Source: Planctomyces sp. (lineage in GTDB: Bacteria; Planctomycetota; Planctomycetia; Planctomycetales; Planctomycetaceae). Taken from it: a stretch of DNA of 64,000 nt. Made by a program: the position numbers and the translations under genes. The notes under the pieces were generated by a model, which ran no database searches, was not told the origin of the DNA, and worked only from the letters and a program-made list of their open reading frames with translations. The DNA lies in contig JAHBXW010000001.1 in the NCBI GenBank assembly GCA_019636235.1, positions 186,001-250,000 on the forward strand, read 5' to 3'. Below are positions 1-64,000 of this stretch, piece by piece. Numbering within the stretch: the stretch's first letter is position 1; each line of letters opens with the position of its first letter.

Positions 1-955
1 CCGATGAGGCGTATTCGATCTCGTTCAACGCCGCGGCCAGCCCGGGGCTGTGGGATTCGATCAACGCCGCCGCCCGGTAGGCCGGAATCGCCAGGATCAG
101 GGCATCGAACCGGCGCGGACCGGCGGGCGTCGTCAGTTCCCAGCCCGCGCCTGGAGCGAGACGCCTGACGCTGGACACCTCGGTCTGCAGGGCCAGCGCT
201 CCCAGCTGCGACTGAAACCGCTCGGCCATTGCCGACAGCAGTTCTTCCATGCCGCCGGGCAGGGAGACGAACAGTCCGTACCGCGCTCCGTGGGCGCCGG
301 CGTCGTCGACGGTCGATCTCCGCAGCGCGCGGATCACGCTGCCGTGCCTGCGTTCCATCTCCAGAAACCGCGGCATCGTCGCGGCCAGGCTCAACCGTTC
401 GGGGTCCGACGTGTAAATTCCGCCGACGAGCGGTTGCACGATCCGGTCGAGGGCTTCCTGTCCGAACCGGCGGCGGACAAACGAGGCCAGCGATTCATCC
501 GTCGCTTCCTTCCGCGGCGGAACGGCCATCTCTCGCAGGACGCGCAACTTGCCGCGCCACGACAGCAAAGGCGACTTCACCAGCGGCCAGAACCGCGTCG
601 GAGCAAGCAGTTGAAACCCCGCGGGAGTGGCGACGGGCCGGCCGCGGCGCAGGATGAAGGACTTCCGGAACCGCGGGTCGGTGCCGATCAACCGGGATTC
701 GAGCCCCAACTGGCGGCACAACGTGACGGCCGCCGGCTTGTTCGTGATGAACGAATCGGCCCCGCGCTCGACGAGGTAATCGCCGATTCGCTGTGTGTGG
801 ACCAGCCCTCCTGGACGTGGTCCCGCTTCGAACGCCGACACGTCGACCTGTCGTCCGTACTCCGCCGCGCGGCGCTGCAGTTCCAGCGCTGCGGCCAAAC
901 CGCTGAAGCCGGCCCCGATGACGGCGATCGTCGGTGCGGGACCGGAATCGGACAT
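1..955 (-). CDS. hemG: Protoporphyrinogen oxidase (partial, C-terminus beyond the left edge)
   Basis: This gene encodes an FAD-dependent oxidase that converts protoporphyrinogen IX to protoporphyrin IX, the penultimate step of haem synthesis (HemY-type PPOX). About 318 residues are visible; the frame stays open to the window edge, so the C-terminal third is missing. Residues 10-30 form the Rossmann dinucleotide site (VIGAGFSGLAAALE), followed by the typical PRPGG turn and an ERGADSF motif near residue 70. A GGIYTSDPERLSL segment in the middle matches the PPOX substrate-side motif. Start is the ATG at 955; no clear Shine-Dalgarno sequence precedes it. It is divergent from the glutathione peroxidase gene. 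Other FAD amine oxidases share the N-terminus, but the GG-Y-DPE-LS motif favours PPOX. Confidence 0.85.
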   Translation of the reverse strand, partial: MSDSGPAPTIAVIGAGFSGLAAALELQRRAAEYGRQVDVSAFEAGPRPGGLVHTQRIGDYLVERGADSFITNKPAAVTLCRQLGLESRLIGTDPRFRKSFILRRGRPVATPAGFQLLAPTRFWPLVKSPLLSWRGKLRVLREMAVPPRKEATDESLASFVRRRFGQEALDRIVQPLVGGIYTSDPERLSLAATMPRFLEMERRHGSVIRALRRSTVDDAGAHGARYGLFVSLPGGMEELLSAMAERFQSQLGALALQTEVSSVRRLAPGAGWELTTPAGPRRFDALILAIPAYRAAALIESHSPGLAAALNEIEYASS

Positions 956-1203
956 GGGCAAGCTGGCGGGCGAGTCTGGCGAGCGGAGCGGAACGGCTTT
1001 TCGGGTTCAGCATGATGCGTCTGCAGCGGAAGACCAATGCTGGCCGTGTGGTTTCCGGAACCGGGAACGGCTCGCGCGGCGGCGGGGGAGTGGGCGGCGG
1101 CCGGCCGATTGCTAGACTGTTGTCATCATGCCGCGGATGCGCCGACGAGCCCGATCAGGCCGTTCGCACTCCGCCCGGTGTCCTGCCTCAACTGGAGCCT
1201 TCC

Positions 1204-1782
1204 ATGCTGCGAACGTTCTGCCTGGCGGCGCTGACCGCCTCAATGGCGACTGCTGTTCTGGTTTATGCCGAGGAGAAGAAAGACGCTGTGCCCGCCGCTC
1301 TGGATTTCACGATGAAGTCGCTGGACGGGAAGCCCGTCGAGCTGTCGAAGTACGACGGCAAGGTCGTCCTGGTTGTGAACGTCGCCAGCGAGTGCGGCCT
1401 CACCCCGCAGTACAAGAACCTGCAGACGGTGTACGACCAGTACAAGGCGGACGGGCTGGTCGTTCTGGGGTTCCCCTGCAATCAGTTCGGGGCCCAGGAG
1501 CCCGGCAGCGCCAAGGAGATCCAGGAGTTCTGCACGAAGAACTACGGCGTCACCTTCGACATGTTTGAAAAGGTGGACGTGAACGGCGACAAGGCGGCGC
1601 CGCTGTTCAAGCACCTGACCTCGCTGGAGACGAAGCCGAAGGGCGCCGGCAAGGTTTCGTGGAACTTCGAAAAGTTTCTGATCAACCGGGAAGGGGAGGT
1701 CGTCGGCCGGTTCGAACCGCGGACCGAGCCCGATTCGCCGGAGGTCAAGGCGGCGATTGAAAAGGAACTCGAAAAGAAGTGA
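1204..1782 (+). CDS. Secreted glutathione peroxidase (Cys-type)
   Basis: The 192-residue protein belongs to the glutathione/thioredoxin peroxidase family, which reduces hydroperoxides with a thiol donor. A signal peptide (about residues 1-22, ending near VYAEE) suggests that it acts in the periplasm. The peroxidatic cysteine is Cys64 in ASECGLTPQY, and the Gln94 (FPCNQFG) and Trp153 (WNFEKF) tetrad partners are present. A second cysteine, Cys92 in FPCNQF, is typical of thioredoxin-dependent members. The catalytic position is Cys (TGC), not selenocysteine. The ATG at 1204 is chosen because it directly precedes the signal peptide; longer in-frame upstream starts would bury it. A strong terminator follows the gene, so it is probably monocistronic. 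Confidence 0.9.
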   Translation: MLRTFCLAALTASMATAVLVYAEEKKDAVPAALDFTMKSLDGKPVELSKYDGKVVLVVNVASECGLTPQYKNLQTVYDQYKADGLVVLGFPCNQFGAQEPGSAKEIQEFCTKNYGVTFDMFEKVDVNGDKAAPLFKHLTSLETKPKGAGKVSWNFEKFLINREGEVVGRFEPRTEPDSPEVKAAIEKELEKK

Positions 1783-1834
1783 TCGCCGATGCGCCGGCAG
1801 CCGCCGGACATTTCGAACGTCACTGACGCGATCG

Positions 1835-1872
1835 CGCCGCACGCTGCTCTCCGGAGGCGTGCGGCGTTTTTT
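1835..1872 (+). terminator. Rho-independent terminator after the glutathione peroxidase gene
   Basis: A perfect 10-bp stem (CGCCGCACGC at 1835-1844 pairing with GCGTGCGGCG at 1857-1866) with a 12-nt loop is followed directly by six T residues (1867-1872), then CG and four more T. It lies 52 nt after the stop codon of the plus-strand gene, in the gap facing the convergent beta-helix gene. It has no A-run on the other side, so it should work for the plus strand only. Confidence 0.85.
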
Positions 1873-1882
1873 CGTTTTGCAG

Positions 1883-3910
1883 CTACTCGAGGGCCAGGCC
1901 GTCGATCCAGATCGTCAGCGGCGGCGCGCCCCACGAGTCGAATCCCAGCTGGATCGCGCGCACGTCGCGGATGCCGCCTTCCGCCGTCCAGAGTTCGTTG
2001 CCCGCGAGCGGGACCGTCAGGAACATCCAGCCTTCGCGGGCCTCGTTGTACGGCAGGCGGCTCAACAGGTCCTCGCCCGGAACCAGCCGCAGTTCGCCGC
2101 CGTCCGAACCGGTCAGCACGACGAGCGGATTTACGTCCTGCCAGGCGGGCAGATGCTCGTTGCGGGTCTTCAACCAGACGCTGAGGTGCTGGCGTCCATC
2201 GAGCGCCAGCGGAGCGTCCGGCGTCGTCCAGCGGAGCATGATCCGGCCGCCGCTGTAGGGGGCGACATCGGCCCTCAGCGACGTTTCTCCCAGCAGCCGC
2301 GTCCGATCGTCCGCGTGAAACCGGACCTCCGAGTGCGGGTCGATCCAATCCCACTTGCCCGGATCGGTTCCAAGTTCCTGCACCGGCCGCACGACGTACA
2401 GGTCTCTCCAGGCCAGGTCCGACAGCCCTCCGTTGGAGACCGTCAGCGCGAGCCGCTGGAATCCCGGCTCCGCAAACGTCCGCGTCCAGGTCGGCCCTTC
2501 AGCCGAACCGGGCGGCTGCGTCCGCCACTGGAACGACAGCGGGCGTCCCTGCGGGTCCGAACTGCCCGAGGCGTCGAATGTCGCTTCCGCGTCCGTCTCG
2601 ACGACAGTCGGCCCTTCGAGTCGGCCGACGGGCGGCAGGTCGATCCCCTCGACCTGCGGTCGTTCCGTCAGGGCGACCACATTGCCGGCGTTGAAAACGT
2701 CTCCATCCCGGTTGTCCGCGAACCGGTTCGCCGCGACGTCGATCATCTCCGCGTGCTGCAGGTAAATGCCCCAGCGATTCTGTTCCAGGGCGTTCTGCTC
2801 GATGATCCAGTGGAAGGCGTTCCACTTGCGGCCCCGCGAGTCGAGGTCGCCGATGGCGGCGATCCCCGCGCCGTTGTTGCCCACGCAGCGGTTGCCGCGC
2901 AGGACCGTGTGGCTCGACGGGCCGAACATGAACACGATCCCCGCGTGCCCCTCGCCGGGCAAATGCGGCGAGTTGTGATTGCCGTCCGGCAGCCCGTTGT
3001 AGCTGGCCTCGTTGTCGATCAGCACATTGCGGTCGGAAGCGCCCAGCCAGAATCCGTAGCTGCCGTGATTGGCCTTGTTCCGGACCCAGGTGTTCTCGGG
3101 CGACCAGGCTTCCACGCAGTTGTTGTTCGCATACGAGCAGTCGTTCCCCTCGAAATAGTTGCCCGTGCTGACCCACTGGTTCAGGACGCGGATGAAGATT
3201 CCGTCGCCGCCGTAACGGCAGTCGTTGTTGAGGAACCGGTTGTCGTTGGAGCCGCTTTCGATGAGGACGGACGTGGAGTCGCGGGCGTGGACCTCGCCGG
3301 GATCCTTGCGAATGCCATAGCTGAGCTTGTTGTCCGACACCTCGTTCCGCGAGGCGTTCCAGAGTTTGAGGCAGGTGTTCGACGTGCGTGAGAAGTCGTT
3401 GTGCTCGAGGCGGTTGTCGTTGGAATCAAACAGAGCGCAGGCATCCCACACCTGATTCGCGCGGCAGCGCCGAAGGTTGCTGGAGTGCACGCCCTCGAAC
3501 AAAATTCCGCCGCGGCGGCCGTTCTCGCCCCACCCGAATTTCGGATCGTGAAAGTTTCCGGAAAAGTCGCAATCTTCGACCGTCAGACCGCGCGAGTGTT
3601 TGGCATGCAGGCCGCGCTCCCAGCCCGCGGCGGACAGGTTGCGGATTGTCACGTCTTCGGCGCCTTCAATGAGGATGGCCGTCCCCGTGAATTTCGCAGG
3701 GTCGTCGGGCGTCGATTCCGGAACGATCCGGGCGCCCCGGCCGTCGAGCGTGATGTTGGACGTCCGGATCACGATCGCCCCATACGTTCGGGTCGGATCG
3801 AGTTCCAAGTCGGCCGTCACGATCAGCGGATCGGCCGCCAGGGCGCAGGCGCCGGCCCATGCCGCGGCGAATGCGAGAGAACAACAGGCGGATCGAACCA
3901 GCGGATTCAT
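1883..3910 (-). CDS. Secreted right-handed parallel beta-helix protein with PKD-like module
   Basis: The 675-residue exported protein has a signal peptide (MNPLVRSACCSLAFAAAW..., cleaved near residue 26), then about 380 residues of right-handed beta-helix repeats. Repeating N-x-x-x-x-N and 'G-I/V-x-x' steps such as SNDNRLEHNDF, NDNRFLNNDC and NVLIDNEASYN are visible; this is the NosD/pectate-lyase type fold of carbohydrate-active or copper-site proteins. A PKD-like beta-sandwich follows at about 425-500 (DASGSSDPQG...W), and a C-terminal module of about 170 residues resembles a galactose-binding-like domain. I see no sure lyase catalytic signature, so the substrate is unknown. The ATG at 3910 is chosen over the longer start 57 nt upstream because it begins the signal peptide. 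It is divergent from the PVC haem protein. Confidence 0.8.
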   Translation of the reverse strand: MNPLVRSACCSLAFAAAWAGACALAADPLIVTADLELDPTRTYGAIVIRTSNITLDGRGARIVPESTPDDPAKFTGTAILIEGAEDVTIRNLSAAGWERGLHAKHSRGLTVEDCDFSGNFHDPKFGWGENGRRGGILFEGVHSSNLRRCRANQVWDACALFDSNDNRLEHNDFSRTSNTCLKLWNASRNEVSDNKLSYGIRKDPGEVHARDSTSVLIESGSNDNRFLNNDCRYGGDGIFIRVLNQWVSTGNYFEGNDCSYANNNCVEAWSPENTWVRNKANHGSYGFWLGASDRNVLIDNEASYNGLPDGNHNSPHLPGEGHAGIVFMFGPSSHTVLRGNRCVGNNGAGIAAIGDLDSRGRKWNAFHWIIEQNALEQNRWGIYLQHAEMIDVAANRFADNRDGDVFNAGNVVALTERPQVEGIDLPPVGRLEGPTVVETDAEATFDASGSSDPQGRPLSFQWRTQPPGSAEGPTWTRTFAEPGFQRLALTVSNGGLSDLAWRDLYVVRPVQELGTDPGKWDWIDPHSEVRFHADDRTRLLGETSLRADVAPYSGGRIMLRWTTPDAPLALDGRQHLSVWLKTRNEHLPAWQDVNPLVVLTGSDGGELRLVPGEDLLSRLPYNEAREGWMFLTVPLAGNELWTAEGGIRDVRAIQLGFDSWGAPPLTIWIDGLALE

Positions 3911-4055
3911 GACGATCGCTCGAATCGGGGCATAGAGGGCGGGGCGTTTGTGCGTGCAGCCTGTCAAATCAGCGCGCGTTGATGCAAGGGTGTCTCAGCG
4001 GCTACGTTGTCGGGACTGCGCGTGGAACTGCCAACTCAGTGACCGGAGAACTCGC

Positions 4056-7000
4056 ATGCGGTGGATGTGGTGTGCCGTCGGACTGCTGGCGTGCCTGGGG
4101 CCGGCGAGCAATGCAACCCTCCTGCAGGCCGACGAGCCGGTCCGAGATCGCAACCGGTTCCAGGACGGGCTGGGCGCCACCGAGGAAGTCGAAGCGTTCA
4201 TCCGGTCGTTCCCCGGGCGCGGGGCGGTGGGGGACGACTCATCTCCGACGCCCGCCGCAGAAGCGGCTGCCCAGTTCCAGACGGCCGATGGCCTGGAAAT
4301 CGAACTGGTCGCCGCCGAGCCGGACGTCATGCAGCCCCTGTTCCTGCACTTCGACGCGCGCGGCCGGATGTGGGTCGTCCAGTACCTGCAGTATCCGTTT
4401 CCCGCCGGGCTGAAAGTTGTCCGGTACGACCAGCACCTCCGAGCCGTGTTCGACCAGGTTCCTCAGCCGCCGCCCAACCATGTCCCGGGCGCGGACAAGA
4501 TCACCGTGTTCGAAGACTCGAACGGAGATGGCCGCTACGACCATTCGCGAGACGTGCTGACCGGGTTGAACATCGCCACGTCGGTCACGACAGGCGGGGG
4601 CGGCATCTGGGTGCTGAATCCACCCTACCTGCTGTTTTATCCGGATGCCGACGGCGACGGCGTCCCGGACGGCGACCCGGAAACGCATCTCTCCGGGTTC
4701 GGACTGGAAGACACGCATTCCGTGGCAAACAGCCTGCAATTGGGCCCGGACGGCTGGCTGTACGGGGCGAACGGCAGCACGACGACGGCGACGATCAGTT
4801 CCGCGGCGTCCCGGAACGTTTCGTTCCAGGGGCAGTGCATCTGGCGTTACCATCCGAAGACGCGCATTTTCGAAATCTATGCCGAAGGGGGCGGCAACAC
4901 GTTCTCCCTCGAATTCGACGGCAAGGGACGCGTGTTCTCCGGGACCAACTACGGCGGGACGCGGGGCATGTTCTATCCCCAGGGCAGCTACGGCGTGAAA
5001 GGCTGGGCCAAGCATGGCCCGCTGACGAACCCGTACGCCTTCGGCTGGTTCGAGCACATGCGGCACGAGGGGGACGCCGACCGGTTCCCGCAGACGTTCT
5101 GCATCTACGAGGGGGACTCGCTGCCTGCGGACTACCGGGGGAACATCATCGCGGCGAACGCCCTGCACAATCGGGTGTGGGCCAGCACAATGTCCGCGGA
5201 CGGCTCGACGTTTCGCACCGTCGACCGTCCGGCGGTGGCGACAACGCCCGACCGCTGGTTCCGGCCAGTCGACGTGAAAGCGGGTCCGGACGGCGCCGTG
5301 TACGTGGCGGACTGGTACGACACGCGGCTGACGCACGTCGATCCGCGCGACAACTGGCATAAGACCAGCGGTCGCATCTACCGGATTCGCGGAACGGACT
5401 CGACAGCCGGCGGCGCCGTGAATCTTGCGGCGCTCTCGGATCGCGAACTGCTCGCGGTTCTGACGCATCCCAACAAGTGGCATCGGCAGACGGCGGTCCG
5501 GCTGCTGGGCGAGCGCGCCGGGGAACCGCTGCGCGGCGAGCTCGAACAGCGGGCCATGCGGCCCGAGGACGGAGCGCTGGAGGCGCTGTGGGCGCTGCAT
5601 TGGCGGGGCTGGTACGGGCCAGAACTGGCGCTCAAGCTGCTCGACCATCCCGACGAACACGTGCGGCGCTGGACGGTGCGGCTCATCGGCGATGCCCGGC
5701 AGGCAAGCCCCGAACTCTCGCAGCGACTCGCCGCGCTCGCGGCGACGGAATCCTACGTCCAGGTCCGCAGCCAGCTCGCCTCGACGGCAAAGCGGCTTCC
5801 GCCCGACGAGGCGGCGGCGATTCTCGCCGGGCTGATTCGTCGCTCCGAGGATGCTGGCGATCCGCATCTGCCGCTGCTGATCTGGTGGGCGATCGAGGCC
5901 CACTGCGGCGACGGGCGCGATGCGATGCTGGCGCTGCTGGAAACGCCAGAGGTCTGGGACTTGCCGATCGTCCGACAAACGGTCCTGCGGCGGCTGATGC
6001 AGCGATTCGCATTGCAGGCGGTGACGGCCCGCAACGAAGCGGAGGCGGCGGGCCTGTTCGCCGTCTGTTCCCAGCTGCTCGAGATGGCGCCGACGCCCGA
6101 GCACCAGCGGGAACTGCTGCAAGGATTTCTGGAGGCGTTTTCCGGCCGGGAAGTGGCGGGCGTGCCGGAATCGTTGACGCAGGCGATCCGTGACTATCAG
6201 CAGGCGAGCGGAGCGGGGGACCTGGTGCTGGCGATCCGACTGGGACAGCCGGACGGAATGCGCGAAGCGCTGCGGGTCATCGCCGACGAGGGCGCGGACC
6301 GCCCGCTGCGGCTGCAGTTGATTGACGCGCTGGGGGAGACTCCGCAGCCGGAGGTCGCCCCGGTGCTGATGAATCTGCTGGGATCGCCCGCCATCGCAAT
6401 CAAGCGGGCGGCGCTGATGGCGCTGATGGCCTATGACGATCCGGCGATCGGCGATCGGATTGCCGGGGCCTGGCATGCGAACCTGCCGGATGAACAGGAC
6501 CTGCATGGCATCGCGCTGCGGGTTCTCGGCAGCCGCGTCCCCTGGTCGGGCGCGCTCCTCAGGGAACTCGAGGAATCGCGAATCAAGCCCGAAGCCGTGA
6601 CGCTGGACGTCGTCCAGCAGATGCGGCTCCACGGCGACGCGGACCTGGATCGCCGGATTGAGCGGTTCTGGGGCCGCACGCGTGCGACGCCGGCGGAGAA
6701 GCAGGCGCAGATTGAACGGCTGGCGGGCATGGTCCGAACACTGCGCGAGGGCACGACCGAGGCGGCCGATGACCGCCGCGGTCGAGTGCTGTTCCAGAAG
6801 CACTGCGGCGTCTGTCACACGCTGTTCGGCGAAGGAGGGCAGACTGGGCCGAACCTGACGGGCTATCAGCGGGACAATCCCGACTTTCTGCTGGTGGCGA
6901 TCGTGGACCCGTCAGCGGCGATCCGCGAGGAGTTCACCCAGTTCGCCATCGCCACGCACGATGGCCGCGTGCTCAACGGCCTGATCGACGAACAGTCGCC

Positions 7001-7208
7001 GACGACGGTCCGCATCCGGGGCGCCAACAATCAGACGACCGTGCTGAATCGGGACGATATCGAGGACCTGCAGGCGCTGCGGACGTCCATCATGCCGGAC
7101 GGGATTCTGGATCCGCTTCCGGATGAGGACGTGCTCGACCTGCTGGCGTTCGTGATGCGGCGGACGCCTCCCGAACCGGGAGCGACAGAGGCGGCCGCGG
7201 CTCCGTGA
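4056..7208 (+). CDS. PVC-type haem-binding CxxCH protein with propeller and HEAT regions
   Basis: This 1050-residue secreted protein has the architecture common in planctomycetes and verrucomicrobia. A signal peptide (residues 1 to about 28) is followed by an N-terminal beta-propeller with sugar-dehydrogenase-like repeats (about 70-470; GPDGWLYGANG, GPDGAVYVADWYD). An alpha-helical HEAT-like region (about 480-850) follows, then a C-terminal cytochrome c domain with the haem motif C917-GVC-H921 and a downstream GPNLTGY segment. Members are thought to act in the periplasm in redox or carbohydrate metabolism, but none is well characterised biochemically. The ATG at 4056 has a GGAG 7 nt upstream (4045-4048) and starts the signal peptide. 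No partner dehydrogenase lies beside it. Confidence 0.88.
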   Translation: MRWMWCAVGLLACLGPASNATLLQADEPVRDRNRFQDGLGATEEVEAFIRSFPGRGAVGDDSSPTPAAEAAAQFQTADGLEIELVAAEPDVMQPLFLHFDARGRMWVVQYLQYPFPAGLKVVRYDQHLRAVFDQVPQPPPNHVPGADKITVFEDSNGDGRYDHSRDVLTGLNIATSVTTGGGGIWVLNPPYLLFYPDADGDGVPDGDPETHLSGFGLEDTHSVANSLQLGPDGWLYGANGSTTTATISSAASRNVSFQGQCIWRYHPKTRIFEIYAEGGGNTFSLEFDGKGRVFSGTNYGGTRGMFYPQGSYGVKGWAKHGPLTNPYAFGWFEHMRHEGDADRFPQTFCIYEGDSLPADYRGNIIAANALHNRVWASTMSADGSTFRTVDRPAVATTPDRWFRPVDVKAGPDGAVYVADWYDTRLTHVDPRDNWHKTSGRIYRIRGTDSTAGGAVNLAALSDRELLAVLTHPNKWHRQTAVRLLGERAGEPLRGELEQRAMRPEDGALEALWALHWRGWYGPELALKLLDHPDEHVRRWTVRLIGDARQASPELSQRLAALAATESYVQVRSQLASTAKRLPPDEAAAILAGLIRRSEDAGDPHLPLLIWWAIEAHCGDGRDAMLALLETPEVWDLPIVRQTVLRRLMQRFALQAVTARNEAEAAGLFAVCSQLLEMAPTPEHQRELLQGFLEAFSGREVAGVPESLTQAIRDYQQASGAGDLVLAIRLGQPDGMREALRVIADEGADRPLRLQLIDALGETPQPEVAPVLMNLLGSPAIAIKRAALMALMAYDDPAIGDRIAGAWHANLPDEQDLHGIALRVLGSRVPWSGALLRELEESRIKPEAVTLDVVQQMRLHGDADLDRRIERFWGRTRATPAEKQAQIERLAGMVRTLREGTTEAADDRRGRVLFQKHCGVCHTLFGEGGQTGPNLTGYQRDNPDFLLVAIVDPSAAIREEFTQFAIATHDGRVLNGLIDEQSPTTVRIRGANNQTTVLNRDDIEDLQALRTSIMPDGILDPLPDEDVLDLLAFVMRRTPPEPGATEAAAAP

Positions 7209-7235
7209 GGCGTCATTTCGGCAGGCGTTCGCAGC

Positions 7236-8342
7236 TCACTCGTCATCCGCGAGATCAGGCTTGCCGGGGGGCGCCGCCGGACCGCGGTTCGCCGCCGGAC
7301 GACGTCCCGGAGGCGTGCCGTCCTCGCCATCCACCTGCGTCATGACCAGCTCCCCGGCCGCGCTGTCGATCTGGTACGAGAATTTGCTCAGAAAGCTCTG
7401 GCCCAAAAGCGGCTCCGCGTTGACCGCCGTTTCCGGCAGCACGGCGCACTCGACGTTCTCCGCGGTGAACCGCCCCACGCGAATTGTTCTGGCGATGACC
7501 AGCTTCGCCTCAATGACACGGCCGTCGGCCACGCTGAGCCGCAGCGTCGGCGACTGCGGCGTCGGCGTCAGCTTCATGTCGTCGGCCAGCGATGAGGGGA
7601 TCGTCACCAGCCCTGCGCCCGTATCGACGACGAACTCCTGGGCCTTGGCGCCGTTGACGACGACGGATGTCAGATACACGCCCCCGGTCTGACGCAGCGT
7701 GATCTTCTCGGACAGCACCGTCTCTTCGAGCTTCTTGATCTTCGCATCATTCGACGTGAACGACCGCGACGGCCCCAGCTTGACGGGCTTGGTCGCCGAC
7801 AGCTGCGCAATGGCGTCAGTGACGGCCGCGTCGTCGGTCAGCGATTCGTAATCCTGCAGGACGTTGTCGTACGAGCGGCGGAGGGCCAGGATGTGGTCGA
7901 CATAATTCTCCCGGGCCTGGTTGGCCGTGTTCCGTGCCTGCGTCGCGGCTTCCTCCAGCGTCTCCGCGCCCGACAGCAGCGTGATCTGATCGGAAATCTC
8001 ATTCAGCGCCGCGACGAGCCGGTTGTTCTGCTGCACGGACGTCACATTGGGAAGCTGGGCGTTGAGGGTGCGACGCTGCTGGATCAGACGCTCAATGAGT
8101 GCGTCCTTCTCGGCGATGTTGCGTTCGGCCGCCGTGCGTTTCTTGATCGCATCGACGAGCTGCTTGCGAAGCTTGGGCGCCTCTCCGAGGAGTTTGTTGA
8201 CCTGAGATTCGCCGCTCAGGACGGCATTCTCGCCGACGACCTTCAGGTCGCGTTCCTTCAGGACCTCGCGCGGTTCGTCCGCGGCCGCGACGCCGCAGGC
8301 CACCGCCGAAAGGCAGATCGCGATCAGACCGGTTCGCCTCAT
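7236..8342 (-). CDS. Exported retropepsin-like aspartic protease with coiled-coil N-terminus
   Basis: The 368-residue protein has a signal peptide (MRRTGLIAICLSAVACGVAAA), a long charged helical segment at about 40-190 that looks coiled-coil, and a C-terminal clan AA (retropepsin-like) domain. The active-site motif is VVDTGAG with the catalytic Asp at residue 240, followed by a V-x-IP-x-S flap-like stretch and a second hydrophobic-hydrophobic-G motif (LLGQSFL). Single-domain retropepsins work as dimers, and the coiled coil could provide dimerisation. The tail is Pro/Ala/Asp-rich and probably disordered. The ATG at 8342 follows a GAGGGGGG sequence 5 nt away. The gene ends 27 nt from the convergent haem-protein gene. 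Its substrate is unknown. Confidence 0.8.
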   Translation of the reverse strand: MRRTGLIAICLSAVACGVAAADEPREVLKERDLKVVGENAVLSGESQVNKLLGEAPKLRKQLVDAIKKRTAAERNIAEKDALIERLIQQRRTLNAQLPNVTSVQQNNRLVAALNEISDQITLLSGAETLEEAATQARNTANQARENYVDHILALRRSYDNVLQDYESLTDDAAVTDAIAQLSATKPVKLGPSRSFTSNDAKIKKLEETVLSEKITLRQTGGVYLTSVVVNGAKAQEFVVDTGAGLVTIPSSLADDMKLTPTPQSPTLRLSVADGRVIEAKLVIARTIRVGRFTAENVECAVLPETAVNAEPLLGQSFLSKFSYQIDSAAGELVMTQVDGEDGTPPGRRPAANRGPAAPPGKPDLADDE

Positions 8343-8504
8343 CGATGCCCCCCTCAGAGTCCGATCCGAGCCGCGGCGGCGCGCCAGGAGAATTGGCGAA
8401 AACTCCGGCTCACGGAATCGGGCCATTGCCCTATCATGCCCGGAGGCAGGGGCACTGACCAGTCCGGGGCGCGACGGGCGGCTCCCGGCCTTTGAGCGAC
8501 CACG

Positions 8505-11096
8505 ATGTTGAACCCCGATCGATCGAGATGGGCGACAGTCCTGCGCGGGACGCTGATAGCGGCGGCATTCGCCCTGATCGCGTCGTCAGGCCGACTGGCC
8601 GCCGCGCCCCCGGTCGACGTCGAGGCGATCACACGGTACTTCGAAGAACTGCGCGCCCGCCGGCTGCACATCGTCGCGGAACGCTATGCGCTGGACAGGC
8701 TGATCCGTGCCGAAGAGCAATCGATCGAACAGTCGGCGGTCGCCGTGGAGCTGTCGCGCACCTATGCGGCGCATGCGACAATGGCCGAAGGCCCGGAGGA
8801 GGCCGAGTCCCTGTGGCGCCGCGCGGACGGCGTCCTGGGTCCGATCCTGTCGCTGGCTGCCCCCCCGCGCCGTGCGGCGCTCGAGTTTCAACGGGTGCAG
8901 GTGGCTGCGGACCGGGCCCAATGGCTGCGCTGGCTGGCGAACGGCGATCCGGACGACGAACCCGCGCGACTCGCCGCCGGTACGGCACTGGCCGACGCGA
9001 TCCGGAAGTTCTCGGACTGGTCCGCCGGAATCGATCGCCGACGCCGCGATGCCGCCGGTCGACCGCGAACGCCGCTCGAGCCGGGGGAGGCGACGCCCCG
9101 CGAAATCAACGACATGCTGCGCACGTCGGAGATCCGCCAGGCCCTGCTGTCGATTGCGCTCGCCGAGATCGCCGTCGGGACGGAACGGGCCGCTGCGGTC
9201 GTGACGGCCAGCGAGCGATTGAACACCGTCCGCAAATCGACGATCCCGGCCGAATGGGAGCCGACGCTGCTCCTGGCTCGGATTCGCGTCGCCCGGCTGT
9301 CCGGTGACGACGCCGAGTTTGATGCGGGCGTCAGGCTCGCAAAGCAGAAGCCGTTGCCTGCGGACGTCCGCGCCGCCGTTCTCGCGGAGGAGGCGCGACG
9401 ACTCCTGACGAGCCGACGATTCCGCGAAGCGGCCCGCCTGCTGGCCGACGAGAAGCCGGCTCAGGGGCCGATTCCCGATGAACTCCGGGCGCTCAACGTG
9501 GAAGCCATGCTGGGCGCCTGGTCGACGGCCGAGCCGGGCGTGCGCGAGCGGTTGTGGGATTTGGCGACGGCTGAACGCGACAAGACGGGCGGCATCTGGG
9601 GCATTCGCGCCGCGGCGCTGGTGGAGTCGGCAGACGAGACGCGGCGTTACGGGGACCGGGCGGCGCCTGAGGCGCGGCGGGGGCGGTCGCGATACCTCGC
9701 GGGCGACCTGAAAGGCGCGGCTGCACACTACGCGGCGGCCGTCGAACTCGCTCGGGAAGCGGAGCATTCGGAAGCCGTTGTCCCGCTCGCAATGACGCTG
9801 GCCTCGATCCACATTGAAGCGGGGGACGATGTGGCCGCCGTCAAAGCGGCGCGACAGGCCGCCGCAGCCGCGGACAACCCGGCCGATGCCGCTCAGGCAT
9901 CACTTCTGGAAGCGTGGTGCCTGGGGCGGCTCGCCTCCGCTTCCGGGTCCGCTGCGGATCAGGATCGGCATCGACTCGCCCTGGAGTCGCACCTCCAGAA
10001 GCACCCGGACGACCCCACCGCGGCGGACGTCGCCTGGTTGCTCAGCGAAGATCTCGATCGTCGCGACGAGTCGGCGGCGGCCATTGATGTTTTGTTGAGA
10101 ATTCCCAACGGTCATCCGCGGCGCAGCGCGGCCGTCGCGCGAATCGCGGCGTTGTATGAAGCAGGCATCGCCGATGATGCCGGATGGCGTTCCGAACTTC
10201 CCGCGACCGACTGGCGAACCGGAGCCGCAGCGCGCCTGGAGGCGTTCTGGAACGAACTTCCTCTGCCCGCGGCGAAATGGTCCCCGGACGAGGCGTCCTT
10301 CGCCGCATCGTATGGGCGTGTGCTGCTGAGAATCGGCGACGCGAACCAGTCCCGGGCGGATGCGGCGCTCGCGGGTGTGCTGGCGGCGGCTGATGCGGCG
10401 GAACGTTCGAGCGATGGTCCGGTCGATGAGCGCTGGCAGGTACTGGTCGCCCGGACCAGGGCGCTGCGGATCGTGTCGTTGGCCGCACAGGACCGGTTCC
10501 CGGAAGCGGCGGCCCTGCTCGATGTCGTCATGCGGGAGGATTCCGCTGAGCTGCTGGACCTTGTGCAGGCGCTGGACCGCGTCGCGGCGGGGCTGGGCGA
10601 TGAAGGACGCGATCGAATCGGGCAGTTGCAGCTCGCGGCCGTGCGACGCCTTGAGGAGGGGCGAGGCGAGCTGTCCGCGGAGGAGCGACGCGCGCTCGAC
10701 CGCAGTCGTGCGGCCGCGCTGCTGGCGACGGACAAGGCCGTCGAGGCGGCGCAGGCCTACGAACGGCTGCTGGACGAGGATCCGTCCAATGCCGAGTTGA
10801 TTTCGGCGCTGGCGGGCGCTGTCGAGCTGCGGGGACGTCCCGAGGATTTCGCTCAGGCGCGCGTCTGGTGGCAGAAGCTGGAACGAGGGCAGTCGGCCGG
10901 AAGCCGCGAATGGCTGCAGACGCGGCTGCGAATCGCGCGGAGCCTGGCGAACGAGGGCCGCGGGCCGGAAGCCGCGAAATTGATCGCCGTGACACGCCTG
11001 CTGTACCCCGAGCTGGGCGGTCCGCAGTTGCGGCAGGAATACGAAACGCTCGAACGCAGCCTCGAGGCGGCGTCCGAGCGTCCGAGTTCAAAGTGA
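8505..11096 (+). CDS. Exported TPR-type repeat protein, function unknown
   Basis: The 863-residue protein starts with a signal peptide or anchor (about 1-35, hydrophobic TLIAAAFALIASSGRLAAA). The rest is almost wholly alpha-helical, with many paired Ala/Leu/Arg-rich helices in the manner of degenerate tetratricopeptide repeats (for example LAGDLKGAAAHYAAAVELAREAE and AAQAYERLLDEDPSNAELIS). No catalytic motif is visible. TPR solenoids usually scaffold protein complexes, so a periplasmic scaffolding role is likely but inferred. It is divergent from the retropepsin gene across 162 nt and converges on the DUF1080 gene with a 21-nt gap. Confidence 0.75.
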   Translation: MLNPDRSRWATVLRGTLIAAAFALIASSGRLAAAPPVDVEAITRYFEELRARRLHIVAERYALDRLIRAEEQSIEQSAVAVELSRTYAAHATMAEGPEEAESLWRRADGVLGPILSLAAPPRRAALEFQRVQVAADRAQWLRWLANGDPDDEPARLAAGTALADAIRKFSDWSAGIDRRRRDAAGRPRTPLEPGEATPREINDMLRTSEIRQALLSIALAEIAVGTERAAAVVTASERLNTVRKSTIPAEWEPTLLLARIRVARLSGDDAEFDAGVRLAKQKPLPADVRAAVLAEEARRLLTSRRFREAARLLADEKPAQGPIPDELRALNVEAMLGAWSTAEPGVRERLWDLATAERDKTGGIWGIRAAALVESADETRRYGDRAAPEARRGRSRYLAGDLKGAAAHYAAAVELAREAEHSEAVVPLAMTLASIHIEAGDDVAAVKAARQAAAAADNPADAAQASLLEAWCLGRLASASGSAADQDRHRLALESHLQKHPDDPTAADVAWLLSEDLDRRDESAAAIDVLLRIPNGHPRRSAAVARIAALYEAGIADDAGWRSELPATDWRTGAAARLEAFWNELPLPAAKWSPDEASFAASYGRVLLRIGDANQSRADAALAGVLAAADAAERSSDGPVDERWQVLVARTRALRIVSLAAQDRFPEAAALLDVVMREDSAELLDLVQALDRVAAGLGDEGRDRIGQLQLAAVRRLEEGRGELSAEERRALDRSRAAALLATDKAVEAAQAYERLLDEDPSNAELISALAGAVELRGRPEDFAQARVWWQKLERGQSAGSREWLQTRLRIARSLANEGRGPEAAKLIAVTRLLYPELGGPQLRQEYETLERSLEAASERPSSK

Positions 11097-11117
11097 AATC
11101 TGCGCGAATCCGCGCTG

Positions 11118-12446
11118 TCAGGGCAGGCGGCGGATGTCGATCCGACGGAATTGAACGGGATCGCTGTGGCCGGCGAATCCGAAGTGGCCGGACGTGCGAT
11201 CCTTGCCGGGGTGCGGGCGGTTGTCGAGATACTCGTCCACTTCCGCCAGATCGCCGTCGAGAATCACATTGCCGTTGAGTTCGACCTTGATCGTCGAGCC
11301 GCGAACGGTGACTTCCTGGAAATTCCATTCCCCGACCGGCCGAAGATAGCCCCGCGCCGCGGGAATCATGCCGTAGGCGCTGCCGTGTGCCTGACGGGGA
11401 TCCAGCCCTCGATACTGCGGATGCTCGGTGTCCAGCACCTGCAGTTCGCACATCCCGATGTAGGCCGAATCGCCGTCGCCTCCGGGATACCGGATCGCGA
11501 GGCCGTTGTTGCCGGCCGGCGGCAGCTTGAACTGCAGGCGGACGACGAAATCGCCGTATTCGTCCACCGTATACAGCACGCCCCCTTTGCCGGCCTGGCA
11601 GCGAATCGTCTTGTCGACGACTTCGTAGTTGCCGGTCGCTCCCTGCCAGCCGGTCAGGTCCTGCCCGTTGAACAGCGACACGAATCCGCCGCCGCTCTCG
11701 GCCTGCAGGATCTCGTTGGCCTCGTCCGGCGTGAACTCCTTCAGAAAGATGTTCCGCCAGCGGATCTCCCCGCCGTGCGTCTGCAGTTGGATCGCCCCCC
11801 GGGGACGCAACGGCGTTTTGCGGCTGTTGTCCCAGAAGTTCTCCAGGATGGCGTGCTGAACGACCAGTTCCCCGTTCAGCCAGACGCTGGTCCGCGCGCC
11901 GATCTGGCGGATGCGAAAGGTGTTCCACTCGCCAAAGGGCTTGTCCGCCAGGACCAGCGGATCCTTGCCGGGCCTGCCGGCCGAGTTGTTCCACAGGCCG
12001 CCCGAACCGCGGTCGGCGCCGATCGACCACTTGTCGGCCTCCTTGGTCCAGTCCCAGATCTGCACCTGCGGGGCGTACTTGAGGTAGATCCCGCTGTCGG
12101 CGGTGGGGACGGTCTTGTAGTCGATCCAGAACTCGTAATCGCCGTACTCGCGATCGGTCGTGAGGTAGGCGCCATGGCCGTCATTGACGAGTTCGCCGTT
12201 CTCGACGGTCCAGTGCTCACGGGCGTCGGCCGTCCATTCCTCAATCTTCGCCTGCCGGGCCGCGTCGGACATTGCGGCCAGTTCGTCCGGATTGAAGTGC
12301 GGCATCCCATGCCAGCCGGTCAGGTCGTTCCCGTTGAACAGAGCCTGAAACCCGGGGGGCGGATCGGCGGCCCGGGCAGCGGACGAACCGCAGAGCCCGA
12401 CAAGGCAGGCGGCGGAGAGCAGGGCCAGGCGGAATCGTTGAGTCAC
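11118..12446 (-). CDS. Secreted tandem DUF1080 (3-keto-disaccharide hydrolase-type) protein
   Basis: The 442-residue exported protein has a signal peptide (residues 1-27) and two copies of the DUF1080 concanavalin-like fold, at about 30-235 and 240-442. Each copy begins with the signature (FQALFNGNDLTGWHG and FVSLFNGQDLTGWQG), followed by E-x-G-D-(YF)-x strand motifs and a G-(IL)-x-(IL)-(RK)-Y strand. Family members include glycoside-acting 3-keto-disaccharide hydrolases of Bacteroidetes and planctomycetes. The first copy carries an insertion after FNGNDLTGW. The start is GTG at 12446 with GAGGTGA a few bases upstream. It is divergent from the membrane TPR gene over a 351-nt spacer. Confidence 0.85.
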   Translation of the reverse strand: MTQRFRLALLSAACLVGLCGSSAARAADPPPGFQALFNGNDLTGWHGMPHFNPDELAAMSDAARQAKIEEWTADAREHWTVENGELVNDGHGAYLTTDREYGDYEFWIDYKTVPTADSGIYLKYAPQVQIWDWTKEADKWSIGADRGSGGLWNNSAGRPGKDPLVLADKPFGEWNTFRIRQIGARTSVWLNGELVVQHAILENFWDNSRKTPLRPRGAIQLQTHGGEIRWRNIFLKEFTPDEANEILQAESGGGFVSLFNGQDLTGWQGATGNYEVVDKTIRCQAGKGGVLYTVDEYGDFVVRLQFKLPPAGNNGLAIRYPGGDGDSAYIGMCELQVLDTEHPQYRGLDPRQAHGSAYGMIPAARGYLRPVGEWNFQEVTVRGSTIKVELNGNVILDGDLAEVDEYLDNRPHPGKDRTSGHFGFAGHSDPVQFRRIDIRRLP

Positions 12447-12592
12447 GCAGTCACCTCATGCGAACCTTCAGGGCATCAAAATCGACTGATCCGTGATCCT
12501 ACCCGGGGCGACGCATGGATTGAAGCGGGCCGACGCCGCCGGATGCCGCAAACGAGCGGCGACGCCGGCCGGGCTGGAATCCATCGCCGGTG

Positions 12593-12636
12593 CGGGCCTG
12601 GTCCGCCAATGAAACGGGCCTGGTCCGTCAATAAAG
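12593..12636. repeat. Two tandem 22-bp direct repeats upstream of a promoter
   Basis: Copy 1 (12593-12614) and copy 2 (12615-12636) begin CGGGCCTGGTCCG and continue into CAAT-AA; they match at 19 of 22 positions with no spacer. The 22-bp period equals about two helical turns, so a bound regulator would contact the same face twice. The array ends 30 bp before the -35 box at 12667. Confidence 0.75.
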
Positions 12637-12666
12637 TTGTCCGTTCCACTGGCGCGCGGACGCTGC

Positions 12667-12696
12667 TTGACCCTCGAAAAATGCCGCATCTATACT
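12667..12696 (+). promoter_or_regulatory. Sigma-70-like promoter for the TPR-rluA operon
   Basis: A TTGACC box (12667-12672) and a TATACT box (12691-12696) are separated by 18 bp. Each matches 5 of 6 consensus bases. Transcription would start near 12703, about 95 nt before the ATG at 12798. The rest of the 351-nt spacer (12447-12797) holds the tandem repeat and no gene that I can see. Confidence 0.7.
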
Positions 12697-12797
12697 CCGT
12701 GTTTCGCATTTCCGCGCCGTCCTGGGACGTGACGCGGCCAGCGGCGGAATCAGGATGAGTTCCGGCCGCTGAAATTCCTGCATCCTCGGCACGCGAT

Positions 12798-13781
12798 ATG
12801 AAGAGCGAAGAACGGCACCAGCTTGCGCGGAATGACCTCCAGCGGGCGCTGAACAGCGGGTTCGATCGGATCGAGCCGTACACGAATCACATTCTCGGCG
12901 CGGTGCTCGTGGGCACGCTCATTCTCGTGGGCGCGATCCTCTGGATGCGGACCAGCGAATCGAGTCAGGACGAGGGCTGGACGCAGATGATGGCCGCGCA
13001 AAGCGCGGACGATCTGCGGAACGTCGCCGCGGACTTCCCGACGTCATCGGCCGCTCCCTGGGCGACGCTGCAGGCCGCGCGGCTGTACTACAATCGGGCC
13101 GTCGAAGCCTCGTTGACGAATCGCGCCGCCAGCGATGAGGACCTGTTGCAGGCCAAGGAGCTGTTTCAGGAACTGCTGCAGAAGCAGGTTGTCGCGGAGA
13201 TCCGCGAAGGCGCGCTCGACGGGCTGGCCAGGACGCTGGAAGCGTCGTCCTCGGGCGACGAGAGCGAAGCCATTCGAACCTACGAGACGCTGATCGATGA
13301 GTTCCCGGACTCGCGCTTCGCCGAGTATGCCAGGCATCGCGTCGACGTGCTCAAGCAGCCGACGACATCGCAGTTTTACGCCTGGTTCCGCAAGCAGAAC
13401 CCCAAGCCGCTGGACCGGCCGCTGCCGCAGGATGGCGCGGGCACGCCTCCGCTGCCGTCGTTTGGCGGCCCGGACGGATTGGGCGGACACTCGCTTGAGG
13501 ACCTGTTGAATCGCGGCACAACGGATTCCCCCATCACACTGCCGGACCTCGGGGAACTGCCGCCGATCGACGCCGATCCGGCGACGCCACCGGACGGCGA
13601 TTCTCCGCTCCCCGCAGCGGATGAAACGGCGCCGGCCGTTGACCCGCAATCGCCGGCCGAATCGCCCGCCGAAACTCCGGCCGTTCCAGACTCTGGCGAG
13701 CAGCCCGAGGTCCCCGCTGCGGAGGCTGACGCCCAAGCGCCGCGGACGGAAACCGAGACGCCCCCGACGGAGTCGCCGTGA
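12798..13781 (+). CDS. Membrane-anchored TPR-like protein (YfgM-type layout)
   Basis: The 327-residue protein has a short cytoplasmic N-terminus, one transmembrane helix at about 31-50 (HILGAVLVGTLILVGAILWM) and a helical-repeat domain at about 60-190 with TPR-like pairs (ARLYYNRAVEASL, AIRTYETLIDEFPDSRFAEYA). The C-terminal 110 residues are Pro/Ala/Glu-rich and probably disordered. The layout resembles the YfgM/TPR_21 family of membrane-anchored TPR proteins that assist envelope protein biogenesis, though similarity by eye is only architectural. It is the first gene behind the promoter at 12667 and is translationally coupled to the pseudouridine synthase (GTGA overlap). Confidence 0.75.
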   Translation: MKSEERHQLARNDLQRALNSGFDRIEPYTNHILGAVLVGTLILVGAILWMRTSESSQDEGWTQMMAAQSADDLRNVAADFPTSSAAPWATLQAARLYYNRAVEASLTNRAASDEDLLQAKELFQELLQKQVVAEIREGALDGLARTLEASSSGDESEAIRTYETLIDEFPDSRFAEYARHRVDVLKQPTTSQFYAWFRKQNPKPLDRPLPQDGAGTPPLPSFGGPDGLGGHSLEDLLNRGTTDSPITLPDLGELPPIDADPATPPDGDSPLPAADETAPAVDPQSPAESPAETPAVPDSGEQPEVPAAEADAQAPRTETETPPTESP

Positions 13782-14794
13782 CGGATCCGGCAGGCGACCC
13801 GGGAAGTCCGCCCGACCTGTCGGCGGCGCCTGTCGTGCTGACGGTCGAGGCGCGGGCGCACGGCTGGCGGCTGGATCACTACCTGTCGCGATTGTATCCG
13901 AACTACAGCCGCGCGCTGTTTCAGCGCGCCATCTCGGAAGGCGCGGTGCTCCTCAACGGGCTGCCCGCCAAGGCGTCCAAGCGGCTCCGCGTTAACGACC
14001 GGCTCAGCGTCCAGTTGCCCGCGCAGCCGGACAGCCATCTGCAGCCCGAGGCGATCCCGCTCGAGGTGCTGTTCGAGGATGCGCATCTGGCCGTCATCAA
14101 CAAACCGGCCGACATGGTCACGCACCCCGGAAAGGCGACGTTCAAGGGGACGCTGGCGGCGGCGCTGCAGCACCACTTCGATTCGCTGAGCGACGTCGCC
14201 GGCCAGCTTCGCCCCGGCGTCGTGCATCGTCTGGACCGCGACACCACGGGCGTAATCGTCGTCGCCAAGGACAACCAGGTGCATCACCGCCTCAGCCGGC
14301 AATTCGAGCGGCGCGAGGTGCAGAAGGAATACCACGCGATCGTCCGCGGCGAAGTGGAACCGGAAACCGGCGTCATTCAGACGTGGATGAAGGTCCATCC
14401 CCGCATGCACGAGCGGATGATCGTCTGCGAGCAGGAGGACAAGGCCCGTGAGGCCGTCACCACATTCCATGTGCAGAAACGGTTTCGGGGATTCACGCTG
14501 ATGCGGCTGCTGCCGCGGACGGGAAGGACGCACCAGTTGCGGCTGCACATGCGGCACCTGCGGCATCCGATCGTCGCCGACAAGCTGTACGGCGGCAGTG
14601 CGCATTTGATGTTGTCGGAGGTGAATCCGGAGAAGGCGGGAAGTCCGACGATGCTGATCGCGCGGCAGGCGCTGCACGCCTATCGGCTGGCGTTCCGACA
14701 TCCCGCGACGGAAGAGCCGATGGAATTCATCGCCCCTCTGCCGGAAGACATGTCTCTGACGCTGGCGGCGCTGCGGCAGTTTCGCGCACGATAG
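13778..14794 (+). CDS. RluA-family 23S rRNA pseudouridine synthase (RluD-like)
   Basis: The 338-residue enzyme isomerises uridine to pseudouridine in RNA. An S4 RNA-binding domain lies at about 28-90 (WRLDHYLSRL...RALFQRAI), and the catalytic domain at about 100-320 carries the signature HRLDRDTTG with the nucleophile Asp153. The later motif GRTHQLRLHMRHLRHPI fits RluA/RluC/RluD enzymes. The S4 domain and length favour RluD or RluC; I cannot fix the target uridines. The start is GTG at 13778, overlapping the TGA of the preceding gene (GTGA), so translation is coupled. Confidence 0.92.
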   Translation: MTDPAGDPGSPPDLSAAPVVLTVEARAHGWRLDHYLSRLYPNYSRALFQRAISEGAVLLNGLPAKASKRLRVNDRLSVQLPAQPDSHLQPEAIPLEVLFEDAHLAVINKPADMVTHPGKATFKGTLAAALQHHFDSLSDVAGQLRPGVVHRLDRDTTGVIVVAKDNQVHHRLSRQFERREVQKEYHAIVRGEVEPETGVIQTWMKVHPRMHERMIVCEQEDKAREAVTTFHVQKRFRGFTLMRLLPRTGRTHQLRLHMRHLRHPIVADKLYGGSAHLMLSEVNPEKAGSPTMLIARQALHAYRLAFRHPATEEPMEFIAPLPEDMSLTLAALRQFRAR

Positions 14795-14853
14795 GGCGCT
14801 TGGGCCGGCGCCGCCCCGGCCCGTCACCTGGCATTCGTTTTTTTGCACCGCTC

Positions 14854-15729
14854 ATGAAACTCGCCAAAGTCCGACTCGCCGACGGCTCGCGCCGCGTCGC
14901 GATTGTTGAAAACGATTCGCTGCAGTTGCTGGACTTCACGCAACTGGAGAACGTGCGCACCCTGGCCGACGTGCTGCACGCCAAGGACCCGGCGAATCTG
15001 GCGAAGTTCCTGGCGGATCCGCAGGCGACGCCGATCCCGGAGTCCGCCGCGGCGTACGTGGCGCCGATCGACTTCCAGGAGGTGTGGGCGGCGGGCGTGA
15101 CCTACAAACGCAGCCAGATCGCGCGCATGGAGGAGTCGAAGTCGGGCGCGTCGCATTACGACAAAGTGTATTCCGCGCCCCGCCCGGAGCTGTTCTTCAA
15201 GGCCTCGCCCAACCGCGTCTCCGGACCGGGCGAACCGGTCCGCGTGCGGGCGGACAGCGACTGGTCCGTGCCCGAGCCGGAATTCACGCTGGTGCTCAGC
15301 CCCGACATGCGGATCGTGGGCTACACGATCGGCAATGACATGTCGGCCCGGGACATCGAAGGGGAGAATCCGCTGTACCTGCCGCAGGCCAAGGTCTACC
15401 GGCAGTGCTGCGCGCTCGGCCCGGTGATTCGACTGGCGACCGAGCCTCTGGACCTCGCGGCCACCACGATCGAACTGAAGATTCGCCGGAAGGGGAACAC
15501 GGCGTTCCAGGGTTCGACGTCGCTGGCCCAGTTGAACCGGGAACTGCCGGACATCGCCGGCTGGCTGGCCAAAGAGGACGAATTTCCGAACGGCGCGTTT
15601 CTGCTGACCGGGACAGGCATCGTCCCCCCCGACGACTTCACGCTTGAGGATGGAGACGAAGCGTCGATCAGCATCGCCGGGATCGGCACGCTGACGAATC
15701 CGGTCGTCAAAGGGCCGCGGTCGACGTGA
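14854..15729 (+). CDS. Fumarylacetoacetate hydrolase (FAH) family protein
   Basis: The 291-residue protein has the FAH/2-keto-3-deoxy-acid dehydratase fold. Visible motifs are the VWAAGVTYKRS segment, the Mg-binding acidic motif around VPEPEFTLVL (Glu-x-Glu), and NDMSARDIEGENPLYLPQAK. The NDMSARD-type motif with 'LPQAKVY' resembles the 2-dehydro-3-deoxy-sugar-acid dehydratase subgroup, suggesting pentose or sugar-acid catabolism, but other FAH members cleave C-C bonds in aromatic catabolism. The ATG at 14854 is chosen because the N-terminus MKLAKVRLADG is typical; a TTG at 14800 would add an Arg/Pro-rich leader. It lies 59 nt after rluA on the same strand. Confidence 0.83.
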   Translation: MKLAKVRLADGSRRVAIVENDSLQLLDFTQLENVRTLADVLHAKDPANLAKFLADPQATPIPESAAAYVAPIDFQEVWAAGVTYKRSQIARMEESKSGASHYDKVYSAPRPELFFKASPNRVSGPGEPVRVRADSDWSVPEPEFTLVLSPDMRIVGYTIGNDMSARDIEGENPLYLPQAKVYRQCCALGPVIRLATEPLDLAATTIELKIRRKGNTAFQGSTSLAQLNRELPDIAGWLAKEDEFPNGAFLLTGTGIVPPDDFTLEDGDEASISIAGIGTLTNPVVKGPRST

Positions 15730-15782
15730 TGCCGAGGCGGGCCGCCGGCGCGTGACGGCCCGGATCCGCAGCCGCCGGCCGT

Positions 15783-18524
15783 TCAGGGGGCGGGGGCCGC
15801 GGACGTGCACTGAACGTCGCGGCTGACGCGCACCAGCCGTTCGTCGGGCCGGTCCTCGATCGAAAATCCCAGCTTCGCGCAGACCTGCAGCATGCGGGCG
15901 TTGGTCGGCAGGATGTATCCGACGACGCGCTGCACGCCCTCCTCGGCGGCCACGTCCAGCAGATGTGCCAGCAGTCGTCGGCCGATCCCACGCTTCTGCC
16001 ACGCGTCCGCGACGATCAGTGCGAATTCCGCAACCGGCGCGCGATGCGCGCGGCTCAGGCGGCCGACCGCCACAATCTCGTGGGCCCCCTCCGGCTGGAC
16101 GATCATCGCCAGCTCGGCGTCGAAGTCGCTGTAGCAGACTCGAATCAGCCGTCGGTGATCGGTGCGGTGCGCCACGTTCGTCAGTGCGAAATACCGGTTG
16201 TGAACGCTGTCTTCGGAGAGCGCTTCATGAAACCGGATCATCAGGGGTTCGTCCTCCAGACGGATCGGACGGAACGTGACGCGGACGCCTTCCGGCAACT
16301 CGACTGAGCGCACGTATTGGATCGGGTAGGGACGAATGGCCGGCACGGGAATGTGGTGCACAGGACGGTCCTGCGGGTGCAGGACGATTCGCGCATCGAG
16401 GGCGATGATCCGCTCGGCCGAGGCCCGCAGGGGGTTGATGTCGCATTCCTGAATCAGCGGCTGCTCGATCGCCAGTTCGCTGAACGTGGCGACGATCTGT
16501 TCGAGCCGCGGCAGGTCGACGGGGGGCCGGCCGCGCACGCCTTTCAGCGCCGTGTCGATCTTAGTCCGTTCCATCAACCGCCGTGCCAGCGTCGTGTTCA
16601 GCGGCGGCAGGCCGACGGCGGAATCGCGATAGACCTCGACGAGCACGCCGCCGCTGCCGAACAGAATCACGGGGCCGAACTGCGGGTCCAGCGAACTGCC
16701 GAGAATGATCTCGTAGCCGTCCGCGGAGATCATCGGCTGGACGGTCACTCCGGCGAAGGCGTCCGCCGGGCCGTGAGCGGCAACCGCGCGGGCGATCTCA
16801 TTGAACGCGGAACGGACATCTTCGTCGGACGACAGGTTCAGCCGCACGCCGCCAATGTCGGTCTTGTGGGTGATCGAAAACGAATGCAGTTTGACGACGA
16901 CCGGAAACCCGAGCTGGCGGGCCGCGGCGACGGCTTCGTCGGCGGTCGTGGCGATCTCCGTGGGAGTGGTCGGAATGCCGTAGGCTTTGAGCACCTCCTT
17001 GGCTTCGTATTCCGTCAGCAACGTGCGGCCGACCTCCCGCGCCTGAGCGATAACCTGTCCCGCCGCCTGAATGCGGTTCCGGACGGTCTGTGGGTCGCTG
17101 GCCCGCGCAGGGGTCTCGTAAAGGTTGTTCAGCTGTTCGGAGTACTTCCACAGATGATTGAAGATTCGCGCGGCCGTGTCCGGATAGGAGAACGTCGGAA
17201 TGGACGCCGCGTTCAGGAGTTCGTTCGCGGCCGCGACGGCCGGCCCGCCCATCCAACTGGTGAACAGGGGCTTGTTCCGGGGTCGCGACAGGTCGCAAAG
17301 TTTGGCCGCGGTCCCGTCGGCGTCGGTCATGTCCTGCGGCGTCAGAATCACGAGCAGGCCGTCCGTCTCCGGATCGGCGGCGACGATTTCCAGAGTCTTC
17401 GCATAGCGGTCGGCGTCCGCGTCCCCGAGCACGTCGATCGGGTTGGCGCGGCTCCAGTGCGGCGGCAGCAGCTCGTTGAGCGCGGTCCGCGTGGCATCCG
17501 ACAGGGGCGCCAACTGGCCGCCGCCCTGCACGAGCGCATCGGTCGCGAGGACACCCGGGCCGCCGGCGTTGGTGACGATCGTCAGGCGCCTGCCGGCGGG
17601 ACGGGGCTGCTTCGACAGGAATTCCGCGACGAGGAACAGTTCGGCGATCTGATCGACGCGGAGCACTCCGACGCGGCGCAGGGCCGCATCGAACACGACG
17701 TCGCTGCCCGCCAGCGAGCCGGTGTGCGACGCCGCCGCCTGAGACGCCTCGGCCGTCCGGCCCCCCTTGATGACGACAATCGGCTTGGACAACGCGACCT
17801 CGCGGGCCGCCGACAGGAACGACCGCGCATTGCCGACGCTTTCCATGTACAGCAGCAGGCTGTCGGTCTCCGGATCGCGACCGTAGTAGTCGATGAGGTC
17901 CGCCCAGCCGATGTCCAGCATCGAGCCGACGGAGACGAACGCGCTGAAGCCCACGTTCTCGTTCTGACTCCAGTCGAGAATCGCCGTGCACAGCGCTCCG
18001 CTCTGGCTGAGGAACGCCATCCGTCCGCGCTTCGCCATGCCGTGGGCGAAGGTCGCGTTGACGTTGGACACGGGGTTCATCACGCCCAGGCAGTTGGGGC
18101 CGATGATCCGCATGCCGAACTTTCGTGCCGCGGACAGGCTGCGGGTTTCGAGTTCCGCGCCGGCTTCGCCAAGTTCCTTGAAGCCCGCCGAGATGATGAT
18201 GGCGCCGGGGATGCCGCGCGCGCCGCACTGCTCGACGATCCCCGGGACCGCCGCCGCGGGCGTCACAATGACTGCCAGGTCGGGCGTTTCCGGCAGAACG
18301 GCGACCTCCGGAAAGGCCGTCTGACCGAGGACGGACGGGCGTTTGAGATTGACCGGATAGACGCGGTCCGTCGGACCGTTGGCCAGCAGATTGGCGAGGA
18401 CGGTGCGTCCCACGCTCCCGGGCTGTTCGCTGGCGCCGATGACGGCGATCGACCGAGGGAAGAAGATCGCATCGAGCGGATCGCGGCGGCGGCCCGCGGC
18501 GATCGAACCGGAGGAGACAGGCAT
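15783..18524 (-). CDS. ADP-forming acyl-CoA synthetase fused to a GNAT acetyltransferase
   Basis: The protein of about 913 residues joins three parts. An NDP-forming acyl/acetyl-CoA synthetase alpha-type region includes CoA-binding [13 protein letters not shown] near residue 30, PNCLGVMNP and the phosphohistidine segment [12 protein letters not shown]. An ATP-grasp beta-type domain lies at about 480-700 ([31 protein letters not shown]). A C-terminal GNAT domain lies at about 740-905 ([15 protein letters not shown]). It could interconvert acetyl-CoA and acetate while making ATP, or act as a Pat-like lysine acetyltransferase. The synthetase part looks intact. The ATG at 18524 is used; a TTG at 18542 overlaps the TGA of the upstream phosphofructokinase and would couple translation. 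Confidence 0.85.
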
Positions 18525-18538
18525 GGCGTGAAGGGGAG

Positions 18539-19810
18539 TCAATCGCGACGCGACGGCTTGGCGGGCTTGTAGCGCAGCTGCGCGTGCGCGGGCAACTCGC
18601 CGACCAGGGGACGAACGTAATCCAGAAACGCGGGCGTGACGTCGAAGCCCGACTCGGCGATGAACTCATCCGGCATGGGCCGGGCGTGCACGGCGACTTC
18701 CTGCAGCGGAATCGTTCCGAACGCCGACTGATATGCTTTGCGGGACTTGGCGGCGCGTTCGATCGTCACCATCACGTCTCGCACGCCATGCGTCGCCAGC
18801 CGCACGGCCCGCCGGCCGCAGCGGTAGGCCTCGCGGACGTCGAGCTTGACCGCGCGGTCCGCGGCGCACATCGGCAGCGACTCGGGGATCTGGAATTCGC
18901 CCCGCCAGCCGAACTCCTTCGAGATCATCTGATGCAGCGAGACGGCCACGCTGGCGCCCCCCATCGCGCCGAATTCGACGTTGCCGAACGTGTCTCGGAC
19001 GTCCGAGGCGCTCACGGGGCGGCCGTCGGCGAACGTGATGCCCTCGCCGCAGACGATGGAAACAAAGCCATGCGCCGCATGCACGTCCCGCACGTGGTCC
19101 AGAAACCGCTGCTGGTCGAAGGGGCGTTCCGGCAGCAGGAGAATGTGCGGGGCGTCTTCAGGGTTGGTGCGGGCGAGCGCCGCGGCGGCGGGCAGCCAGC
19201 CCGCGCTCCGCCCGATGCACTGGAAGATGACGAACTGATCGACCTTCTGCATGTCGCGGGCGAGCAGTCCGGCCTGCTGCACGCTGAGCGCCACATACCG
19301 CGCGGCGCTGGGATAGCCGGGGGTGTGGTCGGTGCCGAACAGATCGTTGTCGACCGTCTTGGGGACGCCGACGCCCGCCAGGTCCCAGTCGTTCTGCGCC
19401 GCGTATTCCGCGAGCCGATGGATCGTGTCCATCGTGTCGTTGCCGCCGATCATGAACAGATAGCGGATGTTGTAGCGCCGCAACTGGTCGAGGATCGGCG
19501 GGAAGTGCTCGTCCGTCAGCTTGAGGCGGCTCGATCCCAGCGCGCTCGATGGCGTGCGGCGCAGCCGGTTCAGCGTCGAGGACGATTCCTTGCCCAGGTC
19601 CACCAGGTGATCATTCAGAACCCCCTCGATGCCGAACCGCATGCCGAGAATGCGATCAATGCGGCGCGACTGGAGCGCCCCTTCGACGACTCCCGCCAGC
19701 GAGGAGTTGATGACGGACGTGGGACCGCCGGACTGGCCGACGAGGGCGTTTGCGCGTTGCATGGAATCTGGGTTGCGAAAATCGATGGGAGAAGCGGGAT
19801 GTCCGGTCAT
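18539..19810 (-). CDS. 6-phosphofructokinase, predicted PPi-dependent
   Basis: The 423-residue enzyme phosphorylates fructose 6-phosphate. The nucleotide or PPi site is visible at [14 protein letters not shown] and at G122-G123-N124-D125. The substrate loop reads VPKTVDND with Lys151. In the PFK family a Gly at the GGDG/GGDD position and in PGTIDND marks ATP users, while Asp and Lys (GGxD...PKTxDND) mark pyrophosphate users; both diagnostic positions here are of the PPi type. That would make the step reversible. The ATG at 19810 is used; the core family fold begins only at Met17 (ATG 19762), so the shorter start is possible. It is upstream of, and overlaps with, the acyl-CoA synthetase gene. 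Confidence 0.87.
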
Positions 19811-19864
19811 GATGCGCAATGCGGCCGGTGGGGAGAAGCGTCGCTTAAGTGACCGTTCGCCGCG

Positions 19865-19893
19865 TTGCCCGAATCTTCCGAAACCCTCATAAT
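19865..19893 (+). promoter_or_regulatory. Sigma-70-like promoter for cysK
   Basis: TTGCCC (19865-19870) and CATAAT (19888-19893) are separated by 17 bp and match the consensus boxes at 4/6 and 5/6 positions. Transcription would start near 19900, 44 nt before the cysK ATG. This also argues against much longer upstream starts for cysK. Confidence 0.6.
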
Positions 19894-19943
19894 CCGCCGC
19901 TTGCGGGACAAGCTGTTCGACCTTTGTGACAAAGGGGCTGCTG

Positions 19944-20876
19944 ATGCCGGTCTTTTCAGACAATGCGGAGTCCATTGGCCGTACGCCGCTGGTGCGGATC
20001 AATCGACTGACGAAGGGAATGGACGCGCGCGTGCTGGCGAAGGTTGAAGGCCGCAATCCCGCCTACAGCGTCAAGTGCCGGATCGGCGCGGCGATGATCT
20101 GGGATGCGGAGAAGAGCGGCAAATTGAAGCCCGGCATGCAGGTCGTGGAGCCGACCAGCGGCAACACCGGGATCGCGCTGGCGTTCGTGTGCGCGGCCAG
20201 GGGCTACCCCCTGACGCTGACGATGCCGGAGACGATGTCCATCGAGCGGCGGATGATGCTCAAATCGTTCGGCGCCAAGCTGATTCTGACGCCGGCCGCG
20301 GACGGCATGCGGGGCGCGATCGCCAAGGCCGAGGAACTCGCGGCCGATCCGGCGTACTTCATGCCCCAGCAGTTCAAGAATCCGGCCAATCCCGAGGTCC
20401 ACTTCAACACGACCGGCCCTGAGATCTGGGAAGACACCGGCGGCGAAGTCGACATCCTCGTGTCGGGCGTCGGCACCGGCGGCACGATCACCGGCGTGTC
20501 CCGGTATTTCGAGCAGGTCAAGAAGAAGCCGCTGTACTCGATCGCGGTCGAGCCGGCGGCCAGCCCGGTCCTGTCCGGCGGCCAGCCCGGAAAGCACCCG
20601 ATCCAGGGGATCGGCGCGGGATTCGTTCCCGACATCCTCGACCGCTCGATTGTCGATGAGGTGATGACCGTCACCGCCGAGGAATCGATGGACATGGCGC
20701 GACGGATCGCGCGTGAGGAAGGCATCAGCTGCGGCATCAGTTGCGGGGCGGCGATGTCCGTCGCGCTGAAGGTCGCCGCACTGCCGCAAAACGCCGGCAA
20801 AACGATCGTCGTCGTGCTGCCGGACGCCGGCGAGCGTTACCTGTCCACGGCGCTGTTCGACAGCGTGCGCGAATGA
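19944..20876 (+). CDS. cysK: Cysteine synthase (O-acetylserine sulfhydrylase)
   Basis: The 310-residue PLP enzyme makes cysteine from O-acetylserine and sulfide. The PLP lysine is Lys44 in [11 protein letters not shown]. The substrate loop [11 protein letters not shown], the phosphate-binding [14 protein letters not shown] and the QGIGAGFVP segment are all present at family spacing. The SVKCR motif has Cys where most have Asp, and AYS replaces the usual GGS or AAS, which is a mild variation. The ATG at 19944 follows GGGG about 7 nt away; a GTG 18 nt upstream is less likely. The next gene overlaps by ATGA. Confidence 0.92.
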
Positions 20877-22060
20877 CGCAGGGGCCCGCACCCGCGCGGC
20901 CCTTCGATGATCCCGATCTGCTCGAACAGCTGCGGCGCACTCCGCAGCTGTTCGAACGTTTGCGGGAGCTGTCGGGGCCGGAACTCGCCCGGCAGCGCCA
21001 GCTGCGCGAGGAGTTTCCCGCGGACCTCGTGCGCGGCGCGCTGTTGCTGGAAGACCTCCGCCAACGCGGCGCCGGGAAATTTCAGCGCTCCGACCGGATG
21101 TGGTTTGACCGCGAAGGACTCGAGCAGGCGACGAGTGAAGCCGTCGCCCGTTACAAGGCGCAGCGGTTCGCGGCGGCTGGCGGCCCCGTGCTCGACCTGT
21201 GCTGCGGCATCGGCGCCGACTCCCTGGCGCTGGCGGCGCACGCGGACGTCGTCGCCGTCGATCAGCGCGAATCCGCGTGTCTGATGACCCGCTGGAATGC
21301 GGAGGTCTACGACGTCGCGGGACGCGTCGCCACCCGTGAGGGAGACGCCGAGTCGGCGCCGCGCGAAGGGCGCGCTGTGCACATCGATCCCGACCGCCGT
21401 CCGGGGGGGCGACGCTCATTGCGGATCGAGGAGCATTCGCCGCCGCTGGCCTTTCTGCAGGAGCTGACCGCTCATGCGCCGGGCGGCGCGATCAAACTCT
21501 CCCCGGCCTCGAATTTCGGCGGCAAGTTTTCGGGCTGTGAGATCGAACTCGTAAGCCTGGACGGCGAATGCAAAGAGGCGATCGTCTGGTTCGGCCCGCT
21601 GCGAACGGAAACCGACTGGCGGGCGACGGTGCTTCCGGAAGGCGCGACGCTTGCCGGCGATCCCTGGACGGCCCGGGCGGAAACCTCCGGGCTGCGTCAG
21701 TGGCTGCTCGATCCGGATCCCGCCGTGGTCCGCGCGGGGCTGGTCGACGTGCTCGCGGAGCGGACGGGAATCGCACGGCTGGATGCTGTAGAAGAGTATC
21801 TGACGGCGGACCGCCCTCCCGATTCGCCGTTTGTGCGGGCCTTCGAGGTTCTGGCCGAACTGTCGAACAATGATCGCGAAATCCGGGCCTGGTTCCGCGC
21901 CGCGGACTGCGGTCAGCTCGAAATCCTGTGTCGCAGGATTCCGGTCAATCCGGAGAAGGTTCGCCAGAAGCTGCCGCTCGAAGGCTCCCAGCCGCTGGCG
22001 CTGATCTACGCACGAGTGCAGGGACGCGCGCGTGCCGTCGTCTGCCGCCGTCTGTGCTGA
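20873..22060 (+). CDS. Class I SAM-dependent methyltransferase with THUMP-like C-terminus
   Basis: The 395-residue protein has a helical N-terminus ([19 protein letters not shown]), a Rossmann methyltransferase core at about 105-260 with motif [16 protein letters not shown], an acidic second strand (VAVDQRE) and [13 protein letters not shown] at the catalytic face. A C-terminal region (about 310-395) fits the THUMP-like domain family. Proteins of this layout are presumed RNA or protein methyltransferases; the substrate is not known. The start is ATG at 20873, overlapping the cysK stop (ATGA), so the pair is translationally coupled. Confidence 0.8.
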
Positions 22061-22077
22061 GGCTTCGTCCGAAAGCG

Positions 22078-22797
22078 TCAATTGCACCGGGGATCGATGG
22101 GCGTCCCGGGCCATCCACGACGACGCGACAGCCAGCGCCGAGCCCGCCGCTCGATCGCCGTCAGCGAATGCCGGCTTGCCAGCTTGACGACGCCCCTCAG
22201 GCACGCAATCCCGAGCTGTTGCTCCCGCAGCGCGAAATGGGCCCGGGCCAGATCCAGCAGCAGTTCCAACCGCCGCCGCCGTTCGCGGGGGGGCGTCGAC
22301 CGCAGGGCGCGGCGCAGTCCGGCCCGCGCCAACCGTGGTTTGCCGACTTCCAGCGCCAGCCGCGCCGACTGCGCCACGGCGGCGGCGTTTCCGGCTGGCT
22401 CCCGCGCCTCAGCGGCGGCCGCCAGCGCGACCGCTCGCGCCGACGACCGGCGACTTCCGGCTGCGATGGAATGCAGCGTGAGCAGCGATGCCGACAATCC
22501 CTCAACGGCCGGCCGCCGATGATTCGCCTCCAGCTCCGCGGAGGTCGCCAATTGGAGAAACCGCCAGGCGGACATCCCATCGCCGAACTGCGTGTACGCA
22601 TCCGCGAGGCGGCGGCAGGCTTCCGCTCGCGAGCCGGGATCGCCGCTCGATCGTGCGGCTTCCCAACCGCTCGTCAGCAGCCGGATGGCTTCCTGCAGAC
22701 AGCCATCGCCCAGCAGAGCCTCGACGCTCGGATCGGAAGCCCCGACGGTCGCGAACGCTTCGCCGCCGCTGTGACTGTTGGGATTTCGGCATGCCAT
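22078..22797 (-). CDS. Hypothetical helical-repeat (TPR-like) protein
   Basis: This 239-residue protein is not recognised as a named family. It is rich in Ala, Leu and Arg, with repeated helix pairs such as LQEAIRLLTSGWEAARSSG, SRAEACRRLADAYTQFGD and RLELLLDLARAHFALREQQLG, which fit degenerate TPRs. The C-terminus is strongly basic (RRARRWLSRRRGW). There is no signal peptide or membrane helix. The ATG at 22797 is preceded by GGGGAG about 10 nt upstream; longer upstream frames look non-coding. It converges on the methyltransferase gene with a 17-nt gap. Confidence 0.6.
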   Translation of the reverse strand: MACRNPNSHSGGEAFATVGASDPSVEALLGDGCLQEAIRLLTSGWEAARSSGDPGSRAEACRRLADAYTQFGDGMSAWRFLQLATSAELEANHRRPAVEGLSASLLTLHSIAAGSRRSSARAVALAAAAEAREPAGNAAAVAQSARLALEVGKPRLARAGLRRALRSTPPRERRRRLELLLDLARAHFALREQQLGIACLRGVVKLASRHSLTAIERRARRWLSRRRGWPGTPIDPRCN

Positions 22798-23133
22798 GCG
22801 CGAACAACTCCCCTGGACGGGGGCGCGGGCGAACCGAAAAGCAGACCTGAACCGCGCATAGCCGCTGCGGCAGGACGACCTGAGACAGTTCCCAGTCTCT
22901 CGATGCCAGGACCGCAGGCAAGACGAATCGGCCATGCCGCCGCGGTTTGCGTGAATTTCCCGGCCAGCCCAATCGGCAGCGGTGCGGCAAGGCGTCTCCG
23001 CGGGCACTCGCTTCGACTACAAACGACCGCCGCAGTTCGGGTAACGTTCGATGCGGAAGGATGGCGCCGCATGCGAGCATCCGTGCGGGAGCGGTTCGCT
23101 CTCACGGAGGACGCGCCAGGAGGATGCACCCCC
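22798..23133. other. Divergent intergenic spacer (336 nt) with no recognised element
   Basis: This spacer separates the helical-repeat gene (minus) from the NusG-like gene (plus). I see no convincing promoter pair, terminator, repeat or small gene. An in-frame ATG at 23071 could extend the NusG-like protein by 21 residues. Confidence 0.5.
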
Positions 23134-23703
23134 ATGCCGTTGATTGGCCCCGAGCGATCGCTTTCCCCGGACGACCTGTTCAGCGAGTCGTACCAGGCCA
23201 GCGGGACGACAGCCGGCTGGCGGTGGTGGGCGATGTACACGCGCTCCCGCCAGGAGAAGCAGCTGATGCGGCGCCTCAACGCCCAGGACGCCGCCTTTTA
23301 TTCTCCGATCATCGCGCATCGCTATCGTTCGCCCGCGGGTCGCAGCCGGACCAGCCATCTCCCGCTGTTCGCCAACTACGTCTTCCTGTTCGGCGATGAA
23401 ACGCAGCGGTATGCGGCGATGGCGTCCGGCTGCGTTTCGCGCTGCATCGATGTCGCCAATCATGAGGGGTTGGTTCGCGACCTGTCGCGCATCCAGCGAT
23501 TGATCGACGTGGGGACTCCCGTCACTGCGGAATCCAGGATCGAGGCCGGCACGCCCGTGCGGATCAAATCCGGATCGCTGCTGGGTCTGGAAGGGGTCGT
23601 CTTCAAGCGGCATGGACTGGACCGGCTGCTGGTGACGGTCGATTTTCTCCAGCAGGGCGCGTCGGTTGAACTCGCGGACTGGGAAGTCGAGCGGCTGGCA
23701 TGA
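23134..23703 (+). CDS. NusG/RfaH-like transcription antitermination factor paralogue
   Basis: The 189-residue protein has an N-terminal NGN domain (WRWWAMYTRSRQEKQLMRRL at about 30-50, then SHLPLFANYVFLFGD) and a C-terminal KOW domain at about 130-189 (AGTPVRIKSGSLLGLEGVVF...VELADWEVE). The 'W-x-x-(M)-Y-T-(R)-x-x-x-E' start and the PLFPxYVF-type strand are hallmarks of NusG paralogues (RfaH, UpxY, LoaP), which bind RNA polymerase and promote read-through of specific operons. The ATG at 23134 has AGGAGG 10 nt upstream (23118-23123). It is coupled (ATGA) to the DUF2064 glycosyltransferase. Confidence 0.85.
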   Translation: MPLIGPERSLSPDDLFSESYQASGTTAGWRWWAMYTRSRQEKQLMRRLNAQDAAFYSPIIAHRYRSPAGRSRTSHLPLFANYVFLFGDETQRYAAMASGCVSRCIDVANHEGLVRDLSRIQRLIDVGTPVTAESRIEAGTPVRIKSGSLLGLEGVVFKRHGLDRLLVTVDFLQQGASVELADWEVERLA

Positions 23704-24389
23704 GCACGCTGGTCGTGTTTGCCCGACATCCGGTCGTCGGCGCGGTGAAGTCGCGGCTCGCCGCGGACATTGGAGCGGAAGCCGCACGCGACCTGTACGA
23801 GGCCTGGGTGATCGATCTGCTCGATCGCACGGCGGGCCTTGCCGACCAGCGAGTCGTCGCTGTCACTCCGGACACGGGCGCCGCCCGCGAGTTCTTCCAG
23901 CCACGCCTGCGAACTCGGGATGAGCTGTGGAGCCAGCCGGACGGCGATTTGGGCGATCGACTGGCCGCAGCCTGCGATCACGCCGGCACATTCGGCGGCC
24001 CCGTCGTTGTCATCGGCACCGACAGCCCGAACCTGCCGCTGGCGATGCTCAGTCAGGCGTTCGATGAATTGGCGAAAGTCGATGTCGTGCTCAGCCCGGC
24101 GGCGGATGGGGGATATGTGCTGGTCGGTCTGCGTCGACCGGCGCCGAGTCTATTTCGAGACATCCCCTGGAGCACGTCGACCGTCTGCGAGGCGTCAATC
24201 GATCGAACCCGCGCGCTGGGCCTGCGGCTTGGACTTCTGCCGGACTGGTATGACGTCGATTCCGTCCCGGATCTGCGGCGGTTGTGGATCGACCTGCAGG
24301 GCAGTGCGGAAGCGGCTCGACCGAGGCGAACGTGGGCGACGCTCTGCGAGCTGGCGAGCCAGGATCGGCTTCGGCACTGGTTCGCGTGA
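23700..24389 (+). CDS. DUF2064 / TIGR04282-family glycosyltransferase
   Basis: The 229-residue GT-A-type protein carries the family start LVVFARHPVVGAVKSRLA, the central GTDSPNLPL motif and the downstream ADGGYVLVGLRR segment, all typical of TIGR04282. Some members sit in arsenosugar gene clusters, but neither a radical-SAM ArsS partner nor an ArsM-type methyltransferase is present here, so the sugar donor and acceptor stay unknown. Related enzymes transfer nucleotide-activated sugars. The ATG at 23700 overlaps the stop of the NusG paralogue, which suggests one transcript. Confidence 0.8.
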   Translation: MSTLVVFARHPVVGAVKSRLAADIGAEAARDLYEAWVIDLLDRTAGLADQRVVAVTPDTGAAREFFQPRLRTRDELWSQPDGDLGDRLAAACDHAGTFGGPVVVIGTDSPNLPLAMLSQAFDELAKVDVVLSPAADGGYVLVGLRRPAPSLFRDIPWSTSTVCEASIDRTRALGLRLGLLPDWYDVDSVPDLRRLWIDLQGSAEAARPRRTWATLCELASQDRLRHWFA

Positions 24390-24507
24390 GGCTCATTGGG
24401 CATTGTCGGCGGCCGAGGTGTTCCTGCCCGCAGGGCGTGCCATACTGTGCTGCGCGACGCCCCGCATGGGGGCGAGTTTCCACATCGGATTCCTTGGCCG
24501 GGGCGAG

Positions 24508-25998
24508 ATGCATCCCAGAATCGGCGCTCACGACACCGTCGCGGACTTCCTGGCTCACCTGCGATCGCTCGGCGCCGAGCTGCCGGTCGACGCTGCGCCG
24601 CTGTCGGCTGCGGACGGATCGCCGCTCGCGCAGCCTCTCATTGTCCACGGACGCGTGTTGCCGAACCGCTGGTGCATTCACCCGATGGAGGGTTGGGACG
24701 GCGAGGCGGACGGCACGCCCAGCGAGCACACGCGCCGCCGTTGGCGGCACTTCGGCGAATCGGGCGCCGCCCTGCTGTGGGGGGGTGAGGCATTCGCGGT
24801 ACGCGCCGACGGCCGCGCCAATCCGCGACAGCTTTTTCGCCATTCCGAAAACCTCCAGCCGATGGCACGGCTGCTCGACGAAGTGCAGCAGGGGCGCGCG
24901 GACGTCGGCGCCGACGGGGACGTTCTCGTCGGCCTGCAGCTCACGCATTCAGGCCGATTCTGCAAGCCACAGGAGAACCATCGGTTTGAACCGCGGATCG
25001 CCTACCACCATCCGCTGCTCGATGCGCGCGTGGGAGTGTCCGCGACAGACGATGGCCCGTTGTTCCAGGACCACGAACTGCCGCAACTGGTCGCGGACTA
25101 TGTCGACGCAGCGAAGCTGGCGATGCGCGCCGGGTTCGATTTCGTCGATGTGAAGGCCTGCCACGGGTATCTGCTGCACGAATTCCTGTCGGCGTTTTCG
25201 CGGCCCGGCCAATACGGCGGGGACTTCGCGGGCCGCACGCGGTTGCTGAAGGAAATCATCGCCGCGATCCGCACGGAGTGTCCGGGACTGGAGATCGGCG
25301 TGCGGATGTCGGTGTTCGATCAACCCGCCTGGACGCCCGATCCGACTTTGACGACAGCCAGGAAGAAGGGGCCGGGAATCGTGGAACGCTGGACCGGCGA
25401 GCGATATCCGGCATTCGGCGCCAGCGCCAACGACCCGCTGGCGATCGATCTTGACGAACCGATCCGGCTGCTGACGGAACTCCGCGACGAATACCGCGTT
25501 CGCCTGTTCAATCTCACGGCCGGCTCGCCGTACTACAATCCGCATCTGCAGCGTCCGGCGGCCTACCCGCCGTCGGACGGTTATCAGCCTCCCGAGGATC
25601 CGCTGCTGGGTTGCGTCCGTCAGTTTCAAGCGGTTCGCGACGTGAAACTCGCGGTTCCCGACGCGGTGATCGTCGGCACGGCCTACACCTACCTGCAGGA
25701 GTTTCTGCCGCATGTCGCACAAGGCGTCGTGCGGCAGGGGTGGGCCGACGCGGTCGGTCTAGGCCGGCTCGTCCTCAGCGACTGGCGGTTTCCGATCAAA
25801 GTGCTGCGCGGCGAGGACTATCGCGCGGATCGGAAGCTGTGCCGGACGTTCAGCGACTGCACGACGGCCCCCCGAAACGGGCTCGTTTCCGGCTGTTATC
25901 CGCTGGATGAGGCGTACAAGGGTCTCCCGGAGGCGGCGGAGTTGAAGCGTCTCAAAGGCGGCCGGGTCGGGACATCTCAGGCCGCGGGGGCTGACTGA
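24508..25998 (+). CDS. NADH:flavin oxidoreductase (old yellow enzyme family)
   Basis: The protein of about 496 residues has an OYE-like TIM-barrel: LPNRWCIHPMEGWDGEADG at the N-terminal FMN/substrate motif, GLQLTHSGRF, a DFVDVKACHGYLLHEFLSAFSR segment (the H-G-Y-L-L-x-x-F-L-S signature), and VGLGRLVLSDWRFP near the C-terminal FMN phosphate site. The C-terminal CRTFSDCTTAPRNGLVSGCYP carries several cysteines, but the canonical four-Cys Fe-S spacing of 2,4-dienoyl-CoA reductase is not clear. Family members reduce activated C=C bonds. The start is ATG 24508, preceded by GGGGCGAG; ATG 24466 is an alternative. Confidence 0.85.
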   Translation: MHPRIGAHDTVADFLAHLRSLGAELPVDAAPLSAADGSPLAQPLIVHGRVLPNRWCIHPMEGWDGEADGTPSEHTRRRWRHFGESGAALLWGGEAFAVRADGRANPRQLFRHSENLQPMARLLDEVQQGRADVGADGDVLVGLQLTHSGRFCKPQENHRFEPRIAYHHPLLDARVGVSATDDGPLFQDHELPQLVADYVDAAKLAMRAGFDFVDVKACHGYLLHEFLSAFSRPGQYGGDFAGRTRLLKEIIAAIRTECPGLEIGVRMSVFDQPAWTPDPTLTTARKKGPGIVERWTGERYPAFGASANDPLAIDLDEPIRLLTELRDEYRVRLFNLTAGSPYYNPHLQRPAAYPPSDGYQPPEDPLLGCVRQFQAVRDVKLAVPDAVIVGTAYTYLQEFLPHVAQGVVRQGWADAVGLGRLVLSDWRFPIKVLRGEDYRADRKLCRTFSDCTTAPRNGLVSGCYPLDEAYKGLPEAAELKRLKGGRVGTSQAAGAD

Positions 25999-26062
25999 GC
26001 CGGTCGCCGCGCGGTAACTTGAAGGTGTCGAAAGATGTCCGGTCCCAGCAGCGTCACGAAGC

Positions 26063-27751
26063 GTGGAACACGAAAACGCCCCTGGAAAAGCGGTTGAGGC
26101 CGGCGACGAACCAGAGTCGTCGCTGTTCCAGTTGCTCGATGCGCATGTCGAGATGCTGCACACCGGGCAATCCGGGGCGGCGACGGTGTCACTGGGCGAA
26201 CTCACGCTCGAACGTTCGGCGCGGTTCCGAAACCTGCTCAGCTGCCTGAATGACCTCGAGCGGCTTGCTCCGGGAGGTCCGGCGGTCGGCGTCATCCAGC
26301 CCGCGGCGCCGACGACGCAGCCGACGCTGCGCCGGATCGGACCGTACGAAATCCTGGGAGAAATTGGTCGCGGCGGCATGGGCGTCGTGTACCGGGCCCG
26401 GCACACGACATTGCACTGCGAACGGGCTTTGAAGGTCATTCGCGCCAGCGACCTCGCCACATCCGAGGAGGTGCGACGCTTTCAGCAGGAGGCCCGCGCC
26501 GCCGCAGCGCTCTCGCATCCCGGCATCATTCGCGTCTACGACGTCGGCGAGCACGACGGCCTGCATTACCTGACGATGGACCTCGTCGACGGGCAGAACC
26601 TCGCGCAGCGGCTGCGCGGCGGTCCTCTGACCCCGGAACAGGCGGCGCTGTTGATGGCGTCGGTCGCGCGGGCCGTCCAGCACCTGCACAGCCGAAACAT
26701 CGTCCATCGGGACCTCAAGCCCTCCAACATTCTGCTGGATCCCGACGGCCAGGCTTTCATCAGCGATTTCGGACTGGCCAAAGTGTTCGCGGCGGATGCG
26801 GAACGCACGGTCAGCGGAACGATCATCGGCACGCCGGACTACATGTCTCCCGAGCAGGCCGCAGGACATTCGGCCGCCACAACGACGCGCAGCGACGTCT
26901 TCAGTCTGGGGGCGATTCTGTACGAGATGCTGACGGGACAGCAGCCGTTTCATGGCGAACATCCGCTGGACACGCTGCTGCACGTGCTGGAAGGGGAGCC
27001 GACGCTGCCGCGGAAGCTGAACCGCCGGATCCCGTCGGATCTCGAGCAGATCTGCCTGCGCTGCCTGGAGAAGGATCCGGATCGGCGCTATCCGACCGCC
27101 GCCGCGCTGGCGGACGACCTGCAGCGCTTCGCCGATCAGGAACCGATCGCGCTGCCGTCCGTCAGCTTCCGGCATCGTCTGCGGCGGATGATCCGCCGCG
27201 AGCCGGCGCTCGTGTCGCACCTCGCGGCGATCTCGCTGGCGGCGCTGATCGTGCAGGTGCGGGCCTTCGTCGCGCCGGTCGAGGCCCGCTCGCACTCCAT
27301 CGTGATGGGCATTTTCGCGGTGTGGGCGCTGTGCTCCTGGGGGCTGCAGTGGTGGATGCGGCGTGAGGCGTTCGCGGATGCGGCGCGGTTTCTGTGGGCG
27401 GCGCTCGACGTCGTGCTGTACACGGCGCTGCTCAGCCTGTCGGAGTCCTGGGGCTGGCGGACGGACCTGCTGGTGATCGGGTATCCGCTGATGATGTCCG
27501 GCGCGGCGCTTTGGTTTCGAGTGCGGCTGATCTGGTTCATGACGGCGGTGTCCGTCATTTCGTACGGCGTGCTGCGCGTCCGGCATCCGGAAATGCATGC
27601 CGGACTGCCGGAACATTTCGCGTGGATCGCGGCCGGCATGCTGGTCGTCATCGGCGCGAACCTGTCGTATCAGGTGTATCGGTTCAAACTTCTGGACCGG
27701 GTGTATCACCGGCGGACGAGCGGCGATCCGAGTCGACTCTCGGGGCTGTAG
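26063..27751 (+). CDS. Transmembrane Ser/Thr protein kinase (Hanks type)
   Basis: The 562-residue protein has a regulatory N-terminus of about 90 residues, a complete kinase domain at about 92-360 and a polytopic C-terminal membrane region. Kinase motifs are intact: Gly-rich GRGGMGVVYRA, Lys124 (ALKVI), catalytic HRDLKPSN with Asp217, DFG with Asp235, and the PDYMSPEQ activation segment. After residue 380 there are five or six hydrophobic helices (for example IVMGIFAVWALCSWGLQW and FAWIAAGMLVVIGANLSY) instead of the TPR, WD40 or PASTA sensors usual in planctomycete kinases. The start is GTG at 26063. No ECF sigma factor or phosphatase lies nearby. Confidence 0.92.
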   Translation: MEHENAPGKAVEAGDEPESSLFQLLDAHVEMLHTGQSGAATVSLGELTLERSARFRNLLSCLNDLERLAPGGPAVGVIQPAAPTTQPTLRRIGPYEILGEIGRGGMGVVYRARHTTLHCERALKVIRASDLATSEEVRRFQQEARAAAALSHPGIIRVYDVGEHDGLHYLTMDLVDGQNLAQRLRGGPLTPEQAALLMASVARAVQHLHSRNIVHRDLKPSNILLDPDGQAFISDFGLAKVFAADAERTVSGTIIGTPDYMSPEQAAGHSAATTTRSDVFSLGAILYEMLTGQQPFHGEHPLDTLLHVLEGEPTLPRKLNRRIPSDLEQICLRCLEKDPDRRYPTAAALADDLQRFADQEPIALPSVSFRHRLRRMIRREPALVSHLAAISLAALIVQVRAFVAPVEARSHSIVMGIFAVWALCSWGLQWWMRREAFADAARFLWAALDVVLYTALLSLSESWGWRTDLLVIGYPLMMSGAALWFRVRLIWFMTAVSVISYGVLRVRHPEMHAGLPEHFAWIAAGMLVVIGANLSYQVYRFKLLDRVYHRRTSGDPSRLSGL

Positions 27752-27989
27752 GGCCGGTTCTAGGACGGGCGCGGATTGCGCGATCGGCAGACTTTCCCCG
27801 AGCCGCAATCTGGCCGGACTTCTCCCAGCCTGCTGAAGCTCCGCAGACCTCCGCGCCGATCCCTCAGACCGGCGGCGCGCGATTCGCGTTCGTCTCGGCA
27901 TCCCGAGATGTCATCCCGGCATCCGGGACCGAAACTCGTCCCAGCAGGCCGGCTCAGGGGGGAACCAACCTCCGGCCGGGAGTCGTCCG
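27752..27989. other. Intergenic spacer after the kinase gene, no recognised element
   Basis: This is the first part of the 526-nt gap between the kinase and the TIGR01777 gene. I see only a short local dyad around TCCCGG-cat-CCGGGA and no T-run terminator or promoter. The second part contains the doubtful small reading frame at 27990 and the strong hairpin at 28110. Confidence 0.4.
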
Positions 27990-28190
27990 ATGTCCAGGCA
28001 GCCCATTCACACGCTCCTCGCAGAGTTTCGCACGCAGCTCGCCAGCGGCGAAGCAGAACTGGCGGACTCCCGTTCCGACTGGATCCGGCGGGGCGCGGCG
28101 ATCGACAGGCGCCTGACCGCGCTGCGGGCGCGGTCAGGCGGGGCCGCGACCGCTCTCCGCCCGTCGCGCCCACCGATTCCCGCCCGCTGA
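27990..28190 (+). CDS. Doubtful small reading frame, 66 residues
   Basis: The predicted peptide begins MSRQPIHTLLAEFRTQLASG and looks helical and Arg/Ala-rich in its first half, ending in a Pro/Arg-rich tail. A GGGAG lies about 9 nt before the ATG. I do not recognise it. A perfect 13-bp hairpin (28110-28140) sits in the second half, which would be unusual inside a short gene, so this may be a structured non-coding region instead. Confidence 0.3.
   Translation: MSRQPIHTLLAEFRTQLASGEAELADSRSDWIRRGAAIDRRLTALRARSGGAATALRPSRPPIPAR
28110..28140. repeat. Perfect 13-bp inverted repeat (strong GC hairpin)
   Basis: The left arm (28110-28122, CGCCTGACCGCGC) pairs perfectly with the right arm (28128-28140, GCGCGGTCAGGCG) around a 5-nt loop (TGCGG). 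There is no T-run on either side, so it is not a canonical intrinsic terminator. It lies 138 nt before the TIGR01777 gene. Confidence 0.7.
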
Positions 28191-28277
28191 CTCGCCGCGT
28201 CGCCGGAAGTTCCTGTCGCAAGTTGGAGTTTCACGCCTAAACTCGAAGAGGGCGGGAGATCCAATGGGAGCGGACGG

Positions 28278-29174
28278 ATGAACATCCTCGTGGGCGGGGC
28301 GAGCGGACTGGTCGGCGGGCGGCTGCTGCCCTTGCTGCGGGCCTCCGGGCATACTGTGCGGCGACTGGTCCGCCGGGCTTCAGTCGCCGCGGAAGAGCGG
28401 ACCTGGAACCCCGATGCGGGCGTCATCGATCCGGATGCGCTGCGGGACATCGATGCCGTCATCAATCTCGCGGGAGAGAACATCGGCGAGGGCCGCTGGT
28501 CCGATGCGAAGAAGCGGCGGATTCTCGACAGCCGGGTGAAGTCGACCGAGTTGCTCGCGTCGGCCATTGCTCATGCGGAGCGCCGCCCGGAATGCTTCAT
28601 TTCCGCCTCGGCGATCGGATACTACGGCGACCAGGGCAACGAAGAACTGACGGAACAGAGCCGCGTGGGAAAGGGGTTCCTGGCGGACGTGTGTCGCGCG
28701 TGGGAGGAAGCGGCCGCCCCGGCGCGGAACGCCGAGGTGCGCGTCGTCCATCTGCGGCTGGGCATGGTTCTGGCCCGTGACGGCGGGGCGCTCGCCAAAA
28801 TGCTGCTGCCGTTCCGGATGGGCGTTGGCGGGAAGATCGGCAGCGGCCAGCAATACTGGAGCTGGGTGACGGCCGAGGAGGCCGCGCGGATGTTTCTGTT
28901 CGCGGCCACGCATCGCGAACTGCTCGGAGCGGTGAACGCCGTAGCCCCGCATCCGGTTACGAACGCGGAGTTCACACGCGCCCTCGGGCAGGCCCTGCAT
29001 CGGCCGACATTCCTGCCGATGCCGGCGTTCGCTGCGAAGCTGGCGCTCGGAGAGATGGCGGACGATCTGATTCTGTCGAGCGCCCGGGTCCTGCCGCGAA
29101 AGCTGGAGACAGTCGGATACCAGTTCCTCAACCCGGAGATTCTGGGGGCGCTGCGGGACGTGCTGCGGCGGTAG
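28278..29174 (+). CDS. TIGR01777-family NAD(P)-dependent epimerase-like oxidoreductase
   Basis: The 298-residue protein is an extended short-chain dehydrogenase of the TIGR01777 (YfcH/SULA, DUF1731) family. The N-terminal Rossmann motif is GGASGLVGGRLLP. DAVINLAGENIGEGRW, SASAIGYYGDQG (the active-site Tyr region) and the LGMVLARDGGAL segment follow. The C-terminal DUF1731 motif is visible at FLPMPAFAAKLALGEMADDLILSSARVLP. Its physiological substrate is not known. A GGGAG lies 8 nt before the ATG at 28278. Confidence 0.87.
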   Translation: MNILVGGASGLVGGRLLPLLRASGHTVRRLVRRASVAAEERTWNPDAGVIDPDALRDIDAVINLAGENIGEGRWSDAKKRRILDSRVKSTELLASAIAHAERRPECFISASAIGYYGDQGNEELTEQSRVGKGFLADVCRAWEEAAAPARNAEVRVVHLRLGMVLARDGGALAKMLLPFRMGVGGKIGSGQQYWSWVTAEEAARMFLFAATHRELLGAVNAVAPHPVTNAEFTRALGQALHRPTFLPMPAFAAKLALGEMADDLILSSARVLPRKLETVGYQFLNPEILGALRDVLRR

Positions 29175-29301
29175 CGGCGGGCGGCGTCTCGAAGGGGCAG
29201 GCGTTGATTTTCAGCGGCGCTGCGTCGCGGCTACTCTGGCGGTCCAAGACCCATTCCCCGTACTTCGATGCGGCGCGTTGACGCCGCCCGACGCCCGAAT
29301 C

Positions 29302-29934
29302 ATGACCGCACGGTTTCCCCTGCTGGTGCTGGCCAGCCGCAACTCGAAGAAGGCCCGCGAAATTCGAGAGCTGCTGGCGCCTTATGGCTTCGAATTGAAG
29401 TCGGTCACCGAGTTTCCGGATGTCAGCGAAGTGGACGAGGACGGCGAGACGTTTGCGGACAATGCCGCCAAGAAAGCGCGCGAAACCGCCCTCGCCACCA
29501 GGCACTGGGCGATCGGCGAGGACAGCGGACTGCGCGTGGACGCCCTCGGCGGCGCGCCCGGCGTGTATTCGGCCCGGTTCAGCGGCCCCGAGGCCACGGA
29601 TGACCGAAACAACATCAAGCTGCAGGCTGAACTCGCGAGCGTTCCGGATGGCCGGCGCGGCGCCGGATACGTGTGCCACGTGGCTGTCGCGGACCCGCAG
29701 GGCGTCATCCGGCTGTCGTTCGAAGACGCCTGCCGGGGCCGCATCATCCGCGAGGCACGCGGCGCGAACGGGTTCGGCTATGACCCCTATTTTCTCGTCC
29801 CGGAATACCACCAGACGTTCGGCGAGCTGTCGGCGCTGGTCAAACAGCAGCTCAGCCATCGGGCCCGCGCGTTTCGCCGGTTGATTCCCGAGCTGCGCAA
29901 GCTGTTCGAGAACGGAGCGCGCGAGTCGGCATAA
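29302..29934 (+). CDS. rdgB: XTP/dITP diphosphatase (RdgB/HAM1)
   Basis: The 210-residue enzyme hydrolyses non-canonical purine triphosphates (dITP, XTP) to monophosphates and so protects DNA. The diagnostic motifs are in order: LASRNSKKAREIRELL near the N-terminus, ETFADNAAKKA, the metal-binding GEDSGLRVDALGGAPGVYSAR, and GANGFGYDPYFLVPE. The C-terminal SHRARAFRRL matches the family. The ATG at 29302 is used; a TTG at 29278 would add eight residues. It follows the TIGR01777 gene by 127 nt. Confidence 0.93.
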   Translation: MTARFPLLVLASRNSKKAREIRELLAPYGFELKSVTEFPDVSEVDEDGETFADNAAKKARETALATRHWAIGEDSGLRVDALGGAPGVYSARFSGPEATDDRNNIKLQAELASVPDGRRGAGYVCHVAVADPQGVIRLSFEDACRGRIIREARGANGFGYDPYFLVPEYHQTFGELSALVKQQLSHRARAFRRLIPELRKLFENGARESA

Positions 29935-30127
29935 GCGACGGCTCGGCGGCGCAGGTCGAATCCTCCCGCGTCGTCGCGCTGGCGCCATTCGGCACGTGTT
30001 CACTGTCGGATCGCCGGAGAAATCATGGGAATTCACGTACGGTTCAGGGACGGCGCCGGTGGAGTCCGCTACCATTTCGCGGTTTGACGGGCATCGTCGG
30101 ACTGCCGGAATGTGAGGGAGCAACATT

Positions 30128-31351
30128 GTGATTGTCGGTCTGCCGCGAGAGACCTTTCCCCGGGAACGTCGGGTGGCGCTGACGCCCGCCGCAATGACGA
30201 CGCTCCGCAAGCTGGGCGTCGAACTGTTGGTCGAGCCGGAGGCGGGCGCGGCGGCGGGATTCGGCGATGAGTCGTACACGGCGGCGGGAGCCGCCATCGC
30301 CGCTGATCGCGATGATGTGTTTCGACGCGCGGACCTGATTGTGCAGGTGCGGGCCGCCGCCGCGAATCCCGCGGGCGCGGAAGCGGACTTGGCGCGCGTC
30401 CGCGACGGGCAGACGCTGATTGGAACGGCCGACGCGCTGATCCGGACCAGCAGCCTCGTTCCGTGGGTCGAGCGCGGCGTGACGCTGCTGGCCCTGGAGC
30501 TCATGCCGCGGATCACGCGGGCGCAGTCGATGGACGTGCTGTCGTCGATGGCGACGATCGCCGGATATCGGGCCACGATTCTGGCGGCGTCGCATTCGAC
30601 GCAGATGTTTCCGCTGCTGATGACGGCGGCGGGGACGCTGAAGCCGGCGAAGGTGTTCGTGATCGGGGCGGGAGTCGCGGGACTGCAGGCGCTGGCGACC
30701 GCCAAGCGGCTGGGAGCGCGAGTGTTCGCCTGCGACGTGCGTCCGGCCGTGAAGGAGCAGGTGGAAAGCCTCGGGGGGACGTTCGTCGCCCTGCCGGGGG
30801 GCAGCGCGGAAGGCAAGGGCGGTTATGCCCGCGAAGTCGGCGAAGATGTGCTGAAGCAGCAACAGGAGGCGCTGCGGACGGCGCTCGCCGATTGCGACAT
30901 CGTCATCTGCACGGCGGCCGTGCCGGGCAAGCCGGCGCCGAAGCTCGTCACGTCCCAGGCTGTCGCCGGCATGCGGTCGGGCGCGGTGATCGTCGATCTC
31001 GGCGCGGAATCCGGCGGCAACTGTGAACTGACCAAACCGGGAGAAACGATTCACGCCAGCGGCGTGACGATTCTCGGACCGCTGAACATCGCGTCCGACG
31101 CGCCCCGCGCCGCCAGCGAAATGTTTTCGAACAACGTCCTCGCGTTTTTGAAGATCCTCATCAAGGACGGGCGGCTGACGCTGAATCCGTCCGATGAGTG
31201 CGTTTCCGGAACTCTCGTGTGTCAGGCCGGGGAAACGAAGCTGCCCGCCGTGCGTGACGCGATCGGCCCCGTGAAGGCGCCCCAACAAAGCGCGCCGTCG
31301 GGTTCCGGCGAGGCGGTCGAGGGAGACGGATATTCGCTGCAGCGGGACTGA
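30128..31351 (+). CDS. pntAA: NAD(P) transhydrogenase, alpha subunit part 1 (NAD-binding)
   Basis: The 407-residue soluble dI component binds NAD(H) in the proton-translocating transhydrogenase. Motifs are the start MIVGLPRETFPRERRVALTP, SHSTQMFPLLMTAAGTLKPAKV, the nucleotide site VIGAGVAGLQALATAKRLGA and the GSAEGKGGYAREV mobile-loop segment. It lacks transmembrane helices, which are encoded by the next gene; this is the three-subunit form of the enzyme. The start is GTG at 30128, with GAGGGAG 8 nt upstream. The C-terminal 25 residues are a flexible Ser/Gly/Glu tail. Confidence 0.93.
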   Translation: MIVGLPRETFPRERRVALTPAAMTTLRKLGVELLVEPEAGAAAGFGDESYTAAGAAIAADRDDVFRRADLIVQVRAAAANPAGAEADLARVRDGQTLIGTADALIRTSSLVPWVERGVTLLALELMPRITRAQSMDVLSSMATIAGYRATILAASHSTQMFPLLMTAAGTLKPAKVFVIGAGVAGLQALATAKRLGARVFACDVRPAVKEQVESLGGTFVALPGGSAEGKGGYAREVGEDVLKQQQEALRTALADCDIVICTAAVPGKPAPKLVTSQAVAGMRSGAVIVDLGAESGGNCELTKPGETIHASGVTILGPLNIASDAPRAASEMFSNNVLAFLKILIKDGRLTLNPSDECVSGTLVCQAGETKLPAVRDAIGPVKAPQQSAPSGSGEAVEGDGYSLQRD

Positions 31352-31467
31352 CGGGCGTCGGCATTCCGCCGCAGGACGGCAAGCACTCAACGACCCGCGG
31401 TCAGCGCGATTTCGCCGCGGAATCCTCAACACTGAAGTTGCCGACAGGGCAGACAAGGACGAAGACC

Positions 31468-31797
31468 ATGCTCGCAGCGTTAGAGGCCTGGCCGCAGCTG
31501 GCCATCTCGATGACGTCCCATCCGCTGATCATCGGCATCACGATTTTCGTGCTGGCGGTGTTCATCGGCGTGGAAGTCATCACCAAGATTCCGCCGACGC
31601 TGCACACGCCGCTGATGTCCGGCTCGAACGCGATTTCGGGCATCACGATTGTGGGCGCGTTGCTGGCCGCGGGGGCCGAGCACATGTCGCTCGCCCGCTG
31701 GCTGGGCTTCCTCGCGGTCGTCCTGGCGTCCATCAACGTGGTGGGCGGCTTCCTGGTCACGCATCGCATGCTGGGCATGTTCCGGCGGCGCGATTGA
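31468..31797 (+). CDS. pntAB: NAD(P) transhydrogenase, alpha subunit part 2 (membrane)
   Basis: This small 109-residue membrane protein carries the helices of the dII domain that pair with PntB. Three or four hydrophobic segments are visible (PLIIGITIFVLAVFIGVEVI, AISGITIVGALLAAG, LGFLAVVLASINVVGGFLV). The conserved VITKIPPTLHTPLMSGSNAISG and the ending VTHRMLGMFRRR are diagnostic. The ATG at 31468 follows AAGGACGA; a TTG at 31438 is less likely. It lies between pntAA and pntB. Confidence 0.92.
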   Translation: MLAALEAWPQLAISMTSHPLIIGITIFVLAVFIGVEVITKIPPTLHTPLMSGSNAISGITIVGALLAAGAEHMSLARWLGFLAVVLASINVVGGFLVTHRMLGMFRRRD

Positions 31798-31852
31798 TCC
31801 GCCAGTCACCGCGCGGGCGACATTCCAGCACCACTTCCCTGACGCTTCAGCC

Positions 31853-33331
31853 ATGATCCATTCGATCGGCATCGATCTCACTTACCTCGCCGCCGCGGTC
31901 CTGTTCATTCTCGGCCTGAAGGGGATGACCCATCCCCGGACGGCCGTCCGCGGCAATCTGATGGGCTCGGTCGGGATGCTGCTGGCGATCATCGCCACGC
32001 TGCTGGCCGGGAAGATCTTCTCGTTTTGGATGGTGCTCGCGGGCATGCTGCTGGGCGGCGGCATCGGGGCGTTCGTGGCGCTGAGGGTGCCGATGACGTC
32101 GATGCCCGAAATGGTCGGCCTGCTGAACGGATTCGGCGGTCTGGCGTCGCTGCTGGTCGCGGGAGCGGAAATTCATCGGGCCGGCGTGGAGCACGCACAG
32201 GCGATCGCCGCCCGCAGCGCCGAATGGGAGAACATCCCCAGGGCCGTGCAAACGTCGATGGGCGCCGACGCGCCGATTCCCTTCGGCATGACGAGCGATG
32301 TCGCGCTCGCGGTGGCCGCCTCCTGCCTGATCGGAGCCGTCACGTTCGCCGGCAGCCTCATCGCCTTCCTGAAGCTCGCCGAGCACCCGGTCGTCAAGCA
32401 GCTGCCCCGGTCGCCGCAGCAGCAGCTGATCAACGCGGTCCTGGCCTGCGTGTGCTTCCTGCTGCTGCTGGGCGTCACCGGCTGGCCGCAGACGGAGACA
32501 TTCTTCTGGCTGCTGGCGATCTGCGCGGGCGTGCTGGGCTACGGGCTGACGATCGGCATCGGCGGCGCCGACATGCCCGTGGTGATCGCGCTGTTGAATT
32601 CGTACTCGGGCCTGGCGGGCGCCGCCACTGGCTTCGTGCTGGGCAACAGCGTGCTGATCATCGCCGGTTCGCTGGTCGGCGCCTCGGGGCTGATCCTCAC
32701 GAACATCATGTGCAGGGCGATGAACCGCTCGCTGCCGGCGGTGCTGTTCGGCACGCTGGGGCCCACGGCGGACGGCCCGAAGGCGGATGACGTGTACAAG
32801 TCGGTCAAATCCACGTCGGCCGACGAAATCGCCATGCTGCTGGACGTCGCCACGCGGATCGTCATCGTCCCCGGCTACGGGATGGCGGTCGCCCAGGCGC
32901 AGCACGCGGTGCGGGACCTGTCGCGACTGCTGCAGGACAAGGGAGTCGAGGTGCTGTTCGGCATTCACCCTGTCGCCGGCCGCATGCCGGGCCACATGAA
33001 CATCCTGCTGGCCGAGGCCGACATTTCGTACGATCTGATGAAGGAACTCGACGACATCAATGGATCGCTCGAGCAGACAGACGTCTGTCTGGTCATCGGC
33101 GCCAACGACACGGTGAACCCGGACGCGCGCACGAATCCCACCAGCCCCATCGCCGGCATGCCGATCATCAACGCCGACCGCGCGCGGACCTGCATCGTCC
33201 TGAAGCGGAGCCTCAGCCCGGGATTCGCGGGCATTCCGAACCCGCTGTTCGCCGCGGAGAACTGTCTGATGTTCTACGCCGACGGCCAGAAGGGGCTGAT
33301 GGAAATCATGGCCGCGCTGAAGTCGGGCTGA
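31853..33331 (+). CDS. pntB: NAD(P) transhydrogenase, beta subunit
   Basis: The 492-residue protein holds the rest of the membrane domain (about 1-290, eight or nine helices) and the C-terminal NADP(H)-binding dIII domain. It couples proton flow to hydride transfer from NADH to NADP+. Diagnostic segments are MVGLLNGFGGLASLLVAGAE, GGADMPVVIALLNSYSGLAG, and in dIII VPGYGMAVAQAQHAVRDL, FGIHPVAGRMPGHMNILLAE, GANDTVNPDARTNPTSPIAGMP and LKRSLSPGFAGIPNPLF. It starts 56 nt after pntAB and completes the operon. Confidence 0.95.
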   Translation: MIHSIGIDLTYLAAAVLFILGLKGMTHPRTAVRGNLMGSVGMLLAIIATLLAGKIFSFWMVLAGMLLGGGIGAFVALRVPMTSMPEMVGLLNGFGGLASLLVAGAEIHRAGVEHAQAIAARSAEWENIPRAVQTSMGADAPIPFGMTSDVALAVAASCLIGAVTFAGSLIAFLKLAEHPVVKQLPRSPQQQLINAVLACVCFLLLLGVTGWPQTETFFWLLAICAGVLGYGLTIGIGGADMPVVIALLNSYSGLAGAATGFVLGNSVLIIAGSLVGASGLILTNIMCRAMNRSLPAVLFGTLGPTADGPKADDVYKSVKSTSADEIAMLLDVATRIVIVPGYGMAVAQAQHAVRDLSRLLQDKGVEVLFGIHPVAGRMPGHMNILLAEADISYDLMKELDDINGSLEQTDVCLVIGANDTVNPDARTNPTSPIAGMPIINADRARTCIVLKRSLSPGFAGIPNPLFAAENCLMFYADGQKGLMEIMAALKSG

Positions 33332-33373
33332 GCGCGTCGCAGCCAGCCCGACGGCATTGGGCCAGCGCCGGTT

Positions 33374-34291
33374 TCAGGCGCGCTTCTTCCAGTCGATCCC
33401 GGACAGGTCGGCCAGCGCCAGCATCAGCGCGTGCGTTCCATCCCGACCATGCCCTTGCGCCTGCACGGCCAGGTACAGCTGTTCGGCCAGCGCGAGTCCG
33501 GGCAGCGACAGCTGCATCCGCTTCGCTTCCGCCAGCGCGATGCCCATGTCCTTGATGAAGTGCTCGACGTAAAACCCCGGATCGAAATTGTTCGCCAGAA
33601 TTCGGGGGCCCAGATTGTCCAGGGACTTGCTGCCGGCCGCGCCGGTCGAGACGGACTTGAACACCGTCTCCAGGTCCAGGCCCGCGCGATAGCCGTACAA
33701 CAGCGCCTCGCAGAGCCCGATCATCGTCGTGGATATAAGAACCTGGTTGACCATCTTGGTGTGCTGGCCAGCGCCGGGGGGCCCCTGATGCACGATCGTC
33801 TTGCCCATGGCCTGCCAGCAGGGCTGCAGCGCCTCGACGACATCCTTATCGCCGCCGATCATGATCGACAGCGCGGCGTTCTTCGCGCCGACGTCTCCGC
33901 CGGAAACCGGCGCGTCGACCGCATGAACCCCCTTCCGCTTGGCGGTGTCGTGAATTTCGACGGCCAGCGTCGGCTCGCTGGTCGTCATGTCGACCAGCAC
34001 AGCCCCCGACCTCGCGCCGGCAAGCGCGCCCTGATCCCCCAGAAACACCTCACGGACATCCGCCGGGAATCCGACGATCGCGAAGACCACGTCGGACTGT
34101 CTGGCGACGGCCTGCGGCGTGTCGGCCCACGCGGCGCCCTGGTCCAGAAGATCGGCCGCCTTGTCCTTGGAGCGGTTGTAGATCGTCGCGGAGAACCCGG
34201 CTTCCATCAGGTGCCCGACCATGCTGCGGCCCATGACTCCGGTCCCGATCCAGCCGATGCGAGTTTTTCCGGGCGCGATGTTCAGCGACAT
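33374..34291 (-). CDS. Beta-hydroxyacid dehydrogenase family oxidoreductase
   Basis: The 305-residue NAD(P)-dependent enzyme belongs to the 3-hydroxyisobutyrate / tartronate semialdehyde reductase family. The Rossmann site is [13 protein letters not shown]. The substrate motif [22 protein letters not shown] and the catalytic [16 protein letters not shown] (the Lys acts as general acid/base) are intact, as is the C-terminal [13 protein letters not shown]. Which hydroxyacid it uses cannot be told. It converges on pntB and is divergent from the aminotransferase. Confidence 0.88.
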
Positions 34292-34400
34292 GCCGAGGCT
34301 CCAATGGAAGTGGGCGGCGCGGCCGCCGGGATGGTCAGCGGGAGGGATCGAAGACAGGTTCCGGCGACTCGCGCGGTTGCGTCCCGCCGCGCCGCAGACC

Positions 34401-34409
34401 TGCTACAGT
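34401..34409 (+). promoter_or_regulatory. Possible extended -10 element for the aminotransferase gene
   Basis: TGC-TACAGT (34401-34409) matches the extended -10 form TGnTATAAT at the TG and at 4 of 6 hexamer bases. No good -35 is present at the usual distance. The start of transcription would be about 40 nt before the ATG at 34456. Confidence 0.35.
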
Positions 34410-34455
34410 GGTTTCGCAAGTTGACGGGAAGGCCGGACACTTTCAAGGAATGCGC

Positions 34456-35562
34456 ATGTCGTCGTGGATCGCCGAGCGGATGCAGCACATCGACGCCTCC
34501 GGAATCCGGAAGGTGTTCGACCTGGCCGCGAAGATGCAGGATCCGATCAACCTCAGCATCGGACAGCCGCACTTCGATACGCCGGAACCGCTCAAGCAGG
34601 CCCTGTTCCGCGCGGTGCAGGCCGGCAAGAACGCATACAGCCAGACGCAGGGCATCGCCCCGCTGCTGGAAAAAGTGCAGACGTCGGTCGACGCCGAATA
34701 CGGGCACGCGGACCGGCAGGCCTTCATCACCAGCGGCACCAGCGGCGGGCTGATGCTGGCGCTGCTGACGCTCGTCAATCCGGGAGACGAGGTGATCGCC
34801 TTCGATCCCTGGTTCGTGATGTACAAGCACCTGACGACGCTCGCCGGCGGCGTCATCCAGCGGCTCAGCACGTACCCCGATTTTCGGATCGACTTGGATC
34901 GCGTACGGGAAGCCATTTCGCCGCGGACCAAAGCGATCCTGTTCAACAGCCCGGCGAACCCCACGGGGCGAGTCGCCGCGGAGTCTGAAGTCCGGGAACT
35001 CGCCAAGCTGGCCCGGGAGCGCGACATCGCGCTGATCAGCGACGAGATCTATCGCTCCTTCTGCTACGACAGGCCGTTCGTCAGCCCGGCGAAATTCAAC
35101 GATCGGACGATCGTCATCGACGGGTTCAGCAAGTCGCATTCGATGACCGGTTGGCGGATCGGCTGGTGCCACGGGCCGCGAGACGTGATCCAGCAGATGA
35201 TCAAGCTGCAGCAGTTCACCTTCGTCTGCGCGCCGCATCCGGTGCAGTGGGCGGGCGTCGAGGCCTGGGACTACGACGTTTCGGACCGGTCGGCGGAATA
35301 CCGCGCCAAGCGGGATTTCATGATCCGTGAGCTGTCGCCCCTGTACGACATCCGCGGGGCCGACGGGGCTTTCTATTTGTTTGTGAAGGCCCCCTGGGGC
35401 ACGGGGACCGAGTTCGTCCAGAAGGCGATCGAGAATGGCCTGCTGATCATTCCGGGCAACGTGTTCAGCGCACAGGATACGCACTTCCGCATCTCGTATG
35501 CCGCGACTGACGACACGCTTGCGCGCGGCGTCGAGGTCCTCAAACGCATCGCCGCCGGCTGA
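34456..35562 (+). CDS. Class I/II PLP-dependent aminotransferase
   Basis: The 368-residue enzyme has the fold-type I aminotransferase pattern: NLSIGQPHFDTPEPLKQAL at the N-terminus, TSGTSGGLMLALLTLVNPGDEV, NSPANPTGRVA, ISDEIYRSFCYD, and the PLP lysine in DGFSKSHSMTGWRIGW, with a C-terminal FRISYA arginine motif. Family members transfer amino groups between aspartate, alanine or aromatic amino acids and 2-oxoacids; the substrate is not evident. The ATG at 34456 has AAGGA 6 nt upstream (34445-34449); the ATG at 34450 is too close to it. Confidence 0.9.
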   Translation: MSSWIAERMQHIDASGIRKVFDLAAKMQDPINLSIGQPHFDTPEPLKQALFRAVQAGKNAYSQTQGIAPLLEKVQTSVDAEYGHADRQAFITSGTSGGLMLALLTLVNPGDEVIAFDPWFVMYKHLTTLAGGVIQRLSTYPDFRIDLDRVREAISPRTKAILFNSPANPTGRVAAESEVRELAKLARERDIALISDEIYRSFCYDRPFVSPAKFNDRTIVIDGFSKSHSMTGWRIGWCHGPRDVIQQMIKLQQFTFVCAPHPVQWAGVEAWDYDVSDRSAEYRAKRDFMIRELSPLYDIRGADGAFYLFVKAPWGTGTEFVQKAIENGLLIIPGNVFSAQDTHFRISYAATDDTLARGVEVLKRIAAG

Positions 35563-35571
35563 CGTTCGCCC

Positions 35572-38457
35572 TCAGCGGCGAGTCAGCGTTTCATCGAGAT
35601 TCAGCAGCACGTTGCCGAGCACCGACCAGGCGGCCAGCTCCGCGGCGTCGCCCCCCTCCGGCAGCGGACCGATGGGATCAGTGGCCATGACGAGCGCTTC
35701 CTCCGGTGTCCGCGCGAACCGCTCGCGCAGACGCTTCAGCGCATCGCTCAGCACGCGCACTTCTTCGCTGGAGGGGGAGCGGGCGAGGCACAACCGAAAC
35801 GCGCGATCGAGCCGCGCAGGGGTCGGATCGGCGCCGTCCGCGGCCCTGTCCGGAACTTCGCGCAGCACCCGCCGGGCCAGCCCCTGCGACGCCTCCACGT
35901 ACACGGGATCGTTCAGCGTGACGAGCGCCTGCAGCGGAGTGTTCGTCCGCGTCCGACGAACCGTGCAGACCTCGCGGCTGGGCGCGTCGAAGGTGTCCAT
36001 CGACGGGTAGGGCAGCGACCGCTGCCAGAACGTGTACACCCCGCGCCGGAATCGATCCTCCCCCTGGCTGGCGTCCCAGTCGGTCGACGCTCCGAACGCG
36101 GCGGACAGGCCCAGCCGCGGGCGCGGCGGTTTCACCGACGGGCCATGCATCTTGTCGCTCAACAAGCCGGCGACGAACAACGCCTGATCGCGAACCAGCT
36201 CCGCCTCGAGACGAAACCGGGGACCGCGGCCCAGCAGCCGGTTGTTCGGGTCGCGGGCGATCAGCTCCTCCGGGGCCGACGAGGATTGACGATACGTCGA
36301 CGAAGTGACGACCTCACGGATCAGACGCTTCACATCCCAGGCTCCGTCCATCAGATCGACCGCCATCCAGTCCAGCAGCTCCGGGTGCGTCGGCAGGTCT
36401 CCCTGCAGTCCGAACTCCTCGCTCGTCTCGACGATTCCGATTCCGAACAGTTGCTCCCAGACGCGGTTCGCCAGCACGCGGGCCGTCAGCGGATTCCGGC
36501 GATCGACCAGCCAGCGGGCGAGATCGAGGCGAGTGGGCCCGGCGCCGTCGGCCGAACGGCCGTCGAGGGGATGAAAGACCGACGGCACGCCCGGCTGCAC
36601 CTCATCTCCCAGATCGAGAAAATTGCCGCGGATCTGCACGCGAGTGACGCGCCGCTTGTCCGACCGCAGTTCCCGCATGACGGGCGTCGTCACCGGACCG
36701 ATCCCGGCGAGCCGCTTCTGCAGTCCGGTCAACCGGTCGCGGAGCGCCGCGTGCTCCGGCGAATTGAGCTGCAGCCAGACGATGAGCTCCTCCCGATCGG
36801 AGTCGTTCAAACCGTCGATGTCCGCCGGCACGTCGTAGCGGCCGTCCATCGGTTCCGACTTCGAAACCGTTCGCACCCAGCGCGCCCGCCGCGATTCATC
36901 GAGCAGGAGCATGCGAAAGCCGTCCAGCCGCCCGCCGATCCCGCCATCGGTGCGGTTCCAGATCACGATCCGGTCGATCGAACCGGCTTCGCCCAGGTCG
37001 ACTTCCCACCACGGATCAGACTCCGTCGCGGTGTGGGTCGTTGAGTTGTTGTTGTAGTTTCCATCGGTGTTGCCATCGACGGCCCGTTCAGCCGGCCCGC
37101 CGAACGCCGTGCTGCTCTGCGAGGCCGCCTTGCCCCGGGCGATGTTTTCGTCGCCGCGAAACGCCTGCACCTCGGCGAGCGACAGAATCTTTTCCGTGCC
37201 CGGCAGCTCGATCCGAACGTACCGGGCCTCCAGCGGACCCTCGGGGAGCGCCGCCGCCGGCAGCGGCAGCGCCGCCAGCTCTGACTCCAGCGACGCGATC
37301 TGACTCCGCAATTCGTCGCGCTGCCGCAACTGGTCGGCCGTGTAGACCTCCAGCAGCGGCGCTTCATCGCGGCGGTCGGCGTCCTCCGTCTGGTTGAGGA
37401 TTGCGAACACCTGGAAGTACTCGTGCTGGGTGATCGGGTCGTACTTGTGGGTGTGGCATTGCGCGCACATCAGCGTCGTGGCCATCCACACCTGCAGCGT
37501 GGTGTTGGCGCGGTCGACGATCGCGACATTGCGGAATTCTTCGTCGTCGGTCCCGCCTTCGCTGTTGGTCATCGTGTTCCGGTGAAAGCCGGTGGCCACG
37601 ATCTGCGATTCGCCGGGATCGGCCAACAGGTCGCCCGCGATCTGCTCAATGGAAAACTGGTCGAACGGCATGCCCGAGTTCAGCGCGTCGATGACCCAGT
37701 CGCGATACCGCCAGATGACCCGCGGCGGGTCATCCGCGTACCCGGCCGAGTCCGCGTAACGGGCCAGGTCCAGCCACACGCGGCCCCAGCGTTCGCCATA
37801 GGCGGGCGAGGCCAGCAACCGGTCGACGAGCCGCTCGTAGGCGTCCGGCCGCTCATCCCGGAGAAACGCATCGACGTCTTCAATCGCAGGCGGCAGGCCG
37901 GTCAGGTCCAGCGAAACCCGACGCATCAGCGTCGCGCGGTCGGCCTCGGCCTGCGGTTCCATCGACTCCCGGACCAGCCGATCCAGCACGAAGTCGTCGA
38001 TGGCATTGTGCGACCAGCCCGCGGGCGACGCCCCCTTCGGTCGATCGGGCCGAACCGGCGCCACGTAAGACCAGTGCCGCGCGTAGGCCCCTCCGGCTGC
38101 GATCCAGCGACTGAGCAGGTCGACCTCGCGTTCGGACAGGGGGGGCCCTTCCGACGCGGGCGGCATCCGCAGATCCGGATCGGACTCGCGAACGCGGGCG
38201 AGCAACCCGCTCGCATCGGGGTCGCCGGGGACAATGGCGGCGGACTCGCTGTCGAGCGTTCGCAGCGCGTCCTCGCGCACATCCAGCCGCAGGCCGGCTT
38301 CGCGGGTCGCCTCATCCGGACCGTGACACTTGAAGCACCGCCCGGCGAGAATTGGCCGGATGTCGCGCGTGTAGTCCGGCCCGCCCCCCCCGGCGGCCGA
38401 GGCCGCTGAGGGAAGGACCAGAATTCCGCACATCAGCCAGAGTCGAAACGCGGACAT
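35572..38457 (-). CDS. Secreted DUF1549/DUF1553 planctomycete cytochrome protein with F5/8-type insert
   Basis: The protein of about 961 residues has a signal peptide, an N-terminal PSCyt1 cytochrome-like domain with CFKCHGP near residue 42, a DUF1549 domain (DDFVLDRLVRES...LDLTGLPP...RWGRVWLDLARYADSAGY), a second haem-like motif CAQCHTHKYDPI, an inserted module of about 120 residues and a C-terminal DUF1553 domain (RLDLARWLVDRRNPLTARVLANRVW). The insert (GKAASQSSTAFGG...AVDGN...WWEVDLGEAGSIDRIVIWNR) looks like an F5/8 type C (discoidin) sugar-binding domain. Such proteins are characteristic of planctomycetes and are linked to breakdown of complex carbohydrates, but their reaction is unknown. 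The ATG at 38457 is used; GTG 38463 is possible. Confidence 0.9.
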   Translation of the reverse strand: MSAFRLWLMCGILVLPSAASAAGGGGPDYTRDIRPILAGRCFKCHGPDEATREAGLRLDVREDALRTLDSESAAIVPGDPDASGLLARVRESDPDLRMPPASEGPPLSEREVDLLSRWIAAGGAYARHWSYVAPVRPDRPKGASPAGWSHNAIDDFVLDRLVRESMEPQAEADRATLMRRVSLDLTGLPPAIEDVDAFLRDERPDAYERLVDRLLASPAYGERWGRVWLDLARYADSAGYADDPPRVIWRYRDWVIDALNSGMPFDQFSIEQIAGDLLADPGESQIVATGFHRNTMTNSEGGTDDEEFRNVAIVDRANTTLQVWMATTLMCAQCHTHKYDPITQHEYFQVFAILNQTEDADRRDEAPLLEVYTADQLRQRDELRSQIASLESELAALPLPAAALPEGPLEARYVRIELPGTEKILSLAEVQAFRGDENIARGKAASQSSTAFGGPAERAVDGNTDGNYNNNSTTHTATESDPWWEVDLGEAGSIDRIVIWNRTDGGIGGRLDGFRMLLLDESRRARWVRTVSKSEPMDGRYDVPADIDGLNDSDREELIVWLQLNSPEHAALRDRLTGLQKRLAGIGPVTTPVMRELRSDKRRVTRVQIRGNFLDLGDEVQPGVPSVFHPLDGRSADGAGPTRLDLARWLVDRRNPLTARVLANRVWEQLFGIGIVETSEEFGLQGDLPTHPELLDWMAVDLMDGAWDVKRLIREVVTSSTYRQSSSAPEELIARDPNNRLLGRGPRFRLEAELVRDQALFVAGLLSDKMHGPSVKPPRPRLGLSAAFGASTDWDASQGEDRFRRGVYTFWQRSLPYPSMDTFDAPSREVCTVRRTRTNTPLQALVTLNDPVYVEASQGLARRVLREVPDRAADGADPTPARLDRAFRLCLARSPSSEEVRVLSDALKRLRERFARTPEEALVMATDPIGPLPEGGDAAELAAWSVLGNVLLNLDETLTRR

Positions 38458-38562
38458 GAGCACCTGTTGCCGGTGGCGTCGTCAAAAACGTCGGTCGGAT
38501 GACAGGCCCATCGTCGCATCAACTGCGGCTGATGGCAATTGCGCCCCGCGAGATGCCGCGGC

Positions 38563-39843
38563 CTACAGCTCCCAGCCTTTCCGGTAATTGCGCCGCAGAA
38601 ACTGATCCGCCTCGGGCGCGTTCGTCGCTTTGAGCGCGACGGGATCCCATTCCAGCTTCTTCCCGGTGCGGTAGGCGACCGTTCCCAACAGCACGGCTTC
38701 CGTCAGTGCGCCCGAATAGTCGAAGTTGCACGTCGTCGGACCGCCGGTCTTGCAGGCTTCGATCCACTCCGCGTGATGGCCGATGCTGGCCGGGATCGTC
38801 TGCGGCGGGGGCGTGAAGCCCTGGAACTTGTCGCGCGGGAAGAGTCGATAACGGCCGTAGTCGGCGAACATCGTCCCCTTCGAGCCAATGAAGTAGACGC
38901 CGGCGCCGGGGAGCTCGTTGCCGTCGAACACGTTCTCGACCGCGTTGCCATCGGTCCAGGAGACCGTCACCGGCGGCTGGTCGCCGCGCTCCGGGAATTC
39001 CCAGGTGACCTTCAGGCCCAGCGGGCCGGTCTCCGGGTGCGGCGGCGCGCCCTCCGCGGCGATCGTCTTCGGATGCCGCAGCCCCAGCGACCAGAACACC
39101 AGGTCCATGTAATGGCAGCCCATGTCGCCCAGCGTGCCGTTCCCAAAATCCCACCAGCGACGCCAGTTCGCCGGGAGATACGTCGAGTGGTACGGACGTT
39201 CCGGCGCGGGGCCCAGCCACAGGTCCCAATCGACTTCCGGGGGAACCGCTTCGGCCTGCGAGGGCCGCTCGCCGCCGCCCCACAGCGCACCGACCCAGAC
39301 GTGCACCCGCTCGACCGGGCCGATCACGCCGGCCTGGATGATCTCCACGACGCGCCGATAGTTGTCCTCAGCGTGAATCTGCGTGCCCATCTGCGTGGCG
39401 ACCTTCGCTTCCGCGGCCGTCTTCGCGACCAGCCGGGCCTCCCACACCGAATGCGTCAGCGGCTTCTCGCAGTAGCAGTGCAGGCCGCGCCGCATCCCGT
39501 AAATGCTCGCATGGGCATGCGTGTGATCGGTCGTGCTGACGACGATGCCATCGAGCTTTTCATTCTCGATCAGCTTGCGGAAGTCCTTGTACTTCGTGGC
39601 GGAGGGATACTGCTCGTAGGCCGACTTCGCGGAGCGATCATCGGCGTCGCAGATGGCGACAATGTTCTCGCTGGCCACGCCGTCCAGGTTCCCCGCGCCC
39701 CGGCCCCCGGGACCGATGATTCCCAGGTTCAGCTTCTCGTTAGGCGACCGGTCGGCGGACCACGCGGCGCGGCTCCCGACGAACAGGCCGGAGGACAACA
39801 AACCCAGCGTCTTCAGCGCATCGCGGCGGGTGGTGTGCAGCAT
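38563..39843 (-). CDS. Tat-exported Gfo/Idh/MocA family oxidoreductase
   Basis: The 426-residue protein begins with a twin-arginine-type leader (TTRRDALKTLGLLSSGLF) and then the Gfo/Idh/MocA Rossmann fold: LGIIGPGGRGAGNLDG, the CEKPLTHSVWEARLV motif (EKP dinucleotide motif) and a C-terminal GFO_IDH_MocA-like beta domain with GDMGCHYMDLVFW. Members oxidise sugars or sugar derivatives with tightly bound NAD(P), and exported ones are frequent in planctomycetes. It lies upstream of the DUF1549/1553 gene on the same strand (105-nt gap), suggesting shared sugar degradation. Confidence 0.9.
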   Translation of the reverse strand: MLHTTRRDALKTLGLLSSGLFVGSRAAWSADRSPNEKLNLGIIGPGGRGAGNLDGVASENIVAICDADDRSAKSAYEQYPSATKYKDFRKLIENEKLDGIVVSTTDHTHAHASIYGMRRGLHCYCEKPLTHSVWEARLVAKTAAEAKVATQMGTQIHAEDNYRRVVEIIQAGVIGPVERVHVWVGALWGGGERPSQAEAVPPEVDWDLWLGPAPERPYHSTYLPANWRRWWDFGNGTLGDMGCHYMDLVFWSLGLRHPKTIAAEGAPPHPETGPLGLKVTWEFPERGDQPPVTVSWTDGNAVENVFDGNELPGAGVYFIGSKGTMFADYGRYRLFPRDKFQGFTPPPQTIPASIGHHAEWIEACKTGGPTTCNFDYSGALTEAVLLGTVAYRTGKKLEWDPVALKATNAPEADQFLRRNYRKGWEL

Positions 39844-40076
39844 GACTGGCGATTCCTGAATGAGGACCGAATCCGGATCCGCACGTTAGATAGAACTTCG
39901 TTGATGCGAAAGGGAGGCGGGGGCCGGCGCTGTGTTCCGAGAGCCGAAAGCCGCCAAGTCGCGCCGCCGCGCGACGGCGCGCCTTCGCCAGGATTCGGGA
40001 AGGGCCGTCCGCTGCAATCGTCGGCAGGCGGCGATATGATCGACTCGACGCTTCCCAACGAGTCTTCCGCCCCGAC

Positions 40077-40667
40077 ATGCGCGCCCGTTCCGGCAATCCG
40101 TCCGCGCTCGATTCCTCGACGGACGCCATTGCGGACCGACTTCGCAAACTGCGCACCGAGCGGGGCTGGTCGCTGGAACGGCTGTCAGCGGCGTGCGGCG
40201 TGAGCAAGTCGATGCTCAGCCAGATTGAGCGGGGCCAGGCGAACCCGACATTGGCCGTCGCGCTGAAGATCGCCGCGGCCTTCGGGCTGACGATCGGCGA
40301 GCTGGTCGGCGAATCGGCGCCGCGGGCTTCGCCCATTGAAGTCATCCGGGCGGATGATCCCGCCCATCACTATCGCAACGATTCGGACATTCGCATCCGC
40401 ACGCTGTCGCCGCTGCATCTCGAAAAGGACGTGGAGTTCTACGAGGTCTTGCTGAATCCGGGGGGGGCGCTGCGGAGCCAGCCGCACTTTCGTGGGACGC
40501 GCGAGTTCCTGACGGTTGAGCGGGGGCGGGTGCAGGTGACGTCCGGCGAGCACGCTTCGGAACTGGGTCCGGGGGATTCCGCGAACTATCCGGCGGACGT
40601 CGTGCATGCGATCGAAAACCCCGGCCGCCGGGAGGCGGTCGTGTTTCTGGTCGTGCGCTATCCCTGA
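40077..40667 (+). CDS. XRE-family transcriptional regulator with cupin domain
   Basis: The 196-residue protein has an N-terminal helix-turn-helix of the XRE type at about 16-75 (LRKLRTERGWSLERLSAACGVSKSMLSQIERG) and a C-terminal cupin at about 110-195 (HFRGTREFLTVERGRVQVTSG...DVVHAIENPG). HTH-cupin regulators sense small molecules such as polyamines, sugars or amino acids and control neighbouring catabolic or transport genes. A TATGAT sequence at 40035-40040 could be its -10 box, but no clear -35 is seen. It is divergent from the Gfo/Idh/MocA gene and upstream of the RND efflux genes, either of which could be targets. Confidence 0.88.
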   Translation: MRARSGNPSALDSSTDAIADRLRKLRTERGWSLERLSAACGVSKSMLSQIERGQANPTLAVALKIAAAFGLTIGELVGESAPRASPIEVIRADDPAHHYRNDSDIRIRTLSPLHLEKDVEFYEVLLNPGGALRSQPHFRGTREFLTVERGRVQVTSGEHASELGPGDSANYPADVVHAIENPGRREAVVFLVVRYP

Positions 40668-40896
40668 GACGCTGTGGGACGGCGGCCGCGGGCGGATGGG
40701 CGACACGTCGCCGGGTTGTTCCAGTTGTAATGATCCCTGCAAACGGCGCTTCGCATCGGAAAATCTTGATTGAAACTCGCGCCACTGGCGGAGGGGAGTG
40801 TGTAGGATTGGACGGCTGACGCGAGCGCCGCAAAGTCCGTGCGCCGCTGAAGAAACGAATTTCCAGAACCAAGCCTGTCCTTCGCCGGTGCTCGAC

Positions 40897-42183
40897 GTGC
40901 GAGTCCAGAGTCTGAGCGTGTTTTTATTCGCCGTCTGCGTTGGCTGCGGCGGAGCGCGCCGGGAATCCGAGCAGGCCGGCAAGCCGCTGGCCGAGCAGGA
41001 GGCGCCGCGCGTCGAAGTCGTTTCGGTGGAACCGCTGCCCTGGCGGCGCACGATCCGTTCGCAGGGCAGCTTTGCGGCGGAGGAATTCGCCGTCGTCGGC
41101 GCCAAGGTGGCCGGACGCATTGAGCAGACGCTCGTCGATCTCGGGGGCCGGGTGACTGCCGGCATGGTCGTCGCAAAATTGGATCAGGCCGATTTCAAGA
41201 CGCGCGTCGCGCAGTCCGAGGCCACGCTGCTGCAGGCCTGCGCGGCCATCGGCCTGAAATCGGCCGACAACCTCGACGCGGTCAACCGCGAGAACTCGCC
41301 CGTCGTGCGGCAGGAGAAGGCGCTGCTGTCGCAGGCCCGCGCGAATCTGGCCCGCGCGGAACGGCTGCGGGCGCAGGACGCCGTCGCCGTGGCAACGATC
41401 GACGAATTCCAGGCGGCCCTGGATGTGGCGGAAGCGCGCTACCAGTCGTCGCTGAACGCCGTTGAAGAACGGATCGCCACGATCCGCATACGCAAGGCCG
41501 AACTCGACCTGGCTCTCCAGGAACTCGCGGAAACCGAGATCCTCGCTCCGTTCGCGGGCAGCGTCCATCAGCGGCACGTCGCTCCCGGCACGTTCGTCAG
41601 CATCGGCGACGCGATCGTCACCATCGTCCGCAACGACCCGATCCGTTACCGCGGTCAGGTGCCCGAACGTTCGGCGCTGCAGCTCAACATCGGTCAGCCG
41701 CTGACCGTGCGACTGGAGAATGACGAGCACCCCTGCACGACGACCATCGCGCGGATCAGCCCGGTCGTCGACGAGCTGACCCGCTCGCTGACATTCGAGG
41801 CAGATCTTCCCAATCCGGACGGCCGGTATCGCGTGGGCATGTTCGCTGTGGGCGACGTCGAGGTCGATCCGAACGCGACGACGATCGCGATCCCGCTGGA
41901 CGCCGTCACCGAATTCGCGGGCGTGGAGCGGGTGTGGACCGTGACGGATGGAGAGGCCCGGCAGGTGCTCGTGCGCACCGGCGAACGTCAGAGCGGATTC
42001 GTGGAAATCGTGTCCGGCCTGCAAACGGGCGATCAAATTGTGCTGAACGGCAAGTCGCTGCGGGCGGGCCCCGTGCAGGTAACGGGCACGACGCCGCTGA
42101 CGCGAATGACGGCCGCTCTCGACAGGCCCCCTTCCTCCGACGACCGCCTGCCGGTGACCAACGGGAGCGGGTCCAGCGATTGA
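40897..42183 (+). CDS. RND efflux periplasmic adaptor (membrane fusion protein)
   Basis: The protein of about 428 residues begins with a lipoprotein-like leader (RVQSLSVFLFAVCVGCGG, the cysteine near residue 20). It then has an HlyD-type biotinyl-lipoyl half (GAKVAGRIEQTLVDLGGRVTAG), an alpha-helical hairpin at about 100-200, and the return half (ETEILAPFAGSVHQRHVAPGTFVSIGD) with beta-barrel and membrane-proximal domains. It would bridge the RND pump to an outer-membrane channel. The start is unsure: GTG at 40897 gives a compact leader; GTG at 40888 or 40798 would lengthen it. The permease follows after 83 nt. Confidence 0.87.
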   Translation: MRVQSLSVFLFAVCVGCGGARRESEQAGKPLAEQEAPRVEVVSVEPLPWRRTIRSQGSFAAEEFAVVGAKVAGRIEQTLVDLGGRVTAGMVVAKLDQADFKTRVAQSEATLLQACAAIGLKSADNLDAVNRENSPVVRQEKALLSQARANLARAERLRAQDAVAVATIDEFQAALDVAEARYQSSLNAVEERIATIRIRKAELDLALQELAETEILAPFAGSVHQRHVAPGTFVSIGDAIVTIVRNDPIRYRGQVPERSALQLNIGQPLTVRLENDEHPCTTTIARISPVVDELTRSLTFEADLPNPDGRYRVGMFAVGDVEVDPNATTIAIPLDAVTEFAGVERVWTVTDGEARQVLVRTGERQSGFVEIVSGLQTGDQIVLNGKSLRAGPVQVTGTTPLTRMTAALDRPPSSDDRLPVTNGSGSSD

Positions 42184-42266
42184 ACGGCCAGCCGCGACAG
42201 TCGAGCGGCGAAAAATGAACGGCGGGCCGCGGGCGCGGAACAGCATTCGACGAGCAGGGGACGGCC

Positions 42267-45200
42267 GTGCAGTGGCTTGCGGAAATCTGCGTGAAACGCC
42301 CGGTGTTCGCCATGATGCTCATCATGGCGCTGGTCGTCTCCGGCGTGGCCGCGTACCCGCAGCTGGGCGTCGATCGCTACCCCAGCATGGACATGCCGAC
42401 GATCGTCGTCCGCACGCCCTATCCCGGGGCCGCCCCGGAAGAGGTCGAGTCGGAAGTCTCGCAGATCCTGGAAGACGCGATCGCGACGGTCGCCGGCATT
42501 GAAGAGCTGCGCTCCATTTCCAACGAAGGCAGCTCGCTGGTCATCGTGACGTTCAACCTGAACCGGGCGATCGACGCCGCGGTGCAGGACGTCCGCGACG
42601 CGGTGGGCGGCGTCATCAACCGGCTGCCCCCCGGCATCGATCCCCCCACGATCCAAAAGCAGGACACCGACTCGTCCCCGGTGATGACGCTGGCGGTGGC
42701 GGGAGACCGGGACAGCCGCGAGCTGTATTTCCTCGCCGAGCGCTACGTCAAGAACGTGATTGAAAGCGCAATGGGCGTGGGGCAGGTGACGATTGTGGGG
42801 GCCTCGCCCCGGGCGGTGCAGGTCGAGATCGACGCGCCCCGGCTGGCCGCCTACGGACTGTCGATCGTGCAGGTGCGGGATGCGCTGACGCGGCAGAACG
42901 CGGAGGTTCCTGGCGGCCGGGTCGACGCCGGACTTCGGGAACTCAACCTGCGGACGCTGGGCCGCGTGCAGGACGTCCGCGATTTTCAGAACCTCGTGGT
43001 GGAGACCGTCGCGGGCCGGCGGATCACTCTGGGCGATCTGGGAGTCGTGACCGACGCGCAGAAAGAGATTCGCACGCTGGCCCGGCTGGACGGGCGGCCC
43101 GCCGTCGTGCTGCAGATTCAGCGGCAGTCCGGAACCAACACCGTGGAAGTCATCAACGGGATCAAAGACCGGCTGCCGCGCTGCCGCGAGCTGCTGCCCG
43201 ACGACGTTTCGGTGACGATCATCCAGGATCAGTCGCGGTATATCGTCGCAGCGCTGCACGAAATCCAGATGCACCTGATTTCGGGAAGCATCCTGGCGAG
43301 CATCGTCGTGCTGCTGTTCATGCGCTCCTGGCGGTCGACGCTGATCGCCTCGATCGCGATTCCGACGTCGGTGATCGCCACGTTCGCGTTCATGAAGGCG
43401 TTCGGCTTCACACTGAACAATGTGACGATGCTGGCGCTGGTGCTGATGGTCGGGGTGGTGATCGACGATGCGATCGTCGTGCTGGAGAACGTGTTCCGGT
43501 TCATCGAGGAGCACCGGATGCCGCCGATGCAGGCGGCTGTGGAAGGCACGCGGGAGATCGGCCTGGCCGTGCTGGCGACGACGCTGTCGCTCGTGATCGT
43601 GTTCCTGCCGGTGTCGTTTCTGTCGAGCGTGACAGGGCGGATGCTGTTTCAGTTCGGCATCACGGCGACCGTGGCCATCCTGGTGTCGCTGCTCGTCAGC
43701 TTCACGCTGACGCCCATGATGTGCAGCCGGCTGCTGAAGCCGGCGTCGCACGACGCCGCTTCGGCGCCCGCCTCGCGGCGGGGGTTCTACAGCTGGATCG
43801 AAGCCGGCTACATGTGGCTGCTGCGGCTGGCGATGAAGCGGCGGTGGGCCGTTTTGGCGCTGTGCGTGATCGTCACCGGACTGAACATTCCGCTGTACTA
43901 TGCGACGCCGCAGGACTACATCCCGACAAACGTCGACGAATCGGAATTTGAGATCGGCGTGCAGGCCCGCGAGGGGACGCCCCTGGCGGCGATGGATCAG
44001 ATGATGCAGTTCGTGGAAAGCGAACTGCAGAAGATCGACGGGATCGACCACATGCTGGTCACAGTCGGCACCAGGGGCTTTGGCGGCGTCAACCGGGGCG
44101 AAGTGTTCGTGCGTCTGAAGGACATTGAGGAGCGGGTGTTTTCGCTGCGGCGGCTGTGGGGGGCGCTGTGGAAGGGCCGGCCCGGCGAGGCCTGGGAGGG
44201 AAACTTCACGCAGCGCGACAAAATGACCGATGTCCGGCAGCGGCTGTCCCTGATTCCTGACGCGCGCGTGTCCGTGCGGAACCTGACGTCGCTGCGGCAG
44301 GGCGCCCCGGTCGACATCGACTACTCCATCACCGGGCCGAACATGGAGGACCTGGCGACCTTCAGCGAGGCGCTGCGGGTCCGCGCCCGGGAGATTCCGG
44401 GCGTGGTCGACGTCGACACGACGCTGCGCCTCGACAAGCCGGAATGGAGAGTCAACATCGATCGCGACCGCGCGGCGGCGCTGGGCGTCGACGTGCGCGA
44501 AATCGCGGACACGCTGCGAATCGCCGTCGGCGGAGACGACCGCGTCTCCCGCTATCGCGACCGGTCAGTCGACGACGCTTTCGACGTGGAACTGCGGCTG
44601 ACAGGCATCGATCGCCGCGACCCGGAGACGATCTCGCAGTTGTTTGTCCGCACCAGCGCGCAGGGCCAGCCGCGGACGCGCATCGACAATGTGGTGTCCT
44701 TCGAATACGGCGAGAACCAGTCCCGCATCGACCGGCTTGACCGCGAGCGGATGGTGTCGGTGCGGGCCAACGTCGGCGGCGGCTTCGCCCTGGCGGACCG
44801 GATCGCGGCCATTCAGGAAGCGGCCGAAGAGGTGGGCATCCCGGCGGGGCTGGGGACGCGCGTCATGGGACGGGGGCGCGAGTTGGAACGGACGTTGAAC
44901 GACTTTTTGTGGACGTTCGCGCTGTCGTTCATCTTCATGTACATTGTGATCGCCGCGCAGTACGAGCACCTGGTGCATCCCTTGACGGTGCTGCTGTCGC
45001 TGCCGCTGGCCGTGCCGTTCGGCCTGTGGAGCCTGCTTCTGGGGGGCGAAACGCTGAACCTGTACTCGGCGCTCGGCATCCTGGTGCTGTTCGGCGTTGT
45101 GAAGAAGGCGGCCATTCTGCAGATCGACCACACGAACACGCTGCGCGAACGGGGACTGAATCGTCACGACGCGATTCTCGCCGCGAACCGCGATCGCTTG

Positions 45201-45503
45201 CGGCCGATCCTGATGACGGTCGTGGCGTTCGTCGCGGGCCTGCTGCCGCTGTTGGTGGCGACTGGTCCCGGAGCCGAGGAGCGGCGGTCGATCGCCGTGC
45301 TGGCGGTCGGCGGCCAGACGCTGTCCCTCGTGCTGACGTTGATCGCCATTCCCGTGATCTATTCCTTCCTCGACGATCTGGGGCACATCGTCCGGCGGGT
45401 CTTCGGTTCCTCGGCGTCGGAGACGGCCCCGTCGCCAGCGCTGCTTCCCGCGCCGGCCGCCAGCGCGACCGCGCCGACCGGACCGTCTCCGGCCCCCCGC
45501 TGA
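42267..45503 (+). CDS. RND-family multidrug efflux permease (AcrB/MexF-like)
   Basis: The 1078-residue inner-membrane proton/drug antiporter has the usual 12-helix, two-loop layout. TM1 is CVKRPVFAMMLIMALVVSG, and TM4 carries the proton-relay pair in VGVVIDDAIVVLEN. The second half has LVLFGVVKKAAILQIDHTN with the conserved lysine. The porter loops contain PGIDPPTIQKQD and the central VDIDYSITGPN region. The last 35 residues are Ala/Pro-rich. The start is GTG at 42267 with AGGGGA upstream. No TolC-like outer-membrane factor gene lies beside the pair. Confidence 0.93.
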   Translation: MQWLAEICVKRPVFAMMLIMALVVSGVAAYPQLGVDRYPSMDMPTIVVRTPYPGAAPEEVESEVSQILEDAIATVAGIEELRSISNEGSSLVIVTFNLNRAIDAAVQDVRDAVGGVINRLPPGIDPPTIQKQDTDSSPVMTLAVAGDRDSRELYFLAERYVKNVIESAMGVGQVTIVGASPRAVQVEIDAPRLAAYGLSIVQVRDALTRQNAEVPGGRVDAGLRELNLRTLGRVQDVRDFQNLVVETVAGRRITLGDLGVVTDAQKEIRTLARLDGRPAVVLQIQRQSGTNTVEVINGIKDRLPRCRELLPDDVSVTIIQDQSRYIVAALHEIQMHLISGSILASIVVLLFMRSWRSTLIASIAIPTSVIATFAFMKAFGFTLNNVTMLALVLMVGVVIDDAIVVLENVFRFIEEHRMPPMQAAVEGTREIGLAVLATTLSLVIVFLPVSFLSSVTGRMLFQFGITATVAILVSLLVSFTLTPMMCSRLLKPASHDAASAPASRRGFYSWIEAGYMWLLRLAMKRRWAVLALCVIVTGLNIPLYYATPQDYIPTNVDESEFEIGVQAREGTPLAAMDQMMQFVESELQKIDGIDHMLVTVGTRGFGGVNRGEVFVRLKDIEERVFSLRRLWGALWKGRPGEAWEGNFTQRDKMTDVRQRLSLIPDARVSVRNLTSLRQGAPVDIDYSITGPNMEDLATFSEALRVRAREIPGVVDVDTTLRLDKPEWRVNIDRDRAAALGVDVREIADTLRIAVGGDDRVSRYRDRSVDDAFDVELRLTGIDRRDPETISQLFVRTSAQGQPRTRIDNVVSFEYGENQSRIDRLDRERMVSVRANVGGGFALADRIAAIQEAAEEVGIPAGLGTRVMGRGRELERTLNDFLWTFALSFIFMYIVIAAQYEHLVHPLTVLLSLPLAVPFGLWSLLLGGETLNLYSALGILVLFGVVKKAAILQIDHTNTLRERGLNRHDAILAANRDRLRPILMTVVAFVAGLLPLLVATGPGAEERRSIAVLAVGGQTLSLVLTLIAIPVIYSFLDDLGHIVRRVFGSSASETAPSPALLPAPAASATAPTGPSPAPR

Positions 45504-45590
45504 ACCGTCGCTGGGTGGTCCTGCACACGGCGGGGACGTTACACAGGACCGCACTGCGAGTCCCGTCCGCGCTGTATCGGAGGCTGCCCG

Positions 45591-46451
45591 ATGAAAGACC
45601 GTCTCGTCACGATCGTGATTTCCGTCGCCACGACGCTGGGCCTGATCAAGGCCGAACCCGAGTCCGGGAAGACGCTGGAAGTCGATCGGCTGATCGTCCG
45701 CAAGGAACTGATCGTCTCCGACACCGGCGAGATCTGGGAAAAGGGCTACGAGGAGCACCAGATTCCCCGCGGCATCTATGCCCGCACGCTGGACGGCGGC
45801 GTCGCCGGACTGTGGGTCCGCAGCCGCCTCATCAAAGGGGAACTGGACGATCCCTTCGATGATCGGTTTCACGCGCTGGAACAGGACGGCACATTGCGGC
45901 GGGCGCCGGGACATATTTCGTGGAACGTGTGGCTGGACGGAGCCTGGCGGCAGATGGCCATCATTCAGGGAGAGGGACTGGAGCTTTCGGAAGTGCCGTT
46001 TGACGAATGGGATGGCGGCACGCATCCCGGCCGACTGCGATTCCAGACCTTCCGTCCCGGCCACCAGGAGCCGCTGACGGACGCGCTGATCGGTCAGGGA
46101 ATGATGTCGATCGGCGGCGGCGGCTATGGCGGAGGGGGACTTCCCTACGCGGGAGAGGTGCTGCAACTGTGGGGCGGCGGGATGACGCAGGCTGGCGTGC
46201 CCGTTCCCGAACCGCCGGTCGTCGTCGAGGATGACGGTTCGGGCGCGCACGCCTACGCGTTGATTGCCGTCGGACCGCAGGGACAGCGGTCAGCGCCGTC
46301 CGGAGAGGCCCAGGCCAGCGGCCTGGCGTCGCTGAAATGGGGCAGTTCTCCGGGCGCCGACAGCTACATTGTGCTGCGAGACGGGGCGGAGATCGCCGGT
46401 CCGCTGCGGATCGAAGGCGCGCAGAAGCGCTGGACTGATCCGGAACGGTGA
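45591..46451 (+). CDS. Unknown protein with Gly-rich linker, downstream of the RND pump
   Basis: I do not recognise this 286-residue protein. The N-terminus (MKDRLVTIVISVATTLGLIKA) is hydrophobic and may be a signal or anchor. Residues 30-130 contain beta-type repeats such as LEVDRLIVRKELIVSDTG and GIYARTLDGGVAGLWVRSRL, reminiscent of fibre or adhesin stalk beta structure. A Gly-rich stretch at about 172-183 (GGGGYGGGGLP) leads to a C-terminal region of about 80 residues with an Fn3-like pattern (YALIAVGPQGQRSAPS...ADSYIVLRDG). The ATG at 45591 is preceded by GGAGG 8 nt away. It may be co-transcribed with the pump or independent. Confidence 0.65.
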   Translation: MKDRLVTIVISVATTLGLIKAEPESGKTLEVDRLIVRKELIVSDTGEIWEKGYEEHQIPRGIYARTLDGGVAGLWVRSRLIKGELDDPFDDRFHALEQDGTLRRAPGHISWNVWLDGAWRQMAIIQGEGLELSEVPFDEWDGGTHPGRLRFQTFRPGHQEPLTDALIGQGMMSIGGGGYGGGGLPYAGEVLQLWGGGMTQAGVPVPEPPVVVEDDGSGAHAYALIAVGPQGQRSAPSGEAQASGLASLKWGSSPGADSYIVLRDGAEIAGPLRIEGAQKRWTDPER

Positions 46452-46463
46452 AGGTCGCATCGG

Positions 46464-46520
46464 CGGACGGGACGACGTTCATTATACAGGAATTGCGTCT
46501 TGCATAATGAACACCGTCCG
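46464..46520. repeat. AT-rich inverted repeat upstream of tdh
   Basis: The arms GTTCATTATACA (46477-46488) and TGCATAATGAAC (46501-46512) are complementary at 11 of 12 positions around a 12-nt loop. Outer CGGACGG (46464-46470) and CCGTCCG (46514-46520) add seven more pairs after an internal bulge. No T-run follows, so it is not an intrinsic terminator. It contains an exact TATAAT on the minus strand and CATAAT on the plus strand. Confidence 0.65.
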
Positions 46521-46573
46521 CTAAGCTGGGCATCCCTTGTGACTGATTCCGTTCTGTTCACCGCCTGGCCGCC

Positions 46574-47605
46574 ATGAAAGCACTCGTCAAGAAGCACGCC
46601 GCTCCCGGGCTGTGGCTCGAGGATGTCCCCGAACCGGTCATCGGGATCAACGACGTCCTGATCCGCGTCGATCGCACGGGGATCTGCGGGACCGACGTCC
46701 ACATTTACAACTGGGACGCCTGGGCACAGAAGACGATCCCCGTGCCGATGGTGGTCGGCCACGAGTTCGTCGGCGAGATCGTGAAAGTCGGCTCGAATGT
46801 GCATGACTTCTTCCCCGGTGAAATTGTCAGCGGGGAAGGGCATGTCGTCTGCGGGCATTGCCGGAACTGCCTCGCGGGCCGGCGGCACCTGTGCGCCGAC
46901 ACCAGGGGCATCGGCGTGAACCGACCGGGCGCCTTCGCCGAGTACATCTCGGTCCCGCAGACGAACGTCTGGCATCACGCCCCGGGCATCGATCTCGACG
47001 TCGCGTCGATCTTCGACCCCTTCGGGAACGCCGTGCACACGGCCCTGTCGTTCAATGTCCTGGGCGAGGACGTGCTGATCACGGGCGCCGGGCCAATTGG
47101 CTGCATGGCGGCGGCGATCTGCCAGTATGCGGGGGCTCGGTACGTGGTCGTCACGGATGTGAACCCCTGGCGTCTGGAGCTGGCGCAACAACTCAAGGCG
47201 ACCCGCGTCGTCGACGTCCGGACGGAGTCGCTGGCCGATGTCCAGAAGGAACTCGGCATGAAAGAGGGGTTCGACGTCGGGCTGGAAATGTCCGGCAACG
47301 CGTCGGCCTTCCGGGACATGCTGGCGAACATGGCGCACGGCGGAAAGATCGCCATGCTGGGCATCCCCGAGAAGGAAGTCGCGATCGACTGGAATCTCGT
47401 GATCTTCAACATGCTGACGATCAAGGGGATCTACGGCCGCGAGATGTACGAGACCTGGTACAAGATGACGGTCATGCTGCAGGGGGGGCTGGACATCTCC
47501 CCCGTCATCACGCACCGCTTCCCTGCGCGGGATTTCGAGCAGGGCTTCGAGGCGATGCGGTCCGGCCAATCGGGCAAAGTGATCCTCGACTGGAAGTGCT
47601 TTTGA
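46574..47605 (+). CDS. tdh: L-threonine 3-dehydrogenase
   Basis: The 343-residue zinc-dependent medium-chain dehydrogenase oxidises L-threonine to 2-amino-3-ketobutyrate with NAD+. The catalytic zinc motif is [16 protein letters not shown] with GHEFVGE; structural zinc ligands lie in [37 protein letters not shown] and the nucleotide site [14 protein letters not shown] match Tdh closely, as does the length. The HxYxWD signature separates it from sorbitol and alcohol dehydrogenases. No 2-amino-3-ketobutyrate CoA ligase (kbl) gene is adjacent. The lipoate genes follow on the same strand. Confidence 0.93.
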
Positions 47606-47643
47606 GGGTGCGCGCTTTGAGAGGGGCAGCACGCCCAAATCCG

Positions 47644-48448
47644 ATGGACGCGGATCGAAACCGCCTGTTGTCCGGCGCGGGGGGGAGTGATAGGATCACT
47701 GAAAATGCTGGTGTTCCCGTGCCTGACCCCCGCGCCGACCATGACGACGTCAATGGCGAGCCTTTGGAGACGCACCTCCTGGGACTCGTCGATTTCGACG
47801 CTGCGCTGGCGCTGCAGGAACGAACGATTTACGACCTCAGCGGCCGCGACGACCGACTCGGAACGCTGCTGATCTGCGAACATCCTCCCGAGATCACGCT
47901 GGGCCGCGACGCCAGTCGCCGCGACCTGTTGGTCAGCGAGGAGGAACTGGCGGCTCGCGAAATTCCAGTCCGCTGGACGCCGCGCGGCGGCGGCGCGATC
48001 ATTCACGCGCCTGGACAGTTGGCGATCTATCCGCTGCTGCCTTTAGAGCGGCTCGGGCTGGGCGTCCACGAGCATCGTCGGCGGCTGGAGGGGGCGCTGG
48101 TCGCCGTCTGCCATGAGCTGCGACTCGCCGCCAAGCGGCGGGAATCGGAGCCGGGCGTCTGGACGCGTTACGGCCAGGCGGCCTATTTCGGGGCGGCGGT
48201 CAAATCCTGGGTCAGTTGCCATGGCGCCTACCTGAACGTGACGATCGACCCCGGCTTTCTCAAACTCGTCGCCGCGACGCCCAACGAACCTTCGACCTCG
48301 TTGCAGGCGCTGCGGCTGCGGCCGGTCAGCATGAACCAGGTGCGCGAGGCCGTCATCCGGCACGTGGCGGAAGCGTTCGGCTACCGCCGGACTCACACAT
48401 ACGTCGGGCACCCGCTGCTGGTCCGCACCCGACGCAGGATTTGCACGA

Positions 48449-48456
<8 letters not shown>
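47644..48456 (+). CDS. LipB-like octanoyltransferase homologue lacking the catalytic Cys/Lys
   Basis: The protein of about 270 residues has the LipB/BPL fold: LICEHPPEITLGR, RWTPRGGGAIIHAPGQLAIYPL (the RGG-x-x-x-x-x-H-x-PGQ motif) and SCHGAYLNVTID. LipB moves an octanoyl group from acyl carrier protein to lipoyl domains. In E. coli LipB the acyl-thioester cysteine (Cys169, in NPCG) and a lysine (Lys135, in EKKIC) are essential; here the aligned positions read Ala211 (KLVAAT) and Gln178 (YGQAAYFG). It may therefore be inactive, regulatory, or use another mechanism. It overlaps lipA by 8 nt. ATG 47644 is the only in-frame ATG before the domain; GTG 47719 is an alternative if the promoter-like pair at 47668-47696 is real. 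Confidence 0.8.
47668..47696 (+). promoter_or_regulatory. Weak promoter-like pair before or within the lipB-like gene start
   Basis: TTGTCC (47668-47673) and TAGGAT (47691-47696) are 17 bp apart, each matching 4 of 6 consensus bases. If used, transcription would begin near 47703 and translation would have to start downstream of it, for example at GTG 47719. Confidence 0.3.
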
Positions 48457-49384
<928 letters not shown>

Positions 49385-49407
49385 CGGCGAATCCTCGCAT
49401 CGGCCTG

Positions 49408-50562
49408 TCAGCGTTCCGCGCCGGCCGTCCGACGTTGCCGCGGCGACGTTTCGGGAAGCACGGCCGGTTCGGGAACCGCCTCTTCGCCGGCAAACCGCCG
49501 CAGCACCGTCCTGGCAAGGGCACGAGCGTACGCCGCATGGCCCGCGGGATTCAGACGCTGGGCGGCCGCGGGGCGTTGTCGCGTCGCGGCCGTCACGCTG
49601 CGCGTGGCGTCGACGAAAGGCACTTCCAGCTCGGCGCACATCGTCTGCAGTTCCGCAGGCGGCCAGGCCGACATCATCCGCGCGCCGGCCGACGCCTTGT
49701 CTGTGCGTGGGACGGCCGTGGTGGCGACGATCAGCACGCTGGATTGCGCTTCCGCCATGTCGCGGATGGCTGTGATCGCATGCCGCAGGCTCGTGCGGCC
49801 ATTGGCGACTGTCGGATCGACCAGCCCTGCCGGCCGCTGCGATGAGGAACCGCCGCGCCCCTGCTTCCACGCCCCGTGCAGCTGATCCCGGAGACTGCTG
49901 AAAATCAGGAACTCGTCGACGAGCCGGCAGTTCGCGCTTCCCCGTCCGGCCAGTGCCGGATGCACGGCCGCTGTCGGGCGACCCGCGCCGTCCCGCTCGA
50001 CATGCCGCAGGATCGCTTCCTCCTCCGCCAGGTCCGATTCGTCCACGTGCAGCAGGATCAGGTCCGGCTGCAGCCCCAGCAGCCGATGCCGCAGCGTCAG
50101 CGCCAGGACCGTCGGACCGCCGCCTGGGCATCCCCCGTTCAGCACCTCCACCGCCGTCGAGCTCGCGGCCTCCAGTTCTTCCTGAAGCCGCCAGCTGTAG
50201 GTCAAATTCTCCGGCAGGTCCGCGGCAAAGGTCGTCTCGTCGCCCAGGCACAGAATCCGGAACACGCCCGCATCGGGCGGCACGGCCGCCTCGGGGTTCC
50301 TCAATCCAAAGCTATTGGTCCGCAGGCGATACGCCCCGCGATCCGCGGTCTGTGGAACTGTCCGCCGGAGGCGCGGCAGCGCCGAGAGATACGTGGTGCG
50401 GCTGGGCTCGGTCAGGGCCGATGCTTCTTCGACGTCAGCGGCGCTCGCCGAACGGGAGACGCGCGCGATCCGCAACCAGGCTTCCAGCGCGCACAGACCG
50501 GCGACGAGCAACAGCATCGCCAGCAGCAGGTGCTTGATCGCTCGCCCGGCAAGCCGAATCAT
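49408..50562 (-). CDS. Membrane-anchored SGNH-like protein with degenerate active site
   Basis: The 384-residue protein has an N-terminal membrane anchor (about 10-30, KHLLLAMLLLVAGLCALEAWL), a NSFGLRNPE segment typical of planctomycete SGNH/GDSL-like proteins, then the fold core. Block I reads LCLGDETTFA (Glu109 where SGNH enzymes have Ser), block II keeps NGGCPGGGP, block III reads HVDESDL (Ser176 where Asn is expected), and block V reads AQRLNPAGH without the usual Asp-x-x-His. All four catalytic positions appear lost, so hydrolase activity is doubtful. The ATG at 50562 begins the anchor. It converges on lipA with a 23-nt gap. Confidence 0.72.
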   Translation of the reverse strand: MIRLAGRAIKHLLLAMLLLVAGLCALEAWLRIARVSRSASAADVEEASALTEPSRTTYLSALPRLRRTVPQTADRGAYRLRTNSFGLRNPEAAVPPDAGVFRILCLGDETTFAADLPENLTYSWRLQEELEAASSTAVEVLNGGCPGGGPTVLALTLRHRLLGLQPDLILLHVDESDLAEEEAILRHVERDGAGRPTAAVHPALAGRGSANCRLVDEFLIFSSLRDQLHGAWKQGRGGSSSQRPAGLVDPTVANGRTSLRHAITAIRDMAEAQSSVLIVATTAVPRTDKASAGARMMSAWPPAELQTMCAELEVPFVDATRSVTAATRQRPAAAQRLNPAGHAAYARALARTVLRRFAGEEAVPEPAVLPETSPRQRRTAGAER

Positions 50563-50689
50563 CCGTGAATCCGCGGGCAGGGGAATGCGGTTCCCGGGTG
50601 GCCGTCCTGACCGCCCGTCCGCGACATGGTAGTTGCTGACAACGAGTTGCGACAAGACGGCCTGACTGGGGCAGGCCTGCGGGCCGGAA

Positions 50690-50707
50690 TCGGCAGAAAT
50701 CTGCCGA
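50690..50707. promoter_or_regulatory. Operator-like dyad in the SGNH / M16-thiSG divergent region
   Basis: TCGGCAGA (50690-50697) and TCTGCCGA (50700-50707) are perfect 8-bp inverted arms with a 2-bp centre, as for a dimeric repressor site. It lies 22 bp upstream of the possible -35 box at 50730. Confidence 0.45.
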
Positions 50708-50729
50708 AGAATCCCGAATTCATGCCGAT

Positions 50730-50758
50730 TTGCTCTCCGGCGGGCGACCTGAGATACT
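50730..50758 (+). promoter_or_regulatory. Possible promoter for the M16-thiS-thiG genes
   Basis: TTGCTC (50730-50735) and GATACT (50753-50758) are 17 bp apart, with 3 to 4 consensus matches each. Transcription would start near 50765, about 30 nt before the ATG at 50794. Confidence 0.35.
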
Positions 50759-50793
50759 GACCGGTTTCGGTTCCGCCCGTTCCCCCCGGTTCG

Positions 50794-52056
50794 ATGCCCG
50801 CGCAGACGATCGAGCATTTCACGCTCCCAAACGGATTCGATCTCCTCGTCGAGGAGATGCCCGACGTCCAATCCGCGGCGTTCACGCTGCTGATTCCAGC
50901 GGGCAGCCTGTACGAGGCGCCCGGGGCCAACGGCACGTCCGCCGCGCTCTGCGACCTCGCCCTGCGGGGCGCCGGAGATCGCGACAATCGCGAACTCGCC
51001 ACCGCGCTGGACCGCCTGGGTGTTCAGCGACACGAACAGGTCGGTTGGAACTTCCTGTCGTTCGGCGGCGCGCTCCTCGCGAACAAACTGCCGGAGGCGT
51101 TGGCGATCTACGCCGACGTCGCGCGCCGCCCGCTGTTGCCGCCCGAGGAATTCGAAGCTGTCATGTCCGGGCTGGAGCAGTCGCTGCTGGCGATCGACGA
51201 CGAACCGGGGCGCAAGCTGTCGACCGAGCTGCGGCGACATACGTATCCCGACCCCTGGGGCCGTCCGACGGAAGGCGACCTGGCGGAGCTGCGGAATGTG
51301 ACGCTCGATCGTGTCCGCGAGCTGCACCGGGCCGGTTTTCGCCCGAACGGCGCGATTCTGGGAATCGCCGGCCGGGTCGATGCGGCGGCCGTGCGCGAGC
51401 ATGTCGAACGGCTGTTTGGCGATTGGACGCGCGGGAACGAGCCCTCGATCCGCACCGGCGAAACGCCACCCGCTGCGACGCACCTTGAGCACCCGTCAAC
51501 GCAGGTGCAGATTGGCCTGGCCTATCACGCGCCCCCCTACGGACATGCGGACTATTACGCCGCCTGGGCTGCGGCCAGCGTGCTCGGAGGCGGACCCAGC
51601 GCCCGGCTGTTCACCGAAGTTCGCGAGCGCCGCGGCCTGTGCTATTCCGTTCAGGCCAGTCTGCACAGCCTCAAGACCGAAGCGCGAACCATCATTTCCG
51701 CCGGAACAACGACGGAACGTGCCCAGGAGACACTGGATGTCATCCTGTCCGAGCTCGACCGGCTGGGCGAGGGGATCGGCGCCGATGAACTTCGCCGTTG
51801 TCAGGCCCGGGCCAAGAGCTCGCTCATCATGCAGCAGGAATCGACCGCGGCCCGCGCCGCATCCATCGCCCGAGACTGGTTTCATCTGGGCCGGATCGTG
51901 ACCCTGAACGAGGTCCGACAGGCGGTCGAAGAGTTGACGGTCGAGCGGCTGATCGACAGCGTTCGTCGATATCCGCCCCGGCCGCTGACCGTCCTGACCC
52001 TCGGGCCGCAGCCGCTGCAGTTCACGGACCGGTTGATTCAGGCGCACCCCCGATGA
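50794..52056 (+). CDS. M16-family peptidase-like protein lacking the HxxEH zinc motif
   Basis: The 420-residue protein has the two-domain M16 (insulinase/processing peptidase) fold: [13 protein letters not shown]...[20 protein letters not shown] at the N-terminus and [22 protein letters not shown] near residue 280, the Arg/Tyr pair that binds substrate. The zinc-binding HxxEH helix is replaced by A50-A-L-C53-D54, so both histidines and the glutamate are missing. In M16B pairs one subunit has HxxEH and the other the R/Y motif; this one resembles the non-catalytic subunit, but no catalytic partner is adjacent. Its stop overlaps the thiS start (ATGA), so expression is linked to thiazole synthesis. 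Confidence 0.82.
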
Positions 52057-52265
52057 CGGCGACGGTTTCCATTACCATCAATGGCGAGGTCCGCGCGATC
52101 GCACCGGGAACCACCGTCGCCACGCTCCTCGATCAGCTCGAGCTGCCCTGGAAGTTCGTCGCCGTGGAACGAAATCGGAGCCTTGTCCCGAGGCGCGAGC
52201 ACGCGGGATGCCTGCTGGCCGAGGGAGACGAACTGGAGATCGTCACCCTCGTGGGCGGCGGCTGA
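52053..52265 (+). CDS. thiS: Sulfur carrier protein ThiS
   Basis: The 70-residue ubiquitin-fold protein carries sulfur as a C-terminal thiocarboxylate for thiazole synthesis. It begins [29 protein letters not shown] and ends VTLVGGG, so the required terminal Gly-Gly is already exposed and needs no processing. [12 protein letters not shown] is the usual VAVExNxxxVPR stretch. The ATG at 52053 overlaps the stop of the M16-like gene, and thiG starts 73 nt downstream. No adenylating ThiF is adjacent. Confidence 0.92.
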
Positions 52266-52338
52266 AATCGATTCCGGCCGCCCGATGGCGCCGCACGCTT
52301 CACACGCTGCACTTGTCTCGGAAACACTGTCTGCTGCC

Positions 52339-53181
52339 ATGTTGAACGCCGCCCCCGCCCCCGCCCCCATCTCCCGGCCGCTGACGCTCGGCCGCCACTC
52401 GTTTCGTTCGCGCCTGATCGTCGGGACGGGCAAGCACACGACGTTCGAGGTCATGCAGCAGTGTCTTGACGCGAGCGGCGCGGAGGTCGTCACCGTCGCT
52501 GTCCGACGCGAGCGGCTGATCGACGCCGAGGGACGCAGCATTCTCGATTTCATCGACCTGTCGCGGTACACGATCCTGCCCAACACGGCGGGCTGCTTCA
52601 CCGCGGAGGACGCCGTCCGCGTCGCGCGGCTGGGACGGGAGATTCTCACGAATCTCGACAATCCGGGCGCGGACTGGGTCAAGCTCGAGGTGCTGGGAGA
52701 CAAGAAGACGCTCCTGCCGGACCCTGTGGCCACGCTGGAGGCGACTCGACAACTCGTCGCCGACGGCTTTCAAGTCCTGTGTTATACGACGGACGACCCG
52801 ATCACGGCCCGGCGACTGAAGGACGCCGGCGCGACGTCCGTGATGCCGGCCGGCAGCCCGATCGGCAGCGGGCAGGGCGTGCTGAATCCCAACAACATTC
52901 GCATCTGCCTGGAGTACCTCAAGGACGGCGATCCGGACTACCCGGTGATCATCGACGCTGGCGTGGGCACCGCCAGCGACGTCTCCTTCGCCATGGAACT
53001 GGGCTGCGACGGCGTGCTCCTGAATACCGCGATCGCCAGCGCACAGGATCCCTTGCGCATGGCCCATGCGATGCGCATGGCCTGCGAGGCCGGACATCTG
53101 GCGGCCCTCGCGGGACGCATACCAAGGAAGCTTTACGCGACGGCCTCCAGCCCGGAAACCGGCGTCCTCGGCGGACGCTGA
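52339..53181 (+). CDS. thiG: Thiazole synthase
   Basis: The 280-residue TIM-barrel enzyme forms the thiazole phosphate of thiamine from 1-deoxyxylulose 5-phosphate, dehydroglycine and ThiS thiocarboxylate. Motifs: [49 protein letters not shown] (with the Schiff-base lysine region), [16 protein letters not shown] and [11 protein letters not shown]. The ATG at 52339 gives an N-terminus of usual length. It forms an operon with thiS; neither thiH/thiO nor thiE is in the window. Confidence 0.95.
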
Positions 53182-53226
53182 CCACCGCCGGCCATTGCGC
53201 CGCCGGCACGAGCTGACCTCGTCCGA

Positions 53227-54477
53227 TCAGCTCTCGTGCGGCTCGGAGTCCAGCACCTCCTGCCGCGAGAAAGCGACGAACAGGACCACGTCGTACATCG
53301 CCTTGATCGCGCCGGCGATCATCAACGGGGCTGCGATGAAGGCGGGCTCCGCGATCAGCGACGTCGCGATCGCCGGGGACGCCGCCGCGCCGATCGACCG
53401 CGCGACGCTCGTCACGCCCGCCGCCGCCGAACGCTCATCCGGCGCAACCACCGCCATCGTGTAGGCCTGCCGCGCCGGCACGTCCATCTGCGAGATGCTG
53501 TACCGCACCAGCAACAACGCCACCGCCGATGCGACGTCCGGCATCCAGGCGAGGATCAGCAGCATCAAACTGGCCGGCAGGTGCGTGAAGACCATTGTAT
53601 TGATCAGGCCGATTCGATTTGCGAGCCGCCCAGCCGCCAATCCGGACGCCCCGGACAGCAGGTTCGCAGCGAAGAAGATCCGGCCCAGGTCCGCTTCATT
53701 GACGCCGTAGCGCACATGCAGCCAGTAGGCGAGGATCGATTGCAGAATGAACCCGCCGCCGAACGCATCGAACGCGAACAACAGCGACAATTTACCCACG
53801 ATTCCCCGCGAACGGTGCAGCCCCCAGCGCGTCGCCGCTACGGCGTCTCCCGGTGGCGTCCGCAAAGGCGCCTCCACCTGCGGCCGCAGGCGGGAGGTCA
53901 GCCACGCAATCCCCAGTCCGCAGGCGGAATAGCCCCACAGCACCGGCCGATACGCGTCAATCCCCGTCCAACCCCATTCACGGGCCTGGGACGTCAACAA
54001 TCCGCCGAGCAATGCGCCCACCGCACTCGCGGAGATTCCTACGACGTGATACCACGCGTACGCCGACGTCCGCTCCCGCGGCGCGACGATCTGCGACAGC
54101 GCCGCCTGCTCCACCGACAGAAACGGCCCCACTTCCGATCCGCTGGGACTGATGACGCCGATCGTCGCCGCCGTCAGCAACACCAGAAAGCTCGTCGACA
54201 TCGAGAACACCGCGCCGGCCAGCAGCATCAACGCCGCCCCCGCCAGCAGTGTCCGGCGACGCCCGAACCGGTCCGCCTGCGTCACCAGCCACAACGTGAG
54301 AACTGTGTCGCCCACCAGCGTCAGCGACAGAAGCAGACCCTGTTCATGCGGCGACAGTCCCGCCGCCGACAGGTACAGCAGCAACACCACCGACAACAGC
54401 CCATATCCGAACATCCGCACGGCGCGGGCCAGAAACAGCAGCCGCAGATCGCGTGTGGAACGGTCCTGATCGAGCAT
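53227..54477 (-). CDS. Major facilitator superfamily transporter
   Basis: The 416-residue protein shows about 12 hydrophobic helices in two halves. The loop between helices 2 and 3 reads VTQADRFGRRRTLLAGA, the MFS motif A (G-x-x-x-D-R-x-G-R-R). The second-half equivalent is AAGRLANRIGLINTM. No substrate can be deduced. Helix 5 contains VSVEQAALSQIVAPRER-like residues found in drug-type exporters. It converges on thiG and is followed on the same strand by nothing closely coupled; the cysteine desulfurase-like gene is upstream. Confidence 0.87.
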   Translation of the reverse strand: MLDQDRSTRDLRLLFLARAVRMFGYGLLSVVLLLYLSAAGLSPHEQGLLLSLTLVGDTVLTLWLVTQADRFGRRRTLLAGAALMLLAGAVFSMSTSFLVLLTAATIGVISPSGSEVGPFLSVEQAALSQIVAPRERTSAYAWYHVVGISASAVGALLGGLLTSQAREWGWTGIDAYRPVLWGYSACGLGIAWLTSRLRPQVEAPLRTPPGDAVAATRWGLHRSRGIVGKLSLLFAFDAFGGGFILQSILAYWLHVRYGVNEADLGRIFFAANLLSGASGLAAGRLANRIGLINTMVFTHLPASLMLLILAWMPDVASAVALLLVRYSISQMDVPARQAYTMAVVAPDERSAAAGVTSVARSIGAAASPAIATSLIAEPAFIAAPLMIAGAIKAMYDVVLFVAFSRQEVLDSEPHES

Positions 54478-54513
54478 CGCGGCGGGCCGGCGAATTCGGT
54501 ATCGGACAGGGGA

Positions 54514-55677
54514 TCAGCTGGGGGCGCCGGCGAGCGCCTGTACGGCGGCCGCGCCAGCCTCGACATCGTCGACAGTCGACAGGGCGCCCAGGCTGAACCG
54601 AATCAGCCCGCCCCCCTCAAGGGTTCCCAAACTCCGGTGCATGCGCGGCGCACAGTGCAGTCCCGCCCGGCACTCGACTCCGAACTCCTCGTCCAACAGC
54701 GCAGCTGCCGTCTGCGGTTCGAACCCTTCGATGCGGAACGCCACGATGCCAGCCCCCGGCTGATTCACCTCGGGGCCGAACACCGTCACGCCGGGAACCC
54801 CGCGCAGGGCCGCGGACAGCCGGTGCGTCAATTCCTCGACGTGCTGATGCACGGAAGCGACGCCGCGCTCCAGAAGCCAGCCCGCCGCCGCATCCAGCCC
54901 GACGATTCCCGCCGCATTGTGGCTCCCGGACTCGAATCGCTCCGGCATCGACTCCGGCTGATCCTCCTGATCACTGACGGACCCCGTGCCTCCCTGCCGC
55001 AGCGGACGCAACTCGCGTTCAACTCCAGGGCGCACATACAGGACGCCGGTCCCGGTCGGCCCCAACAGACCCTTGTGCCCCGGCGCTGCGAGCAGATCGG
55101 CCTGCAGGTCGTCGACGTCAATCGGGACGTGGCCGGCCGTTTGCGCCGCATCCAGCAGGAACACCGCCCCGGCCTCGCGGGCGATCCGCCCGATTTCCCC
55201 CGCCGGTTGAACCGCGCCCGTCACATTCGAGGCATGAGTCATCGCGACCAGGCGAGTCCGTGGCCGCATCGCCTGGCGAACCGCCTCTGGATCAACGCAG
55301 CCGCCGGGCCCGACCGAAACGTAGTCGACCGACACGGCCAGCCGCTGCTGCACCATCCGCAGCGGACGCAGGATCGAGTTGTGCTCCGCGATGGAGGTGA
55401 CGACGTGATCGCCCGGAGCCAGCAGCCCGTGGATCGCCTGATTTAGCGCATCCGTGCCGTTGAACGCAAACACGATGGATGACGGGCTCCCGGCGCCCAG
55501 GAGGTCCGACAGCCGACGCCGGCAGCGCTCGACGATTCTCTGCAGTTCGCCAGCGCGACGCGTCGCCGCGCGTCCCACGCTGCTGCCGGATTCACGCTGA
55601 TATTGGTCGACGGCGTCATAGACGGCGTCCGGTTTCGGCCAGGACGTGGCGGCATGGTCGAGGTAGTGGCGCGGCAT
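54514..55677 (-). CDS. Cysteine desulfurase-family PLP enzyme (TIGR01977-like)
   Basis: The 387-residue class V aminotransferase-fold enzyme begins YLDHAATSWPKPDAVYDAV, the signature of the TIGR01977 subgroup. PLP contacts are AEHNSILRPL, Asp176-Ala-Ala-Gln179 (LLDAAQT) and the lysine Lys202 in APGHKGLLGPTGTG. A catalytic-loop cysteine is present in VECRAGLHCAPRMH. Such enzymes release sulfur from cysteine for Fe-S clusters, thiamine or other thio-cofactors. The ATG at 55677 is used. Its closeness to thiS-thiG (1.3 kb, MFS gene between) suggests it might feed ThiS, but that is inference. Confidence 0.87.
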   Translation of the reverse strand: MPRHYLDHAATSWPKPDAVYDAVDQYQRESGSSVGRAATRRAGELQRIVERCRRRLSDLLGAGSPSSIVFAFNGTDALNQAIHGLLAPGDHVVTSIAEHNSILRPLRMVQQRLAVSVDYVSVGPGGCVDPEAVRQAMRPRTRLVAMTHASNVTGAVQPAGEIGRIAREAGAVFLLDAAQTAGHVPIDVDDLQADLLAAPGHKGLLGPTGTGVLYVRPGVERELRPLRQGGTGSVSDQEDQPESMPERFESGSHNAAGIVGLDAAAGWLLERGVASVHQHVEELTHRLSAALRGVPGVTVFGPEVNQPGAGIVAFRIEGFEPQTAAALLDEEFGVECRAGLHCAPRMHRSLGTLEGGGLIRFSLGALSTVDDVEAGAAAVQALAGAPS

Positions 55678-55826
55678 GCGGAACGATCGGCTGGCTGGGG
55701 GTCTGGGCCGCCAAAACGGGGGGCTCAGCAATCAAGGGGGAGACAGCGATTGTATCAGCTGCAAGGCGGCCTCCCGGCGAGTTCGCGCGCCCCTTTGTCA
55801 GCGGGCTGGTTTCGCGGACCGCTTGC

Positions 55827-56960
55827 TCAGCGCGGGCCTGCGGCGAACGAGAATGGTCGTCCTCCGACCTCATATCCCGGCCGCAGCGCGACGTTCACCA
55901 CCAGGCCGATCGCCAGGCAACTGGCCAGCAGGCTCGATCCGCCGTAGCTCAGGAGGGGCAGGGTGATGCCGGTGATCGGCAGCAGTCCGACCGTCATGCT
56001 GGTGTTGATGACCATCTGCGACCCGAACCAGGCGGCCACGCCAACGCAGATCAGCCGCCCGAACGGCTCGTCCGTCCGACCGCCGATGTTCAGGCAGGCG
56101 CCGATGACGGTCAGATAGGCGGCCAGCGTCAGCGCTGCGCCCCACACTCCCCAGCGCTCGCAGATCAGGCAGTAAATGAAGTCGGTTCGGGCGGCCGGCA
56201 ACTGGTACGCCCGCGACTCCGCGACGGCCATGCCCGCCAGATCGCTGCCCCACACGCCTCCGAGCGCGATGACCTGCTTTGACTGATGGAGATGATAATC
56301 GTCTCCGCGCTGCGGTCCCCCGCCGTCCCGCTGGCGGAATGTCGCCGTGATCCGCGAACGCTGTTCCGCGTTCATCTCCCGCCACACAATCGGCGACGCG
56401 AGGACGCCCAGCAGGCACACCAGTGCCAGATGTTTCAGCCTCGCGCCCGCGGCGAACAGCATCGCCATCAGCATCGGCGGGAACAGGCAGGCCGTGCCAA
56501 GGTCCGGCTCCTTCAGGATCAAGAGCAGCAGCGGCAGCGTCAACGCGAAGGGCGCCGCCAGACCCAGCAGCGTCCGGTGATGACGGGCCGACATCAGGTA
56601 CCGGCTGAGCGCGAGAATGTACGCCAGCTTCGCGAACTCCGACGGCTGAAACGTCAGCGGGCCCAGCGCGAACCAGCTTCGCGCGCCGTTTCGCGGCGGA
56701 GTGAACAGCACGGCGACCAGCAGCACCGAGATCAACAGCAGCAGCGGATAGGCCCACGTCTTCAGTCGCCGGTACGGCAGAATCGCGGCGACGACCACCG
56801 CCCCGGCTCCGAGCGCCGTCCAGACGATCTGCCGCGGCATGACAGAGCCGCCGTACAGCTCATCCCCCCGCGCGAGCCCGGCCAATCCGGCGCCGACCAG
56901 CGTCGCCGCCGCCGCCAGCAGCGGCCAAGGAAGACGTGTTGCCAGACTGATCCCCGACAT
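55827..56960 (-). CDS. RodA/FtsW-type SEDS protein
   Basis: The 377-residue polytopic membrane protein belongs to the SEDS family of peptidoglycan glycosyltransferases. Around ten helices are visible. Diagnostic segments are GARSWFALGPLTFQPSEFAKLAYI, LILKEPDLGTACLF (with the catalytic-type Asp), HLHQSKQVIALGGVWG, RTDFIYCLICERWG and the C-terminal TGITLPLLSYGGSSLLASCLAIGL. Sequence order and the QPSE motif favour RodA over FtsW, but I cannot exclude FtsW. The ATG at 56960 is used; ATG 56987 is possible. No penicillin-binding protein or mreBCD genes are next to it. Confidence 0.9.
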   Translation of the reverse strand: MSGISLATRLPWPLLAAAATLVGAGLAGLARGDELYGGSVMPRQIVWTALGAGAVVVAAILPYRRLKTWAYPLLLLISVLLVAVLFTPPRNGARSWFALGPLTFQPSEFAKLAYILALSRYLMSARHHRTLLGLAAPFALTLPLLLLILKEPDLGTACLFPPMLMAMLFAAGARLKHLALVCLLGVLASPIVWREMNAEQRSRITATFRQRDGGGPQRGDDYHLHQSKQVIALGGVWGSDLAGMAVAESRAYQLPAARTDFIYCLICERWGVWGAALTLAAYLTVIGACLNIGGRTDEPFGRLICVGVAAWFGSQMVINTSMTVGLLPITGITLPLLSYGGSSLLASCLAIGLVVNVALRPGYEVGGRPFSFAAGPR

Positions 56961-57077
56961 CGCGGCGCATCCCTGCTGCGGTTTCATCCCGCGGCTTGTA
57001 CCCGGAAGGCCGGATTCTGCCAATCCCGGCGCAGCTCCTCCGAGCCGCGCGGGGACGCGGGATCCGCCAGCGGCGCC

Positions 57078-60000
57078 TCAGGACAGCAGCAACTCGAGAT
57101 CCTCCGCGGTCAGGTCTTTCAGCAGACCGCCGTCGGCTTCCAGGATCGCGTCCGCGAGTTCGCGTTTCTTCTTCTGCAGTTCGAGAATCTTCTCCTCGAC
57201 GGTGTCCCGGCAGATGAGCCGGTAGGCGAACACCTGCTTTGTCTGCCCGACGCGGTGCGCCCGGTCGATGGCCTGCGCCTCGACGGCCGGGTTCCACCAG
57301 GGATCGAGCAGAAACACGTACTCGGCGGCCGTCAGGTTCAGCCCCAGGCCGCCCGCCTTCAGGCTGATCAGAAACACCGGGCAGTGCGGATCATTCTGGA
57401 ATTCCTCGACGACCTGCTTGCGCTTCTTTGTCTGGCCGTCCAGGTAGGCGTAGCGGATGCCCTTGCGGTCCAGGTGCTGCCGGACGATCGCCAGCATGCT
57501 TGTGAACTGCGAGAACACCAGCGACTTGTGCCCCTCCTCGATCAACTCCTCAAGGTGCGGCACAAGGACGTCCAGCTTGGCGAACGGCTCTTCCGCCGAC
57601 TCCCGGTCCAGAAGCGACGGATGGCAGGCCGCCTGCCGCAATCGCAGCAGCGCCTCCAGCACATGCATCTTTGACTTGCCCAGACCCTGCTCGCGAACCA
57701 GCCCCAGCAGCGAGTTCCGGTAGTGTTCGCGCAGCTCCGTGTACAGCCGCGACTGCCGCTTGCCCATCGTGCAGAAGATCGTCTCCTCCATCTTCTCGGG
57801 CAGTTCGGCCGCCACCTGCTGCTTCGTCCGGCGGAGCACAAACGGCTTCAGGCCCCGCGACAACACGCGCCGCGACTGCTCATCCGCCGCGTCGGACGTC
57901 TGCAGCTTGAACGCCGAACTCCGGCCCAGCATGCCCGGGTTGAGGAACTCGAAGATCGACCACAGATCGCCCAGATGATTCTCGATGGGCGTGCCGCTCA
58001 GCGCCAGACGGTGCTGCGCGTGGACCAGCCGCGACGCCTTCGCCACCTGCGACGACGAATTCTTGATCGTCTGCGCCTCGTCCAGCACCGCGTAGTCGAA
58101 CCGGATGTCCTTCAGAATCGCGATGTCCCGCCGCAACGTGCCGTACGTCGTCAGGATGACGTCGTACTCCGTCAGCCGCTCGCGCATCTCTCCCCGGTCC
58201 AGCCCCGTATATTCCAGGTGCGTCAGCTCCGGTGTGAACCGCTGAATCTCCTGGATCCAGTTGAACAGCAGCGACTTCGGCACGACCACCAGCGACGGCA
58301 GCCTCTCCGCCGCCGTCCGCCGCCGCTCCAGCAGCAGCGCCAGCAGCTGCACCGTCTTGCCGAGGCCCATGTCGTCGGCCAGGCAGCCGCCGAACCGGAA
58401 TTCCTGCAGGAACCGCAGCCAGCCCACGCCCTCGCGCTGATATGGCCGCAGGCTTCCATGAAACCCGTCCGGCTCCGGAATTGACTCGATCCCCGCAAAG
58501 TTCTGCAGCCGGTCACGCACTTCGTTGTAGAGCGCATCGGTCTGGACGTCGGACTCCGAGGCCAGCAACGCATCGATCAGACCGACCTGCGACGCCGAAA
58601 ACCGCAGTCCCTCGTCCTCCGCGGATGTCAGGCTCGACAGCCACCCGTACTGCTTCAGCCACTCCTCGGGCAGGATGCCCAGCGAGCCGTCATCGAGCCG
58701 GATTGTGTTGTCGCCCCGGGCCAGTGCCGACAACAGCTCCGGGAACGCGGCCGTCCGCCCGTCGAAATCGATCTTCGCCGACAGCTCAAACCAGTCCACC
58801 CCCGCAGTGACGCGGAACGCCATCGGCCCCGGCTGCCGCACGGGATTGCCGTCGGCCCGCACCTGCCAGCCGTCCGCCACGAGTTTCCGCACCGCATTGC
58901 CCAGGTCGCTGATGGCGATCTCGATGTCGGCGTCGCCCCGCAGGCGATCCAGCAGCCGCCGGAATCCGGACGCCTGCAGCTGAGTCCAGGAGGCCGATTC
59001 GAACTCTCGATCCCGGAGCAGACAGCGACCCTGTTCGCGCTGGACGATCGCCCATTGCGTGCTCGAACCCGACACCGTCGCGCCGTCGTAATCGAACAGC
59101 ACGCTCCCCTGCAGCCGGTCGTGCTTCCAGCCTTTGACCTTGGGCGACTTGAGCCACACCGACGGCGACGGCCGGCAGCGCACCTCCGACAGTCGCAGTT
59201 CCGCGGGCAGATCGAGCACCGGCAGCGCCGGCATGTCCAGCAGCCGGTCCACCAACTCCTGCTGCTCGCCGTCCGCGACCTGCAGTCCGTTCTCCTGATT
59301 GACCGTCTCAATCCACTCGAACGCGCCGAAATCATCGAACGTCGACAGCTTGTCGTTCACCAGCGCCAGGCCGCCCGGCAGCAACAGCTCCGCGGTTTCC
59401 AGCGGCGACGACTGAGTCTCGCGCCGCAGCTCCCCGCGAAGATGCCACTGCTCCTCCGCATCGGCCCGCAGCACGAGGCAGAGCGACCACGGCGAGCCGC
59501 CGTCCCAGCCGATCACTTTCCCCAGATTCTCGCTGTCTCCCATGACCCGCACGCGGCCCGTCGCGCACATCATCGGCATCAGCAACAGTGCCAGCTCGTA
59601 CGGCACATGGTATCGGAACACCGACGTCTGGAACTCGGCCTGCTGCGCGTACCAGTTCGTCCGCTCCGGCGTCCCCCCGGCAAGATACGCCAGCACCCGC
59701 CGATCGTCCGCATGTTCGATGTCGTCCAGCTTTCCGGGGCGGAGCTTCAAGGGCTTGAGTTTGCCCCACTGGCCGTTCGCCCGCCGCTGCCGCTGCGACG
59801 TCTGCAGCACCAGCCGCCGAGACTGCCGCGATTCGGCGAGATCGATTTCGAAGAAGATTTCCTGCTCGCGTTCCTCGGTGGTGCGGCCCGTGGCGGCGGG
59901 GTCGTGCCGCTCCTTGATGACGTCTAGCTTCTGCTCCCAGTCGCGGCGGGGGGCGCGGACCTTTGCCGCGACGGCGGGCGCCGATGCCGCTGACGCGCGT

Positions 60001-60401
60001 CGCTCCCGGGGCGTGTACACGTCCCCGCCCAGCTCCTCGTCCTCATCGAACACCGACGAGTGCACCAGCGAGCCGACCGGTTCCGCCGCGAACGCAGGGA
60101 TGTGGCCCTGCCGCGGCGGCGAGGACAGATACGAGCCGGTGTCGACGGCCAGCACCGTCGCCCACAGGTGTTTGCACGCCGGATCGCGCGTCTGCCCTTC
60201 GCCCACGCACGTGCAGAACATCTTCAGATCGCCGTTCAACCGGCTGAGCTGCGTCTGATATTCCACGCCGTCCCGGACGACCGCGTACAGATGATCAGGC
60301 GTCACCCGGGTGACGGAAACCCGCTCCGCCTGCAGGTACGCCTGACCGCGAAAACGCACATCCCCTCGAAACTTCGCCTGCAGCACGTGAGCCAGCGACA
60401 C
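57078..60401 (-). CDS. SNF2-family helicase with SWIM zinc finger
   Basis: This 1107-residue Swi2/Snf2 ATPase probably remodels nucleoprotein complexes or removes stalled polymerases (RapA-like role). A SWIM zinc finger is at about 55-85 (CTCVGEG...ACKHLW, CxC...CxH). A long middle region (about 180-640) is specific to bacterial SNF2 proteins. The helicase core starts at GSLRPYQREGVGWL; Walker A is DDMGLGKT near residue 675, the DEAQ box follows near 770, and SGTPIENHLGDLWS comes next. The C-terminal helicase half has LKAGGLGLNLTAA and DRAHRVGQTK. The start is GTG at 60401 with GGAGG about 8 nt upstream. Confidence 0.92.
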   Translation of the reverse strand: MSLAHVLQAKFRGDVRFRGQAYLQAERVSVTRVTPDHLYAVVRDGVEYQTQLSRLNGDLKMFCTCVGEGQTRDPACKHLWATVLAVDTGSYLSSPPRQGHIPAFAAEPVGSLVHSSVFDEDEELGGDVYTPRERRASAASAPAVAAKVRAPRRDWEQKLDVIKERHDPAATGRTTEEREQEIFFEIDLAESRQSRRLVLQTSQRQRRANGQWGKLKPLKLRPGKLDDIEHADDRRVLAYLAGGTPERTNWYAQQAEFQTSVFRYHVPYELALLLMPMMCATGRVRVMGDSENLGKVIGWDGGSPWSLCLVLRADAEEQWHLRGELRRETQSSPLETAELLLPGGLALVNDKLSTFDDFGAFEWIETVNQENGLQVADGEQQELVDRLLDMPALPVLDLPAELRLSEVRCRPSPSVWLKSPKVKGWKHDRLQGSVLFDYDGATVSGSSTQWAIVQREQGRCLLRDREFESASWTQLQASGFRRLLDRLRGDADIEIAISDLGNAVRKLVADGWQVRADGNPVRQPGPMAFRVTAGVDWFELSAKIDFDGRTAAFPELLSALARGDNTIRLDDGSLGILPEEWLKQYGWLSSLTSAEDEGLRFSASQVGLIDALLASESDVQTDALYNEVRDRLQNFAGIESIPEPDGFHGSLRPYQREGVGWLRFLQEFRFGGCLADDMGLGKTVQLLALLLERRRTAAERLPSLVVVPKSLLFNWIQEIQRFTPELTHLEYTGLDRGEMRERLTEYDVILTTYGTLRRDIAILKDIRFDYAVLDEAQTIKNSSSQVAKASRLVHAQHRLALSGTPIENHLGDLWSIFEFLNPGMLGRSSAFKLQTSDAADEQSRRVLSRGLKPFVLRRTKQQVAAELPEKMEETIFCTMGKRQSRLYTELREHYRNSLLGLVREQGLGKSKMHVLEALLRLRQAACHPSLLDRESAEEPFAKLDVLVPHLEELIEEGHKSLVFSQFTSMLAIVRQHLDRKGIRYAYLDGQTKKRKQVVEEFQNDPHCPVFLISLKAGGLGLNLTAAEYVFLLDPWWNPAVEAQAIDRAHRVGQTKQVFAYRLICRDTVEEKILELQKKKRELADAILEADGGLLKDLTAEDLELLLS

Positions 60402-60569
60402 ACATTCCTCCCGAACCGCTCTATGTTCGCTCCGCGCCCGCCCGCCAAAGGGAAACGCACGCTCCCTTCAGGACCGATTGGGCACAAAGGCTTTGTCCAG
60501 AACAAACCGCGAATCTGGAAACAGTAACGCATCGCGCGACCGCTCCGCCAGTTCGCTTTGTGGCCGTTC

Positions 60570-60583
60570 CGAATTCGAATTCG
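60570..60583. repeat. Perfect 14-bp palindrome in a divergent spacer
   Basis: CGAATTCGAATTCG reads the same on both strands. It lies in the 272-nt spacer between the SNF2 helicase (minus) and the TRIC-family gene (plus), 90 nt before the latter's ATG. It may be an operator or a chance repeat of GAATTC. Confidence 0.4.
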
Positions 60584-60673
60584 AACGCGCCGCCGAATCC
60601 GCCCGGCGATTGCCGACGCCGCCGCTACACTCACGCCCTGAACCTCTCCCGCCATTCGCGAGTCCAGCCGGCC

Positions 60674-61348
60674 ATGGGACCCGACGCCTTCCTGCTGCCG
60701 CCCTTCTTCGACTTCGGGGCCACGTTCTGCTGGGCGATCAGCGGCGCGCTTGTCGGCGCCCGCCGCGGATACGATATCGTCGGCATTTTCATCATCGCCA
60801 TGGTGTCCTCCACCGGCGGCGGATTGCTGCGCGACGGACTGTTCCTGCAGGACGGACCTCCCGTCGTCGTGCGATCCCCGACGTACCTGCAGCTTGTAGC
60901 CGGGGCGACGGTGGTGGTCATGCTGTTCGGCCGCCGGGTGACGGCGCTTCCCGGATTTCAGCGGATCATCGACGTCGTCGACGCGCTGGGACTGGGCGCG
61001 TATGCCGTCGTCGGGATGAACCGGGCGACCGCGCTGGGCCTGGGGCTGCCGGGCGTCATGCTCGTGGGAATGGTCAACGCCGTTGGCGGGGCGGTGCTGC
61101 GATCGGTCCTGGTGGGCAAGGAACCGCACCTGTTCCGGCCGGGGGCGTTCGAGGCCGTCGCCGCTTTGATCGGCTGCGCGATCTACCTTGTGCAGCGTCG
61201 AGGCCTCGAGCTGAGTCCGACGACCGCGGCCTGGACGACCATCGTCGCCGTACTCGCGATCCGGCTGGCGTCGGTCGCCTGGAACGTGCACACGCGGGCG
61301 CTCCACGACTTCCGGGACGAATGGGGGCAGCCGCCCCCCACCGGCTGA
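60674..61348 (+). CDS. TRIC cation channel family (UPF0126) membrane protein
   Basis: The 224-residue membrane protein has two internally related halves, each with three helices, as in bacterial TRIC channels. The Gly-rich kinked motifs VSSTGGGLLRDGL in the first half and NAVGGAVLRSVLVG in the second half are characteristic. The ATSGAL-type opening appears as FCWAISGALVGARRGYDIVG. TRIC homologues conduct K+ or other monovalent cations; some members were annotated as glycine transporters. The ATG at 60674 is chosen because upstream in-frame sequence is non-coding in character. Confidence 0.88.
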   Translation: MGPDAFLLPPFFDFGATFCWAISGALVGARRGYDIVGIFIIAMVSSTGGGLLRDGLFLQDGPPVVVRSPTYLQLVAGATVVVMLFGRRVTALPGFQRIIDVVDALGLGAYAVVGMNRATALGLGLPGVMLVGMVNAVGGAVLRSVLVGKEPHLFRPGAFEAVAALIGCAIYLVQRRGLELSPTTAAWTTIVAVLAIRLASVAWNVHTRALHDFRDEWGQPPPTG

Positions 61349-61402
61349 TCCGCCTGGCCCCGGCCAGTTCCGCAGGCCGTGTCCGATCCGACGCAGGCCG
61401 CG

Positions 61403-64000
61403 TCAGGCACTGTTGTCGCTGTCGGCGAGTTGTTCCGATGGCTGCGCCATCCGGTGCGGCGTCTCGGCCTCGAGCGAAATTCGCAGTTCCCCGAGCCGCT
61501 TCCGATCCTCGACCGACTCGGCGATCTCCTCCGCCTGATCGAGATATTCCCGGGCGTCCCGGAACATCCGCTGCTCCATGCGGATCGCCGCCTCCGTCAT
61601 CAGCAGGGCCGCCTGGCAGTCCGAATGCGTGAGATCAGACTCGAGCCCATAAATCTGCGACCGGGCCTCGGGAGCGTTGCGGACCGAATCCTCCGGCGCC
61701 GTCGCCAGCAGCCAGCACATCCGCAGTCGCACCAGCGCGGACCGGGGATCGAATTCGAGCGCCTGCTGGAACGCCGCCTTCGCCGCCACGTAATCCCCCT
61801 CCGCCATCCGCAGCTCGCCATCGACCCGATGGAACTCCGGCATGTTCCCCACGGCCTCCCGCGCCATTTCCAGTTGCGACCGCGCCTCCGGCGTCTGTCC
61901 GGCCGCCAGCAGCGCGTTGGCCAGTCGCAGGCGATGATCCGGACAGTCCGGTTCCCAATCGAGAGCCCGCGCATAGTAATCCACGGCCGCGTCCTCGGCC
62001 GGATTCGTTGGCGGGGAGTCGAACGGAATCCGGCGGATGCGAATGTTGCGGTAGACCACGGAGTGCGTGGCCGTGAGCGTGTTGATCGAGCCGAAATGCA
62101 GGTGGTCGCCGGCCGGGAACGGCATGTCGTGGATCGCGGAAACCCGCGCCCCGTTGTGATACGTCTCGATCGCGTCGTCCCACACGCGCACGCCCAACCT
62201 CACGAAGCCGTCCTCGCGCGGCGACTTCAGAAACTTTCGCGGCGACATGAGCGTCGGCACGTACGTCGAAACGTGATGGCTCGACAGCCCATAAGCCAGG
62301 CCCGGTTCGCGCCAGACGTACACGTGCTGGGGCGTCCGCCCAAACGGATCCTTCGCGTCATTCGACACCACGGTGATTCCGAAACCCTTGGCCTCGCGTC
62401 CCGTATGGCTCGACTCCGGCAGGCTCAATTCCGCCTCGACGTCGAACGGCGGCGCGAAGCGCAACAGCGGCTCGATATACACGACGAGATTGTGGTCCGC
62501 GGCCCCCAGGCGCACCGATCGTTCGTCCAGCACGTCGAACTCCGCGGCCCGCACAATCCAGTTCGACAGCAGCCTGTCGAACGTCAGCTCCACCCAGTCG
62601 CCCGCCACGTACCGGTCCAGCATCTCCAGCATCCGGTCCGCGGTCGCATAGTACTCCTGGGCCTCGGGCCGCGCGTTCTTCGTTCGCTCGCTGGCGAGCA
62701 TCTCCCGCAGCTCGGCCAAATCCTGACGTTCCGGGAGTTGTCGCTGGGGCAGCGTCAGCAGCCGATGCACCGTCAGCATGTTGTCGCGGTTCGGAGTGTC
62801 CATCGCGAAACACACCGCGCGGCAGTACTCCGGCTGCGTCCGTGTGTCCGAGGGCCACAGCCGGGCGATCTCGCTGAAGTTCGAATTCTCGAACATCCGC
62901 CGGGCGACGTCGAATTCCTCGGCCTGGATCAGGATTGATGTCGCATCTGTCAGATCCCGGGCCATCGGGATTCGCGTTGCGGGATCCGCCGCGAGGTAGC
63001 CCTCGACCAGTTTGCGGGCCACGCCCGCGATCGGCTGCACCAGCCCCAGCGGCAGATCCTGGGGGAGGTCCGTCCGCACGTGGCGGATCGCGACCATCGC
63101 CTGCTTTGGAATCGCCGTGTCATACCGGCCGGATTCGGCACAGCTCCGGCCGATGTTCAGGATTTCCTCGTGCGTGCCGCCCCAGCGCGGCATCTTGGCC
63201 CAGAACAACGCCCGATAGGCCTCCTCGTGGTCGCATTGGGCGAGAACCGCTTCATGAAACCATTGCTCCGGCTCCCACTCCGGCTCCTGCTGGCCCATCG
63301 CGATGCGAATCAGCAGCGTCGCCGGCTGCGGGAATTCCGGGTGCAGCACCCAGGCGCTCGTCGCGTGCCGCTCGGCCGCGTTCAGCGCGCTGTAAAACGT
63401 CGCCCACGCCTCCGGCCGCACCGAATCAACGTAACCAGTGCCCCGAGCGTTCCAGCCCGACTCGACGTACCACCGCGCCGCCAGCAGGTGCAGCGCCCAC
63501 GGATCCGTCCCGGGCGTCGCCACGCACGCCTGCAGCAGCTCCTGCAGCTCTGGATAAGGGAGCGCTCGCGCTCCCATGGCCGACTCCACCAGCGCCATGC
63601 GGATCTCCGGGCTGTGCGGATTGCCGGCTTCCGACAGGAATTTCGCGGCCGCATCCATCGCGACGCGCCGCGCGGTCGCCTGAGTGGGGTGTCCCTTCGC
63701 CCAGGACTCCATCGCGTGCAGGCACCAGGCGCGGACCAGAAACCGGTGCACCGGCAATGCCGCAGGACCATTCAGCGAATCGCGCAACTGCAGGAACCGC
63801 GAATGCGCGGCGCGGTCGTCGATTTGCCCCGCGGACATTCGCAGCCGAGTCAGATAGATGCCGAGGGTCGGATCCGTGCTGCCCTTTGCGAGAGCTTCGT
63901 CGCCCAGCGCCAGGATGCTGGCCGATTCGGAGACCGGCCGCACTCCGGTGGCGATTTCGACGTACTGCTGCATGACCTTGACGCCAATCGCCTTGGCCTC
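61403..64000 (-). CDS. Large TPR-type protein (partial, N-terminus beyond the right edge)
   Basis: At least 866 residues are visible and the frame stays open to the window end (the last codons read EAKAIGVKV before an internal Met at 63973), so the N-terminus is cut. The first 400 residues and the last 200 are helical repeats of TPR type (for example AVDYYARALDWEPDCPDHRLRLANALL and AAFQQALEFDPRSALVRLRM). Between them, about residues 480-660 form a beta-rich module resembling a concanavalin or LamG-like domain (FDVEAELSLPESSHTGREAKGFG, FVRLGVRVWDDAIETYHNGARV). Such mixed proteins are common in planctomycetes; an extracellular or periplasmic scaffolding role is guessed only. Confidence 0.7.
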   Translation of the reverse strand, partial: EAKAIGVKVMQQYVEIATGVRPVSESASILALGDEALAKGSTDPTLGIYLTRLRMSAGQIDDRAAHSRFLQLRDSLNGPAALPVHRFLVRAWCLHAMESWAKGHPTQATARRVAMDAAAKFLSEAGNPHSPEIRMALVESAMGARALPYPELQELLQACVATPGTDPWALHLLAARWYVESGWNARGTGYVDSVRPEAWATFYSALNAAERHATSAWVLHPEFPQPATLLIRIAMGQQEPEWEPEQWFHEAVLAQCDHEEAYRALFWAKMPRWGGTHEEILNIGRSCAESGRYDTAIPKQAMVAIRHVRTDLPQDLPLGLVQPIAGVARKLVEGYLAADPATRIPMARDLTDATSILIQAEEFDVARRMFENSNFSEIARLWPSDTRTQPEYCRAVCFAMDTPNRDNMLTVHRLLTLPQRQLPERQDLAELREMLASERTKNARPEAQEYYATADRMLEMLDRYVAGDWVELTFDRLLSNWIVRAAEFDVLDERSVRLGAADHNLVVYIEPLLRFAPPFDVEAELSLPESSHTGREAKGFGITVVSNDAKDPFGRTPQHVYVWREPGLAYGLSSHHVSTYVPTLMSPRKFLKSPREDGFVRLGVRVWDDAIETYHNGARVSAIHDMPFPAGDHLHFGSINTLTATHSVVYRNIRIRRIPFDSPPTNPAEDAAVDYYARALDWEPDCPDHRLRLANALLAAGQTPEARSQLEMAREAVGNMPEFHRVDGELRMAEGDYVAAKAAFQQALEFDPRSALVRLRMCWLLATAPEDSVRNAPEARSQIYGLESDLTHSDCQAALLMTEAAIRMEQRMFRDAREYLDQAEEIAESVEDRKRLGELRISLEAETPHRMAQPSEQLADSDNSA

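Follow-up and report, generated by a model that had tools for sequence, protein, structure and literature searches.

The analysed window is a stretch of 64,000 nucleotides from Planctomyces sp., a member of the class Planctomycetia (GCA_019636235.1, contig JAHBXW010000001.1, positions 186,001 to 250,000). It carries at 47644-48456 an intact open frame of 270 codons with an ATG start, which encodes a LipB-like protein and runs into the lipoyl synthase gene lipA (Table 1). The preliminary description of this DNA had reported a LipB homologue overlapping lipA by 8 nt, and this was borne out, with the lipA start at 48449 and the stop of the LipB-like frame at 48456. The true start codon of the LipB-like gene is uncertain, because the first ~40 residues have low confidence in the structural model and homology begins only at about residue 38. 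The L-threonine 3-dehydrogenase gene upstream was considered as a conserved partner and rejected, since among the best 80 of the 115 relatives described below it has no close counterpart and one distant match. Farther downstream, the frame at 52081-53181 probably encodes a ThiS-ThiG fusion, as judged from its sequence.

Table 1. Genes and sequence features around the LipB-like gene (positions in the window; counts refer to Cys-less relatives unless canonical LipB is named).
Feature	Position	Strand	Remark
Open frame, 286 aa	45591-46451	+	no Pfam or NCBIfam match
L-threonine 3-dehydrogenase	46574-47605	+	TIGR00692 over cut-off; ends 38 nt ahead of the LipB-like start
LipB-like protein without catalytic Cys and Lys, 270 aa	47644-48456	+	PF21948, 98.3 bits, cut-off 27
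RGG loop, Arg114-Gly116, kept	47983-47991	+	R114 112/112, G115 102/112, G116 112/112 class genomes; 29/29 each in canonical LipB
H-x-P-G-Q, His121-Gln125, kept	48004-48018	+	H121 110/112, P123 108/112, G124 112/112, Q125 111/112 class genomes; 29/29 each in canonical LipB
Gln178 codon, at the catalytic Lys position of LipB	48175-48177	+	by alignment
Ala211-Thr212 codons, at the acyl-thioester Cys (PCG) position of LipB	48274-48279	+	by alignment
C-terminal H-P-x-L, His256-Leu259	48409-48420	+	H256 74/77, P257 72/77, L259 70/77 (best 80 of 115 relatives); 97/112, 104/112, 69/112 class genomes
lipA, lipoyl synthase (P0002)	48449-49384	+	TIGR00510, 361.6 bits, cut-off 310.25
ThiG domain (residues 103-358)	52081-53181	+	ThiS-like N-terminus by eye

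PF21948 is the sole Pfam match of the LipB-like protein, with the conserved domain beginning at about residue 38, and its only sequence-level relatives in the PDB are the LipB proteins of T. thermophilus (2qhs, the best) and M. tuberculosis (1w66). The scores against the LipB equivalog models all lie below cut-off, and for TIGR00214, the curated LipB model, the protein falls short with 74.5 against 83.55 bits. An AF2 model built on a 77-row alignment has a mean pLDDT of 90.2, with values >95 through most of the core. The top fold match of this model is 2qhs (Z 30.0, rmsd 1.8 Å, 208 aligned residues, 34% identity); 1w66 was matched with Z 27.7, and bovine lipoyltransferase 2e5a was also among the fold matches (Z 21.2). 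By family the protein belongs to the LplA/LipB catalytic domains, and by the model its fold is that of LipB.

LipB works through a Cys/Lys dyad and an acyl-thioester intermediate (PMC9307952). The LipB-like protein has neither residue. Both alignments used (phmmer and MAFFT) place Gln178 opposite the catalytic Lys of 2qhs and 1w66. The Cys position varies with the aligner, being a gap in phmmer, Ala211 in the earlier reading and Thr212 in MAFFT, and is never Cys. The preliminary claim that both catalytic residues are missing is thus confirmed under every aligner; the residue at the Cys site, Ala211 in that description, depends on the aligner. Cys occurs in the protein only at 78, 156, 192 and 267, and Lys only at 164, 187 and 207. 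LipM-type sequences have a Cys ~12-15 residues ahead of the catalytic Lys and a GSAQ motif, and here residues 160-177 hold no conserved Cys and Gln178 replaces the Lys. LplA requires a Lys at the position equivalent to 178, which the protein does not have. The RGG loop and H-x-P-G-Q of LipB are both present.

The distribution of the protein was followed in several sets of genomes. The 148 genomes of the class that are each at least 90% complete were searched with profile A1, and 116 matched. From these, G090 and G063 were removed for having a canonical LipB with Cys and Lys, and G045 was dropped since its match (E 9.6e-6) coincides with a different PF21948 gene, leaving Cys-less LipB in 113 of the 148. 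None of the 113 matches has an internal stop, and the 112 from genomes other than the window's own (G000) were read residue by residue in rows found by the profile. Among the own genome and 39 relatives, 38 of 40 have the Cys-less protein. A pattern scan over 84,980 species, with one genome per species, gave 115 relatives, of which the best 80 are all titled planctomycetes and include Gimesia, Singulisphaera acidiphila, Blastopirellula marina, Thalassoglobus neptunius and many MAGs. The 77-row alignment A3 consists of 76 of these best 80 of 115 loci and P0001, with L120, L133, L147 and L143 left out. Its retrieval patterns covered parts of residues 75-83 and 121-129, so that conservation there is biased upward, whereas the 28-row and 112-row sets came from whole-sequence or profile searches and not from residue patterns. 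As canonical LipB, 29 sequences were used: 25 from Planctomycetota outside the class, Tth, Mtb, G090 and G063.

The loss of the dyad is shared throughout these relatives. At the catalytic position Cys is found in 0/112 further class genomes against 29/29 canonical LipBs, and the same counts, 0/112 against 29/29, hold for the Lys, whose place is most often taken by Arg (45) or Gln (38). In the 77 named rows, drawn from the best 80 of 115 relatives, Cys is present in one and absent from 76 (one of these a gap), and Lys is present in two and absent from 75. The alignments of the Cys-less clade contain no conserved candidate for a relocated Cys or Lys at other positions, nor a conserved LipM-type Cys. 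Two ways in which the earlier reading could have failed can be set aside. A sequencing error or frameshift is ruled out because relatives from independent genomes carry the same substitutions, and the alignments of the relatives gave no conserved replacement Cys or Lys. It had also been asked whether related planctomycetes share the substitutions; within the class they do (112/112), and planctomycetes outside it have mostly canonical LipB.

In that outer group, TIGR00214 was over cut-off in 117 of 139 sampled genomes, and PCG was found in 25/25 of those read. An IQ-TREE analysis separated the Cys-less (77) and canonical (29) groups by a single branch with support 100/100. On this unrooted tree, an ancestral LipB likely lost its dyad within the class. 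The protein is not universal there: 31 class genomes have LipA without Cys-less LipB, among them G063 and G090 with canonical LipB, as well as G111, of the same family as the window genome, which has LipM, LipA and E2 genes. The protein is therefore dispensable somewhere. A tblastn search with 10 queries (E up to 0.01) detected no gene remnant near lipA in the lipA loci of 16 of these 31 genomes, nor in the lipA contig of G090. One Cys-less LipB, at G019:C1:2633130-2633669, scores 91.7 bits with TIGR00214, over the cut-off of 83.55, and is a likely source of misannotation. The cut-off thus does not separate canonical from Cys-less LipB, and a survey based on HMMs can take a Cys-less protein for an active octanoyltransferase.

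Judged from codon substitutions and motif conservation, the LipB-like gene is under purifying selection. In 10/10 close pairs of Cys-less LipB the dN/dS was 0.06-0.19, and besides the motifs of Table 1, G194 (112/112) and N198 (108/112) are kept in the class genomes. When 236 positions of the 77 rows (best 80 of 115) were ranked by rising variability, RGG, H121, P123, G124, Q125, G194 and N198 took ranks from 6 to 26, while positions 211-213, the place of the PCG that is invariant in canonical LipB, ranked 230, 223 and 199. The retrieval pattern could account for part of the motif conservation in the 77 rows, and the 112 profile-found genomes agree with it. The clade also has marks of its own, W111 (74/77) and R234 (75/77 in the rows from the best 80 of 115; 102/112 class genomes). 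The C-terminal H-P-x-L is conserved in the Cys-less clade, and since the canonical rows are trimmed near there, it does not establish a contrast with canonical LipB. The preliminary description had the RGG, H-x-PGQ and HG motifs all kept. For the first two, which are nearly invariant in the clade, this was right. The His of HG, invariant in canonical LipB, is present here as His193 and is found in only 45/77 named rows (best 80 of 115) and 56/112 class genomes, so that not all pocket motifs are kept. By these alignments, selection holds the near-invariant substrate-binding motifs and is relaxed in the variable loop that once carried the nucleophile. The RGG loop has been likened to the lipoate-binding loop of LplA (PMC9307952).

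The pairing with lipA is close to fixed in the class. A same-strand lipA lies directly downstream in 111 of the 113 class genomes, and in the other two lipA is on a different contig; the gap between the two matches has a median of 59 nt and a maximum of 489. Among the best 80 of the 115 named loci, a same-strand LipA was found in 72, three of them 1.1-1.8 kb off. Of the eight loci without, L120, L133 and L146 are near a contig end, with the start of lipA still visible right behind the gene in L120; L104, L130, L139, L152 and L165 have room for LipA and have it on neither strand. For canonical lipB loci of other Planctomycetota, LipA was within ~1.5 kb in 6/25, so that Cys-less LipB, at 111/113, is the more tightly paired of the two. 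Both kinds of LipB also occur in one frame with LipA. In G063 (L177 2705-4336) a canonical LipB with Cys and Lys kept is fused in frame to LipA. At L147 795-2531, a single open frame runs from a Cys-less LipB into LipA across a repeat-rich junction, and this frame is not relied on because the junction crosses a short repeat and LipA has its own ATG there. The AF2 model of the L147 protein had a pTM of 0.51 and no confident interface or domain packing.

The preliminary description had proposed a search of the whole genome for a second LipB, LipM or LplA, and a LipM was found. In the own genome (5.6 Mb, 99.99% complete), the PF21948 and PF03099 matches besides the LipB-like protein are only this LipM homologue (P0003, encoded at G000:C23:59456-60433 on the minus strand) and BirA. 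The genome further has one GcvH and three 2-oxoacid dehydrogenase E2-type matches. P0003 contains Cys205 and Lys220, 15 residues apart, in the arrangement FLCF...GSK...GSAQ, and the Cys-Lys spacing in B. subtilis LipM is 12 residues. Both residues are present in 31/31 rows when P0003 is aligned with its 30 best loci, among which is the locus of P0003 itself. A LipM match (E up to 1e-8) occurs in 111 of the 113 genomes with Cys-less LipB. In the whole class, 146 of 148 genomes match, or 143 after discounting three weak matches, of which those of G063 (2.4e-11) and G115 (~1e-11) fall on LplA-like genes and that of G090 (5.2e-9) is at an unlisted place. The match of G039 (~5e-11), which lies on a frame of its own and is in part 60% identical, was counted. 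G063 and G090, the two class genomes found with canonical LipB, have only weak P0003 matches.

G152 and G070 have Cys-less LipB and no LipM match, and are multi-contig assemblies (220 and 250 contigs). In G152 (L175), rated 100% complete, PF21948 matches nothing but the Cys-less LipB, which is followed by lipA, and the genome has two E2 matches. Either lipM fell into a gap of this assembly, or its absence hints that some function remains in the Cys-less protein. Outside the class, many genomes have a LipM-like match and a canonical LipB together, so the presence of LipM alone does not prove that a LipB is inactive. The co-occurrence of LipB and LipM has been called very rare (PMC10332631). E2 (PF00198) was found in 147 of the 148 class genomes, and its co-occurrence is for this reason uninformative about a LipL-like role. 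A third PF21948 group (L036, L040-L043, L046-L063), found in class genomes other than the window's, has the Lys and no LipM-type Cys, for example in SDL...KFSGNAQ or KVSGNAQ. One of its members, L058 (G080), is ~4.5 kb from an E2 gene, and the PF21948 matches of G088, G100 and G125 are similarly near E2. These E2-near genes are, by position, another candidate for a LipL-like step.

Taken together, the gene may encode a LipB-derived protein that has lost acyl-transfer chemistry and persists as a catalytically inactive partner of lipoyl synthase, a reading to which we give a probability of about 0.55. The LipB-like protein would no longer form an acyl-thioester. LipM would take octanoate from ACP and load it onto GcvH, perhaps also onto E2 domains, and the old acyl pocket and lipoyl-domain face of the LipB-like protein could hold an octanoylated carrier or octanoyl-ACP and hand it on to the co-produced LipA. 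The E. coli LipB variant K135A/C169A, an engineered analogue of the LipB-like protein, is described as catalytically inactive and yet binds octanoyl-ACP with a KD of 36 uM (PMC9307952); by analogy, the LipB-like protein may bind an octanoyl carrier without transfer. That the ligand would be passed to LipA is suggested by the near-fixed pairing with lipA. This ligand could be octanoyl-ACP, octanoyl-GcvH or an octanoyl-E2 domain. The preliminary description had left two branches, a different transfer chemistry or an adaptor or regulator of LipA with another protein as loader. The second is favoured by the presence of LipM, the relaxed nucleophile loop and the near-fixed lipA linkage; the adaptor role itself we infer, and the L147 model gave it no confident LipB-like/LipA packing. 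That in most of the class the protein is a dedicated non-catalytic LipA partner (or a Cys-free lipoyl relay replacing LipL), with LipM loading octanoate and the LipB-like protein delivering the octanoylated domain, is put forward tentatively, at a little short of an even chance.

The protein might still be an enzyme, namely a Cys/Lys-independent octanoyl or lipoyl transferase, working for instance between lipoyl domains and replacing LipL, with His121 or residue 174 as nucleophile or base. His121 and Gln125 are indeed retained (110/112 and 111/112), position 174 is Cys in 27, Ser in 7 and Thr in 4 of the 77 rows (best 80 of 115), and the own genome offers, by PF21948 and PF03099, no further superfamily protein besides LipM and BirA. 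Such an activity would also suit G152, with Cys-less LipB as its only PF21948 match, and the unknown amidotransferases proposed for LipM/LipA bacteria without LipL (PMC10332631). However, position 174 is Gly in another 27 of the 77 rows, Cys78 is replaced by Ala, Tyr or Gly in 7/112 class genomes (Ala in a same-genus relative), and no LipM-type Cys is conserved. The nucleophile loop of LipB is relaxed, and E2 genes, mostly together with LipM, persist in the class genomes that do not have the protein, so we consider retained catalysis unlikely.

Binding motifs kept without chemistry, octanoyl-ACP binding by the inactive E. coli double mutant (PMC9307952) and the pairing with lipA in 111/113 class genomes would also fit a sensor of octanoyl-ACP or acyl-CoA, which would tune LipA or the lipBA unit to the fatty-acid supply and present no substrate. 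The protein has no domain other than PF21948, and a sensor of this kind seems rather improbable. As for a decaying LipB remnant in organisms that use LipM, both catalytic residues are gone, LipM is intact and 31 class genomes with LipA do without the gene. Decay is nevertheless hard to reconcile with 113 class genomes without internal stops, dN/dS of 0.06-0.19, conserved motifs and a pLDDT >95 in most of the core, and it has very little probability.

Lipoate is among the central cofactors of aerobic metabolism, and a conserved LipB that has lost its dyad and stays linked to LipA suggests that the LipM/LipA pathway includes a step not yet accounted for. LipL is often missing from bacteria with LipM and LipA, and for these either a LipM of broader range or unknown amidotransferases have been proposed (PMC10332631). 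The LipB-like protein is, from its sequence and gene order, a candidate for the LipM/LipA gap, though it has no conserved nucleophile. If the non-catalytic partnership with LipA is true, it would be a step of lipoate assembly without counterpart in E. coli, Bacillus or mitochondria. Searches of the open-access literature, judged by titles and abstract openings, gave no report of a Cys-less LipB or of planctomycete lipoate assembly, and the main text of a paper on the essential genes of Planctopirus limnophila names no lip gene (PMC10632474).

Among the known systems, LipB itself (2qhs, 1w66 and E. coli LipB) shares with the LipB-like protein the fold, the length, RGG, H-x-PGQ, Gly194 and Asn198, and some of its loci are also near lipA. 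In contrast to LipB, the protein has no catalytic Cys and Lys, its PCG loop is lost, about half of its clade has lost the His of HG, it has its own H-P-x-L motif and its TIGR00214 score is below cut-off. LipM belongs to the same PF21948 fold superfamily and is a separate gene in the same genome, with its Cys and Lys 15 residues apart, whereas the LipB-like protein has neither. The LipL and LIPT1 amidotransferases (PMC7253636, PMC10332631) resemble it in fold superfamily and in the candidate step of acyl transfer from GcvH to E2. Unlike them, it has no conserved Cys or Lys and is nearer to LipB in sequence and fold score. The LplA-LipA fusion NF053790, a bifunctional ligase/lipoyl synthase that was seen as a match of P0002, likewise ties a ligase-type domain to LipA; here, in contrast, LipA and its partner are encoded by distinct genes that overlap, and this partner is of LipB type and has no catalytic residues.
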